Shown here piece after piece: positions 1 through 34,116 of a DNA stretch of 34,116 bases (positions are counted from its first letter, which is position 1; each line of letters starts with the position of its first letter). This stretch comes from Solirubrobacterales bacterium (GTDB lineage: Bacteria; Actinomycetota; Thermoleophilia; Solirubrobacterales; JACPNS01). The position numbers and the translations under genes are program-made. The stretch is from NCBI GenBank assembly GCA_016185345.1, contig JACPNS010000005.1, forward strand, positions 1 to 34,116. Direction: 5' to 3'. The notes beneath the pieces were generated by a model. It had not been told where the DNA came from. It did not search any database and worked only from the letters and a program-made list of their open reading frames with translations.

Positions 1-1
1 T

Positions 2-76
2 GACGTTCAGGGCGAGCTGCTCGGTTGCGCAACGATCGACCCGGCGAAGGACTACCAACCGATGCGACCGCCGTGA
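2..76 (+). CDS. 3' end of an unidentified protein
   Basis: An open frame enters from the left edge and stops with TGA at 74-76, giving about 24 C-terminal residues (DVQGELLGCATIDPAKDY and a short tail). The fragment is too short to assign. The pattern 'GELL..A.ID' resembles the C-terminal strand of nitrilase/amidohydrolase-fold enzymes, but this is only a resemblance. The stop codon lies at the edge of a long inverted repeat that may terminate its transcript. Confidence 0.3.
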   Translation, partial: DVQGELLGCATIDPAKDYQPMRPP

Positions 77-125
77 CATCGGAGACAGATGTCTACGATG
101 AGCCGAGACATCTGTCTCCGATGTC
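75..125. repeat. 20-bp perfect inverted repeat
   Basis: Arms at 75-94 and 106-125 are exact reverse complements around an 11-nt spacer (arm core ACATCGGAGACAGATGTCT). No T-run follows on either strand, so it is not a textbook intrinsic terminator. The arm contains a TGTCTACGATG-like string that recalls end sequences I associate with IS481-type elements, but no transposase is present. It may be a solo element end, an extragenic palindrome or a non-canonical terminator of the left-edge gene. Confidence 0.75.
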
Positions 126-141
126 CCGACACATCACACAA

Positions 142-223
142 TGCCCGGGGTGGGACTTGAACCCACATGTCCTAAGACAGCCGATTTTAAGTCAGCCGCG
201 TATACCAATTCCGCCACCCAGGC
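142..223 (-). tRNA. tRNA-Leu (anticodon UAA)
   Basis: Read on the minus strand, the sequence starts GCCTGGGTGGCGGAATTGG, has a D arm with GGTATACGCG, an anticodon loop CTTAAAA (anticodon TAA), a class II extra arm, and a T arm with GGGTTCAAGTCCC. The 7-bp acceptor stem GCCTGGG/CCCGGGC closes with one T-G pair, and the discriminator is A. CCA is not encoded. Length is 82 nt. Confidence 0.93.
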
Positions 224-353
224 AGGCTGAAGGCAAGTTACCGCTCAGACACCGCGAATAGCATTGTTAATCGCAAGTTTGGCGTAGTGTGAGATCCGAT
301 GGTTAACACCGAAACTCTGTTACTTCCTTGGGGTTTCTGTCGATAGTAAGTAC

Positions 354-1868
354 ATGGAAGCATCCGTACTAAGAGAATCCAGTTCAACTTCTGCCGCGCT
401 GCTGCAAGACCCGCGCGCGCGTTTCCTTCGTCTGCAATCAGACGAGAGGCTGGTCTCGCTGACCCGCCGTGGCAACGAGGCAGCCTTCGAGACTTTGATC
501 GACCGGTACCGTACGAGGCTTCTCGCCTTCTCGCGTCACATGGTCGGATCCGCTGAAGACGCCGAGGACATCCTCCAGGAAGTCTTCGTCTCGGCTTATC
601 GCGCAATGCTCGCCGACGATCGCGAACTGAACGTTCGCCCGTGGCTGTACCGCATCGCCCGCAATCGTTCTTTGAACCACCTTCGTCGCCCGCGCCCGAC
701 CGGCGTGGACTCGATGGACGTCTTCGAGGGTGGCGCAGCAGTCGCCACCGCAGACCGCGTCCACGACAAGCTCGACCTCGAGGACTTGATGCAGGACGTC
801 AAGAAGCTTCCCGAGACCCAGCGCACGGCATTGATGCTGCGCGAGATGGGTGACCTCTCTTACGACCAGATCGCCGAGACGATGGACACATCGATCCCGA
901 GCGTGAAGTCACTGCTGGTTCGCGCCCGCGTCTCGCTCGCCGAGGCCGCAGAGTCGCGTCGCCTTTCATGCGACGAAGTCCGTATGGAGCTCGGCGCAGT
1001 CGCCGAGGGCCTCCAGAAGATCTCATCGCCGGCGCGTCGCCACGTCAGCGACTGCGAGCGCTGCCGCTCGTTCAAGAAGGAACTTTCAACGACCAACCGC
1101 AAGCTCACGATGCTCGCCCCGATCGGTGCCTTCGCCGCCTTCAAGGCGATCGTCGGCCTGAAGATCTTCAGCGGCGCCAGCGCAGCAGGATCCAGCGCAG
1201 TCGGCGGATCGGCAGTTGCGGGCACGAGCGCGGTCGCCGGAGTCGGAGCAACTGCAGCAGCCACTGGCGCAGCAGGTGCTGGCTCAAGCGCAGCTGTCGC
1301 CGGACTCGGCGCAGTCGCAGCGAAGGTCGGAACCGGCCTTGTCGCAGCGGCAATCGTCACCGGTGGAGTCGCCCAGGTCGCCCGCCACGACGTCAGCACT
1401 TCAAAGGTCGATCAGAAGGCATCCATCGCCAAGACCGCGCCAGCAATCGCAGGCCCGGCCGCAACTGGCGGAGCAACCCCGGGGGTCGCAGCAGTCGCCC
1501 CGGTCGAAGAGAAGAAGGTCGTGGGCCCGACTGGCGCAACCGGATCGGCCGGATCGACGGCGCCGGCCACCGAGGTACCTGTCGCCGTCGATCCTGAGAA
1601 GGAAAGCAACGCGGTCAAGCCCGTCGTCGAGAAGGACGAAACCACAGTTTCACTCGGTCAGCAGGACGGCGTCGCCGCGCCCGCAGGCTCCAGCGAGTCA
1701 CCCGGTCTCCCGACCGGTGGGCAGCCGACAGCTCCTACCCAACCGAGCACGCCGTCGGTAGGCACCGACGGCCCGAGCGGCCTGTCGGGCAGCACGAGCT
1801 CGACACCTGCGGCTGGCGATTCAGGCAGCACCGCTGACTCCGGCGGCGCCGCCGGCCCAACCGAGTAG
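354..1868 (+). CDS. ECF-like sigma-70 factor fused to a ZAS-type zinc finger and low-complexity tail
   Basis: This 504-aa protein begins with an ECF-type sigma factor. Region 2 covers about residues 27-112, with the DAEDILQEVF helix and the WLYRIARN segment. Region 4 covers about 141-198, with a helix-turn-helix around LSYDQIAETMDTSIPSVKSL. After it comes a zinc-binding anti-sigma-like motif: Cys206, then His230-x3-Cys234-x2-Cys237. Residues 250-350 are Ala/Gly-rich and hydrophobic enough to include one or two membrane passes. Residues 350-504 are Pro/Ser/Thr/Gly-rich. Ordinary ECF sigmas are about 180-200 aa, so more than half of the protein is extension. The natural reading is a sigma factor carrying its own redox- or zinc-responsive inhibitory module, possibly membrane-tethered. 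No clear Shine-Dalgarno precedes the ATG. GATAGTAAGT just upstream could be a -10, making it leaderless. No separate anti-sigma gene lies next to it. Confidence 0.85.
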   Translation: MEASVLRESSSTSAALLQDPRARFLRLQSDERLVSLTRRGNEAAFETLIDRYRTRLLAFSRHMVGSAEDAEDILQEVFVSAYRAMLADDRELNVRPWLYRIARNRSLNHLRRPRPTGVDSMDVFEGGAAVATADRVHDKLDLEDLMQDVKKLPETQRTALMLREMGDLSYDQIAETMDTSIPSVKSLLVRARVSLAEAAESRRLSCDEVRMELGAVAEGLQKISSPARRHVSDCERCRSFKKELSTTNRKLTMLAPIGAFAAFKAIVGLKIFSGASAAGSSAVGGSAVAGTSAVAGVGATAAATGAAGAGSSAAVAGLGAVAAKVGTGLVAAAIVTGGVAQVARHDVSTSKVDQKASIAKTAPAIAGPAATGGATPGVAAVAPVEEKKVVGPTGATGSAGSTAPATEVPVAVDPEKESNAVKPVVEKDETTVSLGQQDGVAAPAGSSESPGLPTGGQPTAPTQPSTPSVGTDGPSGLSGSTSSTPAAGDSGSTADSGGAAGPTE

Positions 1869-1876
1869 CTCTGGCC

Positions 1877-2143
1877 CTACGGACCGGGCTCAGCGTCTGC
1901 GGCGATCTCGATCGTCTCGCTCGCCGATCGAGGCGAGCCTGATCGTTTCTGGTTTGTGCCCGGAGCGACCTTGAAAGTCTGAGCCAGCGACGGCGCCGAG
2001 ATGCTCAGACGGATGCGCGCGTCGCTGACGTTCTTGGCCGTGATCAGAACGAGAAAGTCCGAAGGAACGCGAAACTTCTTGGGCGTCGAACTGGCGAATC
2101 CGTAAAGACGGGCGCCACCGCAACAATCGATGAAATAAACGAT
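1877..2143 (-). pseudogene. Protein-like remnant without start codon
   Basis: The minus strand is open for 88 codons from just after a TAA (2144-2146) to a TAG (1877-1879). The translation looks like real protein: it includes ARLYGFASSTPKKFRVPSDF, LVLITAKNVSDARIRLSIS and ends IEIAADAEPGP. Alternating hydrophobic beta-strand patterns resemble a small beta-sandwich domain, but no family is recognised. No ATG, GTG or TTG occurs in frame near its 5' end, so it is probably the 3' part of a gene that lost its beginning. It converges on the sigma-factor gene with an 8-nt gap. Chance antisense coding cannot be excluded. Confidence 0.35.
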
Positions 2144-2263
2144 TTATGAGTACGTGAATTGCTCATTCCGCCCCGCAGAGGTGCCGATAAGTAGTCATGT
2201 AGACATGCCTCGGGTTCGAGCAGCTTACGAACGAGCGTTGAAGCAAGGAAGAGGTTAGGAAAA

Positions 2264-2410
2264 ATGGTCAAATGGGACAGGGATCAGCAAAGGGTTTGGG
2301 TCGCGGGATGGCGACTACACCACGGACTAACCGGCGCAGTACTTGCAGTTGCGGGCGGACTGCTGATGGCACACGACTGGAAAGACCGCACCGAGTGGAT
2401 TCACCACTAG
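2264..2410 (+). CDS. 48-aa small protein with one hydrophobic segment
   Basis: ATG at 2264 is preceded by an AGGTTAGGA ribosome-binding site about 5 nt upstream, and the frame stops with TAG at 2408-2410. The product starts MVKWDRDQQRVWVAGWRLHH, continues with a Gly/Ala/Leu-rich hydrophobic helix (GLTGAVLAVAGGLLMA) and ends HDWKDRTEWIHH. It looks like a single-pass membrane micro-protein with Trp/His-rich flanks. I recall similar short hypothetical proteins in actinobacteria but cannot name a family. A short upstream ORF (2205-2258) ends inside its ribosome-binding region. A hairpin with a weak T-rich tail follows at 2451-2482. Confidence 0.6.
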   Translation: MVKWDRDQQRVWVAGWRLHHGLTGAVLAVAGGLLMAHDWKDRTEWIHH

Positions 2411-2450
2411 GCGGGGTCCATTCCGCAGAGCGAATCCTTACTTGAGCTTC

Positions 2451-2482
2451 GCAAAGGCCGCCAGAGCATTGGCCTTTGCTTA
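2451..2482. terminator. 9-bp hairpin between convergent genes
   Basis: GCAAAGGCC (2451-2459) and GGCCTTTGC (2471-2479) pair perfectly across an 11-nt loop. TTATT follows on the plus strand. It lies downstream of both the 48-aa gene (plus) and the Cys-containing remnant (minus), so it may end transcription from either side. The T-tract is weak. Confidence 0.5.
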
Positions 2483-2758
2483 TTCGCTCGGAATGTTGTT
2501 GGCGACTCCCTCGCATTTTGCACGGGCACCGCTGGTCGCCTGATCGATCTTTGCTGACGCGTCCTGGATGTTGTCGTACGCGTCTTGGCAGGCCTTCTTG
2601 ACCTTTGCTGATTTGGTCTTGTCCTGCACGGCATCGGCGGCCTTTTTGCAGTTGTCGAGCGTCGTCTGGGCCGATCCGCTGGCGGCGCCACTGGAGCCGG
2701 TTGTGCCGGAATCGGAGGATGATCGGACGTCGTGAGCGCCTCTTCGCAGACTCCTGAA
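2480..2758 (-). pseudogene. Remnant of a secreted Cys-containing protein, no start codon
   Basis: The minus strand is open for 92 codons between the TAA of the upstream gene (2759-2761) and TAA at 2480-2482. It reads like the mature part of a small exported protein: a Ser/Gly/Thr linker (SSSDSGTTGSSGAASGSA), then a Lys/Ala/Asp-rich helical region with three cysteines (DNCKKAADAVQ, KKACQDAYDNIQ, ARAKCEGVANN) and the end NIPSE. Such linkers normally follow a lipoprotein signal peptide, but here the signal peptide and any ATG/GTG/TTG are missing; only a CTG (2747-2749) is available. It is in the same frame as the preceding stop codon. Either the 5' end was deleted or an unusual start is used. 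No known family is recognised. Confidence 0.5.
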
Positions 2759-3091
2759 TTATGACGATGGAGAGCGCCTCGCCACAAGGCGCTCGGCGAG
2801 CTCCCAACCCACGGCAACTCCTACGAGCATTCCCAGCCGGGTCTGCTCAAGGACGAAGTTGCGTACCTCGGCGATTCGCTGATCCGCGTCCGGCTGCGTG
2901 GCCGTCTTCAGCACCATCGATTCGTGTGCGTCATCGAACCATCCGCCGGCGCTCAGGGCGCCGTCAAGGAGCTTCTGGAGCTGCGGAGCGACCGACTCGA
3001 GACGTTGCTCGACTGCATCCAATCCCGCAGCGTCGCCGAGCTCGGCGACGACGGCCTCAAGGTCTGCTTGGTTGAAGTTCTCGTCGGCCAT
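2759..3091 (-). CDS. Hypothetical 110-aa acidic helical protein
   Basis: The start codon overlaps the stop of the SRPBCC gene by one base (TGATG), which supports this start and translational coupling. The product is acidic and predicted helical, beginning MADENFNQADLEAVVAELGD. Its only strongly hydrophobic stretch (LGMLVGVAVGWELAERL) is near the C-terminus and could be an amphipathic or membrane helix. I do not recognise a family. Coupling suggests that it works with, or is regulated with, the lipid-binding-fold protein upstream. Confidence 0.65.
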   Translation of the reverse strand: MADENFNQADLEAVVAELGDAAGLDAVEQRLESVAPQLQKLLDGALSAGGWFDDAHESMVLKTATQPDADQRIAEVRNFVLEQTRLGMLVGVAVGWELAERLVARRSPSS

Positions 3092-3567
3092 CAGGAAGGC
3101 GACTCGGCGATGGACTTGAGCTGCTTGAGGCCCTTCTCGAAGTCGGGACCGACCATCTTGTCGATCTTCATGAACACGCCCATGACTCGCATGATCCCGT
3201 TCTGCTGACCGCGCATGCGCCAGGTCACGGTCGTTCCGCCAGCGGCCGTCGGTTCAAGCTCGAAGATCGTCACGTTCTCGGCCTTGATCGGCTTGAGGAA
3301 GTGAAGGTTCAATTCCACGCGGCTGGATGGCTCGGATGCGGTTATCTCCATTCTGCCCTCGCCAACCTTGCGATTGCCGACCCGGTGGTACTTCGAACCC
3401 ACGCCGCTCTCGGGACCTGAGTACTCGCGCTTGAGTTCCGGATCGATGCCTTCCCAGGGCGACCACTCTGTCCAGCTCTTGAAGCGACCGATCAACGGAA
3501 ACACGCGCTCGGCGGGCGCGTCGGCCTCGGCGCTGCGTATGACTTCGAAATTTCCACCTGAACCCAT
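3091..3567 (-). CDS. SRPBCC (START/Bet v1-like) family protein
   Basis: The 158-aa protein has the layout of polyketide-cyclase/SRPBCC proteins. An N-terminal strand and helix (ADAPAERVFPLIGRFKSWTEW) are followed by the WSPW segment, a long antiparallel sheet with TTVTWRMRG, and a C-terminal helix (GPDFEKGLKQLKSIAE). The fold makes a hydrophobic pocket for lipids or other small ligands; the ligand cannot be read from sequence. Length is normal for the family and no catalytic motif is expected. It is the first gene of a two-gene unit with the 110-aa protein and is divergent from tRNA-Ala. The start ATG has GGGGGACC upstream as a plausible ribosome site. Confidence 0.82.
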   Translation of the reverse strand: MGSGGNFEVIRSAEADAPAERVFPLIGRFKSWTEWSPWEGIDPELKREYSGPESGVGSKYHRVGNRKVGEGRMEITASEPSSRVELNLHFLKPIKAENVTIFELEPTAAGGTTVTWRMRGQQNGIMRVMGVFMKIDKMVGPDFEKGLKQLKSIAESPS

Positions 3568-3589
3568 CGGTCCCCCTTCGTCGGACTAG

Positions 3590-3619
3590 TTCAATGGAGC
3601 ATATTTCGCAACGTACACT
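3590..3619 (+). promoter_or_regulatory. Candidate promoter of tRNA-Ala
   Basis: TTCAAT (3590-3595) and TACACT (3614-3619) are separated by 18 bp, placing a start site a few bases upstream of the mature tRNA at 3631. The match is moderate and only the position supports it. Confidence 0.4.
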
Positions 3620-3630
3620 TTGCGCTGTAC

Positions 3631-3703
3631 GGGGCCATAGCTCAGCTGGTAGAGCGCCTGCTTTGCAAGCAGGAGGTCGTCGGTTCGAAACCGTCTGGCT
3701 CCA
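3631..3703 (+). tRNA. tRNA-Ala (anticodon UGC)
   Basis: The 73-nt gene begins GGGGCCATAGCTCAGCTGG. It has the anticodon loop TTTGCAA (anticodon TGC) in the stem CCTGC/GCAGG and the T loop GGTTCGAAACC. The acceptor stem GGGGCCA/TGGCTCC contains the G3-U70 wobble that identifies alanine tRNAs, and the discriminator is A. CCA is not encoded. Confidence 0.96.
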
Positions 3704-3711
3704 TTTGAGTT

Positions 3712-3779
3712 GTCGGATGGGCATGCCCCATCCGACGCCCCGCCTGTGAGTTGGTTCGCGCGGGGGACCCCCGCGAACC
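3712..3779. terminator. Two hairpins after tRNA-Ala
   Basis: First hairpin: GTCGGATGGG (3712-3721) pairs with CCCATCCGAC (3727-3736) across a 5-nt loop. Second: GGTTCGCG (3753-3760) pairs with CGCGAACC (3772-3779), with an internal G-run and C-run. Neither has a T-run, so termination is inferred from position, between tRNA-Ala and the convergent DUF2200-like remnant. Confidence 0.45.
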
Positions 3780-3799
3780 GTGGTCAGGGATGTTGGCGG

Positions 3800-4003
3800 C
3801 TAGGTGCAACGGATCTGTCGCATCGACGGTTCTTCGATCTCTTCGACCCGCACTCCGCAGCTCACGCCGGTGATCAGTTCGCGGGATGGATTCATCTGCG
3901 GGGCATCTTCGGAGAAGGTCTCGAAATCGGTTTTCTCGGCCTTGGTGACGTAGTGGGGATAGACACTCGAGAAGCTCGTGGTGTAGATCCTGTGCTTTAT
4001 CAC
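3800..4003 (-). pseudogene. DUF2200-like protein with internal deletion and lost C-terminus
   Basis: A GTG start at 4001-4003, 8 nt after the tetR stop, opens a 67-aa frame. Its first part ([20 protein letters not shown]) matches the N-terminus of DUF2200 proteins as I remember them. Its second part ([20 protein letters not shown], then [15 protein letters not shown]) matches the later conserved block. The roughly 30 residues normally between them (the KKGRTKAEVDE...WLTGY region) are absent, with the frame kept. The C-terminus stops at MRQIRCT, where the family usually continues for about 25 residues. DUF2200 proteins are about 110-120 aa and of unknown function. This is probably a decayed copy, although an expressed mini-version cannot be excluded. 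Confidence 0.6.
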
Positions 4004-4011
4004 CGGCAGCG

Positions 4012-4668
4012 CTAGCTGTCGAGGCCGTGAAGTGTCGTCATCACGAACTTCAGCAGCTGGGGTTGAAGGTGAACGACGTGTTCGGTCTGACCGAGGCTCA
4101 CGACCTGTGTGATGACTGCGCCGATCGCGCCCATCGTCGCCTGGAGGGTGAAGCGGTCTTCCTCCTTGACGTCTCGAAGCAGGCCGAGCATGAGATCCAC
4201 GATGCCGGCCTGAATGGCTACGCGGTGCTCGATCGCCTCTTGACCTGCGGCATAGACCTCGATGTAGTAAGTCCGGGCGATGCCTGGCTCTTCGGCGATC
4301 AGGCTGAGCACGTCGGTGAGCATTGTCGAGATGCGATCTTCTTCGCTTCCGCCGGACTCGGCGGCCTTCTCGGACGCAGCTTTCAGGCGCGAGATCATCT
4401 CTTCGGCGGAGCGGTCGAACGCGGCGATGAAGCATTCGTGCTTGTCGGCGAACTGCGTGTAGAAGGTCTCGCGTGACACGCCGGCGCGCTTGAGTACCTC
4501 GGCCACCGTCGTCTTCACGTAGCCGAGCTCGCCGACCGCTTCGGCCATTGCGCGCATGATTCGTTCGCGCTGTGAGGACTCCACCTGCTCACGGGTGAGC
4601 TTGTGGCGGCCACGCGGCAAGCGATCGATTTGGGGCACCGTTGCTTCGGCCGATTGGTCCACAGACAT
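4012..4668 (-). CDS. TetR/AcrR family transcriptional regulator
   Basis: The 218-aa protein has the typical TetR layout. The N-terminal DNA-binding domain covers about residues 35-85, with [20 protein letters not shown], then [20 protein letters not shown] containing the helix-turn-helix. The all-helical ligand and dimer domain follows to residue 218. A 30-residue polar leader precedes the domain, including [14 protein letters not shown], which is common in actinobacterial members. It is divergent from the cold-shock gene. A 10-bp palindrome lies about 20 bp upstream of its start and may be its own operator. The ligand is unknown. The only close downstream gene is the DUF2200-like remnant, so its target probably lies elsewhere. 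Confidence 0.88.
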
Positions 4669-4688
4669 GCACTTAGTCTACGGCGGAA

Positions 4689-4698
4689 ACCAGCTGGT
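4689..4698. promoter_or_regulatory. Palindrome upstream of tetR, possible operator
   Basis: ACCAGCTGGT is a perfect 10-bp palindrome about 20 bp upstream of the tetR start and in the shared region with the cold-shock gene. TetR proteins often bind such sites to repress themselves. It is short enough to occur by chance. Confidence 0.25.
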
Positions 4699-4864
4699 AC
4701 CAAATTCGAGTACATCGTTTTCACCATTTCCCGCCCAGAGCGACTACATTTGGCTTCAAGTCGTATTCGGCATCTGTCGATGCGACCGTTCAAGTAAGTC
4801 GCTTTTCGCCGGGGGTTCTTTTGATTTTCTGGTTCGCGACGTAAGTAATACACAGGAGAAATCA

Positions 4865-5068
4865 ATGCCCACTGGCACAGTCAAGTGGTTCAACGACGAC
4901 AAGGGCTTCGGCTTTATCGCGCCGGAAGACGGTTCCAAGGACGTCTTCGCCCACCACACCGAGATCCTTTCGGATGGATTCCGTTCACTCAGCGAAGGTG
5001 AGCGCGTCGAGTTCGAAGTTGAACCTGGCGACAAGGGCCCCAAGGCCGTTGGAATCAAGAAGATCTAG
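4865..5068 (+). CDS. cspA: Cold-shock domain protein (CspA family)
   Basis: The 67-aa product is a single cold-shock domain. It has RNP1-like [11 protein letters not shown] and RNP2-like DVFAHHTEI motifs, the N-terminal strand GTVKWFNDD and the end KAVGIKKI. It binds single-stranded RNA and DNA and acts as an RNA chaperone in the cytoplasm. The start ATG has a strong AGGAGA ribosome site 6 nt upstream. The spacer to tetR is 196 nt, long enough for the structured 5' leader often seen in csp genes. GCGAC (around 4780) can pair with GTCGC (around 4797) inside it. A strong terminator follows at 5110-5139. Usual family length is 65-70 aa. Confidence 0.97.
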
Positions 5069-5109
5069 TCACTAGATCAAAGCGACAACAGACCTTTTGT
5101 TGTTACAAG

Positions 5110-5139
5110 CGGCGCTCTCTTCGGGGGGCGCCGTTTTTT
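5110..5139 (+). terminator. Intrinsic terminator of cspA with UUCG tetraloop
   Basis: Stem 5110-5119 (CGGCGCTCTC) pairs with 5124-5133 (GGGGGCGCCG) over a TTCG tetraloop, with eight Watson-Crick and two G-T pairs. TTTTTTG follows directly. This is a classical strong rho-independent terminator for the cold-shock gene. Confidence 0.95.
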
Positions 5140-5221
5140 GTTTACCACGTGCTCACGCCCCCACTGTGCGCTCTCGAGATCTCTGGCAACGCCGTCAACC
5201 TTGCTCAGTCGGCGGGCTGGA

Positions 5222-5470
5222 TCAGCAGGGCTTGCTGACCATCACGAAGACAGTCGGCCAGAGCAGCGTCAGTTCGATTCCGCTCGCGAGGAGGAGCTTC
5301 TTGACATTCGCTCCGTAGGCGGCGGAATCAGGGCCGTCGCTCTCGCCGATTTTCGCAACGCGCTCAGTTTGCGGGCCGAGATAGAGCATCCCGATGAATG
5401 CGAAGAATCCCTCAATCGCCGCAGGCCAAACGATCAGACACGGCGGCGGCGTTTCATGCGGCGTAAATAA
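5222..5470 (-). pseudogene. N-terminally truncated membrane protein, DUF2269-like C-terminus
   Basis: The minus strand is open for 82 codons between the TAG of the upstream gene (5471-5473) and TGA at 5222-5224. The translation contains a hydrophobic helix (IEGFFAFIGMLYLGP), a charged linker (QTERVAKIGESDGPDSAAYG) and a last helix (SGIELTLLWPTVFVMVSKPC). The ending ELxLLxxxVFxMVxKP resembles the C-terminus of four-helix DUF2269-type membrane proteins of about 150 aa. There is no start codon at the expected N-terminus. The only in-frame ATG (5387-5389) would give a 55-aa piece. The first half of the protein is therefore missing. It could still be expressed as a short peptide, but decay is more likely. 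Confidence 0.45.
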
Positions 5471-5815
5471 CTATTTGCGACGCCAGAACGGGCGCGGTGG
5501 CTCGCGATCCGGCGGATCGAACCGGGCCATTGGATCCTCACCCTTGTAGCGCAGTGCGCCAATCATCGCCGCGACCAGAAAGCCGAGCGGGACGATCGTC
5601 ATCAGCGTGAGGATGTCGAGCCCGTAGAGCCCGATTACCGCGAGGGTCAGAACGAAGAGAACGGAAGAGAAGGCGAGTCCGATCCAGATAACTGTGCGGC
5701 GGCGGCGTTCTGTTGGACGCGCCGGACCGTTCATGAGTTCGATCACGGTCAGCTCGCGCTCTTCAACGCGATCCGCTTCCTCGCGTTCCCGCGCGCGATC
5801 GTCAACTTCGTCCAC
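5471..5815 (-). CDS. Small membrane protein with two transmembrane helices
   Basis: The 114-aa product has a highly charged N-terminus (MDEVDDRAREREEADRVEER), two adjacent hydrophobic helices at about residues 43-65 and 70-88 (VIWIGLAFSSVLFVLTLAVI; TIVPLGFLVAAMIGA), and a Pro/Arg-rich C-terminus ending PPRPFWRRK. I recognise no family. It is divergent from the DUF4395 gene, with 64 nt between the start codons. Membrane topology is inferred from hydrophobicity only. Confidence 0.65.
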   Translation of the reverse strand: MDEVDDRAREREEADRVEERELTVIELMNGPARPTERRRRTVIWIGLAFSSVLFVLTLAVIGLYGLDILTLMTIVPLGFLVAAMIGALRYKGEDPMARFDPPDREPPRPFWRRK

Positions 5816-5879
5816 TTGGCGAGCTTACTCTTCGGGAGGGCTGGCGGTCCCCGCAGGAACTGCCGATAAAATCACCGGA

Positions 5880-6356
5880 ATGGTTCTGAATCTCAAAAAG
5901 CGTTACACACCGTCGGTCGACCCCTTCAAGGACACCGACGTGATCGACGAACGCGCCCCGCGCACGCTTCAAGCGACCGTGGCGATAGTCACCGCTCTCG
6001 CATTTCTGCTCGATCACGAATGGCTCGTCGCGTTGATGGCGTTTCAGCTGATCGTCGGGCTGACCTTCGGCCGCATCTACTGCGTTCCATGCGTCTTCTG
6101 GTTCAAGGTGCTCCAGCCCCGTGTTGGCGAGGGACGCATCGAGGACTCCCGACCGCCACGCTTTGCGAACATCGTCGGCGCCGTTTTCATGACCAGCGCC
6201 ACCGTGCTCTTCGTGCTGGGATTCTCGACGGCGGGATGGGCAGTGAGCCTGATCGTCACAACGCTCGCCTCGCTCGCGGCAATCAGCGGCATCTGCGTCG
6301 GCTGCGAGATGTACGCCGCCTGGGCCCGCGTGCGCGGCATCGCGCTGGCTCACTGA
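5880..6356 (+). CDS. DUF4395 integral membrane protein
   Basis: The 158-aa protein has four or so hydrophobic helices and the cysteine pairs typical of DUF4395. The first is in GRIYCVPCVFWFKVLQPR (C-x2-C) and the second in SGICVGCEMYAAWARVRG (C-x2-C). DUF4395 genes are often found beside thioredoxin or sulfurtransferase genes, and here a membrane thioredoxin follows after 7 nt. A role in passing electrons or sulfur across the membrane is plausible but not established. The start at 5880 is chosen because the N-terminus MVLNLKKRYTPSVDP then leads directly into the domain. GATAAAAT just upstream looks like a -10 for a near-leaderless transcript. Longer in-frame starts overlap the divergent gene. 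Confidence 0.82.
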   Translation: MVLNLKKRYTPSVDPFKDTDVIDERAPRTLQATVAIVTALAFLLDHEWLVALMAFQLIVGLTFGRIYCVPCVFWFKVLQPRVGEGRIEDSRPPRFANIVGAVFMTSATVLFVLGFSTAGWAVSLIVTTLASLAAISGICVGCEMYAAWARVRGIALAH

Positions 6357-6363
6357 GCTCGGG

Positions 6364-6744
6364 ATGGACCGCGCACTACTGCTCGCGATCATCCTCGCCT
6401 CGGTCTGCGTATTCAGCGTCGTCGCGCATGCGGCGATCAAGCGCCGCCACCACATTGACCTGATCGACGCAGCGGACTACGCACCGGGCTCAAGAGTCGT
6501 TGTGTTCACGAGTCCGTACTGCCACGGCTGTCGTCAATGGCTTGATGCCCTCGAAGAGGACGGCGTTTCGACGCACGCGATCGACATTGGCGAACGACCG
6601 GATGCTGCGGCCAAGTACCGCATCTCCTCCACGCCACGCGTCGCAGTGATCGACGATTCCGGATCAGTTGTGCGCGAGTTTCACCACTACGCGCCACGCC
6701 GCAGTGACCTCGATCAGATCATCCGCCTGTCGCGCAACATTTAG
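6364..6744 (+). CDS. Membrane-anchored thioredoxin-fold protein
   Basis: The 126-aa product has one N-terminal transmembrane anchor (residues 3-25, LLLAIILASVCVFSVVAHAA). It then has a compact thioredoxin fold with the active-site motif SPYCHGC (C-x2-C) and the cis-proline segment STPRVAVID. It is shorter than a full thioredoxin plus anchor. The disulfide site probably faces outside if the anchor inserts N-in. It starts 7 nt after DUF4395 and the two probably form one redox unit. There is no obvious terminator before the RTX gene, but the spacing (68 nt) leaves room for a promoter. Confidence 0.82.
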   Translation: MDRALLLAIILASVCVFSVVAHAAIKRRHHIDLIDAADYAPGSRVVVFTSPYCHGCRQWLDALEEDGVSTHAIDIGERPDAAAKYRISSTPRVAVIDDSGSVVREFHHYAPRRSDLDQIIRLSRNI

Positions 6745-6812
6745 CACCGCAACTCCCGAACGTGGGATCGGTTATTGCATCACAACGTCCACCTATGGGG
6801 GAACGAATCCTT

Positions 6813-7463
6813 ATGCAAAACCGATCAAAAAATATCTTCAGCTTGCTTGCCGGCTCACTCGCCGTGCTGATGGTCTTCGCCGCCGTGGCAAGTGCCGCGA
6901 CAATCAACGACGACGACATCGGCCACTTCTTGAAGGGCACGAACGCCGTGGACACAATCAACGGCAACGGCGGTAATGACCGCATCAGCGCCAAGAACAA
7001 CGCCGACGTGATCAACGGCGGCACTGGTGACGACACGATCAACGCGGGTGCCGGAAACGACACATCTGACGGTGGCGACGGAAACGACCTTCTGCGCGGA
7101 GGTCTCGGTGCCGACAAGCAGTACGGCGGAGCCGGCGACGACACTATCTTCGCCAACAAGGGTCGCGACGAGTCTTGGGGTGGTGCCGGCAACGACACGC
7201 TCTGGGCGCTCGCACGCAGCGACGTGCGCAGCCGCCAGGACTTCAGCGGCGACGTGCTGCACGGCGAGGACGGCGATGACACGTTCCGCACCCGCGACGG
7301 CGAAGGCGACAAGATCGACTGCGGTGCCGGAAACGACACGGCAATCCTTGACTACAAGGACAAGATCATCGACGCAACCAGCGCCACCCCGAACGGCTCA
7401 TGCGAGAACGTTTTCCGCAAGTCGCGCAACGCGAGCGACAGCCAGGAGCCGGGCACAGCCTAA
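6813..7463 (+). CDS. Secreted RTX (hemolysin-type calcium-binding) repeat protein
   Basis: The chosen ATG at 6813 has GGGGGAACG about 8 nt upstream and begins a clear Sec signal peptide: a basic start (MQNRSKN), a hydrophobic core (LLAGSLAVLMVFAAVA) and an Ala-x-Ala cleavage site near residue 25. The mature part contains about eight glycine/aspartate nonapeptide repeats (GGTGDDTIN, GAGNDTSDG, GDGNDLLRG, GAGDDTIFA, GAGNDTLWA, GAGNDTAIL) that form a calcium-binding beta-roll. Two cysteines near the C-terminus (IDCGAGN; GSCENVF) may pair. There is no enzyme or toxin domain and no type I secretion gene nearby, so a small exported calcium-binding or surface protein is the best description. An alternative ATG at 6795 would spoil the signal peptide only slightly. 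Confidence 0.87.
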   Translation: MQNRSKNIFSLLAGSLAVLMVFAAVASAATINDDDIGHFLKGTNAVDTINGNGGNDRISAKNNADVINGGTGDDTINAGAGNDTSDGGDGNDLLRGGLGADKQYGGAGDDTIFANKGRDESWGGAGNDTLWALARSDVRSRQDFSGDVLHGEDGDDTFRTRDGEGDKIDCGAGNDTAILDYKDKIIDATSATPNGSCENVFRKSRNASDSQEPGTA

Positions 7464-7543
7464 GAACTTCCCCCAGACAGACAAACGTACCCTTCAGCCT
7501 CCGCCGAGCAAAGAAGCTTGTCCTGGGGGGTCACCGAAGGACA

Positions 7544-7563
7544 GGTCACACGCGGTCACACGC
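7544..7563. repeat. 10-bp tandem duplication
   Basis: GGTCACACGC occurs twice in tandem just before the terminator of the RTX gene. No function is evident. Confidence 0.5.
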
Positions 7564-7570
7564 GAGTCAG

Positions 7571-7603
7571 GGCCCGGATCGCATGATGCGAGCCGGGCCT
7601 TTG
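7571..7603 (+). terminator. Intrinsic terminator between RTX and nitroreductase genes
   Basis: GGCCCGG (7571-7577) pairs with CCGGGCC (7593-7599), and an inner stem TCGCA/TGCGA closes a TGA loop, giving 12 paired bases. TTT follows. It ends the RTX transcript. The TTAATCT immediately after it could serve as the -10 for the nitroreductase. Confidence 0.82.
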
Positions 7604-7619
7604 TGATTAATCTCGGAGA

Positions 7620-8183
7620 ATGGAAGTTTTTGAAGCGATCGCCGGGCGGCGCACCGTCAAGGCATTCGCCGGCCCCGCGCTCACACCAGACGAGCTTGAG
7701 CCGCTGTTTGATGCCGCGCGCTGGGCGCCGAATCACAAACTGACCGAACCCTGGCGCTTTCGCGTGGTCGGCGAGGCCAGCCGTTCAGCGTTGAAGATCG
7801 CGGCGGCGGGCGTAGCGGTGGCCCACGCTCCGGATGGCGCCGACGCCAAACTGATCGGTGCGGTCGCCGCGAAGAAACTCGATCGCGCACCAACGCTGAT
7901 TGCGGTCTCATGCGTGCGCAATGCGGATCCAGTTCTTGAAGCAGAGGATTTCGCTGCCACGGCTGTTGCCTCATACATCGTGCTGCTGACCGCCCACGCC
8001 AACGGCTTCGCTGGCTACTGGCGCACGCCGGAGGTGCTCAGGGACAACGCTGGCACGGAAGCGCTGGGTATCGAGCCCGACGAAGACGTGCTCGGGTTGC
8101 TCTACCTCGGCCGCCCGGATGGCGCGCTTCCTCCCCCGCCGGACCGCGCGAGTCCCGCGCGCTTCGTGACGTACCTCGAATGA
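7620..8183 (+). CDS. Nitroreductase family protein (FMN-dependent)
   Basis: The 187-aa product has the nitroreductase fold. The N-terminal FMN phosphate-binding segment is AIAGRRTVKAF, followed by DAARWAPNHKLTEPWRFRVV, which contacts the flavin. The middle helical block includes EDFAATAVASYIVLLTAHAN, and the C-terminal GLLYLGRPDG is typical of the family. It would use NAD(P)H and FMN to reduce nitro groups, quinones or related compounds, and works as a cytoplasmic dimer. Length is typical. The start follows CGGAGA very closely, so translation may rely on a near-leaderless mRNA. The stop overlaps the next start by 4 nt (ATGA), coupling it to the Phd-PIN fusion ORF. Confidence 0.88.
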   Translation: MEVFEAIAGRRTVKAFAGPALTPDELEPLFDAARWAPNHKLTEPWRFRVVGEASRSALKIAAAGVAVAHAPDGADAKLIGAVAAKKLDRAPTLIAVSCVRNADPVLEAEDFAATAVASYIVLLTAHANGFAGYWRTPEVLRDNAGTEALGIEPDEDVLGLLYLGRPDGALPPPPDRASPARFVTYLE

Positions 8184-8422
8184 ACCTCGTCACGTTCATC
8201 GGATCGCCAGACACCGACTTCTCCAAGTTCGCCGACGGCGAGCGCCTGACCGTGACTGATCACAATCGGCCTGTTGCAGTGCTCGGTCCAGTCCCTGTTT
8301 CACACGCGATCCATGTTGTGACTGCGCTCCACTCGGGGAGCGAACGATTCGTGACATATGACCGACGCCATGCCCGAGCTGCAAAATCCGCCGGACTGCA
8401 AGTTCTGTCCCCGAGCGTCTAG
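8180..8422 (+). CDS. Fused remnant: Phd-type antitoxin piece joined to PIN toxin tail
   Basis: This 80-aa ORF starts at an ATGA overlap with the nitroreductase. Residues about 12-38 (FSKFADGERLTVTDHNRPVA, VLGPVP) match the middle of Phd/YefM antitoxins, the 'GE.l.vT..gRPVAvL.P' region. Residues about 40-80 (HAIHVVTALHSGSERFVTYD, RRHARAAKSAGL) match the C-terminal part of VapC-type PIN toxins, where a conserved Asp followed by AIHxATA is expected; here that Asp is His. The antitoxin N-terminus, its toxin-binding tail and the first two thirds of the toxin are missing, all in frame. It is best read as the scar of a deletion within a Phd-PIN operon. A nuclease is impossible with this content. Its stop codon overlaps lipA's stop at CTAG. 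Confidence 0.65.
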   Translation: MNLVTFIGSPDTDFSKFADGERLTVTDHNRPVAVLGPVPVSHAIHVVTALHSGSERFVTYDRRHARAAKSAGLQVLSPSV

Positions 8423-9426
8423 GCCGAAGCTGCGCGCTTCGCCTTGAGCGCGCCGGGCGCGTGCTCGTCAGCGTGGTAGCTGCTGCGCACAAGCGGGCCA
8501 GCTGCGACCGACTCGAAGCCGATCTCGTAAGCCGCCGCTTCGAGTTCTTTGAACTCGTCGGGGTGCCAGTAGCGAACGACTGGGAGGTGGTTGCGTGTTG
8601 GCCGCAGGTATTGGCCGACCGTGAGCACCTGCACGAGTGACTCGCGCAGAAGCTTGAAGGTCTCGATGACCTCTTCCTTCGTCTCGCCGAGGCCGAGCAT
8701 CAAACCGGACTTGGTCGCGACTTCGTCACCGCCCATCAGCTTCGCGTTCTTGAGCACTCGCGAACTGCGCTCGAAGGTAGATCCGCGTCGCGCGAACGGG
8801 TAGAGGCGCGGGACGACTTCGACGTTGTGGTTGAAGACTTCGGGGCGAGCCGCGATCACCTTGGCCAGAGGCATCTCCTGACCACGGAAGTCGGGAGTGA
8901 GGACTTCGATCTGGCAACCCGGTGCCTGGGCTTTGATCGCGCGGATCGTCTGCACGAACGCGCCGGCGCCGTAGTCGGGAAGGTCGTCGCGGTCAACGCT
9001 CGTGATCACCGCGAACTTCAGGCCCATCTTCTTGACCTGCGCCGCAACCTTGAAGCCCTCGATTGGATCGTGGAAGGTCGGCTTGCCGGTGTTGATGTTG
9101 CAGAAGCCGCAGCGACGGGTGCATGTGTCGCCGAGAATCATGAAGGTTGCCGTGCCGCGCTCCCAGCACTCGCCGATGTTCGGGCAGTTGGCCTCTTCGC
9201 AGACGGTGTTCAGACCCGCAGACTTCAGCTCCTTGCGGATCTCGCGGTACTTTGGTCCGCCGGGCGAGTGCACTCGGAACCACTCGGGCTTGCGGTCGCG
9301 GAATGGGCGGACTTCTCCTCCGCCGAGCTGCTCGGCGAGTTCCTCGGGTGAGACTCCGCCTGGGTTCGCGCGCGAGCGGGTTCGGTGCTCTCGTTCGGGC
9401 GAAGCTGCTGTCGTCGGAGGATTCAA
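8419..9426 (-). CDS. lipA: Lipoyl synthase LipA
   Basis: The 335-aa enzyme is a radical-SAM protein that inserts two sulfurs into octanoyl groups on lipoyl domains. The auxiliary cluster motif C-x4-C-x5-C is at Cys76, Cys81 and Cys87 (CEEANCPNIGEC). The radical-SAM motif C-x3-C-x2-C is at Cys102, Cys106 and Cys109 (CTRRCGFC). The C-terminal RSSYHA serine, which ligates the auxiliary cluster, is present near residue 315. A 45-residue polar N-terminal leader precedes the domain. The start overlaps the lipB stop by 4 nt, so lipB-lipA is one coupled unit. Its product is needed by the E2 protein encoded 1.4 kb away. Confidence 0.98.
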   Translation of the reverse strand: MNPPTTAASPEREHRTRSRANPGGVSPEELAEQLGGGEVRPFRDRKPEWFRVHSPGGPKYREIRKELKSAGLNTVCEEANCPNIGECWERGTATFMILGDTCTRRCGFCNINTGKPTFHDPIEGFKVAAQVKKMGLKFAVITSVDRDDLPDYGAGAFVQTIRAIKAQAPGCQIEVLTPDFRGQEMPLAKVIAARPEVFNHNVEVVPRLYPFARRGSTFERSSRVLKNAKLMGGDEVATKSGLMLGLGETKEEVIETFKLLRESLVQVLTVGQYLRPTRNHLPVVRYWHPDEFKELEAAAYEIGFESVAAGPLVRSSYHADEHAPGALKAKRAASA

Positions 9427-10130
9427 GTTGCCAAGACTAGATCGTGCACACGCTCGTCAAGCTTCGCCCGCGAGACGAGGCGTTGGCGCAGGCCGAAGTG
9501 CTCGGCAGTCGCGAACGCGACGCGCTTTTCAAAGCAACGCAGCTGGCCCGATCGTTTCGTGATCTTGGATATCGAGGTGGCCTGGTCGTCAAGGCCGCAC
9601 GGGCGGATCCAGCTGAATGGCTGAAGATCGTTGTCCACGTTGACCATCATGCCGTGAGTCGTCACCCCCTGCGAGATGTGCAGGCCGATCGATCCGATCT
9701 TGCCCGCCGTGGGACCTTCGCCAGCCCAGACGCCGCGGCCACTTTCGTCGCGGTGAGCCGGGATGGATTCGCCAGCAAGGGCGTCGATCATCGCTCCTTC
9801 AAGCGCGCCGACCAGAGCCGGTACGTCACCACCGCAGAGCTGCGTGCTGACGATCGGATAGGCAACCAGCTGACCGGGCCCGTGGTAGGTCACCTTGCCG
9901 CCACGATCGACCTCGCGCAGCTCGATGCCCTGGCCGCGGTACCAGTCCTCGCCCATTGGCAGCTCATCAGGCGTGCTGCGGCGTCCCTTGGTGTAGATCG
10001 GGGGGTGCTCGAGAGTGAGCAGAACGTCGGGGATCTCGCCGCGTACGCGAGCTGCGTGGACGACCCGCTGAAGCGCAAGGGCCTCGTCGTAATCGATCAA
10101 TCCGAGGCGGATTGTCCAAAGCTCTTGCAT
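9423..10130 (-). CDS. lipB: Octanoyl-[acyl-carrier protein]:protein octanoyltransferase LipB
   Basis: The 235-aa enzyme transfers octanoate from ACP to lipoyl-domain lysines. It shows the family motifs: the HPPIYTKGR segment, RGGKVTYHGPGQLVAYPI, the catalytic Lys in GKIGSIGLHI followed by TTHG, and the catalytic Cys in WIRPCGL. Its length is typical. The C-terminus after residue 190 is less conserved. It is the first gene of lipB-lipA and is divergent from the following membrane-protein gene, with 38 nt between the starts, so both promoters must be packed there. Confidence 0.97.
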   Translation of the reverse strand: MQELWTIRLGLIDYDEALALQRVVHAARVRGEIPDVLLTLEHPPIYTKGRRSTPDELPMGEDWYRGQGIELREVDRGGKVTYHGPGQLVAYPIVSTQLCGGDVPALVGALEGAMIDALAGESIPAHRDESGRGVWAGEGPTAGKIGSIGLHISQGVTTHGMMVNVDNDLQPFSWIRPCGLDDQATSISKITKRSGQLRCFEKRVAFATAEHFGLRQRLVSRAKLDERVHDLVLAT

Positions 10131-10168
10131 GGCATGGATCCTATCCCTGCCACCTAACCTGTGACGCG

Positions 10169-10786
10169 ATGAAAAAGACTTTCTCGAACCGGCCGATCGC
10201 CGCGATCGTCATCGTGTTCACACTCATCTCCGCTTGGCTCTTGCACGGAAACCCCTTCGGAGAGGGCACGATCACCTGGCCAGTGGCATTGCTGGTGGCG
10301 CTGGTCGGCAACCTCTTTCTCGCGTACGTGATTGCTGCGTGGGCCGCGCCGTACCTGGCTTCGACCGGCGGCCGCGCAGGGGCTGAACAGGCTGCTCCCC
10401 ATGAAGTAGTTGTCGCCGAGCGGTGGACTGCCGGCACGTTGCTGATGTTTGCGTCGCTGGCACTACTGGCTGTGACTCTTGCGGCGGCCCAGCTTGTGAT
10501 CACGCCCACCGATCGCCTTGAGCAGAATGCTGAGCTGGTCAAGCGAACTGTTGATCTGGAGGCTCCAGAGATCTACAAACGTCAGCTGACCGCTGCCGAC
10601 ACTTGGAAGATGAGCGACCGCACTTATCGCAGTTGCGTTCCGACACCCGAGGTGGCCGAAACGGGCTGGTGCGTCGTTGCGCAGGTGAAGAACGGCGAGC
10701 TGGTCGTGGTGAAGTACGGTTTCGGGAAGTCAAATGCTGCGCAGGCGTTGGAGTGGCATCCGGAGTTGGCCAAACAGAAGCGCTAG
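10169..10786 (+). CDS. Hypothetical protein with three transmembrane helices
   Basis: The start at ATG 10169 is chosen because it gives a short basic N-terminus (MKKTFSNRP) before the first membrane helix. An earlier in-frame start would overlap lipB. Helices lie at about residues 10-25, 37-62 and 87-110. The C-terminal 90 residues are soluble, with two cysteines (YRSCVPTP; TGWCVVAQ) that could form a disulfide if outside. TAACCT about 9 nt upstream could be a -10. No family is recognised. It sits between the lipoate genes and pdhC on the opposite strand, and its stop codon overlaps the pdhC stop at CTAG. Confidence 0.7.
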   Translation: MKKTFSNRPIAAIVIVFTLISAWLLHGNPFGEGTITWPVALLVALVGNLFLAYVIAAWAAPYLASTGGRAGAEQAAPHEVVVAERWTAGTLLMFASLALLAVTLAAAQLVITPTDRLEQNAELVKRTVDLEAPEIYKRQLTAADTWKMSDRTYRSCVPTPEVAETGWCVVAQVKNGELVVVKYGFGKSNAAQALEWHPELAKQKR

Positions 10787-12798
10787 ACCTGCAGCAGCTG
10801 CGGGCTCTCAAGCCAGGCCTTGATCGCGCCAAGGAATTCAGCAGCTTCGGCGCCGTAGAGAATCCGGTGGTCGCAAGTCAGCGTCATGTTCATGATCTGA
10901 CGGATCACGAGGGACATGCCGTCCTCTGCGATCACGGCGCGCCGGTTGATCGCGCCGACGGCGAGGATCGCGGCCTGCGGCGGATTGAGGATTGCGGTGA
11001 ATCGGTCCACCCCGTACATGCCGAGGTTGCTGATGCTGAAGGTGCCGCCCGACATTTGTGAGGGCTGGATCGAGCGCGTGCGCACTGCTTCTGAAAGCTG
11101 TTGAGCCTCGCCGGCGATCTGGGCGAGGCCCTTCTGATCGACATTGAAGAGCGTCGGCACGGCGAGCAGTTCAACGGCGCTGACGACCATGCCGATGTTC
11201 ACGTCTGAGTACTGCTCGAAGTGGCCGTCCTTGTAGGCGGCGTTTACTTTCGGGTACTGGCGCAAGGCCTGGGCCGAGGCCTTGATCACGAAGTCGTTGA
11301 ACGACGGCAACGGCGAGACCATGCTTCGGAGCTGTTCGCGATAGGCGACAGCCGTGGTCATGTCGACCTCGGTCTCCACGAAGAACTCTGGCGCGGTTGC
11401 CTTGGACTCGGACATTCGGCGGGCGACCATTTGTTGCGCGCTGGTGGGATCCACTGAAGTTGACTGTCCGCGCGTTGCTGTCTCTGTGCCCGGGGCGGGC
11501 TGCTGCGGAGGTTGTGGCTGCGGGGGCATCTGAGGCGGCGGTTGCTGCGGGGCCGACTGCTGCGCCGGGTAGGCGTGCTGTTGGGGGTATGGCTGTTGCG
11601 GCTGAATCGCGGGGAAATTGCCGGTTACGCCCTGCACGAACGGCGGCGGGCCCGGGAACGGCTGCTGAGGAAATGGCGGCTGCGGCGGCGGGTACCCGGG
11701 CTGTTGCGGCGGGTACGCAGGCTGCTGCGGGTACGCAGGCTGCTGCGGGTATTGCGGCTGTTGCGGCGCGGGCGGTCCGGGGAAGTTCGGAATCAGAGAC
11801 GGCTCTTGAACCGGCGGCGGTTGGATCGGCGGCGACGCGTACTCGGGGGCCTGCGCTGCGGGCGGCATGATCTGTGCTTCCTCGGGCGGAAGGGCCAGCC
11901 GCGCGGGCTCGCCGATGTTCGCGTCAAACATGTCGTCTTCGTGGTGCTCGACAGCGCCGCCGGGCTCGTAGGCGTACTCGGGCTGAGGCGGCGGGAGCGG
12001 AGCTGGTGATTGCGTCGGTGTGCTCGGAGCGGCCTGGGCCTGAGCGGCGGCGTCTGCCGCGGCCTCAACGTCTTCTTTGACGACGCGACCGTCTGGCCCG
12101 GAGCCCTGGATCGTGGCGATGTTCACTCCCAGCTTGCGAGCCAGGCGCCTGGCGATCGGCGAAGCCTTTGTGCGATCGGGCGATTCAGGAGCGTGCGGGA
12201 ATTCGTCGGCCCGCTGCGTGTAGATCTCGTGCGGCGATGGCGCCTCGTCGTACTCGCCGGTCTGCGTGAACTGCTCATCGACTGGAAATTCTTCGGTGAT
12301 GTCGTGATGCCCCGGAGGGGCCTGCTGCTGCAGACCCGAGTCGTCGAAGACTTCGTACTCGCCCGGCGGCTGTTCGGCGTGCGGCTGCTCATACTGCGGC
12401 GCTTCGTATTGCGGCTGCTGGTAGGCAGGCTCGGGCGCGGGCGGCGCAAGCGGCGGCAAAGGCTCGGGCGTCCGCAGCGGCGGCGGACCACCGGGGATCG
12501 GCAACGGCGGTGGCGTCGAGGCCGGCGGCGGCTGTTGCGCCGGGGGCTGTCCTCCAGCGGCGGACTGAGGCTCGATGAAGGCGATCGGCGTTCCGACGGC
12601 GACGGTCTGGCCTTCGGCCACGGTGAAGTGAGTGAGTAGACCTTCGACGTCAGACTCATAGGTGAGCGTCGCCTTATCGGTCTCGATCTCGACCAACGGC
12701 TCGCCACGGTGCACGTATTCGCCCGGCTGTTTCAGCCAGCGCACGACCGTCCCCTCCTCCATCGAGTCGGAGAGACGCGGCATCACGATGTCACTCAT
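10783..12798 (-). CDS. pdhC: Dihydrolipoamide acyltransferase (E2) of a 2-oxoacid dehydrogenase complex
   Basis: The 671-aa protein forms the core of the complex and transfers acetyl from lipoyl groups to CoA. Domains in order: one lipoyl domain (1-78; lipoylated Lys42 in EIETDKATL), a Pro/Gln-rich linker with acidic patches (80-205), the E1/E3-binding domain (212-246, ASPIARRLARKLGVNI), a second very Pro/Gln/Tyr-rich linker (250-435), and the catalytic domain (about 440-671). The catalytic histidine is in CDHRILYGAEAAEFL, where the usual HxxxDG aspartate is tyrosine, a change I also recall from plastid/cyanobacterial E2s. It is larger than the usual 400-550 aa because of the linkers. It is last in the argF-pdh operon, 78 nt after pdhB. 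Confidence 0.95.
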   Translation of the reverse strand: MSDIVMPRLSDSMEEGTVVRWLKQPGEYVHRGEPLVEIETDKATLTYESDVEGLLTHFTVAEGQTVAVGTPIAFIEPQSAAGGQPPAQQPPPASTPPPLPIPGGPPPLRTPEPLPPLAPPAPEPAYQQPQYEAPQYEQPHAEQPPGEYEVFDDSGLQQQAPPGHHDITEEFPVDEQFTQTGEYDEAPSPHEIYTQRADEFPHAPESPDRTKASPIARRLARKLGVNIATIQGSGPDGRVVKEDVEAAADAAAQAQAAPSTPTQSPAPLPPPQPEYAYEPGGAVEHHEDDMFDANIGEPARLALPPEEAQIMPPAAQAPEYASPPIQPPPVQEPSLIPNFPGPPAPQQPQYPQQPAYPQQPAYPPQQPGYPPPQPPFPQQPFPGPPPFVQGVTGNFPAIQPQQPYPQQHAYPAQQSAPQQPPPQMPPQPQPPQQPAPGTETATRGQSTSVDPTSAQQMVARRMSESKATAPEFFVETEVDMTTAVAYREQLRSMVSPLPSFNDFVIKASAQALRQYPKVNAAYKDGHFEQYSDVNIGMVVSAVELLAVPTLFNVDQKGLAQIAGEAQQLSEAVRTRSIQPSQMSGGTFSISNLGMYGVDRFTAILNPPQAAILAVGAINRRAVIAEDGMSLVIRQIMNMTLTCDHRILYGAEAAEFLGAIKAWLESPQLLQV
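11711..11764. repeat. 18-bp tandem repeats inside pdhC linker
   Basis: GGGTACGCAGGCTGCTGC occurs exactly twice in tandem (11711-11728, 11729-11746), with a degenerate third copy to 11764 and related sequence before it. On the coding strand it gives repeats of PQQPAY. Such repeats can change length by slippage. Confidence 0.85.
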
Positions 12799-12876
12799 TG
12801 GCAGTCACCTGAAGAAATTCCCTGAAGGCTCAGCGTCGCATATGACGCCAGGGCCCACAGCAGGTGAGTTCAAGGG

Positions 12877-13860
12877 CTAGGCGCGATCCCCTGTTTGAAA
12901 CGTGGCCATCGCCGCAGCGACAATGTTTTCTGCATGCGGGTAGGCCGCTTGTTCGAGCGGTCTTGAATACGGCATCGGGACATCGGCCCCGGCAACGCGT
13001 TGGATCGGCGCGTCCAGATAGTCAAAGGCTTGTTCCTGAATAAGGGCAGTCATATTCGCTCCGACGCCCCCGTGGGGCCATCCTTCCTCGACGATCACCA
13101 CGCGGTTGGTCTTCTCGACCGAGCGGAGGATCGTGTCGAGGTCGAGCGGGCGCAGCGTGCGTGGGTCGATCACTTCGGCCGAGACGCCGCGCTCGGCGAG
13201 CTGCTCGGCCGCCTTCTCGGCGGTCACGGCCATGCGCGAGATTCCGACGATCGTGACGTCTGTGCCTTCACGGCGGATTGCAGCTTGGCCGAACGGGACG
13301 ATGAACGACGGGTCGCTCGGGACTTCGCCCTTCATTCCGTAGAGCGTTTCGTGCTCGATGAAGATGACCGGGTTGTCGTCGCGGATCGCGGCCTTCAGCA
13401 GGCCCTTCGCATCCGCCGGCGTTGACGGCGCCGCGACGAGCAGACCCGGAACGTGCTGGAAGAAGGCCTCGAAGCTGTGCGAGTGAGTTGCTGCAAGCTG
13501 GTGGCCAGCGCCCTGCGGCATGCGCACCACCATCGGGACCTTCACCTGCCCACCGAACATGTAATGAATCGGCGCCATGTGGTTGATGATCTGGTCCATC
13601 GCCAGTAGAGAGAAGTTGATCGTCATCAGCTCGACCACGGGGCGCAGACCGGTCATCGCCGCGCCGACGCCCATGCCGACGATCGTGTTCTCGCTGATCG
13701 GCGTATCGCGCACGCGATCCTCGCCGAACTCCTTGAGCAGGCCCTCGGTCACCTTGAAGGCGCCGTTGAACACGCCGACGTCCTCGCCCATGATGAAGAC
13801 GTTGCGATCGGCGGTCATCTCTTCGCGCAGCGCAAGGTTGAGCGCTTCGCGATAACGCAT
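12877..13860 (-). CDS. pdhB: Pyruvate dehydrogenase-type E1 component, beta subunit
   Basis: The 327-aa beta subunit pairs with PdhA to decarboxylate a 2-oxoacid using thiamine diphosphate. Family signatures are the N-terminal RYREALNLALREEM, the MGEDVGVFNGAFKVT segment, the central PMVVRMPQGAGH motif and the C-terminal VVIVEEGWPHGGVGANM. The start at 13860 (MRYREALN) is chosen because it follows the pdhA stop by one base (TGAGATG); an upstream in-frame ATG adds 17 unconserved residues. Length matches the family (320-340 aa). Pyruvate is the likely substrate, but branched-chain 2-oxoacid or acetoin dehydrogenases share these motifs. Confidence 0.95.
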   Translation of the reverse strand: MRYREALNLALREEMTADRNVFIMGEDVGVFNGAFKVTEGLLKEFGEDRVRDTPISENTIVGMGVGAAMTGLRPVVELMTINFSLLAMDQIINHMAPIHYMFGGQVKVPMVVRMPQGAGHQLAATHSHSFEAFFQHVPGLLVAAPSTPADAKGLLKAAIRDDNPVIFIEHETLYGMKGEVPSDPSFIVPFGQAAIRREGTDVTIVGISRMAVTAEKAAEQLAERGVSAEVIDPRTLRPLDLDTILRSVEKTNRVVIVEEGWPHGGVGANMTALIQEQAFDYLDAPIQRVAGADVPMPYSRPLEQAAYPHAENIVAAAMATFQTGDRA

Positions 13861-13861
13861 C

Positions 13862-15175
13862 TCAGGCACCAGGCATGCCCCCTGGAGGCGGGCCGAACGA
13901 ACCGCCGCCATCGCGCGCGACGCCTTCGCGCATCACGACCTGCTCGTCGAAGTCCGCGCCCTCGGTCTGGGCGGCGCTCGCCTCGGCCAGTCGTTGGAGC
14001 TCGGCGTGACCGGCGATGTTCTCGCCGCGTTGGGTCTCGGGCGAGCGGGCGTCAACCGAGTACCAACCGCGCAGCTGGTCGCCGAGCACGTAGACGTCGT
14101 CGTACAAAGAATCGAGCGCCGGGAAGGGCGACTGGTCGGCGAAGGTCACTGCCGCATCGACTTCTTGCAGCGCAAGCTTGTCGAGACCCTCGGCCTCTGC
14201 GCCGGTGATCGCTCCGCCGCGGATCAGCTTGTTCGCGAACTGAACGATCGGATCGCGCTTACGCCACTCGTCGACCTCTTCTTTGGTGCGGTACTCCTCG
14301 GGGTCTGCGACTGAGTGTCCGCGAAAGCGGTAGGTCACGGCCTCGATCAGGACTGGCTGGTGGTCAGCGCGCGCGAGGTCCAGAGCGTTCTTGACGCAGG
14401 ACTCGACGTCGAGCACGTCCATGCCGTCGCAACGCGTGCCGGGAACGCCGAAGCCTTCGCCTTTGGCAGCGAGGTTGGTCATTGCTGAGTGCCGCGCGAG
14501 TGAGGTACCCATGCCGAACTGGTTGTTGACGATGATGAAGACGACCGGCAACTTCCAGAGCGCCGCGAGGTTTAGCGTCTCGCCGAAGGTGCCCTGATTG
14601 GTGGCGCCATCACCGAGCATGCAGACCACGGCGTCTTCCGTGCCCTGGTATGTGGCGGCAAGACCAAGCCCGGCGGCAATCGGCAGGTTGCCGCCGACGA
14701 TTCCGTAGCCGCCCATGAAGCGCCGCTCGGCGTCGAACATGTGCATCGATCCGCCGCGGCCCTTCGAGACTCCGGTCGCGCGTCCAAACAGCTCGGCCAT
14801 CACTTCCTGGGGCGGCGTGCCGCGAGCGAGTACCTGGCCGTGCTCGCGATAAGTGCTGATCAGGTAATCGTTCGATCGCATCGCGGCGGAGGTGCCGACG
14901 ACGGTCGCCTCCTCGCCGATGCAGAGATGCAGGAAGCCGCCGATCTTGGCGCGGGCGTACATCTCGCCGGCACGCTCCTCAAAGCGGCGGATCAGAAGCA
15001 TTCGATACAGAACTGCTTTGCCGCGCTCGGTATCGGGCAGCATGTGGTCGGGCTGGAATCGTGGGCCGGCTTGTTGCTGCGGCGACGGGCTTTCGCCCGC
15101 CAGATTCACGCCGGGCGAGGGTTGACCTGCGTTAGTGGGATCACCCGCTTCCATCGCATCCACCATATTGACCAC
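13862..15175 (-). CDS. pdhA: Pyruvate dehydrogenase-type E1 component, alpha subunit
   Basis: The 437-aa alpha subunit carries the thiamine-diphosphate motif beginning LGDGATNQGTFGETLNLAA and ending in IIVNNQFGMGT. It also has FLHLCIGEEATVVG, the GGSMHM segment and the phosphorylation-loop-like TYRFRGHSVADPEEYRT. A 45-residue Pro/Gln-rich leader and a 90-residue acidic, Gly/Pro-rich C-terminal tail make it longer than the usual 330-370 aa. Initiation could also be at in-frame ATGs three or seven codons further in. It lies 27 nt after the DsbA-like gene and one base before pdhB, so it is part of the operon. Substrate assignment to pyruvate rests on the operon, not on residues I can check. Confidence 0.94.
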   Translation of the reverse strand: MVNMVDAMEAGDPTNAGQPSPGVNLAGESPSPQQQAGPRFQPDHMLPDTERGKAVLYRMLLIRRFEERAGEMYARAKIGGFLHLCIGEEATVVGTSAAMRSNDYLISTYREHGQVLARGTPPQEVMAELFGRATGVSKGRGGSMHMFDAERRFMGGYGIVGGNLPIAAGLGLAATYQGTEDAVVCMLGDGATNQGTFGETLNLAALWKLPVVFIIVNNQFGMGTSLARHSAMTNLAAKGEGFGVPGTRCDGMDVLDVESCVKNALDLARADHQPVLIEAVTYRFRGHSVADPEEYRTKEEVDEWRKRDPIVQFANKLIRGGAITGAEAEGLDKLALQEVDAAVTFADQSPFPALDSLYDDVYVLGDQLRGWYSVDARSPETQRGENIAGHAELQRLAEASAAQTEGADFDEQVVMREGVARDGGGSFGPPPGGMPGA

Positions 15176-15202
15176 CGCAGGGGCGGCAGCGCAGGCGCAG
15201 AG

Positions 15203-15772
15203 CTACTTGAGCTCGGCGAATTCGTTCAGCGCAAGCGCGTAGAGGTCGTTCTCGATCGCGACGAATCCGTCCGGGCCAGTCAGCACCGGTAGCTCCGTGC
15301 GGCCGCCGACTGCTTCGCGGAGCGCGGCGCCGGCCGCTGCCAGCGACTCATTTGTTGACTTCATCTCGAGTGCCTGGAGCACTGCGCGCGGGTGCATCTC
15401 GCAGGCCGCGGCGGCAAGCAGAATCGTGTCCTCTTCGTCCACCGAGCGAGCTGCGCCAAAGCACTGGCGAAATGCCGCCAACGAGAACGCGACCGTGCGG
15501 CCGATCGACTTTGCGTAGGTGGCAGCCAGGGCCATCTTGCGCGAGTCGGCGATCGTCAGGTTCATGCGGTCCTCGTTGAACCTGGGTCGGATCAGGCCGA
15601 ACTTCTGCGCGAACTCGAGGACGCGGTCCTGGTCGCCGTCCCAGAGTGGGCCGTCGTCGACGTCCGGCTGCAGAACCGGCACCCACTCGGCGTCGGGCAG
15701 CGACTGCGAGACGCGCTCGGCGACGACCCAGGCATAGGGCGATCCGATGTCGTAGTGGAGTGAGTAACTCAT
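15203..15772 (-). CDS. DsbA/GST-kappa-type thioredoxin-fold protein (2-hydroxychromene-2-carboxylate isomerase-like)
   Basis: The 189-aa protein starts MSYSLHYDIGSPYAWVVAER. The 'D..SPYAW' element is typical of GST-kappa and HCCA isomerase proteins, in which a serine near the start activates glutathione or a related thiol. The helical insertion (NLTIADSRKMALAATYAKSI) and the ELPVLTGPDGF cis-proline segment complete the fold. There is no CxxC, so it is not a disulfide oxidase. The start at 15772 is preferred because it overlaps the lpdA stop as ATGA. Its place between lpdA and pdhA suggests a role tied to the complex or to thiol chemistry, but none is known to me. Confidence 0.78.
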   Translation of the reverse strand: MSYSLHYDIGSPYAWVVAERVSQSLPDAEWVPVLQPDVDDGPLWDGDQDRVLEFAQKFGLIRPRFNEDRMNLTIADSRKMALAATYAKSIGRTVAFSLAAFRQCFGAARSVDEEDTILLAAAACEMHPRAVLQALEMKSTNESLAAAGAALREAVGGRTELPVLTGPDGFVAIENDLYALALNEFAELK

Positions 15773-17181
15773 GCGTGGATTGCCCACCCATCGGCAGCTC
15801 GTGCGGCCTCCATGACCGCTTCGCTGATCGTCGGGTGGGCGTGGATGATACGCGCGAGCTGGGCGTATCCGATGCCAGCAGACTTGGCAACCGCGAGTTC
15901 GGCGATCAGGTCCCCGGCCTTCGGGCCGATCGCGTGAGCGCCGACGATCTGGCCGGTCGTCGCGTCGCCGACGATCTTGATCAGGCCGGTGCGGTCGCCG
16001 TACACAGTCGCGGCCCCAGCGGCCGCCAACGGAAACTCACCGACCTTCACCTGGACGCCGGCCGCATGGGCCTGAGCCTCAGTCAGGCCGATCGAAGCGA
16101 CCTGCGGCGAAGAGAACGTCACGCGCGGGATGTTGTCATGGTCGAGCGGGTGGACGCCCTGCCAGCCAGCGATCGTCTCGACGGCCACCACGGCTTCGTC
16201 TGATGCCTTGTGCGCGAGCGCCGGACCGGGCACGACGTCGCCGATTGCGAATATTTGCTGATTGCTTGTGCGCTGGTCTGGACCAACTTGGATCACGCCA
16301 CGCACATCGGTGGTCACGCCGTATGCGCCGACGTTCAGCGAGGCAACGTCAGGCGCGCGCCCGGCAGCGACACAAATGCGATCAAATTGGTGGCTCTCAC
16401 CTCCGGCGTCAATCTGCACCATTCCGGCGTCCTGAAGGACCTGGGAGATCTGCGCGCCGGTGATCACCGTGACGTTCTGCTTTGCAAGTTCTTTGGTCAG
16501 TGCGACCGAGATGTCAGGCTCTTCTGCCGCGAGGATCTGCGGAAGTGCTTCAAAAAGCGTCACCGGCACGCCCATGCGGCCGAATGCCGATGCGACCTCT
16601 ACCCCGCTGGCTCCCGCTCCGATCACGCCGAGCGAGGAAGGCAGCTCGTTGACAAGCCACGCGCCGGCAGTGTCGAGGATCCGGACGCTGAACTCGAGCC
16701 CCGGGATCGGAGCTGTCTGCGCGATCGATCCAGTCGCGATCACGGCGTGCGCGGTGCGCACAAGCTTGACGCCCTCAGGCGTCTGCACATGAAAGTCAAT
16801 CACGCCGGGCTCGGTCGGGGCGGCGAACGTGGCTTCGCCTTCGACCACAAGCACATCGTTCTTCTTCATCAAGCCGCCGACTCCGCCGGTCATCGTCTTC
16901 ACGACGCGATCGCGGCGTCTGGCCACGTTGGCGAAATCAACACCGACGTCACCGGCAGGAACGGCCACGCCGAAGCTCGCCGCGTCCTGCACTTCTTTCA
17001 GAACGTCAGCACTGCGCAGCACCGCCTTCGCCGGGATACAGGCGTAATTCAGGCAACGACCGCCGAGCTTGTCCTTCTCGATCAGCACGGTGGTCAGGCC
17101 GAGCTGACGGGCGCGGATCGCGGCGACGTATCCACCGGGGCCTCCACCGATCACGGCTACGTCAAACACTCCCTCAGCCAT
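15769..17181 (-). CDS. lpdA: Dihydrolipoyl dehydrogenase (E3)
   Basis: The 470-aa flavoprotein reoxidises dihydrolipoyl groups and passes electrons to NAD+. Visible motifs are the FAD-binding GGGPGGYVAAIRARQLG, the redox disulfide Cys43/Cys48 in CLNYACIPAKAVL, the NAD-binding GAGASGVEVASAF, the second FAD motif IFAIGDVVPGPALAHKA, and the C-terminal HAHPTISEAVMEA with the catalytic His-Glu pair. Around the disulfide, the usual CLNVGC...SK is CLNYAC...AK, a mild variant. It overlaps the upstream membrane-protein gene by 8 nt and the downstream gene by 4 nt, placing it firmly in the operon. Confidence 0.97.
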   Translation of the reverse strand: MAEGVFDVAVIGGGPGGYVAAIRARQLGLTTVLIEKDKLGGRCLNYACIPAKAVLRSADVLKEVQDAASFGVAVPAGDVGVDFANVARRRDRVVKTMTGGVGGLMKKNDVLVVEGEATFAAPTEPGVIDFHVQTPEGVKLVRTAHAVIATGSIAQTAPIPGLEFSVRILDTAGAWLVNELPSSLGVIGAGASGVEVASAFGRMGVPVTLFEALPQILAAEEPDISVALTKELAKQNVTVITGAQISQVLQDAGMVQIDAGGESHQFDRICVAAGRAPDVASLNVGAYGVTTDVRGVIQVGPDQRTSNQQIFAIGDVVPGPALAHKASDEAVVAVETIAGWQGVHPLDHDNIPRVTFSSPQVASIGLTEAQAHAAGVQVKVGEFPLAAAGAATVYGDRTGLIKIVGDATTGQIVGAHAIGPKAGDLIAELAVAKSAGIGYAQLARIIHAHPTISEAVMEAARAADGWAIHA

Positions 17182-17719
17182 TTGAACCTTCTTTCTCTGC
17201 TGACTCTGCCGCGGCGGCGGCCGCGGCCTCTTCGCGCTGTGTCTTCAATGATTGGATATCAGGCGCCACGGGCATCTGGATGCGCGCCATCGCTCTTACC
17301 AAGTACCAGAACAGCACGGCGGAGAGCACAATTATGACCAGAAAAAGGAGCGCGACGAGCACGTTCGAGACAGTCAGCAGGCTTATCGCAAGAATCAGAA
17401 TCTGCAGGCCGAGGATTGTTTGGAAACCCAGCACACCCCAGTACTTCGCGCGCCACATGCCGACTGCGGCAATCGTCAGAATGCCGCCGCCCAACAGCGC
17501 CTGGAAGGTGCGACCGATCTCGACCTTCGCGGCCGCGTCGCTGAACACGAACGCCGCGAGGTTGCCCACCGCCATTAGTCCGGCGACGATCGCCGCAACG
17601 GTGACTGCGCCCGGTCGTTCACCGGGCGCCAGCGGCTCAAGCGAGTCACGGACGGCCTGATTCTTGGCCTCTGTGCGGGCGCGCGAGCGCGCGCGGGGAT
17701 CGCGTTCTTCTTCAGTCAC
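17174..17719 (-). CDS. Hypothetical membrane protein with four transmembrane helices
   Basis: The 181-aa protein has a charged cytoplasmic N-terminus (DPRARSRARTEAKNQAVRDS), four hydrophobic helices at about residues 37-60, 72-90, 96-117 and 120-145, and an Ala/Glu-rich coiled tail (REEAAAAAAAESAEKEG). The start is a GTG overlapping the argF stop (GTGA). It overlaps lpdA by 8 nt, so it is locked between argF and lpdA. I recognise no family. Its position suggests co-expression with the dehydrogenase complex, not a proven role in it. Confidence 0.72.
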   Translation of the reverse strand: MTEEERDPRARSRARTEAKNQAVRDSLEPLAPGERPGAVTVAAIVAGLMAVGNLAAFVFSDAAAKVEIGRTFQALLGGGILTIAAVGMWRAKYWGVLGFQTILGLQILILAISLLTVSNVLVALLFLVIIVLSAVLFWYLVRAMARIQMPVAPDIQSLKTQREEAAAAAAAESAEKEGSNG

Positions 17720-18633
17720 GAGAGGATGTATTCCAGCAGCGCCTTCTGCACGTGCAGGCGGTTCTCGGCCTGGTCGAAAATTGCCGAGCGCGGGCCGTAG
17801 AGCGTCTCCTCGGTGATCTCCTCGCCAACGTGGGCCGGCAGGCAGTGCAGGGCGATGGCCTCGGGCTTGGCGTGGGCCAGCAACTCGCCGCTCAGTTGGT
17901 ACGGCGCCAGGGCTAGTTTCTTGGCGTCGGAATCCGTGTCTCCCATGCTGACCCAGACGTCGGTGTAGACGGCGTCCGCTTCTGCGGCAGCGGACTGTGG
18001 GTCGTTGGTCAGCTCGATCGCGCCGCCGGCCGTGGCTACGGATTCGGCGAGTGCGACTGCCGCCGGCTCGGGCTCGAATCCCTCGGGTGTTGCGACGGCG
18101 ACCTGCATGCCGGCCATCGCGCCAAGCACCATCAGCGACGCCGTGACGTTGTTGCCGTCACCGACGTACGCAAGTTTGCGGCCTTCGAGTGTTCCGAAAC
18201 GCTGCTGCAGGGTGAGCAGGTCAGCGAGACCCTGCATCGGGTGGTGCTGGTCGGTCAGGAGGTTGAAGACCGGGACGGTTGAGTGCGCTGCGAGATCCAC
18301 GACGATCTCATGCGAACCGGTGCGAATGCCGATCGCGTGCACGAATCGCGAGGTGACAAGCGCTGTGTCCTTGACAGATTCGCCGCGCGAAAGCTGCATG
18401 TTGCTTCCAGAGAGCACCATCGGGTGGCCGCCGAGCTCGTACACCGCCACTTCCGACGACATGCGCGTGCGCGTCGAGGGGTGTTCGAAGATCAGCGCGA
18501 CGGTTTTGGCAGCAAGAGCGCCGCGATGAGCAGCGAGCGTTTCCCGTTCGGCCCGGAGCTGAGCGGCGCGATCGAGGATCCCGCCGAGCTCTCCACGGGC
18601 GAGTTCGGCGCCGGTAAGGAAGTGCTTGGTCAC
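17716..18633 (-). CDS. argF: Ornithine carbamoyltransferase
   Basis: The 305-aa enzyme makes citrulline from ornithine and carbamoyl phosphate in arginine synthesis. It has the carbamoyl-phosphate loop HPSTRTRMSSEVAVYELGG, QLSRGESVKDTA, the HHPMQGLADLLTL segment (usual HPCQ is HPMQ), SMGDTDS and the catalytic HCLPAHVGEEI. In the last motif the usual HRGEE arginine is valine. An aspartate-type or other transcarbamylase is less likely because of the HCLPAH cysteine. The start is GTG 18631-18633. TAAACT 8 nt upstream may be a -10 for a leaderless mRNA. It heads the seven-gene unit leading to pdhC, an unusual partner for an arginine gene. Confidence 0.94.
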   Translation of the reverse strand: MTKHFLTGAELARGELGGILDRAAQLRAERETLAAHRGALAAKTVALIFEHPSTRTRMSSEVAVYELGGHPMVLSGSNMQLSRGESVKDTALVTSRFVHAIGIRTGSHEIVVDLAAHSTVPVFNLLTDQHHPMQGLADLLTLQQRFGTLEGRKLAYVGDGNNVTASLMVLGAMAGMQVAVATPEGFEPEPAAVALAESVATAGGAIELTNDPQSAAAEADAVYTDVWVSMGDTDSDAKKLALAPYQLSGELLAHAKPEAIALHCLPAHVGEEITEETLYGPRSAIFDQAENRLHVQKALLEYILS

Positions 18634-18652
18634 CGCGTGAGTTTATGTGCAC

Positions 18653-18684
18653 AAAAAAGCGCCCGGCCGGTGGGCCGGGCGCTT
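18653..18684 (-). terminator. Perfect 12-bp hairpin with T-run just upstream of argF
   Basis: AAGCGCCCGGCC (18657-18668) and GGCCGGGCGCTT (18673-18684) pair fully over a GGTG loop. Read on the minus strand the hairpin is followed by a run of six T (18653-18658), so it is a strong intrinsic terminator pointing at argF, about 20 nt before its GTG. Only the divergent methyltransferase gene lies beyond. It may be an attenuator in an argF leader, or a block against antisense or readthrough transcription. Confidence 0.88.
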
Positions 18685-18721
18685 GAAGGAAGAACGTGAT
18701 CGGTGAGGACTACAAGGAATT

Positions 18722-20278
18722 GTGCCAGCCGCGAGGTCCGCGCCCGTGATTCAGGGCGCTACCGTCGCTGAGATGTCTTCTGAGTCCCCATCAAGGCCGC
18801 GCAGGCTGCAAAAAGGTGAGATCGTTGAATTGACGATCGACTCACTGGCCCATGGCGGCGCCGGCGTCGGCCGCGCCGACGGCTTCGTTGTATTTGCCCG
18901 CGGCGGACTGCCGGGCGACCGCGTGACCGCTGTGATCACGGGCGGCAAGAAGAACTTCGGCGAGGCGCGGGTGACCGAGATTCTCGAGCCCGGCCCGAAT
19001 CGCGTCCCCGAGCGCGCTCCGCACCCGGGCGCCCAGTGGCAAACACTCGATTACGCGGCCCAGCTCGCCGAGAAGCAGAACCAGGTCCGCGACGCGCTCG
19101 AGCGCTTCGGCAATTTCGACCTCTCCGACGGATCGCCAATCGAGTTTGATGAGATCGTCCCGGCCGGCACCGGGCACGACGACCCAGCGATCTGGAACTA
19201 CCGCAACAAGGTCGAGTTCTCATTCGGCCTCAGCGAAGACGACACGCTCGCGCTCGGCTTCCACCCTCCCGGCCGCTGGGATCTGGTCGAGGATGTGGAC
19301 GACACGGTGCTCGCCAGCGAACGCACCAACGAGATCCGCCGCATCGTGAAGGACTGGTGTGTGCGCCGCGAACTTTCTACTTACGATCCCGACGAGAACT
19401 TCGGCTTCCTGCGCAATCTCGTCGTGCGCGAGGGCCGCGCCACCGGCGAGACGATGGTCCGCCTCGTCACCACCAGCAAAGAGCCTGAGCCCGGTGGGTT
19501 TGACACCGCCGGATTCGTAGAAGAGCTCAATCAGCTCGACCCGCCGCCAAGCTCGATCGTCTGGTCGCGCTCAGACAGCCCCGGCGGTTGGACCCACGAC
19601 GCCCGCGACAAGACGATCGCTGGCAACGACTACATCGAGGAAGAGATCGGGGGACTGCGTTTCCGGATCTCTCCCGACGCCTTCTTTCAGACCAACTCGG
19701 CGCAGACCGAAAAGCTCTACGCCTCGGCGATCGAGTTCGCGGATCTCACCGGCAAAGAACTCGTCTTTGACCTCTACTGCGGATCGGGCACGATCGGCAT
19801 CACACTCGCCGAACATGCAAAGCAGGTCTGGGGCGTCGAGATCGTCGTGGACGCCGTCGAAGACGCAGCCGTCAACGCGAACCTCAACGGCATCACCGAC
19901 GCAGACTTCCTGGCCGGCGACATGCGCCTGGCGCTGCCGCAACTGATCGAGCACGCCGGAACGCCTGACGTTGCGATCGTTGATCCGCCGCGCGCGGGCC
20001 TCTCGGCGAAGGTCGTACGGCGCGTGATGGAGGCTGCCCCCAAGCGCATCGTTTACATCAGCTGCAACCCCACCACGCTCGCCCCGAATCTGAAGCAGAT
20101 GGTCGAGAGCGGCTACGAACTCCTCCGCGTGAGGCCCGTGGACATGTTCCCGCACACGCCGCACATCGAGGCGGTTGCGGTACTTGAGCTGGTTGACGAC
20201 GAGAAGCGACGTGGGGTTATCGCCGCGCGAATCGTGGAGCGCCGCACCAAGGGTAAATCGCGGACAGATCCTACTTGA
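18722..20278 (+). CDS. TRAM-domain m5U RNA methyltransferase (RlmD/TrmA family)
   Basis: The 518-aa protein methylates uridine C5 in rRNA or tRNA. The N-terminal TRAM domain covers about residues 28-90 (EIVELTIDSLAHGGAGVGR). A Rossmann methyltransferase domain follows, with the SAM motif VFDLYCGSGTIGI, DPPRAGLS, the nucleophilic cysteine in YISCNPTTLAPNL and the base HIEAVAVLE. RlmD-type enzymes usually carry C-x5-C-x2-C for a 4Fe-4S cluster after the TRAM domain. Here the same place reads RAPHPGAQWQTLDYAAQLAE and has no cysteine, so the cluster is absent. The start GTG 18722 has AAGGAA upstream; an ATG at 18773 is an alternative. Which base is modified cannot be told. Confidence 0.92.
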   Translation: MPAARSAPVIQGATVAEMSSESPSRPRRLQKGEIVELTIDSLAHGGAGVGRADGFVVFARGGLPGDRVTAVITGGKKNFGEARVTEILEPGPNRVPERAPHPGAQWQTLDYAAQLAEKQNQVRDALERFGNFDLSDGSPIEFDEIVPAGTGHDDPAIWNYRNKVEFSFGLSEDDTLALGFHPPGRWDLVEDVDDTVLASERTNEIRRIVKDWCVRRELSTYDPDENFGFLRNLVVREGRATGETMVRLVTTSKEPEPGGFDTAGFVEELNQLDPPPSSIVWSRSDSPGGWTHDARDKTIAGNDYIEEEIGGLRFRISPDAFFQTNSAQTEKLYASAIEFADLTGKELVFDLYCGSGTIGITLAEHAKQVWGVEIVVDAVEDAAVNANLNGITDADFLAGDMRLALPQLIEHAGTPDVAIVDPPRAGLSAKVVRRVMEAAPKRIVYISCNPTTLAPNLKQMVESGYELLRVRPVDMFPHTPHIEAVAVLELVDDEKRRGVIAARIVERRTKGKSRTDPT

Positions 20279-20315
20279 TTTTTGTATATGACCATGGTAC
20301 GATGACCATGGTCAT
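20275..20315 (+). promoter_or_regulatory. Promoter and double operator of the Phd/PIN toxin-antitoxin pair
   Basis: TTGATT (20275-20280) and TACGAT (20298-20303) are 17 bp apart, an excellent sigma-70 promoter. ATGACCATGGTCAT (20302-20315) is a perfect 14-bp palindrome over the -10 and start site, and a near copy, ATGACCATGGTA, lies one turn and a half upstream (20288-20299). Two such sites fit antitoxin autorepression. The start site would fall near 20310, making the mRNA nearly leaderless for the ATG at 20314. Confidence 0.65.
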
Positions 20316-20562
20316 GAATGAGGATTCAATCACTGCGACGCGGCTGAAGGCGACTCTGCTCGGCGTCCTCGACGAAGTCGCCCGAAGCGGGCGTCCGCTC
20401 ACTGTGACAAAACACGGCAAGCCAGTCGCCGACATCGTTCCTCACGTGCACGAGCCCTATGACCTGAAGGGATCCGTCAGGCAGCTCGTCAGCGACGAGG
20501 AGTTGATCGCCCCCTTCAATTTCGAGCACACCGCAGACGCCGACAATATTTTCGGCGATTGA
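20314..20562 (+). CDS. Phd/YefM-type antitoxin
   Basis: The 82-aa product starts MNEDSITATRLKATLLGVLD. It has the family's DNA-binding half (ITATRLKATLLGVLDEVARS then GRPLTVTKHGKPVADIVPH) and an acidic C-terminus (LVSDEELIAPF, DADNIFGD) that would wrap the toxin. It neutralises the PIN toxin and represses the operon. The ATG at 20314 is preferred over the ATGs at 20302 and 20308 because the promoter's -10 overlaps 20302. The last four bases overlap the toxin start. The usual antitoxin length is 75-95 aa. The 3' end of the methyltransferase gene contains the promoter -35. Confidence 0.9.
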   Translation: MNEDSITATRLKATLLGVLDEVARSGRPLTVTKHGKPVADIVPHVHEPYDLKGSVRQLVSDEELIAPFNFEHTADADNIFGD

Positions 20563-20948
20563 TCGTCCTGGATACGCACGCCTGGCTCTGGTGGGCGAGT
20601 GACTCAGACCGGCTCTCGCCAATCGCGCGTGCCGAAATCGACGACGCGGACGTCATTGGGGTCTCCGCGATCAGCGCCCTCGAGCTCGCGCGACTCGGAA
20701 CGATGGGTCGACTCGTCTTTGACGACGTGGACCGCTGGGTGAATGAAGCGTTCAGATTCGATCAGCGGATACTGGAACTGCCCGTCACCACGAAAGTCGC
20801 ACTATGGGCGGTCGAGCTGCTGAGGCGCGGACTGCTCGGCGATCCGAACGATCAACTCATTCTCGCGACCGCTCAACTGAACAGTGCGCGACTGGTCACC
20901 AAGGACAGCAGGCTTCGCGAGTTCGCACGCGAAGCCACTGTCTGGTGA
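20559..20948 (+). CDS. PIN-domain toxin (VapC-like)
   Basis: The 129-aa ribonuclease toxin starts with TTG inside TTGA, overlapping the antitoxin stop by 4 nt. The PIN acidic residues are visible: Asp5 in IVLDTHAWLWW, Glu42 in ISALELARL, Asp95 and Asp98 in LLGDPNDQLILATA, with Asp116 in VTKDSRLREF as a further candidate. These coordinate metal for RNA cleavage. The DTHAWLW start and the partner type place it in the PIN group often paired with Phd-like antitoxins. All key residues are present, so it should be active. Its operon is intact, in contrast to the fused remnant at 8180-8422. Confidence 0.9.
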   Translation: MIVLDTHAWLWWASDSDRLSPIARAEIDDADVIGVSAISALELARLGTMGRLVFDDVDRWVNEAFRFDQRILELPVTTKVALWAVELLRRGLLGDPNDQLILATAQLNSARLVTKDSRLREFAREATVW

Positions 20949-20986
20949 CGCTCTCGCATGCTCCCACGTAGGTGTTCACCGATTTC

Positions 20987-21958
20987 TTAAATGGGTGTGA
21001 CGTGAAATGGCTCGTACTCGAGTCCCAGCGAAATGGTCAGGATCAGCCGAGTGCGCGCCTTGTATGAATCCAGGTGGTTCTCGAAGTGAATGCCACTTTG
21101 GATCAATTCGTCCCATTTGTTCGGGTATACATCTTGTGCGATCGTCGGGCCATTGGCGCAGCGAGTCGTGACGATCACCGGGATCTTGCCGGCGGTCTCG
21201 ATGATCGCTTCCTTCATCGAGCTTGGAACCGAACCCGTGCCCGTCGTCTCGATAACGATTCCCTTGGCCACCGACGTCATCAGCTCGAGCGCGTCCGGAC
21301 TGGTGCCAACGCCGAGCGTCAGGATCGGCACGATCGGGTCGCGGTCGTCGAGGATCGCGTAGTTGCCGACCCAGTTGGCGGCCGGCCGCGCGGTGATGCG
21401 CTCGACCTCGTTTTCGATGATCCGCCCGACTGCCTTGCCCTCGCGAATGTTGAAGGCATCCATCGCCGCCGAGTCGCGCTTCAGGGCAGACCAGGCAGGT
21501 AGGCAGTAGCGGTACATGCAGATGATCGTTCCCATCGACTCTCCGCTGCGCGCGGTGATGAAGGACGCGGTGAGATTGCTGATGCCGTCGTATTCAGGAT
21601 GATCGGCGGGCAGCATGGAGCCCGTGAAAATCACGTCGGGATTGCCAAGCGCCTCGGCGACAAAGAAAGCGGCGTCCTCCATCGTGTCGGTGCCGTGCGT
21701 GACGATCACCGAGTCGTTCTCAGCCACGGCCTGCTCGATCGTCTTGGCGAGGTTGCTGAGAAGGCTGAAGGAGAGGTCCTCCGACGGGATGCGGTGAGGC
21801 TCGTACATCGTCACTTCAACGTCTGCGACGTGTGCGCCCTCATCGAGCATGCTCACAAGGTTGGCTGCGCCGAGCTCTGGGCGAGCGGCTTTGCCCGGCT
21901 CGCCGTGGCGCATGCTGATCGTGCCGCCGGTGGCGACCATTCCGATGCGGTATCCCAT
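20987..21958 (-). CDS. Asparaginase / glutamyl-tRNA amidotransferase-like asparaginase
   Basis: The 323-aa enzyme has both asparaginase threonine motifs: MVATGGTISMRHGEPG near the N-terminus, and VIVTHGTDTMEDAAFF with the second threonine-aspartate pair. The GSMLPADHPEYDGISNL loop and C-terminal VTTRCANGPT follow. It hydrolyses asparagine to aspartate and ammonia. There is no signal peptide, so it is probably cytoplasmic. Length is normal (320-340 aa). It lies 32 nt after the UDG-like gene and may share its transcript. It converges on the PIN toxin with a 38-nt gap and no clear terminator. Confidence 0.93.
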   Translation of the reverse strand: MGYRIGMVATGGTISMRHGEPGKAARPELGAANLVSMLDEGAHVADVEVTMYEPHRIPSEDLSFSLLSNLAKTIEQAVAENDSVIVTHGTDTMEDAAFFVAEALGNPDVIFTGSMLPADHPEYDGISNLTASFITARSGESMGTIICMYRYCLPAWSALKRDSAAMDAFNIREGKAVGRIIENEVERITARPAANWVGNYAILDDRDPIVPILTLGVGTSPDALELMTSVAKGIVIETTGTGSVPSSMKEAIIETAGKIPVIVTTRCANGPTIAQDVYPNKWDELIQSGIHFENHLDSYKARTRLILTISLGLEYEPFHVTPI

Positions 21959-21990
21959 CGCGGCTGATCCTAAGCGGCCGCTGGTTACTT

Positions 21991-22605
21991 CTAGTACGGA
22001 GGCAAGTCGCCGTGCCAGTCGCCGAGCCGCTTGAAGGCGCGCCAGAACTCGCGCTTATAAGGCTCGTCGTCCAGGCAGTCATCCAGGTCCGGCGTGAAAA
22101 GTGCTTCGCAGTTGGCGGTCCAGGGCTGGATCGCTCCAAGCATCGGATCGAGCGGCGCGGCGCCGGGCATGTCGAGTGCGTTGATCGCGTCGAGCGCGCC
22201 CTCGCCCATCACCACAAGGATGCGCGGCTGCACAATCATCAATTCATCAAGAACGCGCGACCGGCATGACTCGGCGGCGTCGGCCGGGTCAACAGGGCAC
22301 TTCACGCTGACCGTGCCATAAACCGTGAGCGGATCGATCCCGAGCCGCTTGAACGACTTCTGCAACGCCACGCCGGCGCGTCCATAGAATGCGACGCCCT
22401 CCTCGATCTCGGCGGGCTTTGCAGAATCTTTGATCAGGAAGATGTCGGCCTGCGGGTGTCCACTGCCGAGCACGGGCATCAGGTGCCCGCGCGGGCAGTC
22501 CTCGCAGTCGTGAATCTCGTGGGCGAGCGAGTTGAGCTCGCGGATCGCCCGGTCGAGATATTTTTCGCGGATCTCGTCGTCTGTTCTTGGCATCTCATCC
22601 GTCAT
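21991..22605 (-). CDS. Divergent uracil-DNA glycosylase superfamily protein
   Basis: The 204-aa product resembles family 4/5 Fe-S uracil-DNA glycosylases. It has CEDCPRGHLMPVLGSGHPQA (C-x2-C, then the GSG.P.ADI strand), GVAFYGRAGVALQKSFKRLG, TVSVKCPVDPADAAESC (second cysteine pair) and ILVVMGEGALDAI. However, the usual motif A GEAPGxxE is replaced by IKDSAKPAEIEEG, and the usual histidine motif (HPS) before the last helix is not found; that region is FTPDLDDCLDDEPY. It may bind DNA or a cluster without classical glycosylase activity. The ATG at 22605 is chosen because the domain begins shortly after; ATG 22593 is also possible. Confidence 0.75.
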   Translation of the reverse strand: MTDEMPRTDDEIREKYLDRAIRELNSLAHEIHDCEDCPRGHLMPVLGSGHPQADIFLIKDSAKPAEIEEGVAFYGRAGVALQKSFKRLGIDPLTVYGTVSVKCPVDPADAAESCRSRVLDELMIVQPRILVVMGEGALDAINALDMPGAAPLDPMLGAIQPWTANCEALFTPDLDDCLDDEPYKREFWRAFKRLGDWHGDLPPY

Positions 22606-23006
22606 CTGTGTCTGTTCAGGATGACGCTTTCGCGTTGTCCTGTGTGGGGGAAGTTGGATCAGCGGGCCATGGGCAAATGCGGAACCGTTCCGCGCCGTCA
22701 TGAACCGCCGACGGGGATGTATTTGGCCCCGCGCGATCGACATCCTTGGCTTCATAACGCAAACGCAACGGCGGGTGCGGCGAGAAAGGTTCGTTGCCAA
22801 AGGTCGCGCGACGCAGGAGAAAGCTGGACGTAGGTTGTTTGAGAATCGCGCGCCTGCGGTATAACTCAAGGAGTTGGCCGGCTTTGCGCCTCGTCTGCCT
22901 GTGGTCGGAGCCGAGACCTTCCACTGGCGCTTACGTCGCACCGTCGGCCAACAGGATTCAACTGAGCATTGGAAATGCCGGTTGACGCGACGCCGCCGTC
23001 ATGGGC
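22606..23006. other. Intergenic region with a palindrome
   Basis: No convincing gene is seen in these 401 bp. ORFs on both strands have biased, protein-unlike composition. GCGGAAC (22679-22685) and GTTCCGC (22687-22693) form a 15-bp palindrome, about 75 bp upstream of the UDG-like start, and may bind a regulator. TATAAC near 22861 on the plus strand resembles a -10, but no transcript target is evident. Confidence 0.4.
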
Positions 23007-25001
23007 TTAGCGTCGGCCGGCTTTCTTCTTGGAGTCAACGGTGCCCGACTTGACGATCTTCGTCTTGCGCGCCTTTGCTCCAGTTCTTACTGGCGGCACC
23101 TTGGACTGGACGCCCACGTTCGTCTGCAGGAACTTCATCGCCTGCACGTAGACGAGGCTGCTGGGCGAGCGCGCGATGTCCGCATCACGCAGGCTCTCCA
23201 GGAACTCTTCCGGCCCGTCGAAGTCGAACATGTTGATCCGCACGCTGCCGAGTCCCTGGGCGACGTGGCTGTCACTGCCAGCGCCAGCCACGATCCGGTA
23301 CTTAGAAGCGAAGCGTGCTGCCTCGTCGTTGAATGCGCTGAAGGCGACGCGCGGGTTGAAGACTTCGATCAGGTCTATGTCTTCGAGCACGTCAAGCAGA
23401 TGCTTGTAGTCGGGAACTGAGTGCATGCGGTCGAAGGGGTGCGGCACGTAGACGAGCCCGCCCTGGCGTTTGATGTCTGCGATCGCCTCCTGGAGCGTCA
23501 CGCCCTTCGGGATGAGTTCGTTGATGAAGAGGCCGATCACCTCGCCCTGATCCTTGGTCTTGACCTCTTCGCCGATGATCACTTTGACGCCGTACTCGTC
23601 GGCGAGCTTTACTGCTTCGTGAGCGCCGGATACGAGGTTGTGGTCGGTGACGGCGATCGCGCCGAGGCCCTGCACCTTCGCGGTCTCGAGCAGCACCTCG
23701 ACCGGGGTCGCGCAGTCGTGCGAGTGGTTTGTGTGCATGTGCAGGTCGACGTCGATGCGCTTGCGGCGCGCGACGCGATCGGCGACGTGCGCCTTGGGCT
23801 GCTTGTGCGGGATCAAGTCGTGGCGTCGCGCGCGAGTCTCGTAGTAGAGAGACTCGAAGCGAGCGGCCACGGCGTCCCAAGTGTTGTTCTCGGCGTAGCG
23901 GCGCGCGTTGGCGCGGATCCTGCCGAGCAGTTCGTCGCCTGTGACCAGGCGCGTGAGCTGGTCTGCGAGCGCGGCGGCGTTGCCGGACTCGAACATCAGG
24001 CCGAGTTCGCCGTCGTCGAGGGCTTCCTTATAGGGCTCGAGGTCTGAGGTGAGCGGCGCCGCTCCGCTGGCGACGATGCGAGCAACGTAACCGGGGCTCG
24101 GCGCGGTGCCCGCGCTCGCGGCAATCGCAATGTCTGCGGTGGCGAGCAGGTCGGCGGCGCTGAATTGGCTGGCGGAGACGAACGTGGTGCGCTCGCGCAT
24201 GCGGTTCGAGAGGCTTGGCGGCGCGACGGCGGTGTCGGCCGGGACGCGGAAGGTAGCGTGCCAGTCAAGCTCGCGCGGGAGCTTTCTCAGTGCGCGGATC
24301 AGAATGCGCTGGGCGGCGCGTTCTTCCACGCCGTCGAGGAAGATCTCGAGCGGCGCGCCGGCCTGCTTGGGCGGCCGATCGTGCGGCGCCTCTGCGCCCG
24401 GTCCGATCACTGTGTAGTCGCCACCGAAGTAGCTGCCGACGAGATCCTTGGTGACGGTGTTGATCGCGGTGCGGCTGTCGAGCCGGCCGAAGAAGAGTTC
24501 GACGAACTTGCGCGCGACCTGGGTGGAGAGCGTGCGCTCTGTGGCCTGGTGGAAGGTGCCGACGTTGAGCGTGTAGCTCATGCGCAGCGCGGCGCTTGAG
24601 GTGCTTGGCGCGAAAGGCTCGTGCACGTGCACGAAGTCGAAGCCGTCGATCTGGAAGAGGTCCTCGAGCGTGCGGGCGACGTCGATCGGGACTGAAGCGG
24701 TGCCGCCGAGTTTTGCGGGCGGGAACGGGAGCGCTGCGCCAATGCCGAGGATGTCGGGACCGTCGGATTTGCGCTGGTCGAAGATGGTGTCGAGGGATTT
24801 CGACTTCGCGGCCTCTTTGATCTTGGCGCGGGATTCCTTGACGAGTTTGCGGCTGTGGGTTGGGCCGACGATTACTACTTCGTGGCCGCGGGCCTGGAGG
24901 GCCTTTGAGAGGCCTAGGACGTAGCGGTTGGTTTCTCGTTCGTCTTCGATCGCGTACGGGGTTACTTGGGCGATTCGGAGTTTGGGCTGGGATTTGGGCA
25001 T
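23007..25001 (-). CDS. GT4-like glycosyltransferase fused to a PHP phosphoesterase domain
   Basis: The 664-aa protein has two parts. Residues 1-400 look like a GT-B glycosyltransferase of the PimA/GT4 type: KLRIAQVTPYAIEDERETNR, RGHEVVIVGP, FVHVHEPFAPSTSSAALRM, then a C-terminal Rossmann half. The donor-binding E-x7-E region is degenerate (ASAGTAPSPGYVARIVASGA instead of EGFG...EAMA), so sugar transfer is doubtful. Residues 417-610 are a PHP domain with metal-binding motifs DLHMHTNHSHD, AVTDHN, VYVPHPFD and GAGSDSH, which usually act as phosphoesterases. A Lys-rich tail ends the protein. The start MPKSQPKLRIAQ (25001) fits the domain; TACCAT upstream suggests a leaderless mRNA. The substrate is unknown; phosphosugar or lipid intermediates are a guess. 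Confidence 0.85.
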   Translation of the reverse strand: MPKSQPKLRIAQVTPYAIEDERETNRYVLGLSKALQARGHEVVIVGPTHSRKLVKESRAKIKEAAKSKSLDTIFDQRKSDGPDILGIGAALPFPPAKLGGTASVPIDVARTLEDLFQIDGFDFVHVHEPFAPSTSSAALRMSYTLNVGTFHQATERTLSTQVARKFVELFFGRLDSRTAINTVTKDLVGSYFGGDYTVIGPGAEAPHDRPPKQAGAPLEIFLDGVEERAAQRILIRALRKLPRELDWHATFRVPADTAVAPPSLSNRMRERTTFVSASQFSAADLLATADIAIAASAGTAPSPGYVARIVASGAAPLTSDLEPYKEALDDGELGLMFESGNAAALADQLTRLVTGDELLGRIRANARRYAENNTWDAVAARFESLYYETRARRHDLIPHKQPKAHVADRVARRKRIDVDLHMHTNHSHDCATPVEVLLETAKVQGLGAIAVTDHNLVSGAHEAVKLADEYGVKVIIGEEVKTKDQGEVIGLFINELIPKGVTLQEAIADIKRQGGLVYVPHPFDRMHSVPDYKHLLDVLEDIDLIEVFNPRVAFSAFNDEAARFASKYRIVAGAGSDSHVAQGLGSVRINMFDFDGPEEFLESLRDADIARSPSSLVYVQAMKFLQTNVGVQSKVPPVRTGAKARKTKIVKSGTVDSKKKAGRR

Positions 25002-25044
25002 TGGGTGGATGGTACGGGAGGTGCGAGAAACCCGACCCGAAATG

Positions 25045-25371
25045 TCATCGCTGCAGATCAAGCACGTAGTCGAAGGCCTGCTCGGCCAACTCGATCCAGC
25101 GCGACTCATCCACTTCCGGGCCGAACGTGAACCAAGACTTCATTGCTCGCCCGGGTGCGGGCTCAAACTGACCGGCCTCTCCGAACTCGATCAACGCAGT
25201 TCCCACTTCGATCGGGAGCTTCACGACAATCTCCCCGAGCCGGAAGACCACGAAGATCTTGCCGCCGATCGTCAGACAGTCGCGACCAAACGCCTTCTTC
25301 CGACCAACGCCGGGCCGACCGATGAAGTGGTCGGCGAGACGCTCCTCGGGGCCGTCGGAAGCGTCGACTAT
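25045..25371 (-). CDS. TfoX/Sxy N-terminal-like protein, copy 1, no standard start codon
   Basis: The frame gives about 108 aa. It aligns with the adjacent paralogue from [20 protein letters not shown] through [20 protein letters not shown] to [13 protein letters not shown] and FDYVLDL, about half identical by eye. TfoX N-terminal-like proteins are about 110 aa and of unclear function outside competence regulation. No ATG, GTG or TTG lies before the conserved region. The first usable codon is ATA (25369-25371), overlapping the upstream TAG as ATAG; the first GTG (25249-25251) would remove 40 conserved residues. Either it starts at ATA by coupling or it is newly inactive. The coding sequence shows no other damage. 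Confidence 0.6.
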
Positions 25372-25703
25372 TGGTCTTGCTCCTTGACGACGTAGTCAAA
25401 GGACATCTCCGCGACCTCGATCCGGCGTTCCTCGCCGACCTTCGGTCCGAACACGAACCATCGTTTCATCACGCGCCCCGGCGACGGCTCGAACGGCTTC
25501 GCCTCTTTGGCGCGGACGAGCTTCGGTCCCTTCTCCGGCGGCAACTTCACGACGATCGATCCTTTGCGGTAGATCACGAACATCTTGCCGTTGATCGTCA
25601 GCGCGTCGCTGCCGAAGGCCTTGCGCTTATCAACGCCTTCTCGCCCGATGAAATGCTCGCTGATGCGCTCTTCTGCGCTTGCGATTTCAGCTTTGGTGGC
25701 CAT
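25368..25703 (-). CDS. TfoX/Sxy N-terminal-like protein, copy 2
   Basis: The 111-aa protein starts [20 protein letters not shown] and contains [50 protein letters not shown] and the end [10 protein letters not shown]. It fits the TfoX N-terminal-like fold in size and pattern. The start overlaps the end of the HerA-fragment gene by one base (TGATG), and its stop overlaps the likely start of copy 1. Function is unknown; the family includes competence regulators and MmcQ-like DNA-binding folds. It probably arose by tandem duplication with copy 1. Confidence 0.82.
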
Positions 25704-26056
25704 CACTTGATCTTGCTTTTGAGGATGCCGAACGCACCGCGGATCAACTGGTTCTGGATCTGCTTGCCTTGGCTGCTCTTGAGGAAATCGGTCACTGCGC
25801 TGTCTTTCGGTTTGGCTGCTTTCGCGGCCTTCTGAGCCTTGGGGGGCGCTGGTGCAGGTGCTGGCGCGGTCCCTGTGGCCGGTGGGGCACCTTCGGGGAT
25901 CGGGGCCGGCGCGGGCGTCACGCCCGGGGCGGCTGCGCTGGCAGCAATGCGCGCTTCGAGTAGTTCCTTGGCGCTCTCTGAGTCTACGCGGGTCCCGTAC
26001 TTGGGGAACAGCTTGGACTGATCGGTCGTTGACCTGACGTTGTCGGCGACTCCCAT
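25703..26056 (-). pseudogene. C-terminal fragment of a HerA/DUF853-type ATPase
   Basis: The 117-residue frame includes [20 protein letters not shown], a long Ala/Pro linker ([20 protein letters not shown]) and [20 protein letters not shown]. This corresponds to the C-terminal end of bacterial HerA-like DUF853 ATPases. The frame differs from the preceding fragment, and about 60 residues between them (the LGIGEA...PTPV region) are missing, so a deletion with a frame change separates them. It still has an ATG (26054-26056) and overlaps copy 2 of TfoX, so it may be translated as a leader gene for the TfoX pair. Confidence 0.6.
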
Positions 26057-26454
26057 GCGCGAACGCGGGCTCTTCCGAAAGGTCGTAAAACTCAGAGTTC
26101 GGATACGTGCTGACCGTCTGCTTCAACGCCTTCGCATCATCCGGTGTGAATGCACGCAGGGCGTGCTGAACCCGAGCGCCGAGCTGGCCGAGCACCTCGC
26201 CCGGGATGTCTGTCGGATTCTGCGTCACGAAGAAGATGCCGACGCCCTTTGAGCGAATCGATCGCACGGGCTGCGCGACCGACGCGAGGAACGCCTTGCT
26301 TGCGTCGTCGAAGAGCAGGAGGGACTCGTCGAAGATCGCGTGGTTGTCGACGACTCCGCCAACAGAAACGCGGCCGAGGTCAATAAAGGCTTGTCCGTCT
26401 CGTATCCGGCTGCGATCTGATTGGTGCTCCCAGTCATCGCTTCTGCATGGCTGA
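26057..26454 (-). pseudogene. Walker B region fragment of a HerA/DUF853-type ATPase
   Basis: The minus strand translates to [60 protein letters not shown] and [16 protein letters not shown], which clearly matches the second half of the DUF853/HerA motor domain. The Walker B motif normally reads FFFDEAHLLF; here it is FDESLLLF, losing the catalytic Glu-Ala-His pattern. The Walker A half and N-terminus are absent: upstream of about 26335 homology stops, and the PNPOx gene ends at 26455. The ATPase is therefore dead. It is one of two fragments of the same former gene. Confidence 0.7.
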
Positions 26455-27138
26455 TCAGTGGTTGTCGGGCGCCCAGCGCGCGCGGATGCGAGCGAGCGAC
26501 GCGGATTCTGCAATTCCGTCTCGTAGAACTGGATCGGGCTGGGTCTCGCCCAGAGTGTGGTGGACGGGAATCACACCGGCCCAGATGTCGAGCTCGTAGT
26601 CCTCGTCTTCATCTTCGGGTGGGCCGGACCTGATCTTGGCCGAGGCCTCGGCGAGCGGCAGCTTCAGGATCGCGACCTGTTTGTACTCGTTCTCGCTCGG
26701 CTTGCGCGACTCGGCCCAGCGCCCAGGGAACACTTCTTCAAAGAAGCCGTGCAATGCCGCTTCTTTCTCATCCTGATCCTCAACAAGTGTCGCCTGGCCG
26801 AAGACCATCACCGAGCGGAAGTTGATGCTGTGGTTGAAGACGCTGCGCGCAAGCACGAAGCCGTCGGTCTCGGCGACTGTGATGCAGATCTTCGCCCCGC
26901 CCTTGAGCGCCTTCAGAGTTCGGCTCGCGGCCGAACCGTGCACGTACAACTCGTCTCCGAGCAGTGCGTGGATGGTTGGGATCGAGAAGGCCTGCCCCTC
27001 CTCGTCTGCATAGGCGATGTGGCAGAGGTATGTGTCCCGGAGAACTTGTCGGATCGAGTCCCAGCGCGGGTCGGCGCGCTGGGGCTCCCGGCGGAGCTTG
27101 GTCAGGTCACTTACCGGTGCGAGGTCGTCTTCGGGCAT
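26455..27138 (-). CDS. Pyridoxamine 5'-phosphate oxidase-family flavin-binding protein
   Basis: The 227-aa protein has the split-barrel FMN-binding fold of PNPOx-like proteins. It includes [60 protein letters not shown] and [20 protein letters not shown]. These match the flavin-nucleotide-binding subgroup (often described as PF12900). It probably uses FMN or F420-like cofactors in the cytoplasm; the substrate is unknown. An acidic insert ([12 protein letters not shown]) precedes the last strand. The gene is 10 nt downstream of the MMPL gene and may be co-transcribed with it. Confidence 0.87.
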
Positions 27139-27148
27139 GCCCCAGAGA

Positions 27149-29338
27149 CTAGGTCTGCTCGGCTGCGGGCTTCAGATCCGTCGGCTCAAGATCCCAGTGC
27201 GGAAGGATCTTGTCCATCCAGTTCGGGATCCACCAGTTGGCATTGCCAAGTATCTGCAGCACCGCGGGCACGAGGATCATTCGCACAAGGGTCGCATCAA
27301 GCAGCACCGCAGCGGCCATTCCGATTCCCATCAGCTTCAGGAAGACGAGGCCGCTGAACACGAATGACATGAAGACCGCGATCATGATCGCTGCCGCCGC
27401 CGTGATCACGCGAGCGGTGCGAGCGAGGCCGATCGTCACCGCGTCGTGGGTTTCGGCACCCTTCAGGTACTCCTCGCGGACGCGGCTCATCAGGAAGACC
27501 TCGTAGTCCATCGAGAGGCCGAAGAGGATCGAGAACATGATCACCGGCACGAATGGTGCGACCGGTACCGCCTCGTCAATTCCAAAGAGCCCGCCAAACG
27601 TTCCACCCTCGGCCGCCAACGTGATCACGCCGTACGCGGCGCCAACGCTGAGCAGGTTCATGATGCCGGCTTTGATCGCAATCAGCGGCGCGCGGAAGGC
27701 GAGCAGCAGGATGAGCAGAGACAGCAAGACCACGCCGGAGATGAAGACCGGCAGGCGGTCCGCGAGGAACGTGCTCTGATCGATGTATGACGGGGTCTGT
27801 CCACCCAGCAACGCAGTCACGCTCGTGCCCGCAACTGCAGCGGGCAAGACGTTGTCGCGAATGTTGTTGGCGAGCGCCTCGGTTTCAGGGGCCTGCGGCG
27901 AGCCCTCGGGAATGACGGTGATGATCGCCGCGTTCCCGGAATCGCTGATAACGGGTTTCGTGACCGCGACGACCCCGTCGGTGCCCTTCAGGTCTGAGGT
28001 CACCTGGCTGAGTGCACCCTCGTCGCTGCCCTTGCTGAGATCAAGCGCGACGATGAAGGGGCCGTTTGTTCCCGCGCCAAAGCCCTCTTCGATCATCGTG
28101 TAGGCCTTGTACGTGATGTCGTCGGGCGAGTTGTTGGACGCGTCCGGGAATCCGAGATTCATATTCAGCGCCGGGATTGAAAGCGCGATCAGGATCAGCG
28201 TTGTGATGATCGCCAGCGGCCACGGGCGTGCCTGAACCTGGCGGCTCCAGCGAGCGGCGATCGGCAGGTGGTCCGGATCGTTCTCGCGCTCGCGCCGTTC
28301 ATGCGCGCTGGCGACGCCGGGGAGCTTCCACTTGTTCACGCGCGGTCCGAGCATCGCAAGGAGCGCAGGCAGCAAAGTGATCGCCGTGAACATCACGACG
28401 AGCACCGAAAGGCTCGTCGAGAGCGCCACGCCGCGCATGTACTGAACGCCAACGAGGAACAGGCCCATGACCGCGAGCACGACAGTCGAGCCGGCGACGA
28501 TTACGCTGCGGCCAGCCGTGGCGACTGCCTCGACGAGCGACTCTTCTACGTCTCCGGAGATATCGAGGGAATCGCGGAATCGCGTCAGCACGAGCAGCGC
28601 GTAGTCGATTCCGACGCCGATCGCCAGGAGGTCGGCGACCTGCGGCGCCCAGCTCGGGATGTCAACTACCCGCGCCAGCACGAGCGTCAGCAAGGAGCCG
28701 ACTGCCAGACCGATCACCGCTGTGACGATCGGTAGTCCGGCCGCAACGATTGAACCGAAGGCGATCAGCAGAATGATCAGCGCCGCGAGGAATGCTGGGC
28801 CGCTTGGGGTTCCGCCCGGCTCGAAGAAACCGGCGATCATCTGGACCTCGAGGGTTCCGTCGCTCGATTCCTCGGCGATCTTGACGAACTTCTTGCTGTC
28901 GGTCGGTTCGAAATCCCAAGATCGTTGGGTCAGCGGGACGTTGATGTAACCGATCGAACCGTCCTCGGAGATCCGAGCGGAGGAGATCGGCGGCGGGGTG
29001 CCGACACCGTTCTCTGCGGCGACCCGCTTCAGGACTTCGTTGATCTGCGCCGTGGTTTCGGCGGATGACGCTCCTGCAGATGACTTCCAGACGACGTCAA
29101 GGCCCTCGCCGGTATTCCCGGGGAACTCATTGGCGATCAGCTCTGAGGCAGCCTTGCTGTCCGAGCCTGGCGTCAGGTAGTTCTCTTTCCAGTCGCCCTT
29201 GAAGGCAATGAAGAGCAATGCGGACGCGACCACAACTCCCAACCAGATCAGCAGCGTGAGCTTGCGGTGGTGGTAGATCCAGCGGGAAAGGGCTGCGAGT
29301 GCGCCCTCTTTCTTGACGGGGGTTGCCGGAGAGTTCAT
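27149..29338 (-). CDS. MMPL/RND-family membrane transporter
   Basis: The 729-aa protein has 12 predicted transmembrane helices in two sets of one plus five, with large external loops after helix 1 and helix 7. Family motifs include the first helix LTLLIWLGVVVASALLFIAF, the helix 4-5 region GVGIDYALLVLTRFRDSLDI and the second copy LSMDYEVFLMSRVREEYLKG. The paired GIDYAL and SMDYEV aspartate-tyrosine motifs are the proton relay of MMPL proteins. Members export lipids or drugs using the proton gradient. Length is typical for short MMPLs (700-750 aa). Its closeness to inositol-phosphate synthase may point to envelope lipids. Confidence 0.93.
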   Translation of the reverse strand: MNSPATPVKKEGALAALSRWIYHHRKLTLLIWLGVVVASALLFIAFKGDWKENYLTPGSDSKAASELIANEFPGNTGEGLDVVWKSSAGASSAETTAQINEVLKRVAAENGVGTPPPISSARISEDGSIGYINVPLTQRSWDFEPTDSKKFVKIAEESSDGTLEVQMIAGFFEPGGTPSGPAFLAALIILLIAFGSIVAAGLPIVTAVIGLAVGSLLTLVLARVVDIPSWAPQVADLLAIGVGIDYALLVLTRFRDSLDISGDVEESLVEAVATAGRSVIVAGSTVVLAVMGLFLVGVQYMRGVALSTSLSVLVVMFTAITLLPALLAMLGPRVNKWKLPGVASAHERRERENDPDHLPIAARWSRQVQARPWPLAIITTLILIALSIPALNMNLGFPDASNNSPDDITYKAYTMIEEGFGAGTNGPFIVALDLSKGSDEGALSQVTSDLKGTDGVVAVTKPVISDSGNAAIITVIPEGSPQAPETEALANNIRDNVLPAAVAGTSVTALLGGQTPSYIDQSTFLADRLPVFISGVVLLSLLILLLAFRAPLIAIKAGIMNLLSVGAAYGVITLAAEGGTFGGLFGIDEAVPVAPFVPVIMFSILFGLSMDYEVFLMSRVREEYLKGAETHDAVTIGLARTARVITAAAAIMIAVFMSFVFSGLVFLKLMGIGMAAAVLLDATLVRMILVPAVLQILGNANWWIPNWMDKILPHWDLEPTDLKPAAEQT

Positions 29339-29390
29339 GGAGGGGAACCAATCGATTCTGGGAGCAAGACCTGACGAACGATAACGCCAA

Positions 29391-29428
29391 AGAAAAAGCC
29401 CAGCCCCTGCAGCCGCAGGGACCGGGCT
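29391..29428 (-). terminator. Terminator of ino1
   Basis: Read on the minus strand, an outer 5-bp stem (AGCCC/GGGCT) and inner 6-bp stem (CCCTGC/GCAGGG) over an AGCC loop are followed by TTTTTCT. It lies 27 nt after the ino1 stop and before the MMPL start, so it separates the two transcripts. Confidence 0.8.
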
Positions 29429-29454
29429 AGTTCAAACATCACACTAGGTGATCG

Positions 29455-30699
29455 CTACTTCTTGACAGCGGCCTTCTTCTTGGCCGGAGCCTTCGCGCGG
29501 CTCGCCGGAGCGGCCTTGCGCTTGGCAGCTGAAGCGCGCTTCACCGGAGTGCGGGTGGCGTTCAGTTTCGGCTTGCCGCCGTACTTGGCGATGAACTTCT
29601 CGGTGTCTTCGCGGGCGATTGAATCGATGCGCTGGTTCTGCGGCGACTTCATCAGGTACGAGGACGGACCGTCGAGCTGGCCGCCGATGCCGTTGTTCAG
29701 TGCGATCTTGCAGCAACGAACGGCGTCGATCACGATGCCGGCGGAGTTCGGTGAGTCCCAGACTTCGAGCTTGAGCTCGATGTTCAGCGGCACGTCGCCG
29801 AAGGCCTGGCCCTCAACGCGGATATGCGCCCACTTGCGGTCGGTGAGCCACGGGACGTAGTCGCTCGGTCCGATGTAGACGTCGTCTGCCGGGAGCGTGT
29901 GATCCATGATCGAAGTCACGGCCTGAGTCTTGGAGATCTTCTTCGACTCGAGGCGCTCGCGCTCGAGCATGTTGAAGAAGTCCATGTTGCCGCCGACGTT
30001 CAGCTGCGAGGTCTTGACCATCTTCACGCCGCGCTGACCGAACAGGGTTGCGAGCTGACGGTGGACGATCGTGGCGCCGACCTGGCTCTTGATGTCGTCA
30101 CCGACGATCGGGAGTCCGGCCCTCTTGAAGCGCTTGTCCCAGTACGGCTCGGAAGCAATGAATACAGGGATGCAGTTGACGAAACCGCAGCCGGCTTCGA
30201 GGATCTGCTCGACGTACCAGCGGGTGGCGTCCTCAGAACCGACAGGCAGATACGAGACGACGACGTCGGTCTTCGTGTCCTTGAGGATCTGGACGATGTC
30301 CGAGGTCTCGCCCGGAGCCTTCGTGATCTTCTGCTTGAGGTACTTGCCCAGTCCGTCGTGGGTCATTCCGCGGCTGACTTCAACGCCGAGCTTCTTCGGG
30401 ACCTTCGCGAACTTCATCGTGTTGTTCGGGTCGGCCCAGATCGCCGTGCCGAGGTCCTTGCCGACCTTCTTGGCGTTGATGTCGAACGCTGCTGAGAACT
30501 CGATGTCGTTGACGTGGTATCCGCCAAGGTCAACGTTCATCAGGCCGGGAACTTCTTCGTTGGCCTTTGCGTTCTTGTAGTACTCAACGCCCTGCACGAA
30601 TGCACTGGCGCAGTTGCCCACGCCGATGATGGCGACGCGGACTTTGTCCGATTGGTAACGGCCTGAGCCGTTGGTCGAAGCTTTAGGTGCAGGTGTCAC
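29455..30699 (-). CDS. ino1: Inositol-3-phosphate synthase
   Basis: The 414-aa enzyme converts glucose 6-phosphate to inositol 3-phosphate using NAD+. It has the NAD-binding [73 protein letters not shown] and [14 protein letters not shown]. The GTG start at 30699 is chosen for its strong GGAAGGAAA site about 7 nt upstream. Longer frames add an unconserved leader. The last 35 residues are a Lys/Ala/Arg-rich tail ([20 protein letters not shown]) not needed for catalysis. The product feeds phosphatidylinositol and thiol cofactors in actinobacteria. A terminator follows at 29391-29428. Confidence 0.97.
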
Positions 30700-30847
30700 T
30701 GCAGATTTCCTTCCAGAGGGGATTGTGTCTGTCAATCGCTTAGGCGCGGCGCCGCAGATATATGGCGCGCTGCCGAACAGCGGAGGATAGAGCGTGAGAC
30801 ACCGCAGCACGTACCGGGTTACAGAGAAAAATCTGTACTGTGGGCGC

Positions 30848-31717
30848 GTGAGCGATGAACAAGCCGCGCTTCGCGAATTCGAAGCGGCCCGCTTGGATCT
30901 TCCAGCGGGCCTCGAACTTGAGTGGCTCGGAGTCTCCGGATACCGGATGACATACGAAGGTCAGACGATCTTCATCGACCCGTATGTGTCCCGCGTTTCG
31001 CTCAAATCGTTCTTGCTCCGACGCGTCGCTGGACCAGATCCCGCCGCGATCGATCGTTACATCGAGCCGCACGGCACGGTCGTTGGGGTTATCGTCGGGC
31101 ACACACATTTCGACCACGCGCTCGACGCGCCGTCGATCGCCAAGAAGTTCAACTGCCCGGCCTACGGCTCAGCGTCGATGGCTCACTTGATGCAGCTTCA
31201 CGGCGCGCCGGAGCTCGCGGAGAGTGTTGAACCAGGTCGGGTGTACGAGCTCGGGCCGTTCAAGACGACGTTCATCCGCAGCGTCCACTCGAAGTTGATT
31301 CTCGGCCGCAAGATTCCCTTCGACGGCGAGCTCACGTGCGACGACCTGCACGGGCTGACCGCGGGCGGATACAGGTGCGGCCAGGTCTGGGGCGTGCGGA
31401 TCGAGGTCGAGGGCGTCAGCTTCTACCACCAGGGAAGCGCTGATCTGCTTGACGACGAACTGCCCGACGAGCCGGTGGACTTCTTTCTCGCCGGCGTCGC
31501 CGGACGCGAGTTCACGCCGAAGTACTGGGAGCGTGTGCTGAAGAAACTCGATCCGCGCGTGGTGGTGCCCACCCACTACGACAACTTCTTCAAGCCGCTC
31601 GGCGGACCGGAGGCGCTGGTCGCGCGCTCGAAGCTGAGCGAGCTACCGGACGAGATCAGATCAGTCACCCGCGATGCGCGAATCGCTGCCCTTCCGAGGG
31701 TTGACCGGGGTCGGTAG
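30848..31717 (+). CDS. Metallo-beta-lactamase-fold hydrolase
   Basis: The 289-aa protein has the MBL metal-binding signature [11 protein letters not shown] (H-x-H-x-D-H) and further ligands in [21 protein letters not shown] and [10 protein letters not shown]. The N-terminus [29 protein letters not shown] is typical of the UlaG-like group of lactonase/phosphodiesterase-like enzymes. The substrate is unknown. The start GTG 30848 is preferred over an upstream ATG because TACTGT at 30836-30841 is a good -10, giving a leaderless mRNA that begins near the GTG. It is divergent from ino1 with about 150 bp between. Confidence 0.86.
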
Positions 31718-31731
31718 ACCACGCCGCGCGC

Positions 31732-31804
31732 ATAGAAAGTTTTACTACGGATTCACGTAGACACGCGGCCGGAGGCTACGCATTTTCGTAGTAAAACTTT
31801 CTAT
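31732..31804. repeat. 18-bp perfect inverted repeat around a 37-nt spacer
   Basis: Arms ATAGAAAGTTTTACTACG (31732-31749) and its exact reverse complement (31787-31804) flank a spacer with its own CGTAG/CTACG stem. The right arm overlaps the CDP-alcohol phosphotransferase stop codon. The arms are AT-rich against a GC-rich background and there is no classical GC stem with T-run. It may be a bidirectional terminator of the convergent genes, a MITE-like element or an extragenic repeat. Confidence 0.85.
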
Positions 31805-32436
31805 ACAGCTGGAGGGGTCTCGGCAGCCTTCTGGGCGTCGAGAATCTTCGACTGCTTGTACACGTGGAAGATGCGCTGCAGCATCGTGAAGAGCGACATC
31901 ACGGCGAGCACGTAGATCGCGCCCTTGAGGATCGCGAGGTCGTTTCCGGAGATCACGATGTCGGCGAGGAAGAGTCCGATCGAGATGATCACGACGCGCA
32001 CGGCGCGTGATGCGATTCCGACCTTGCACTCGATCCCCAGCGCTTCCGCGCGGGCTCGTGTGTAGGAGACCATGATCGAGCCGGTGACCGCGAGAACGAC
32101 GGCCGTTGCTGCTGTGGAGTCTCCGTGCTCGGCGAACTGCCATGCAATTGCAGCGAGAACCACGCCCTCCTCAATTCGGTCCAATGAAGAATCAAGGAAC
32201 GCCCCGAATAATGTGGCCTTGCCACTCATACGCGAGTACTTACCGTCGAGCAGGTCCATTGCCGAACCGAGCGCGAATGCGAAGCCCGACGCGACCCACC
32301 AACCCTTGAAGATGAATCCAACTGCGATCAGGTTTCCGACGAGGCCGATCATCGAAATGAAGTTCGGCGTCAGGCGCGACTCAATAAGGCGAGCACGCGC
32401 GGCGTCGGAAAGTATTGGGCGTGGAGGTGTGCTCAT
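31801..32436 (-). CDS. CDP-alcohol phosphatidyltransferase family protein
   Basis: The 211-aa membrane enzyme has about six transmembrane helices and the family signature beginning MDLLDGKYSRMSGKATLFGA with D-x2-D-G-x2-S-R and ending GAFLDSSLD (G-x3-D-x3-D). The usual AR of DGxxAR is SR. It transfers a phosphatidyl group from CDP-diacylglycerol to an alcohol. Inositol phosphate is the likely acceptor, because ino1 lies 1.1 kb away, but phosphatidylglycerol synthesis is possible. The start ATG 32434-32436 overlaps the upstream stop as TGATG. The gene is coupled to the large membrane protein. Confidence 0.9.
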   Translation of the reverse strand: MSTPPRPILSDAARARLIESRLTPNFISMIGLVGNLIAVGFIFKGWWVASGFAFALGSAMDLLDGKYSRMSGKATLFGAFLDSSLDRIEEGVVLAAIAWQFAEHGDSTAATAVVLAVTGSIMVSYTRARAEALGIECKVGIASRAVRVVIISIGLFLADIVISGNDLAILKGAIYVLAVMSLFTMLQRIFHVYKQSKILDAQKAAETPPAV

Positions 32437-34116
32437 CAAATCGTTCGTCCAGATTTTTTCGGGCTACGTATTGGATCCCCGTTTTCGTCAGTCGTCCAGC
32501 CTTCTGCGCACACGTACCCGCCGCCGACCAGGCGACCGAGCGAGAAGTCTGAAGTGATCGACACCACAGGCGGGACGGAAGATACTCCCCCGGCGTCCTT
32601 ACTTCCGAGCGACGGCAGCACGACCTCGAGGTAGCCGTCGTCACTTCCGCGCAGGCAGCCGTACGACGGACGCAGGAAGCGTTGCCAGCGAATCTTCGTT
32701 TCGGTGATGCCCCAACCATCGGGTTTGATCGAGAATCCCTTGGTCGGATCGTTGTCGCGGAAGTTCGGCTCGCTGGTCGAGGAGTCGGGCAGCGTGACCC
32801 GGTAGATCTCCCAGTTCTTGAAGTCGGCTGCGTCATCGAGATACGGCAGGCCGTCGCGGATCAGTTGGGCTTCATCGCGCCCCGAATAGTCGAGTGTTGC
32901 TGACTTGGGAAGTGCCACCCAGCGCACGTCGTTGTCGATCAGCCAGCGCGCGTACGTTCGCGGGTTGAGCGTGCCGTCATAGAAGAGCGCGTTGTACTTG
33001 GTGTCGAGCTGTCGCTCCCAGCCTCGAGCGATCGGGCGACGGTTCGCAACGTAGGCAGCCTCGAAGTGGTTGCGTGTGAATACGACCTCGACTTTCTCGT
33101 CACGCGCCTTGTTCTTTGCGTCGAGGAATCGATTGACCGGCGCGAAGTAGTACGGGTCTGATGTGGCGTCACTCGTCACGATGGCCCACAACGCGGTCGC
33201 TCCCTGCCAACCGAGCAGCGGCACGATCACGGCGAGCGCATACCTGCCCGAACGCGGCCAGAGCGCAGCAGCGGCAAGCGTCGGGAAGAGCACCATCCCA
33301 AGGCGAATCGCGTTCCCGCCGATCGGCGACGGGATCAACTCGTTGGCCGTGAGAAAGATGACGTAAAGAACCACCCCGGTGCCGAGCATGCGGCGCGCGT
33401 CGCCAGAGAGTTCGTCGCGCACCATCACCCAGAAGAACACGGTGAACGCGATCGCGCCGAGGTACGACGCAAATACAAACGGCTGTGAGCCTCCCTCGGG
33501 GAAGAGGAACGAGACGAGCATCGCCGGCAGAACCGTCGCAACTGCGACTGCGAGGTACGCGTGATTGGGCGACTTCCAGACCGCGCGAATTGCGTGGCGC
33601 GCCGTGCGCAACGTCTCCCACGGGTGACCGCCGAGCCAGACCGTGAAGGCGATGAAAGAGATGAACAGCGCCGCCAGCGGGCTGGTCAGCGCGCAGTTCA
33701 ATGCCAGGAACGCAGCGACCCAGCTGCGGCCGTGGGCCGCGGCGATCAACGCGCCCAATCCGATCGCAAGCGCCAGGGCGTACGGCAGCTGCCCGATCAC
33801 CAGCGTCGCGCTGAAGACGACGGAAAATACATACGCGGCCGCCCTCCCCCCGCGCGGCGGGAAGACCTCCCGAGCAAGAATCGAGAACAGGAGGACGCCG
33901 AGCACGTACGCCAGCGCCCCGGACAGGCGCACGCCAATCGTCGAGGAAAGCGTCGGGAAGATCACCCCGTAGGAGACGACGTAATGCCCGCCGTACCAGT
34001 TGTAGTTCCAGACGAAGAAGCCGTCGTTCTTGACCAGCTCAGCGCGATAGAGGTGGGCGGCCAGATCGCCGCCGCGCAGGTCGAGGATGAAATACAGCGC
34101 GCTTAGCGCGACCGCC
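32436..34116 (-). CDS. Large GT-C-like membrane protein, 5' end outside the window
   Basis: The frame is open from the right edge, so at least 559 residues are seen and the N-terminus is missing. It begins inside a first loop (DLRGGDLAAHLYRAELVKND then WNYNWYGGHYVVSYGVI), a pattern like the acidic loop of GT-C glycosyltransferases. About nine hydrophobic helices follow to residue ~330, then a soluble domain of about 230 aa (NHFEAAYVANRRPIARGWER; VRWVALPKSATLDY) to the C-terminus. A lipid-linked sugar transferase is plausible, but the catalytic residues cannot be confirmed. It is coupled to the CDP-alcohol phosphotransferase. Confidence 0.8.
   Translation of the reverse strand, partial: AVALSALYFILDLRGGDLAAHLYRAELVKNDGFFVWNYNWYGGHYVVSYGVIFPTLSSTIGVRLSGALAYVLGVLLFSILAREVFPPRGGRAAAYVFSVVFSATLVIGQLPYALALAIGLGALIAAAHGRSWVAAFLALNCALTSPLAALFISFIAFTVWLGGHPWETLRTARHAIRAVWKSPNHAYLAVAVATVLPAMLVSFLFPEGGSQPFVFASYLGAIAFTVFFWVMVRDELSGDARRMLGTGVVLYVIFLTANELIPSPIGGNAIRLGMVLFPTLAAAALWPRSGRYALAVIVPLLGWQGATALWAIVTSDATSDPYYFAPVNRFLDAKNKARDEKVEVVFTRNHFEAAYVANRRPIARGWERQLDTKYNALFYDGTLNPRTYARWLIDNDVRWVALPKSATLDYSGRDEAQLIRDGLPYLDDAADFKNWEIYRVTLPDSSTSEPNFRDNDPTKGFSIKPDGWGITETKIRWQRFLRPSYGCLRGSDDGYLEVVLPSLGSKDAGGVSSVPPVVSITSDFSLGRLVGGGYVCAEGWTTDENGDPIRSPKKSGRTI

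What the first reader, a model, noticed from the sequence alone, without database searches (positions are those of the whole stretch)
354..1868. Sigma factor with built-in anti-sigma zinc finger and membrane-like tail
The ECF domain is followed by a ZAS-type C-x23-H-x3-C-x2-C motif, an Ala/Gly-rich hydrophobic segment and a 150-residue low-complexity tail in one polypeptide. This would put a redox or zinc switch in cis and may tether the sigma factor to the membrane.
Basis: partly seen in the sequence, partly recalled or inferred. Interest (0 to 1): 0.5.

Follow-up and report, generated by a model that had tools for sequence, protein, structure and literature searches.

The report
Sigma factor carrying its own anti-sigma
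One bacterial protein joins a gene-switching sigma factor to the zinc-finger brake that normally sits in a separate protein, plus a probable membrane anchor and a long disordered tail; the design is conserved across an order of actinobacteria and is a new member of a kind already described in other actinobacteria.

Summary
ORF 354-1868 (504 aa) is an ECF sigma factor (Pfam sigma2, sigma4) followed by an exact C206-x23-H230-x3-C234-x2-C237 finger, two marginally hydrophobic stretches around an Ala/Gly linker, and a 159-residue tail. A strong match (E<1e-80) occurs in 87 of 101 genomes of the order (Solirubrobacterales by record titles). The finger is kept in 30 of 30 and, in a second partly overlapping set, 80 of 80 parsed copies. 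It is profile-related to stand-alone zinc anti-sigma domains (hhalign 95.6%, shuffled controls about 1% or less), though most of that signal is the four ligands. dN/dS shows finger, second hydrophobic segment and tail translated and constrained. New details: a short motif recurring in the tail; an ECF-type promoter recurring in front of the gene, implying autoregulation; fusion to a sigma factor in 11 of 21 zf-HC2 cases in this order, against 0 of 28 and 1 of 18 elsewhere in the phylum. Likely mechanism: a self-inhibited, membrane-anchored sigma factor released by regulated proteolysis, as proposed for ECF48/52/53; zinc probably structural. Membrane insertion, topology, proteolysis and signal are inferred.

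The parts
141..224 (-). tRNA-Leu (TAA anticodon), divergent neighbour; synteny marker, not part of the mechanism
   Evidence: ARAGORN. In 44 of 52 named loci tested a tRNA-Leu(TAA) lies within about 600 bp upstream of the ortholog, 36 of them divergent; 4 more have it farther off, 4 have none (distances read by eye)
311..337 (+). ECF-type promoter-like element: gAAACtc (AAC 313-315), 17 bases, GTT 333-335
   Evidence: Ortholog upstream regions: AAC-N17-GTC in 28 of 82 against a mean of 2.5 in dinucleotide shuffles; AACT-N14-GTGTC in 22 of 82 against 0.1. The window has the variant GTT, so it is not itself among these 28
354..1868 (+). whole gene, 504 aa plus stop
   Evidence: open in the parsed orthologs with median length 515 aa (61 complete ORFs, 4 under 450)
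495..689 (+). sigma region 2 (residues 48-112)
   Evidence: PF04542 E 8.4e-16
798..935 (+). sigma region 4 (residues 149-194)
   Evidence: PF08281 E 1.2e-13
969..1064 (+). zinc anti-sigma-like motif C206-x23-H230-x3-C234-x2-C237
   Evidence: invariant ligands 65 of 65; hhalign to 43 stand-alone anti-sigma domains 95.6%; weak zf-HC2 in 39 of 65 and NCBIfam antisigmaE in 50 of 65 members
1104..1169 (+). hydrophobic segment 1 (residues 251-272), end of a long predicted helix 235-275; conserved P256, K264
1170..1316 (+). Ala/Gly-rich linker (residues 273-321)
   Evidence: low model confidence
1317..1388 (+). hydrophobic segment 2 (residues 322-345), probable membrane anchor, begins with invariant K324
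   Evidence: K324 invariant in 50 of 50; dN 0 against L013, dN/dS 0.10-0.12 against L014-L016
1389..1865 (+). disordered A/G/S/T/P-rich tail (residues 346-504)
   Evidence: composition; dN/dS 0.33-0.44 against four congeners
1626..1655 (+). short tail motif VEKDETTVSL (residues 425-434); family pattern about [VTI]-[QED]-x-[ED]-x-x-[ST]-T-x-L, often followed by P
   Evidence: EM on 50 tails: log-likelihood 353 against 117-131 in 8 shuffled sets

Best explanation
It is a one-protein sigma/anti-sigma switch. The N-terminal ECF sigma factor is held inactive by a class I, zinc-binding anti-sigma domain fused to its C-terminus; the fusion is held at the membrane by a C-terminal hydrophobic segment, with the Pro/Ala/Thr tail most likely outside the cell. 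An envelope signal leads to cleavage (a site-1 cut in the tail, then an intramembrane M50 protease, then cytoplasmic degradation of the finger), which frees the sigma domain. The free sigma factor transcribes its own gene from an AAC-N17-GT(C/T) promoter and an unknown set of targets. Shown by sequence: domain order, finger and its conservation, translated and constrained tail, recurrent promoter, recurrent tail motif. Inferred: zinc binding, inhibition in cis, membrane insertion and topology, proteolysis, autoregulation, signal.
For: Sigma domains. Motif kept in 30 of 30 and 80 of 80 (76 of 76 parsed plus 4 of 4) copies. hhalign of the finger region (65 rows) to 43 stand-alone anti-sigma domains: 95.6%, E 1.1e-8, 55 columns; six column-shuffled controls 0.08-1.0%, sigma-domain control 0.15%. 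Finger constrained as strongly as the sigma domain against the nearest ortholog. VIA-align top row for the finger model is RslA, M. tuberculosis zinc anti-sigma (Z 4.3, rmsd 4.5, 61 aligned), also RseA 3.6 and ChrR 2.6. Segment 2 conserved and same-architecture relatives in class and phylum carry clearer hydrophobic segments at that place (e.g. L007 2.32, L155 2.0, L159 2.21). Promoter; of 26 strict sites in 101 genomes 10 lie 14-84 nt before the ortholog. Own genome has two M50-type proteases. No anti-sigma gene recognised beside the gene in the window's first 6 kb or in the two loci read (L043, L056). Same mechanism is proposed in print for ECF48/52/53 (PMC8999054, passages); truncation data for SCO4117 (PMC5826349, passages).
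Against: Masking the four ligands drops the profile match to 1.6% (same 55 columns), so homology rests mainly on the motif. Window protein alone has no Pfam finger hit at E 1. Foldseek found no anti-sigma chain among its 16 listed matches for the finger model, and unrelated chains score Z 4.0 and 3.7. The sigma-plus-finger model has pTM 0.40 and its matches to sigma factors have rmsd 12-20 A over both domains, so a sigma2-finger-sigma4 sandwich is neither shown nor excluded. Hydrophobic segments are marginal. M50 proteases ring in all 14 control genomes too, so their presence proves little. The strict promoter pattern gave 11 matches when read backwards as a control, so most sites outside the gene may be chance.
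Confidence: 0.6

Rival explanations
1. A soluble or only peripherally bound redox/zinc switch: oxidation or zinc loss at the finger opens the sigma factor in cis; the Ala/Gly segment and tail are cytoplasmic linker and disorder.
For: Exact C-x23-H-x3-C-x2-C with all four ligands invariant. Hydrophobic segments are marginal. Soluble zinc anti-sigma factors often sense redox state (PMC7406223, passages).
Against: Segment 2 is the most conserved part after the finger. Three tandem paralogs keep hydrophobic segments and tails without the motif. About half of membrane-bound class I anti-sigma factors carry the motif, so it does not imply redox sensing (PMC7406223).
Confidence: 0.22
2. The fused domain no longer inhibits: the protein is constitutively active, and finger and tail only stabilise it or place it at the membrane.
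For: No direct evidence of inhibition here; the structural model does not show the packing.
Against: Finger as constrained as the sigma domain and ligands invariant, which a decaying domain would not be.
Confidence: 0.1
3. The finger acts in trans on other sigma factors of the same genome, such as the finger-less tandem paralogs.
For: The genome has finger-less paralogs of similar sigma domains and no zf-HC2 protein at E 0.001.
Against: Fusion and strict co-conservation point to action in cis; paralogs are at another place in the genome.
Confidence: 0.06

Closest known systems
ECF52 (SCO4117 of Streptomyces coelicolor)
   Same: Order of parts: ECF sigma domain, zinc finger, transmembrane region, long low-complexity extension; proposed release by proteolysis and positive autoregulation (PMC8999054 and PMC5826349, passages)
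   Different: ECF52 has a proline-rich extension ending in a carbohydrate-binding domain; no such domain found here.
ECF48 and ECF53 (Actinobacteria)
   Same: Described as C-terminal fusions with a zinc finger (likely ZAS) and one or two transmembrane helices, extensions up to 400 residues (PMC8999054, passages)
IutY (ECF243) of Pseudomonas putida
   Same: Sigma and membrane anti-sigma factor in one polypeptide, activated by regulated proteolysis (PMC8999054, passages)
   Different: Iron-starvation cell-surface signalling system; no zinc finger of this kind described in the passages read
Stand-alone zinc class I anti-sigma domains (RslA, RsrA, ChrR, RsiW)
   Same: C/H-x(n)-H-x3-C-x2-C motif and helical pattern
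   Different: Here on the same chain as the sigma factor

Membership tests
ECF sigma factor | sigma-70 regions 2 and 4 only, joined by a short linker | tested here: met
   PF04542 and PF08281 over cut-off; TIGR02937 75.2 bits over its cut-off of 42.9
Class I zinc anti-sigma domain (ZAS / zf-HC2) | H-x3-C-x2-C with an upstream Cys/His ligand | tested here: met
Class I zinc anti-sigma domain (ZAS / zf-HC2) | profile similarity beyond the ligands | tested here: inconclusive
   95.6% with ligands, 1.6% with the four masked; sub-threshold zf-HC2 in 39 of 65 and antisigmaE in 50 of 65
Class I zinc anti-sigma domain (ZAS / zf-HC2) | fold and sandwich between sigma2 and sigma4 | tested here: inconclusive
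   RslA top by VIA-align at Z 4.3 but unrelated chains at 4.0; none in Foldseek; domain packing not resolved
Class I zinc anti-sigma domain (ZAS / zf-HC2) | binds zinc and inhibits the sigma factor | not testable with these tools
   needs protein work
ECF52 | carbohydrate-binding domain at the end of the extension | tested here: not met
   no Pfam match beyond the sigma regions
ECF52 | sigma, zinc finger and transmembrane region on one chain | tested here: inconclusive
   sigma and finger met; transmembrane segment marginal
ECF48 / ECF53 | match to the group's own sequence model | not testable with these tools
   the classification papers tried are not held
ECF41 / ECF42 (SnoaL or other fused sensor domains) | SnoaL-like or other annotated C-terminal domain | tested here: not met
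   no such Pfam match in the window protein nor among families matched by the 28 members

The most novel reading that the evidence does not exclude
In this order the two-gene sigma/anti-sigma unit has largely been replaced by one-protein switches. The window's family is the order's conserved, autoregulated core copy, and its tail motif ([VTI]-[QED]-x-[ED]-x-x-[ST]-T-x-L-P) is the extracytoplasmic recognition or site-1 cleavage element through which the envelope signal is read: a direct outside-to-RNA-polymerase one-component pathway with a linear-motif sensor instead of a sensor domain.
Probability: 0.25. Interest if true: 0.65.

Novelty: new member of a known kind. Interest (0 to 1): 0.42.

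Why it matters
A sigma factor, its inhibitor and its anchor on one chain would be about the shortest route from envelope to promoter. Only a few groups of this kind are described, and only SCO4117 has been studied to any depth according to the review passages read (PMC8999054). The family offers a conserved, order-wide case with its own promoter as read-out, an invariant finger and a defined short tail motif, so inhibition in cis, release by proteolysis and the role of zinc could each be tested by single changes in a heterologous host. The finger-less tandem paralogs give a natural comparison for what the finger adds.

Tried and rejected
Considered and dropped: a frameshift or stop read-through joining two genes (the frame is open and similarly long in most parsed orthologs; 4 of 61 complete ORFs are under 450 aa). 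A neighbouring partner gene: clusters of flanking ORFs exist (48 and 47 of 81 loci for the two commonest), but they were not annotated beyond the ORF lists of L043 and L056, so a conserved partner is not excluded. A regulon by promoter pattern: 16 of 26 strict sites are not before an ortholog and the backward control gave 11, so no target is claimed. PDB sequence search with the finger profile: only two chance-level matches. Simple regular expressions for the tail motif were weak (19 of 61 against a shuffle mean of 5.0, maximum 13; 6 of 61 against a mean of 1.6, maximum 6); the EM motif is much stronger, but the real set had 40 starts and the shuffled sets 25, and the tails are related by descent, so it shows conservation rather than independent recurrence. 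Literature: seven searches listed no paper whose title or abstract start describes such a fusion in Solirubrobacterales or Thermoleophilia; one search found no paper with all its three terms; subscription journals and the main classification papers are not in the library.

Controls against the reading are in the Against line. The order-against-phylum comparison of fusions is limited: the order sample is 23 hits from 13 genomes (2 not assessable), the phylum samples are 30 strongest hits (2 not assessable) and 20 consecutive weaker rows (the script printed 1 of 20; 2 of those rows picked a wrong ORF, hence 1 of 18); genomes are related, and the window's own family is not detected by PF13490 and so not counted.

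Full report
What is there. ORF 354-1868 encodes 504 aa. Pfam finds sigma regions 2 and 4 and nothing else over cut-off except the overlapping Sigma70_r4. After sigma4 come C206-x23-H230-x3-C234-x2-C237, a hydrophobic stretch (251-272), an Ala/Gly linker (273-321), a second hydrophobic stretch (322-345) and a 159-residue tail without Cys or aromatic residues.

Conservation. The window is contig C5:1-34116 of an unnamed 2.43 Mb genome. A search of 101 genomes of the order (own included) gave a match at E<1e-80 in 87; the other 14 include incomplete assemblies and two with only fragments of high identity. Not all 87 were read in full: 30 loci (the window's and 29 others) were parsed and all have the motif, one with x24. 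The named-genome scan found 247 relatives and kept 80: Solirubrobacter, Conexibacter, Patulibacter, Svornostia and many MAGs titled Solirubrobacterales or Thermoleophilaceae, plus two oddly labelled bins. The motif is in 76 of 76 parsed ORFs (67 with x23, 9 with x24) and in the 4 that the script missed. In 296 genomes drawn from the phylum (at most 5 candidates scored in each), matches at E<1e-160 occur in 8 of 9 genomes of the order and the best outside it is 2.3e-51, in the same class. A quick tree of 68 sigma domains puts the 14 sampled orthologs plus one ungrouped ortholog (L101) on one branch (SH-aLRT 100); 9 of 10 other zinc-finger fusions of the order fall with the own-genome paralog L008 on another (support 92).

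Finger. The four ligands are invariant in 65 of 65 aligned rows. A profile of this region aligns with 43 stand-alone anti-sigma domains from other actinobacteria at 95.6% (E 1.1e-8, 55 columns); six shuffled controls reach 0.08-1.0% and the sigma set 0.15%; masking the four ligands leaves the same 55 columns but 1.6%. Single-sequence hits are sub-threshold: zf-HC2 in 39 of 65, NCBIfam antisigmaE in 50 of 65. A model of residues 195-280 (mean pLDDT 76, pTM 0.52) has RslA as best of 54 compared chains (Z 4.3), RseA and ChrR lower, with unrelated chains in between; Foldseek itself listed no anti-sigma chain. The 352-residue model (pTM 0.40) makes residues 235-275 one long helix and leaves 274-352 below pLDDT 50.

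Membrane segment and tail. Both hydrophobic maxima are marginal. In 65 orthologs with both regions readable, 51 reach 1.6 in the first and 30 in the second. Yet the second segment starts with a lysine invariant in 50 of 50 and shows no nonsynonymous change against L013 and dN/dS about 0.10-0.12 against three other congeners; the tail is at 0.33-0.44. So the tail is translated and constrained, mainly in composition: P 20%, A 19%, T 15% over 61 complete ORFs, 4 Cys and 43 aromatics in 10,733 residues. Within it a 10-residue motif recurs about 70-125 residues after the segment (window 425-434): EM log-likelihood 353 in 50 tails against 117-131 in 8 shuffled sets; 46 of 50 best sites score 9 or more, scored on the training set.

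Promoter. Of 82 upstream regions (80 nt shown, 130 nt tested), 28 hold AAC-N17-GTC against 2.5 expected and 22 hold AACT-N14-GTGTC against 0.1; neighbouring spacings 14-16 and 18 give 0 or 1; smaller excesses occur at 13 (8 against 2.4) and 19 (5 against 2.7). The regions are related by descent. The window has AAC-N17-GTT at 313-335. A strict pattern finds 26 sites in 101 genomes (backward control 11), 10 of them 14-84 nt before an ortholog. This is the form of an ECF promoter (recalled knowledge) and makes autoregulation likely.

Setting. tRNA-Leu(TAA) lies within about 600 bp upstream in 44 of 52 loci tested, which marks an old, vertically kept locus. No anti-sigma gene was recognised next to it in the window's first 6 kb or in L043 and L056. 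Own genome: two M50 proteases, as in the control genomes.

Fusion as a habit of the order. In 13 genomes of the order 11 of 21 assessable zf-HC2 hits share an ORF with a sigma domain. In the rest of the phylum it is 0 of 28 among the strongest hits and 1 of 18 among 20 consecutive weaker rows of matched score, where 18 of the 19 unfused rows have a separate sigma ORF in the fetched stretch. Sampling limits are told under Tried and rejected.

Mechanism and standing. The anatomy matches the published description of ECF48/52/53 (PMC8999054, passages read), where release by proteolysis is proposed; for SCO4117 a truncated form and autoregulation are reported (PMC5826349, passages). A survey of class I anti-sigma domains finds the zinc motif in about half of membrane-bound ones and suggests a structural role (PMC7406223, passages). 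I therefore read the finger as the brake and the tail/membrane part as the sensor side, with zinc probably structural. ECF52's carbohydrate-binding domain is absent; ECF48/53 membership could not be tested. Verdict: a real, deeply conserved new member of a known kind, with three details (tail motif, recurrent own promoter, frequency of fusion in the order) that I did not find in the literature searched.

Noticed in passing
L009 3285-4541, 6864-8207, 8294-9643 (own genome C3): Three ECF sigma genes close together on one strand, each with hydrophobic segments and a long low-complexity tail but no H-x3-C-x2-C motif; they look like finger-less relatives of the window protein.
   Followed up: partly
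L008 (own genome C22:81882-82868) and L218, L220, L223, L224, L227, L229, L238: A second, separate lineage of sigma-zinc finger-hydrophobic segment fusions in the order, with a divergent sigma domain.
   Followed up: partly
L007 (own genome C4:14978-16159): A 494-aa ECF sigma with a clear hydrophobic segment (score 2.32) and tail, no finger.
   Followed up: no
   Followed up: partly
L084 and L111: Records titled Bifidobacterium breve and Chlamydiae carry typical orthologs; probably mislabelled bins.
   Followed up: no
window 141-224 and loci: The tRNA-Leu(TAA) gene keeps its place beside this sigma gene across most of the order.
   Followed up: yes
L213 and L214: Two of the strict promoter sites lie 99 and 66 nt before long frames that begin like secreted proteins; may be chance.
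   Followed up: no
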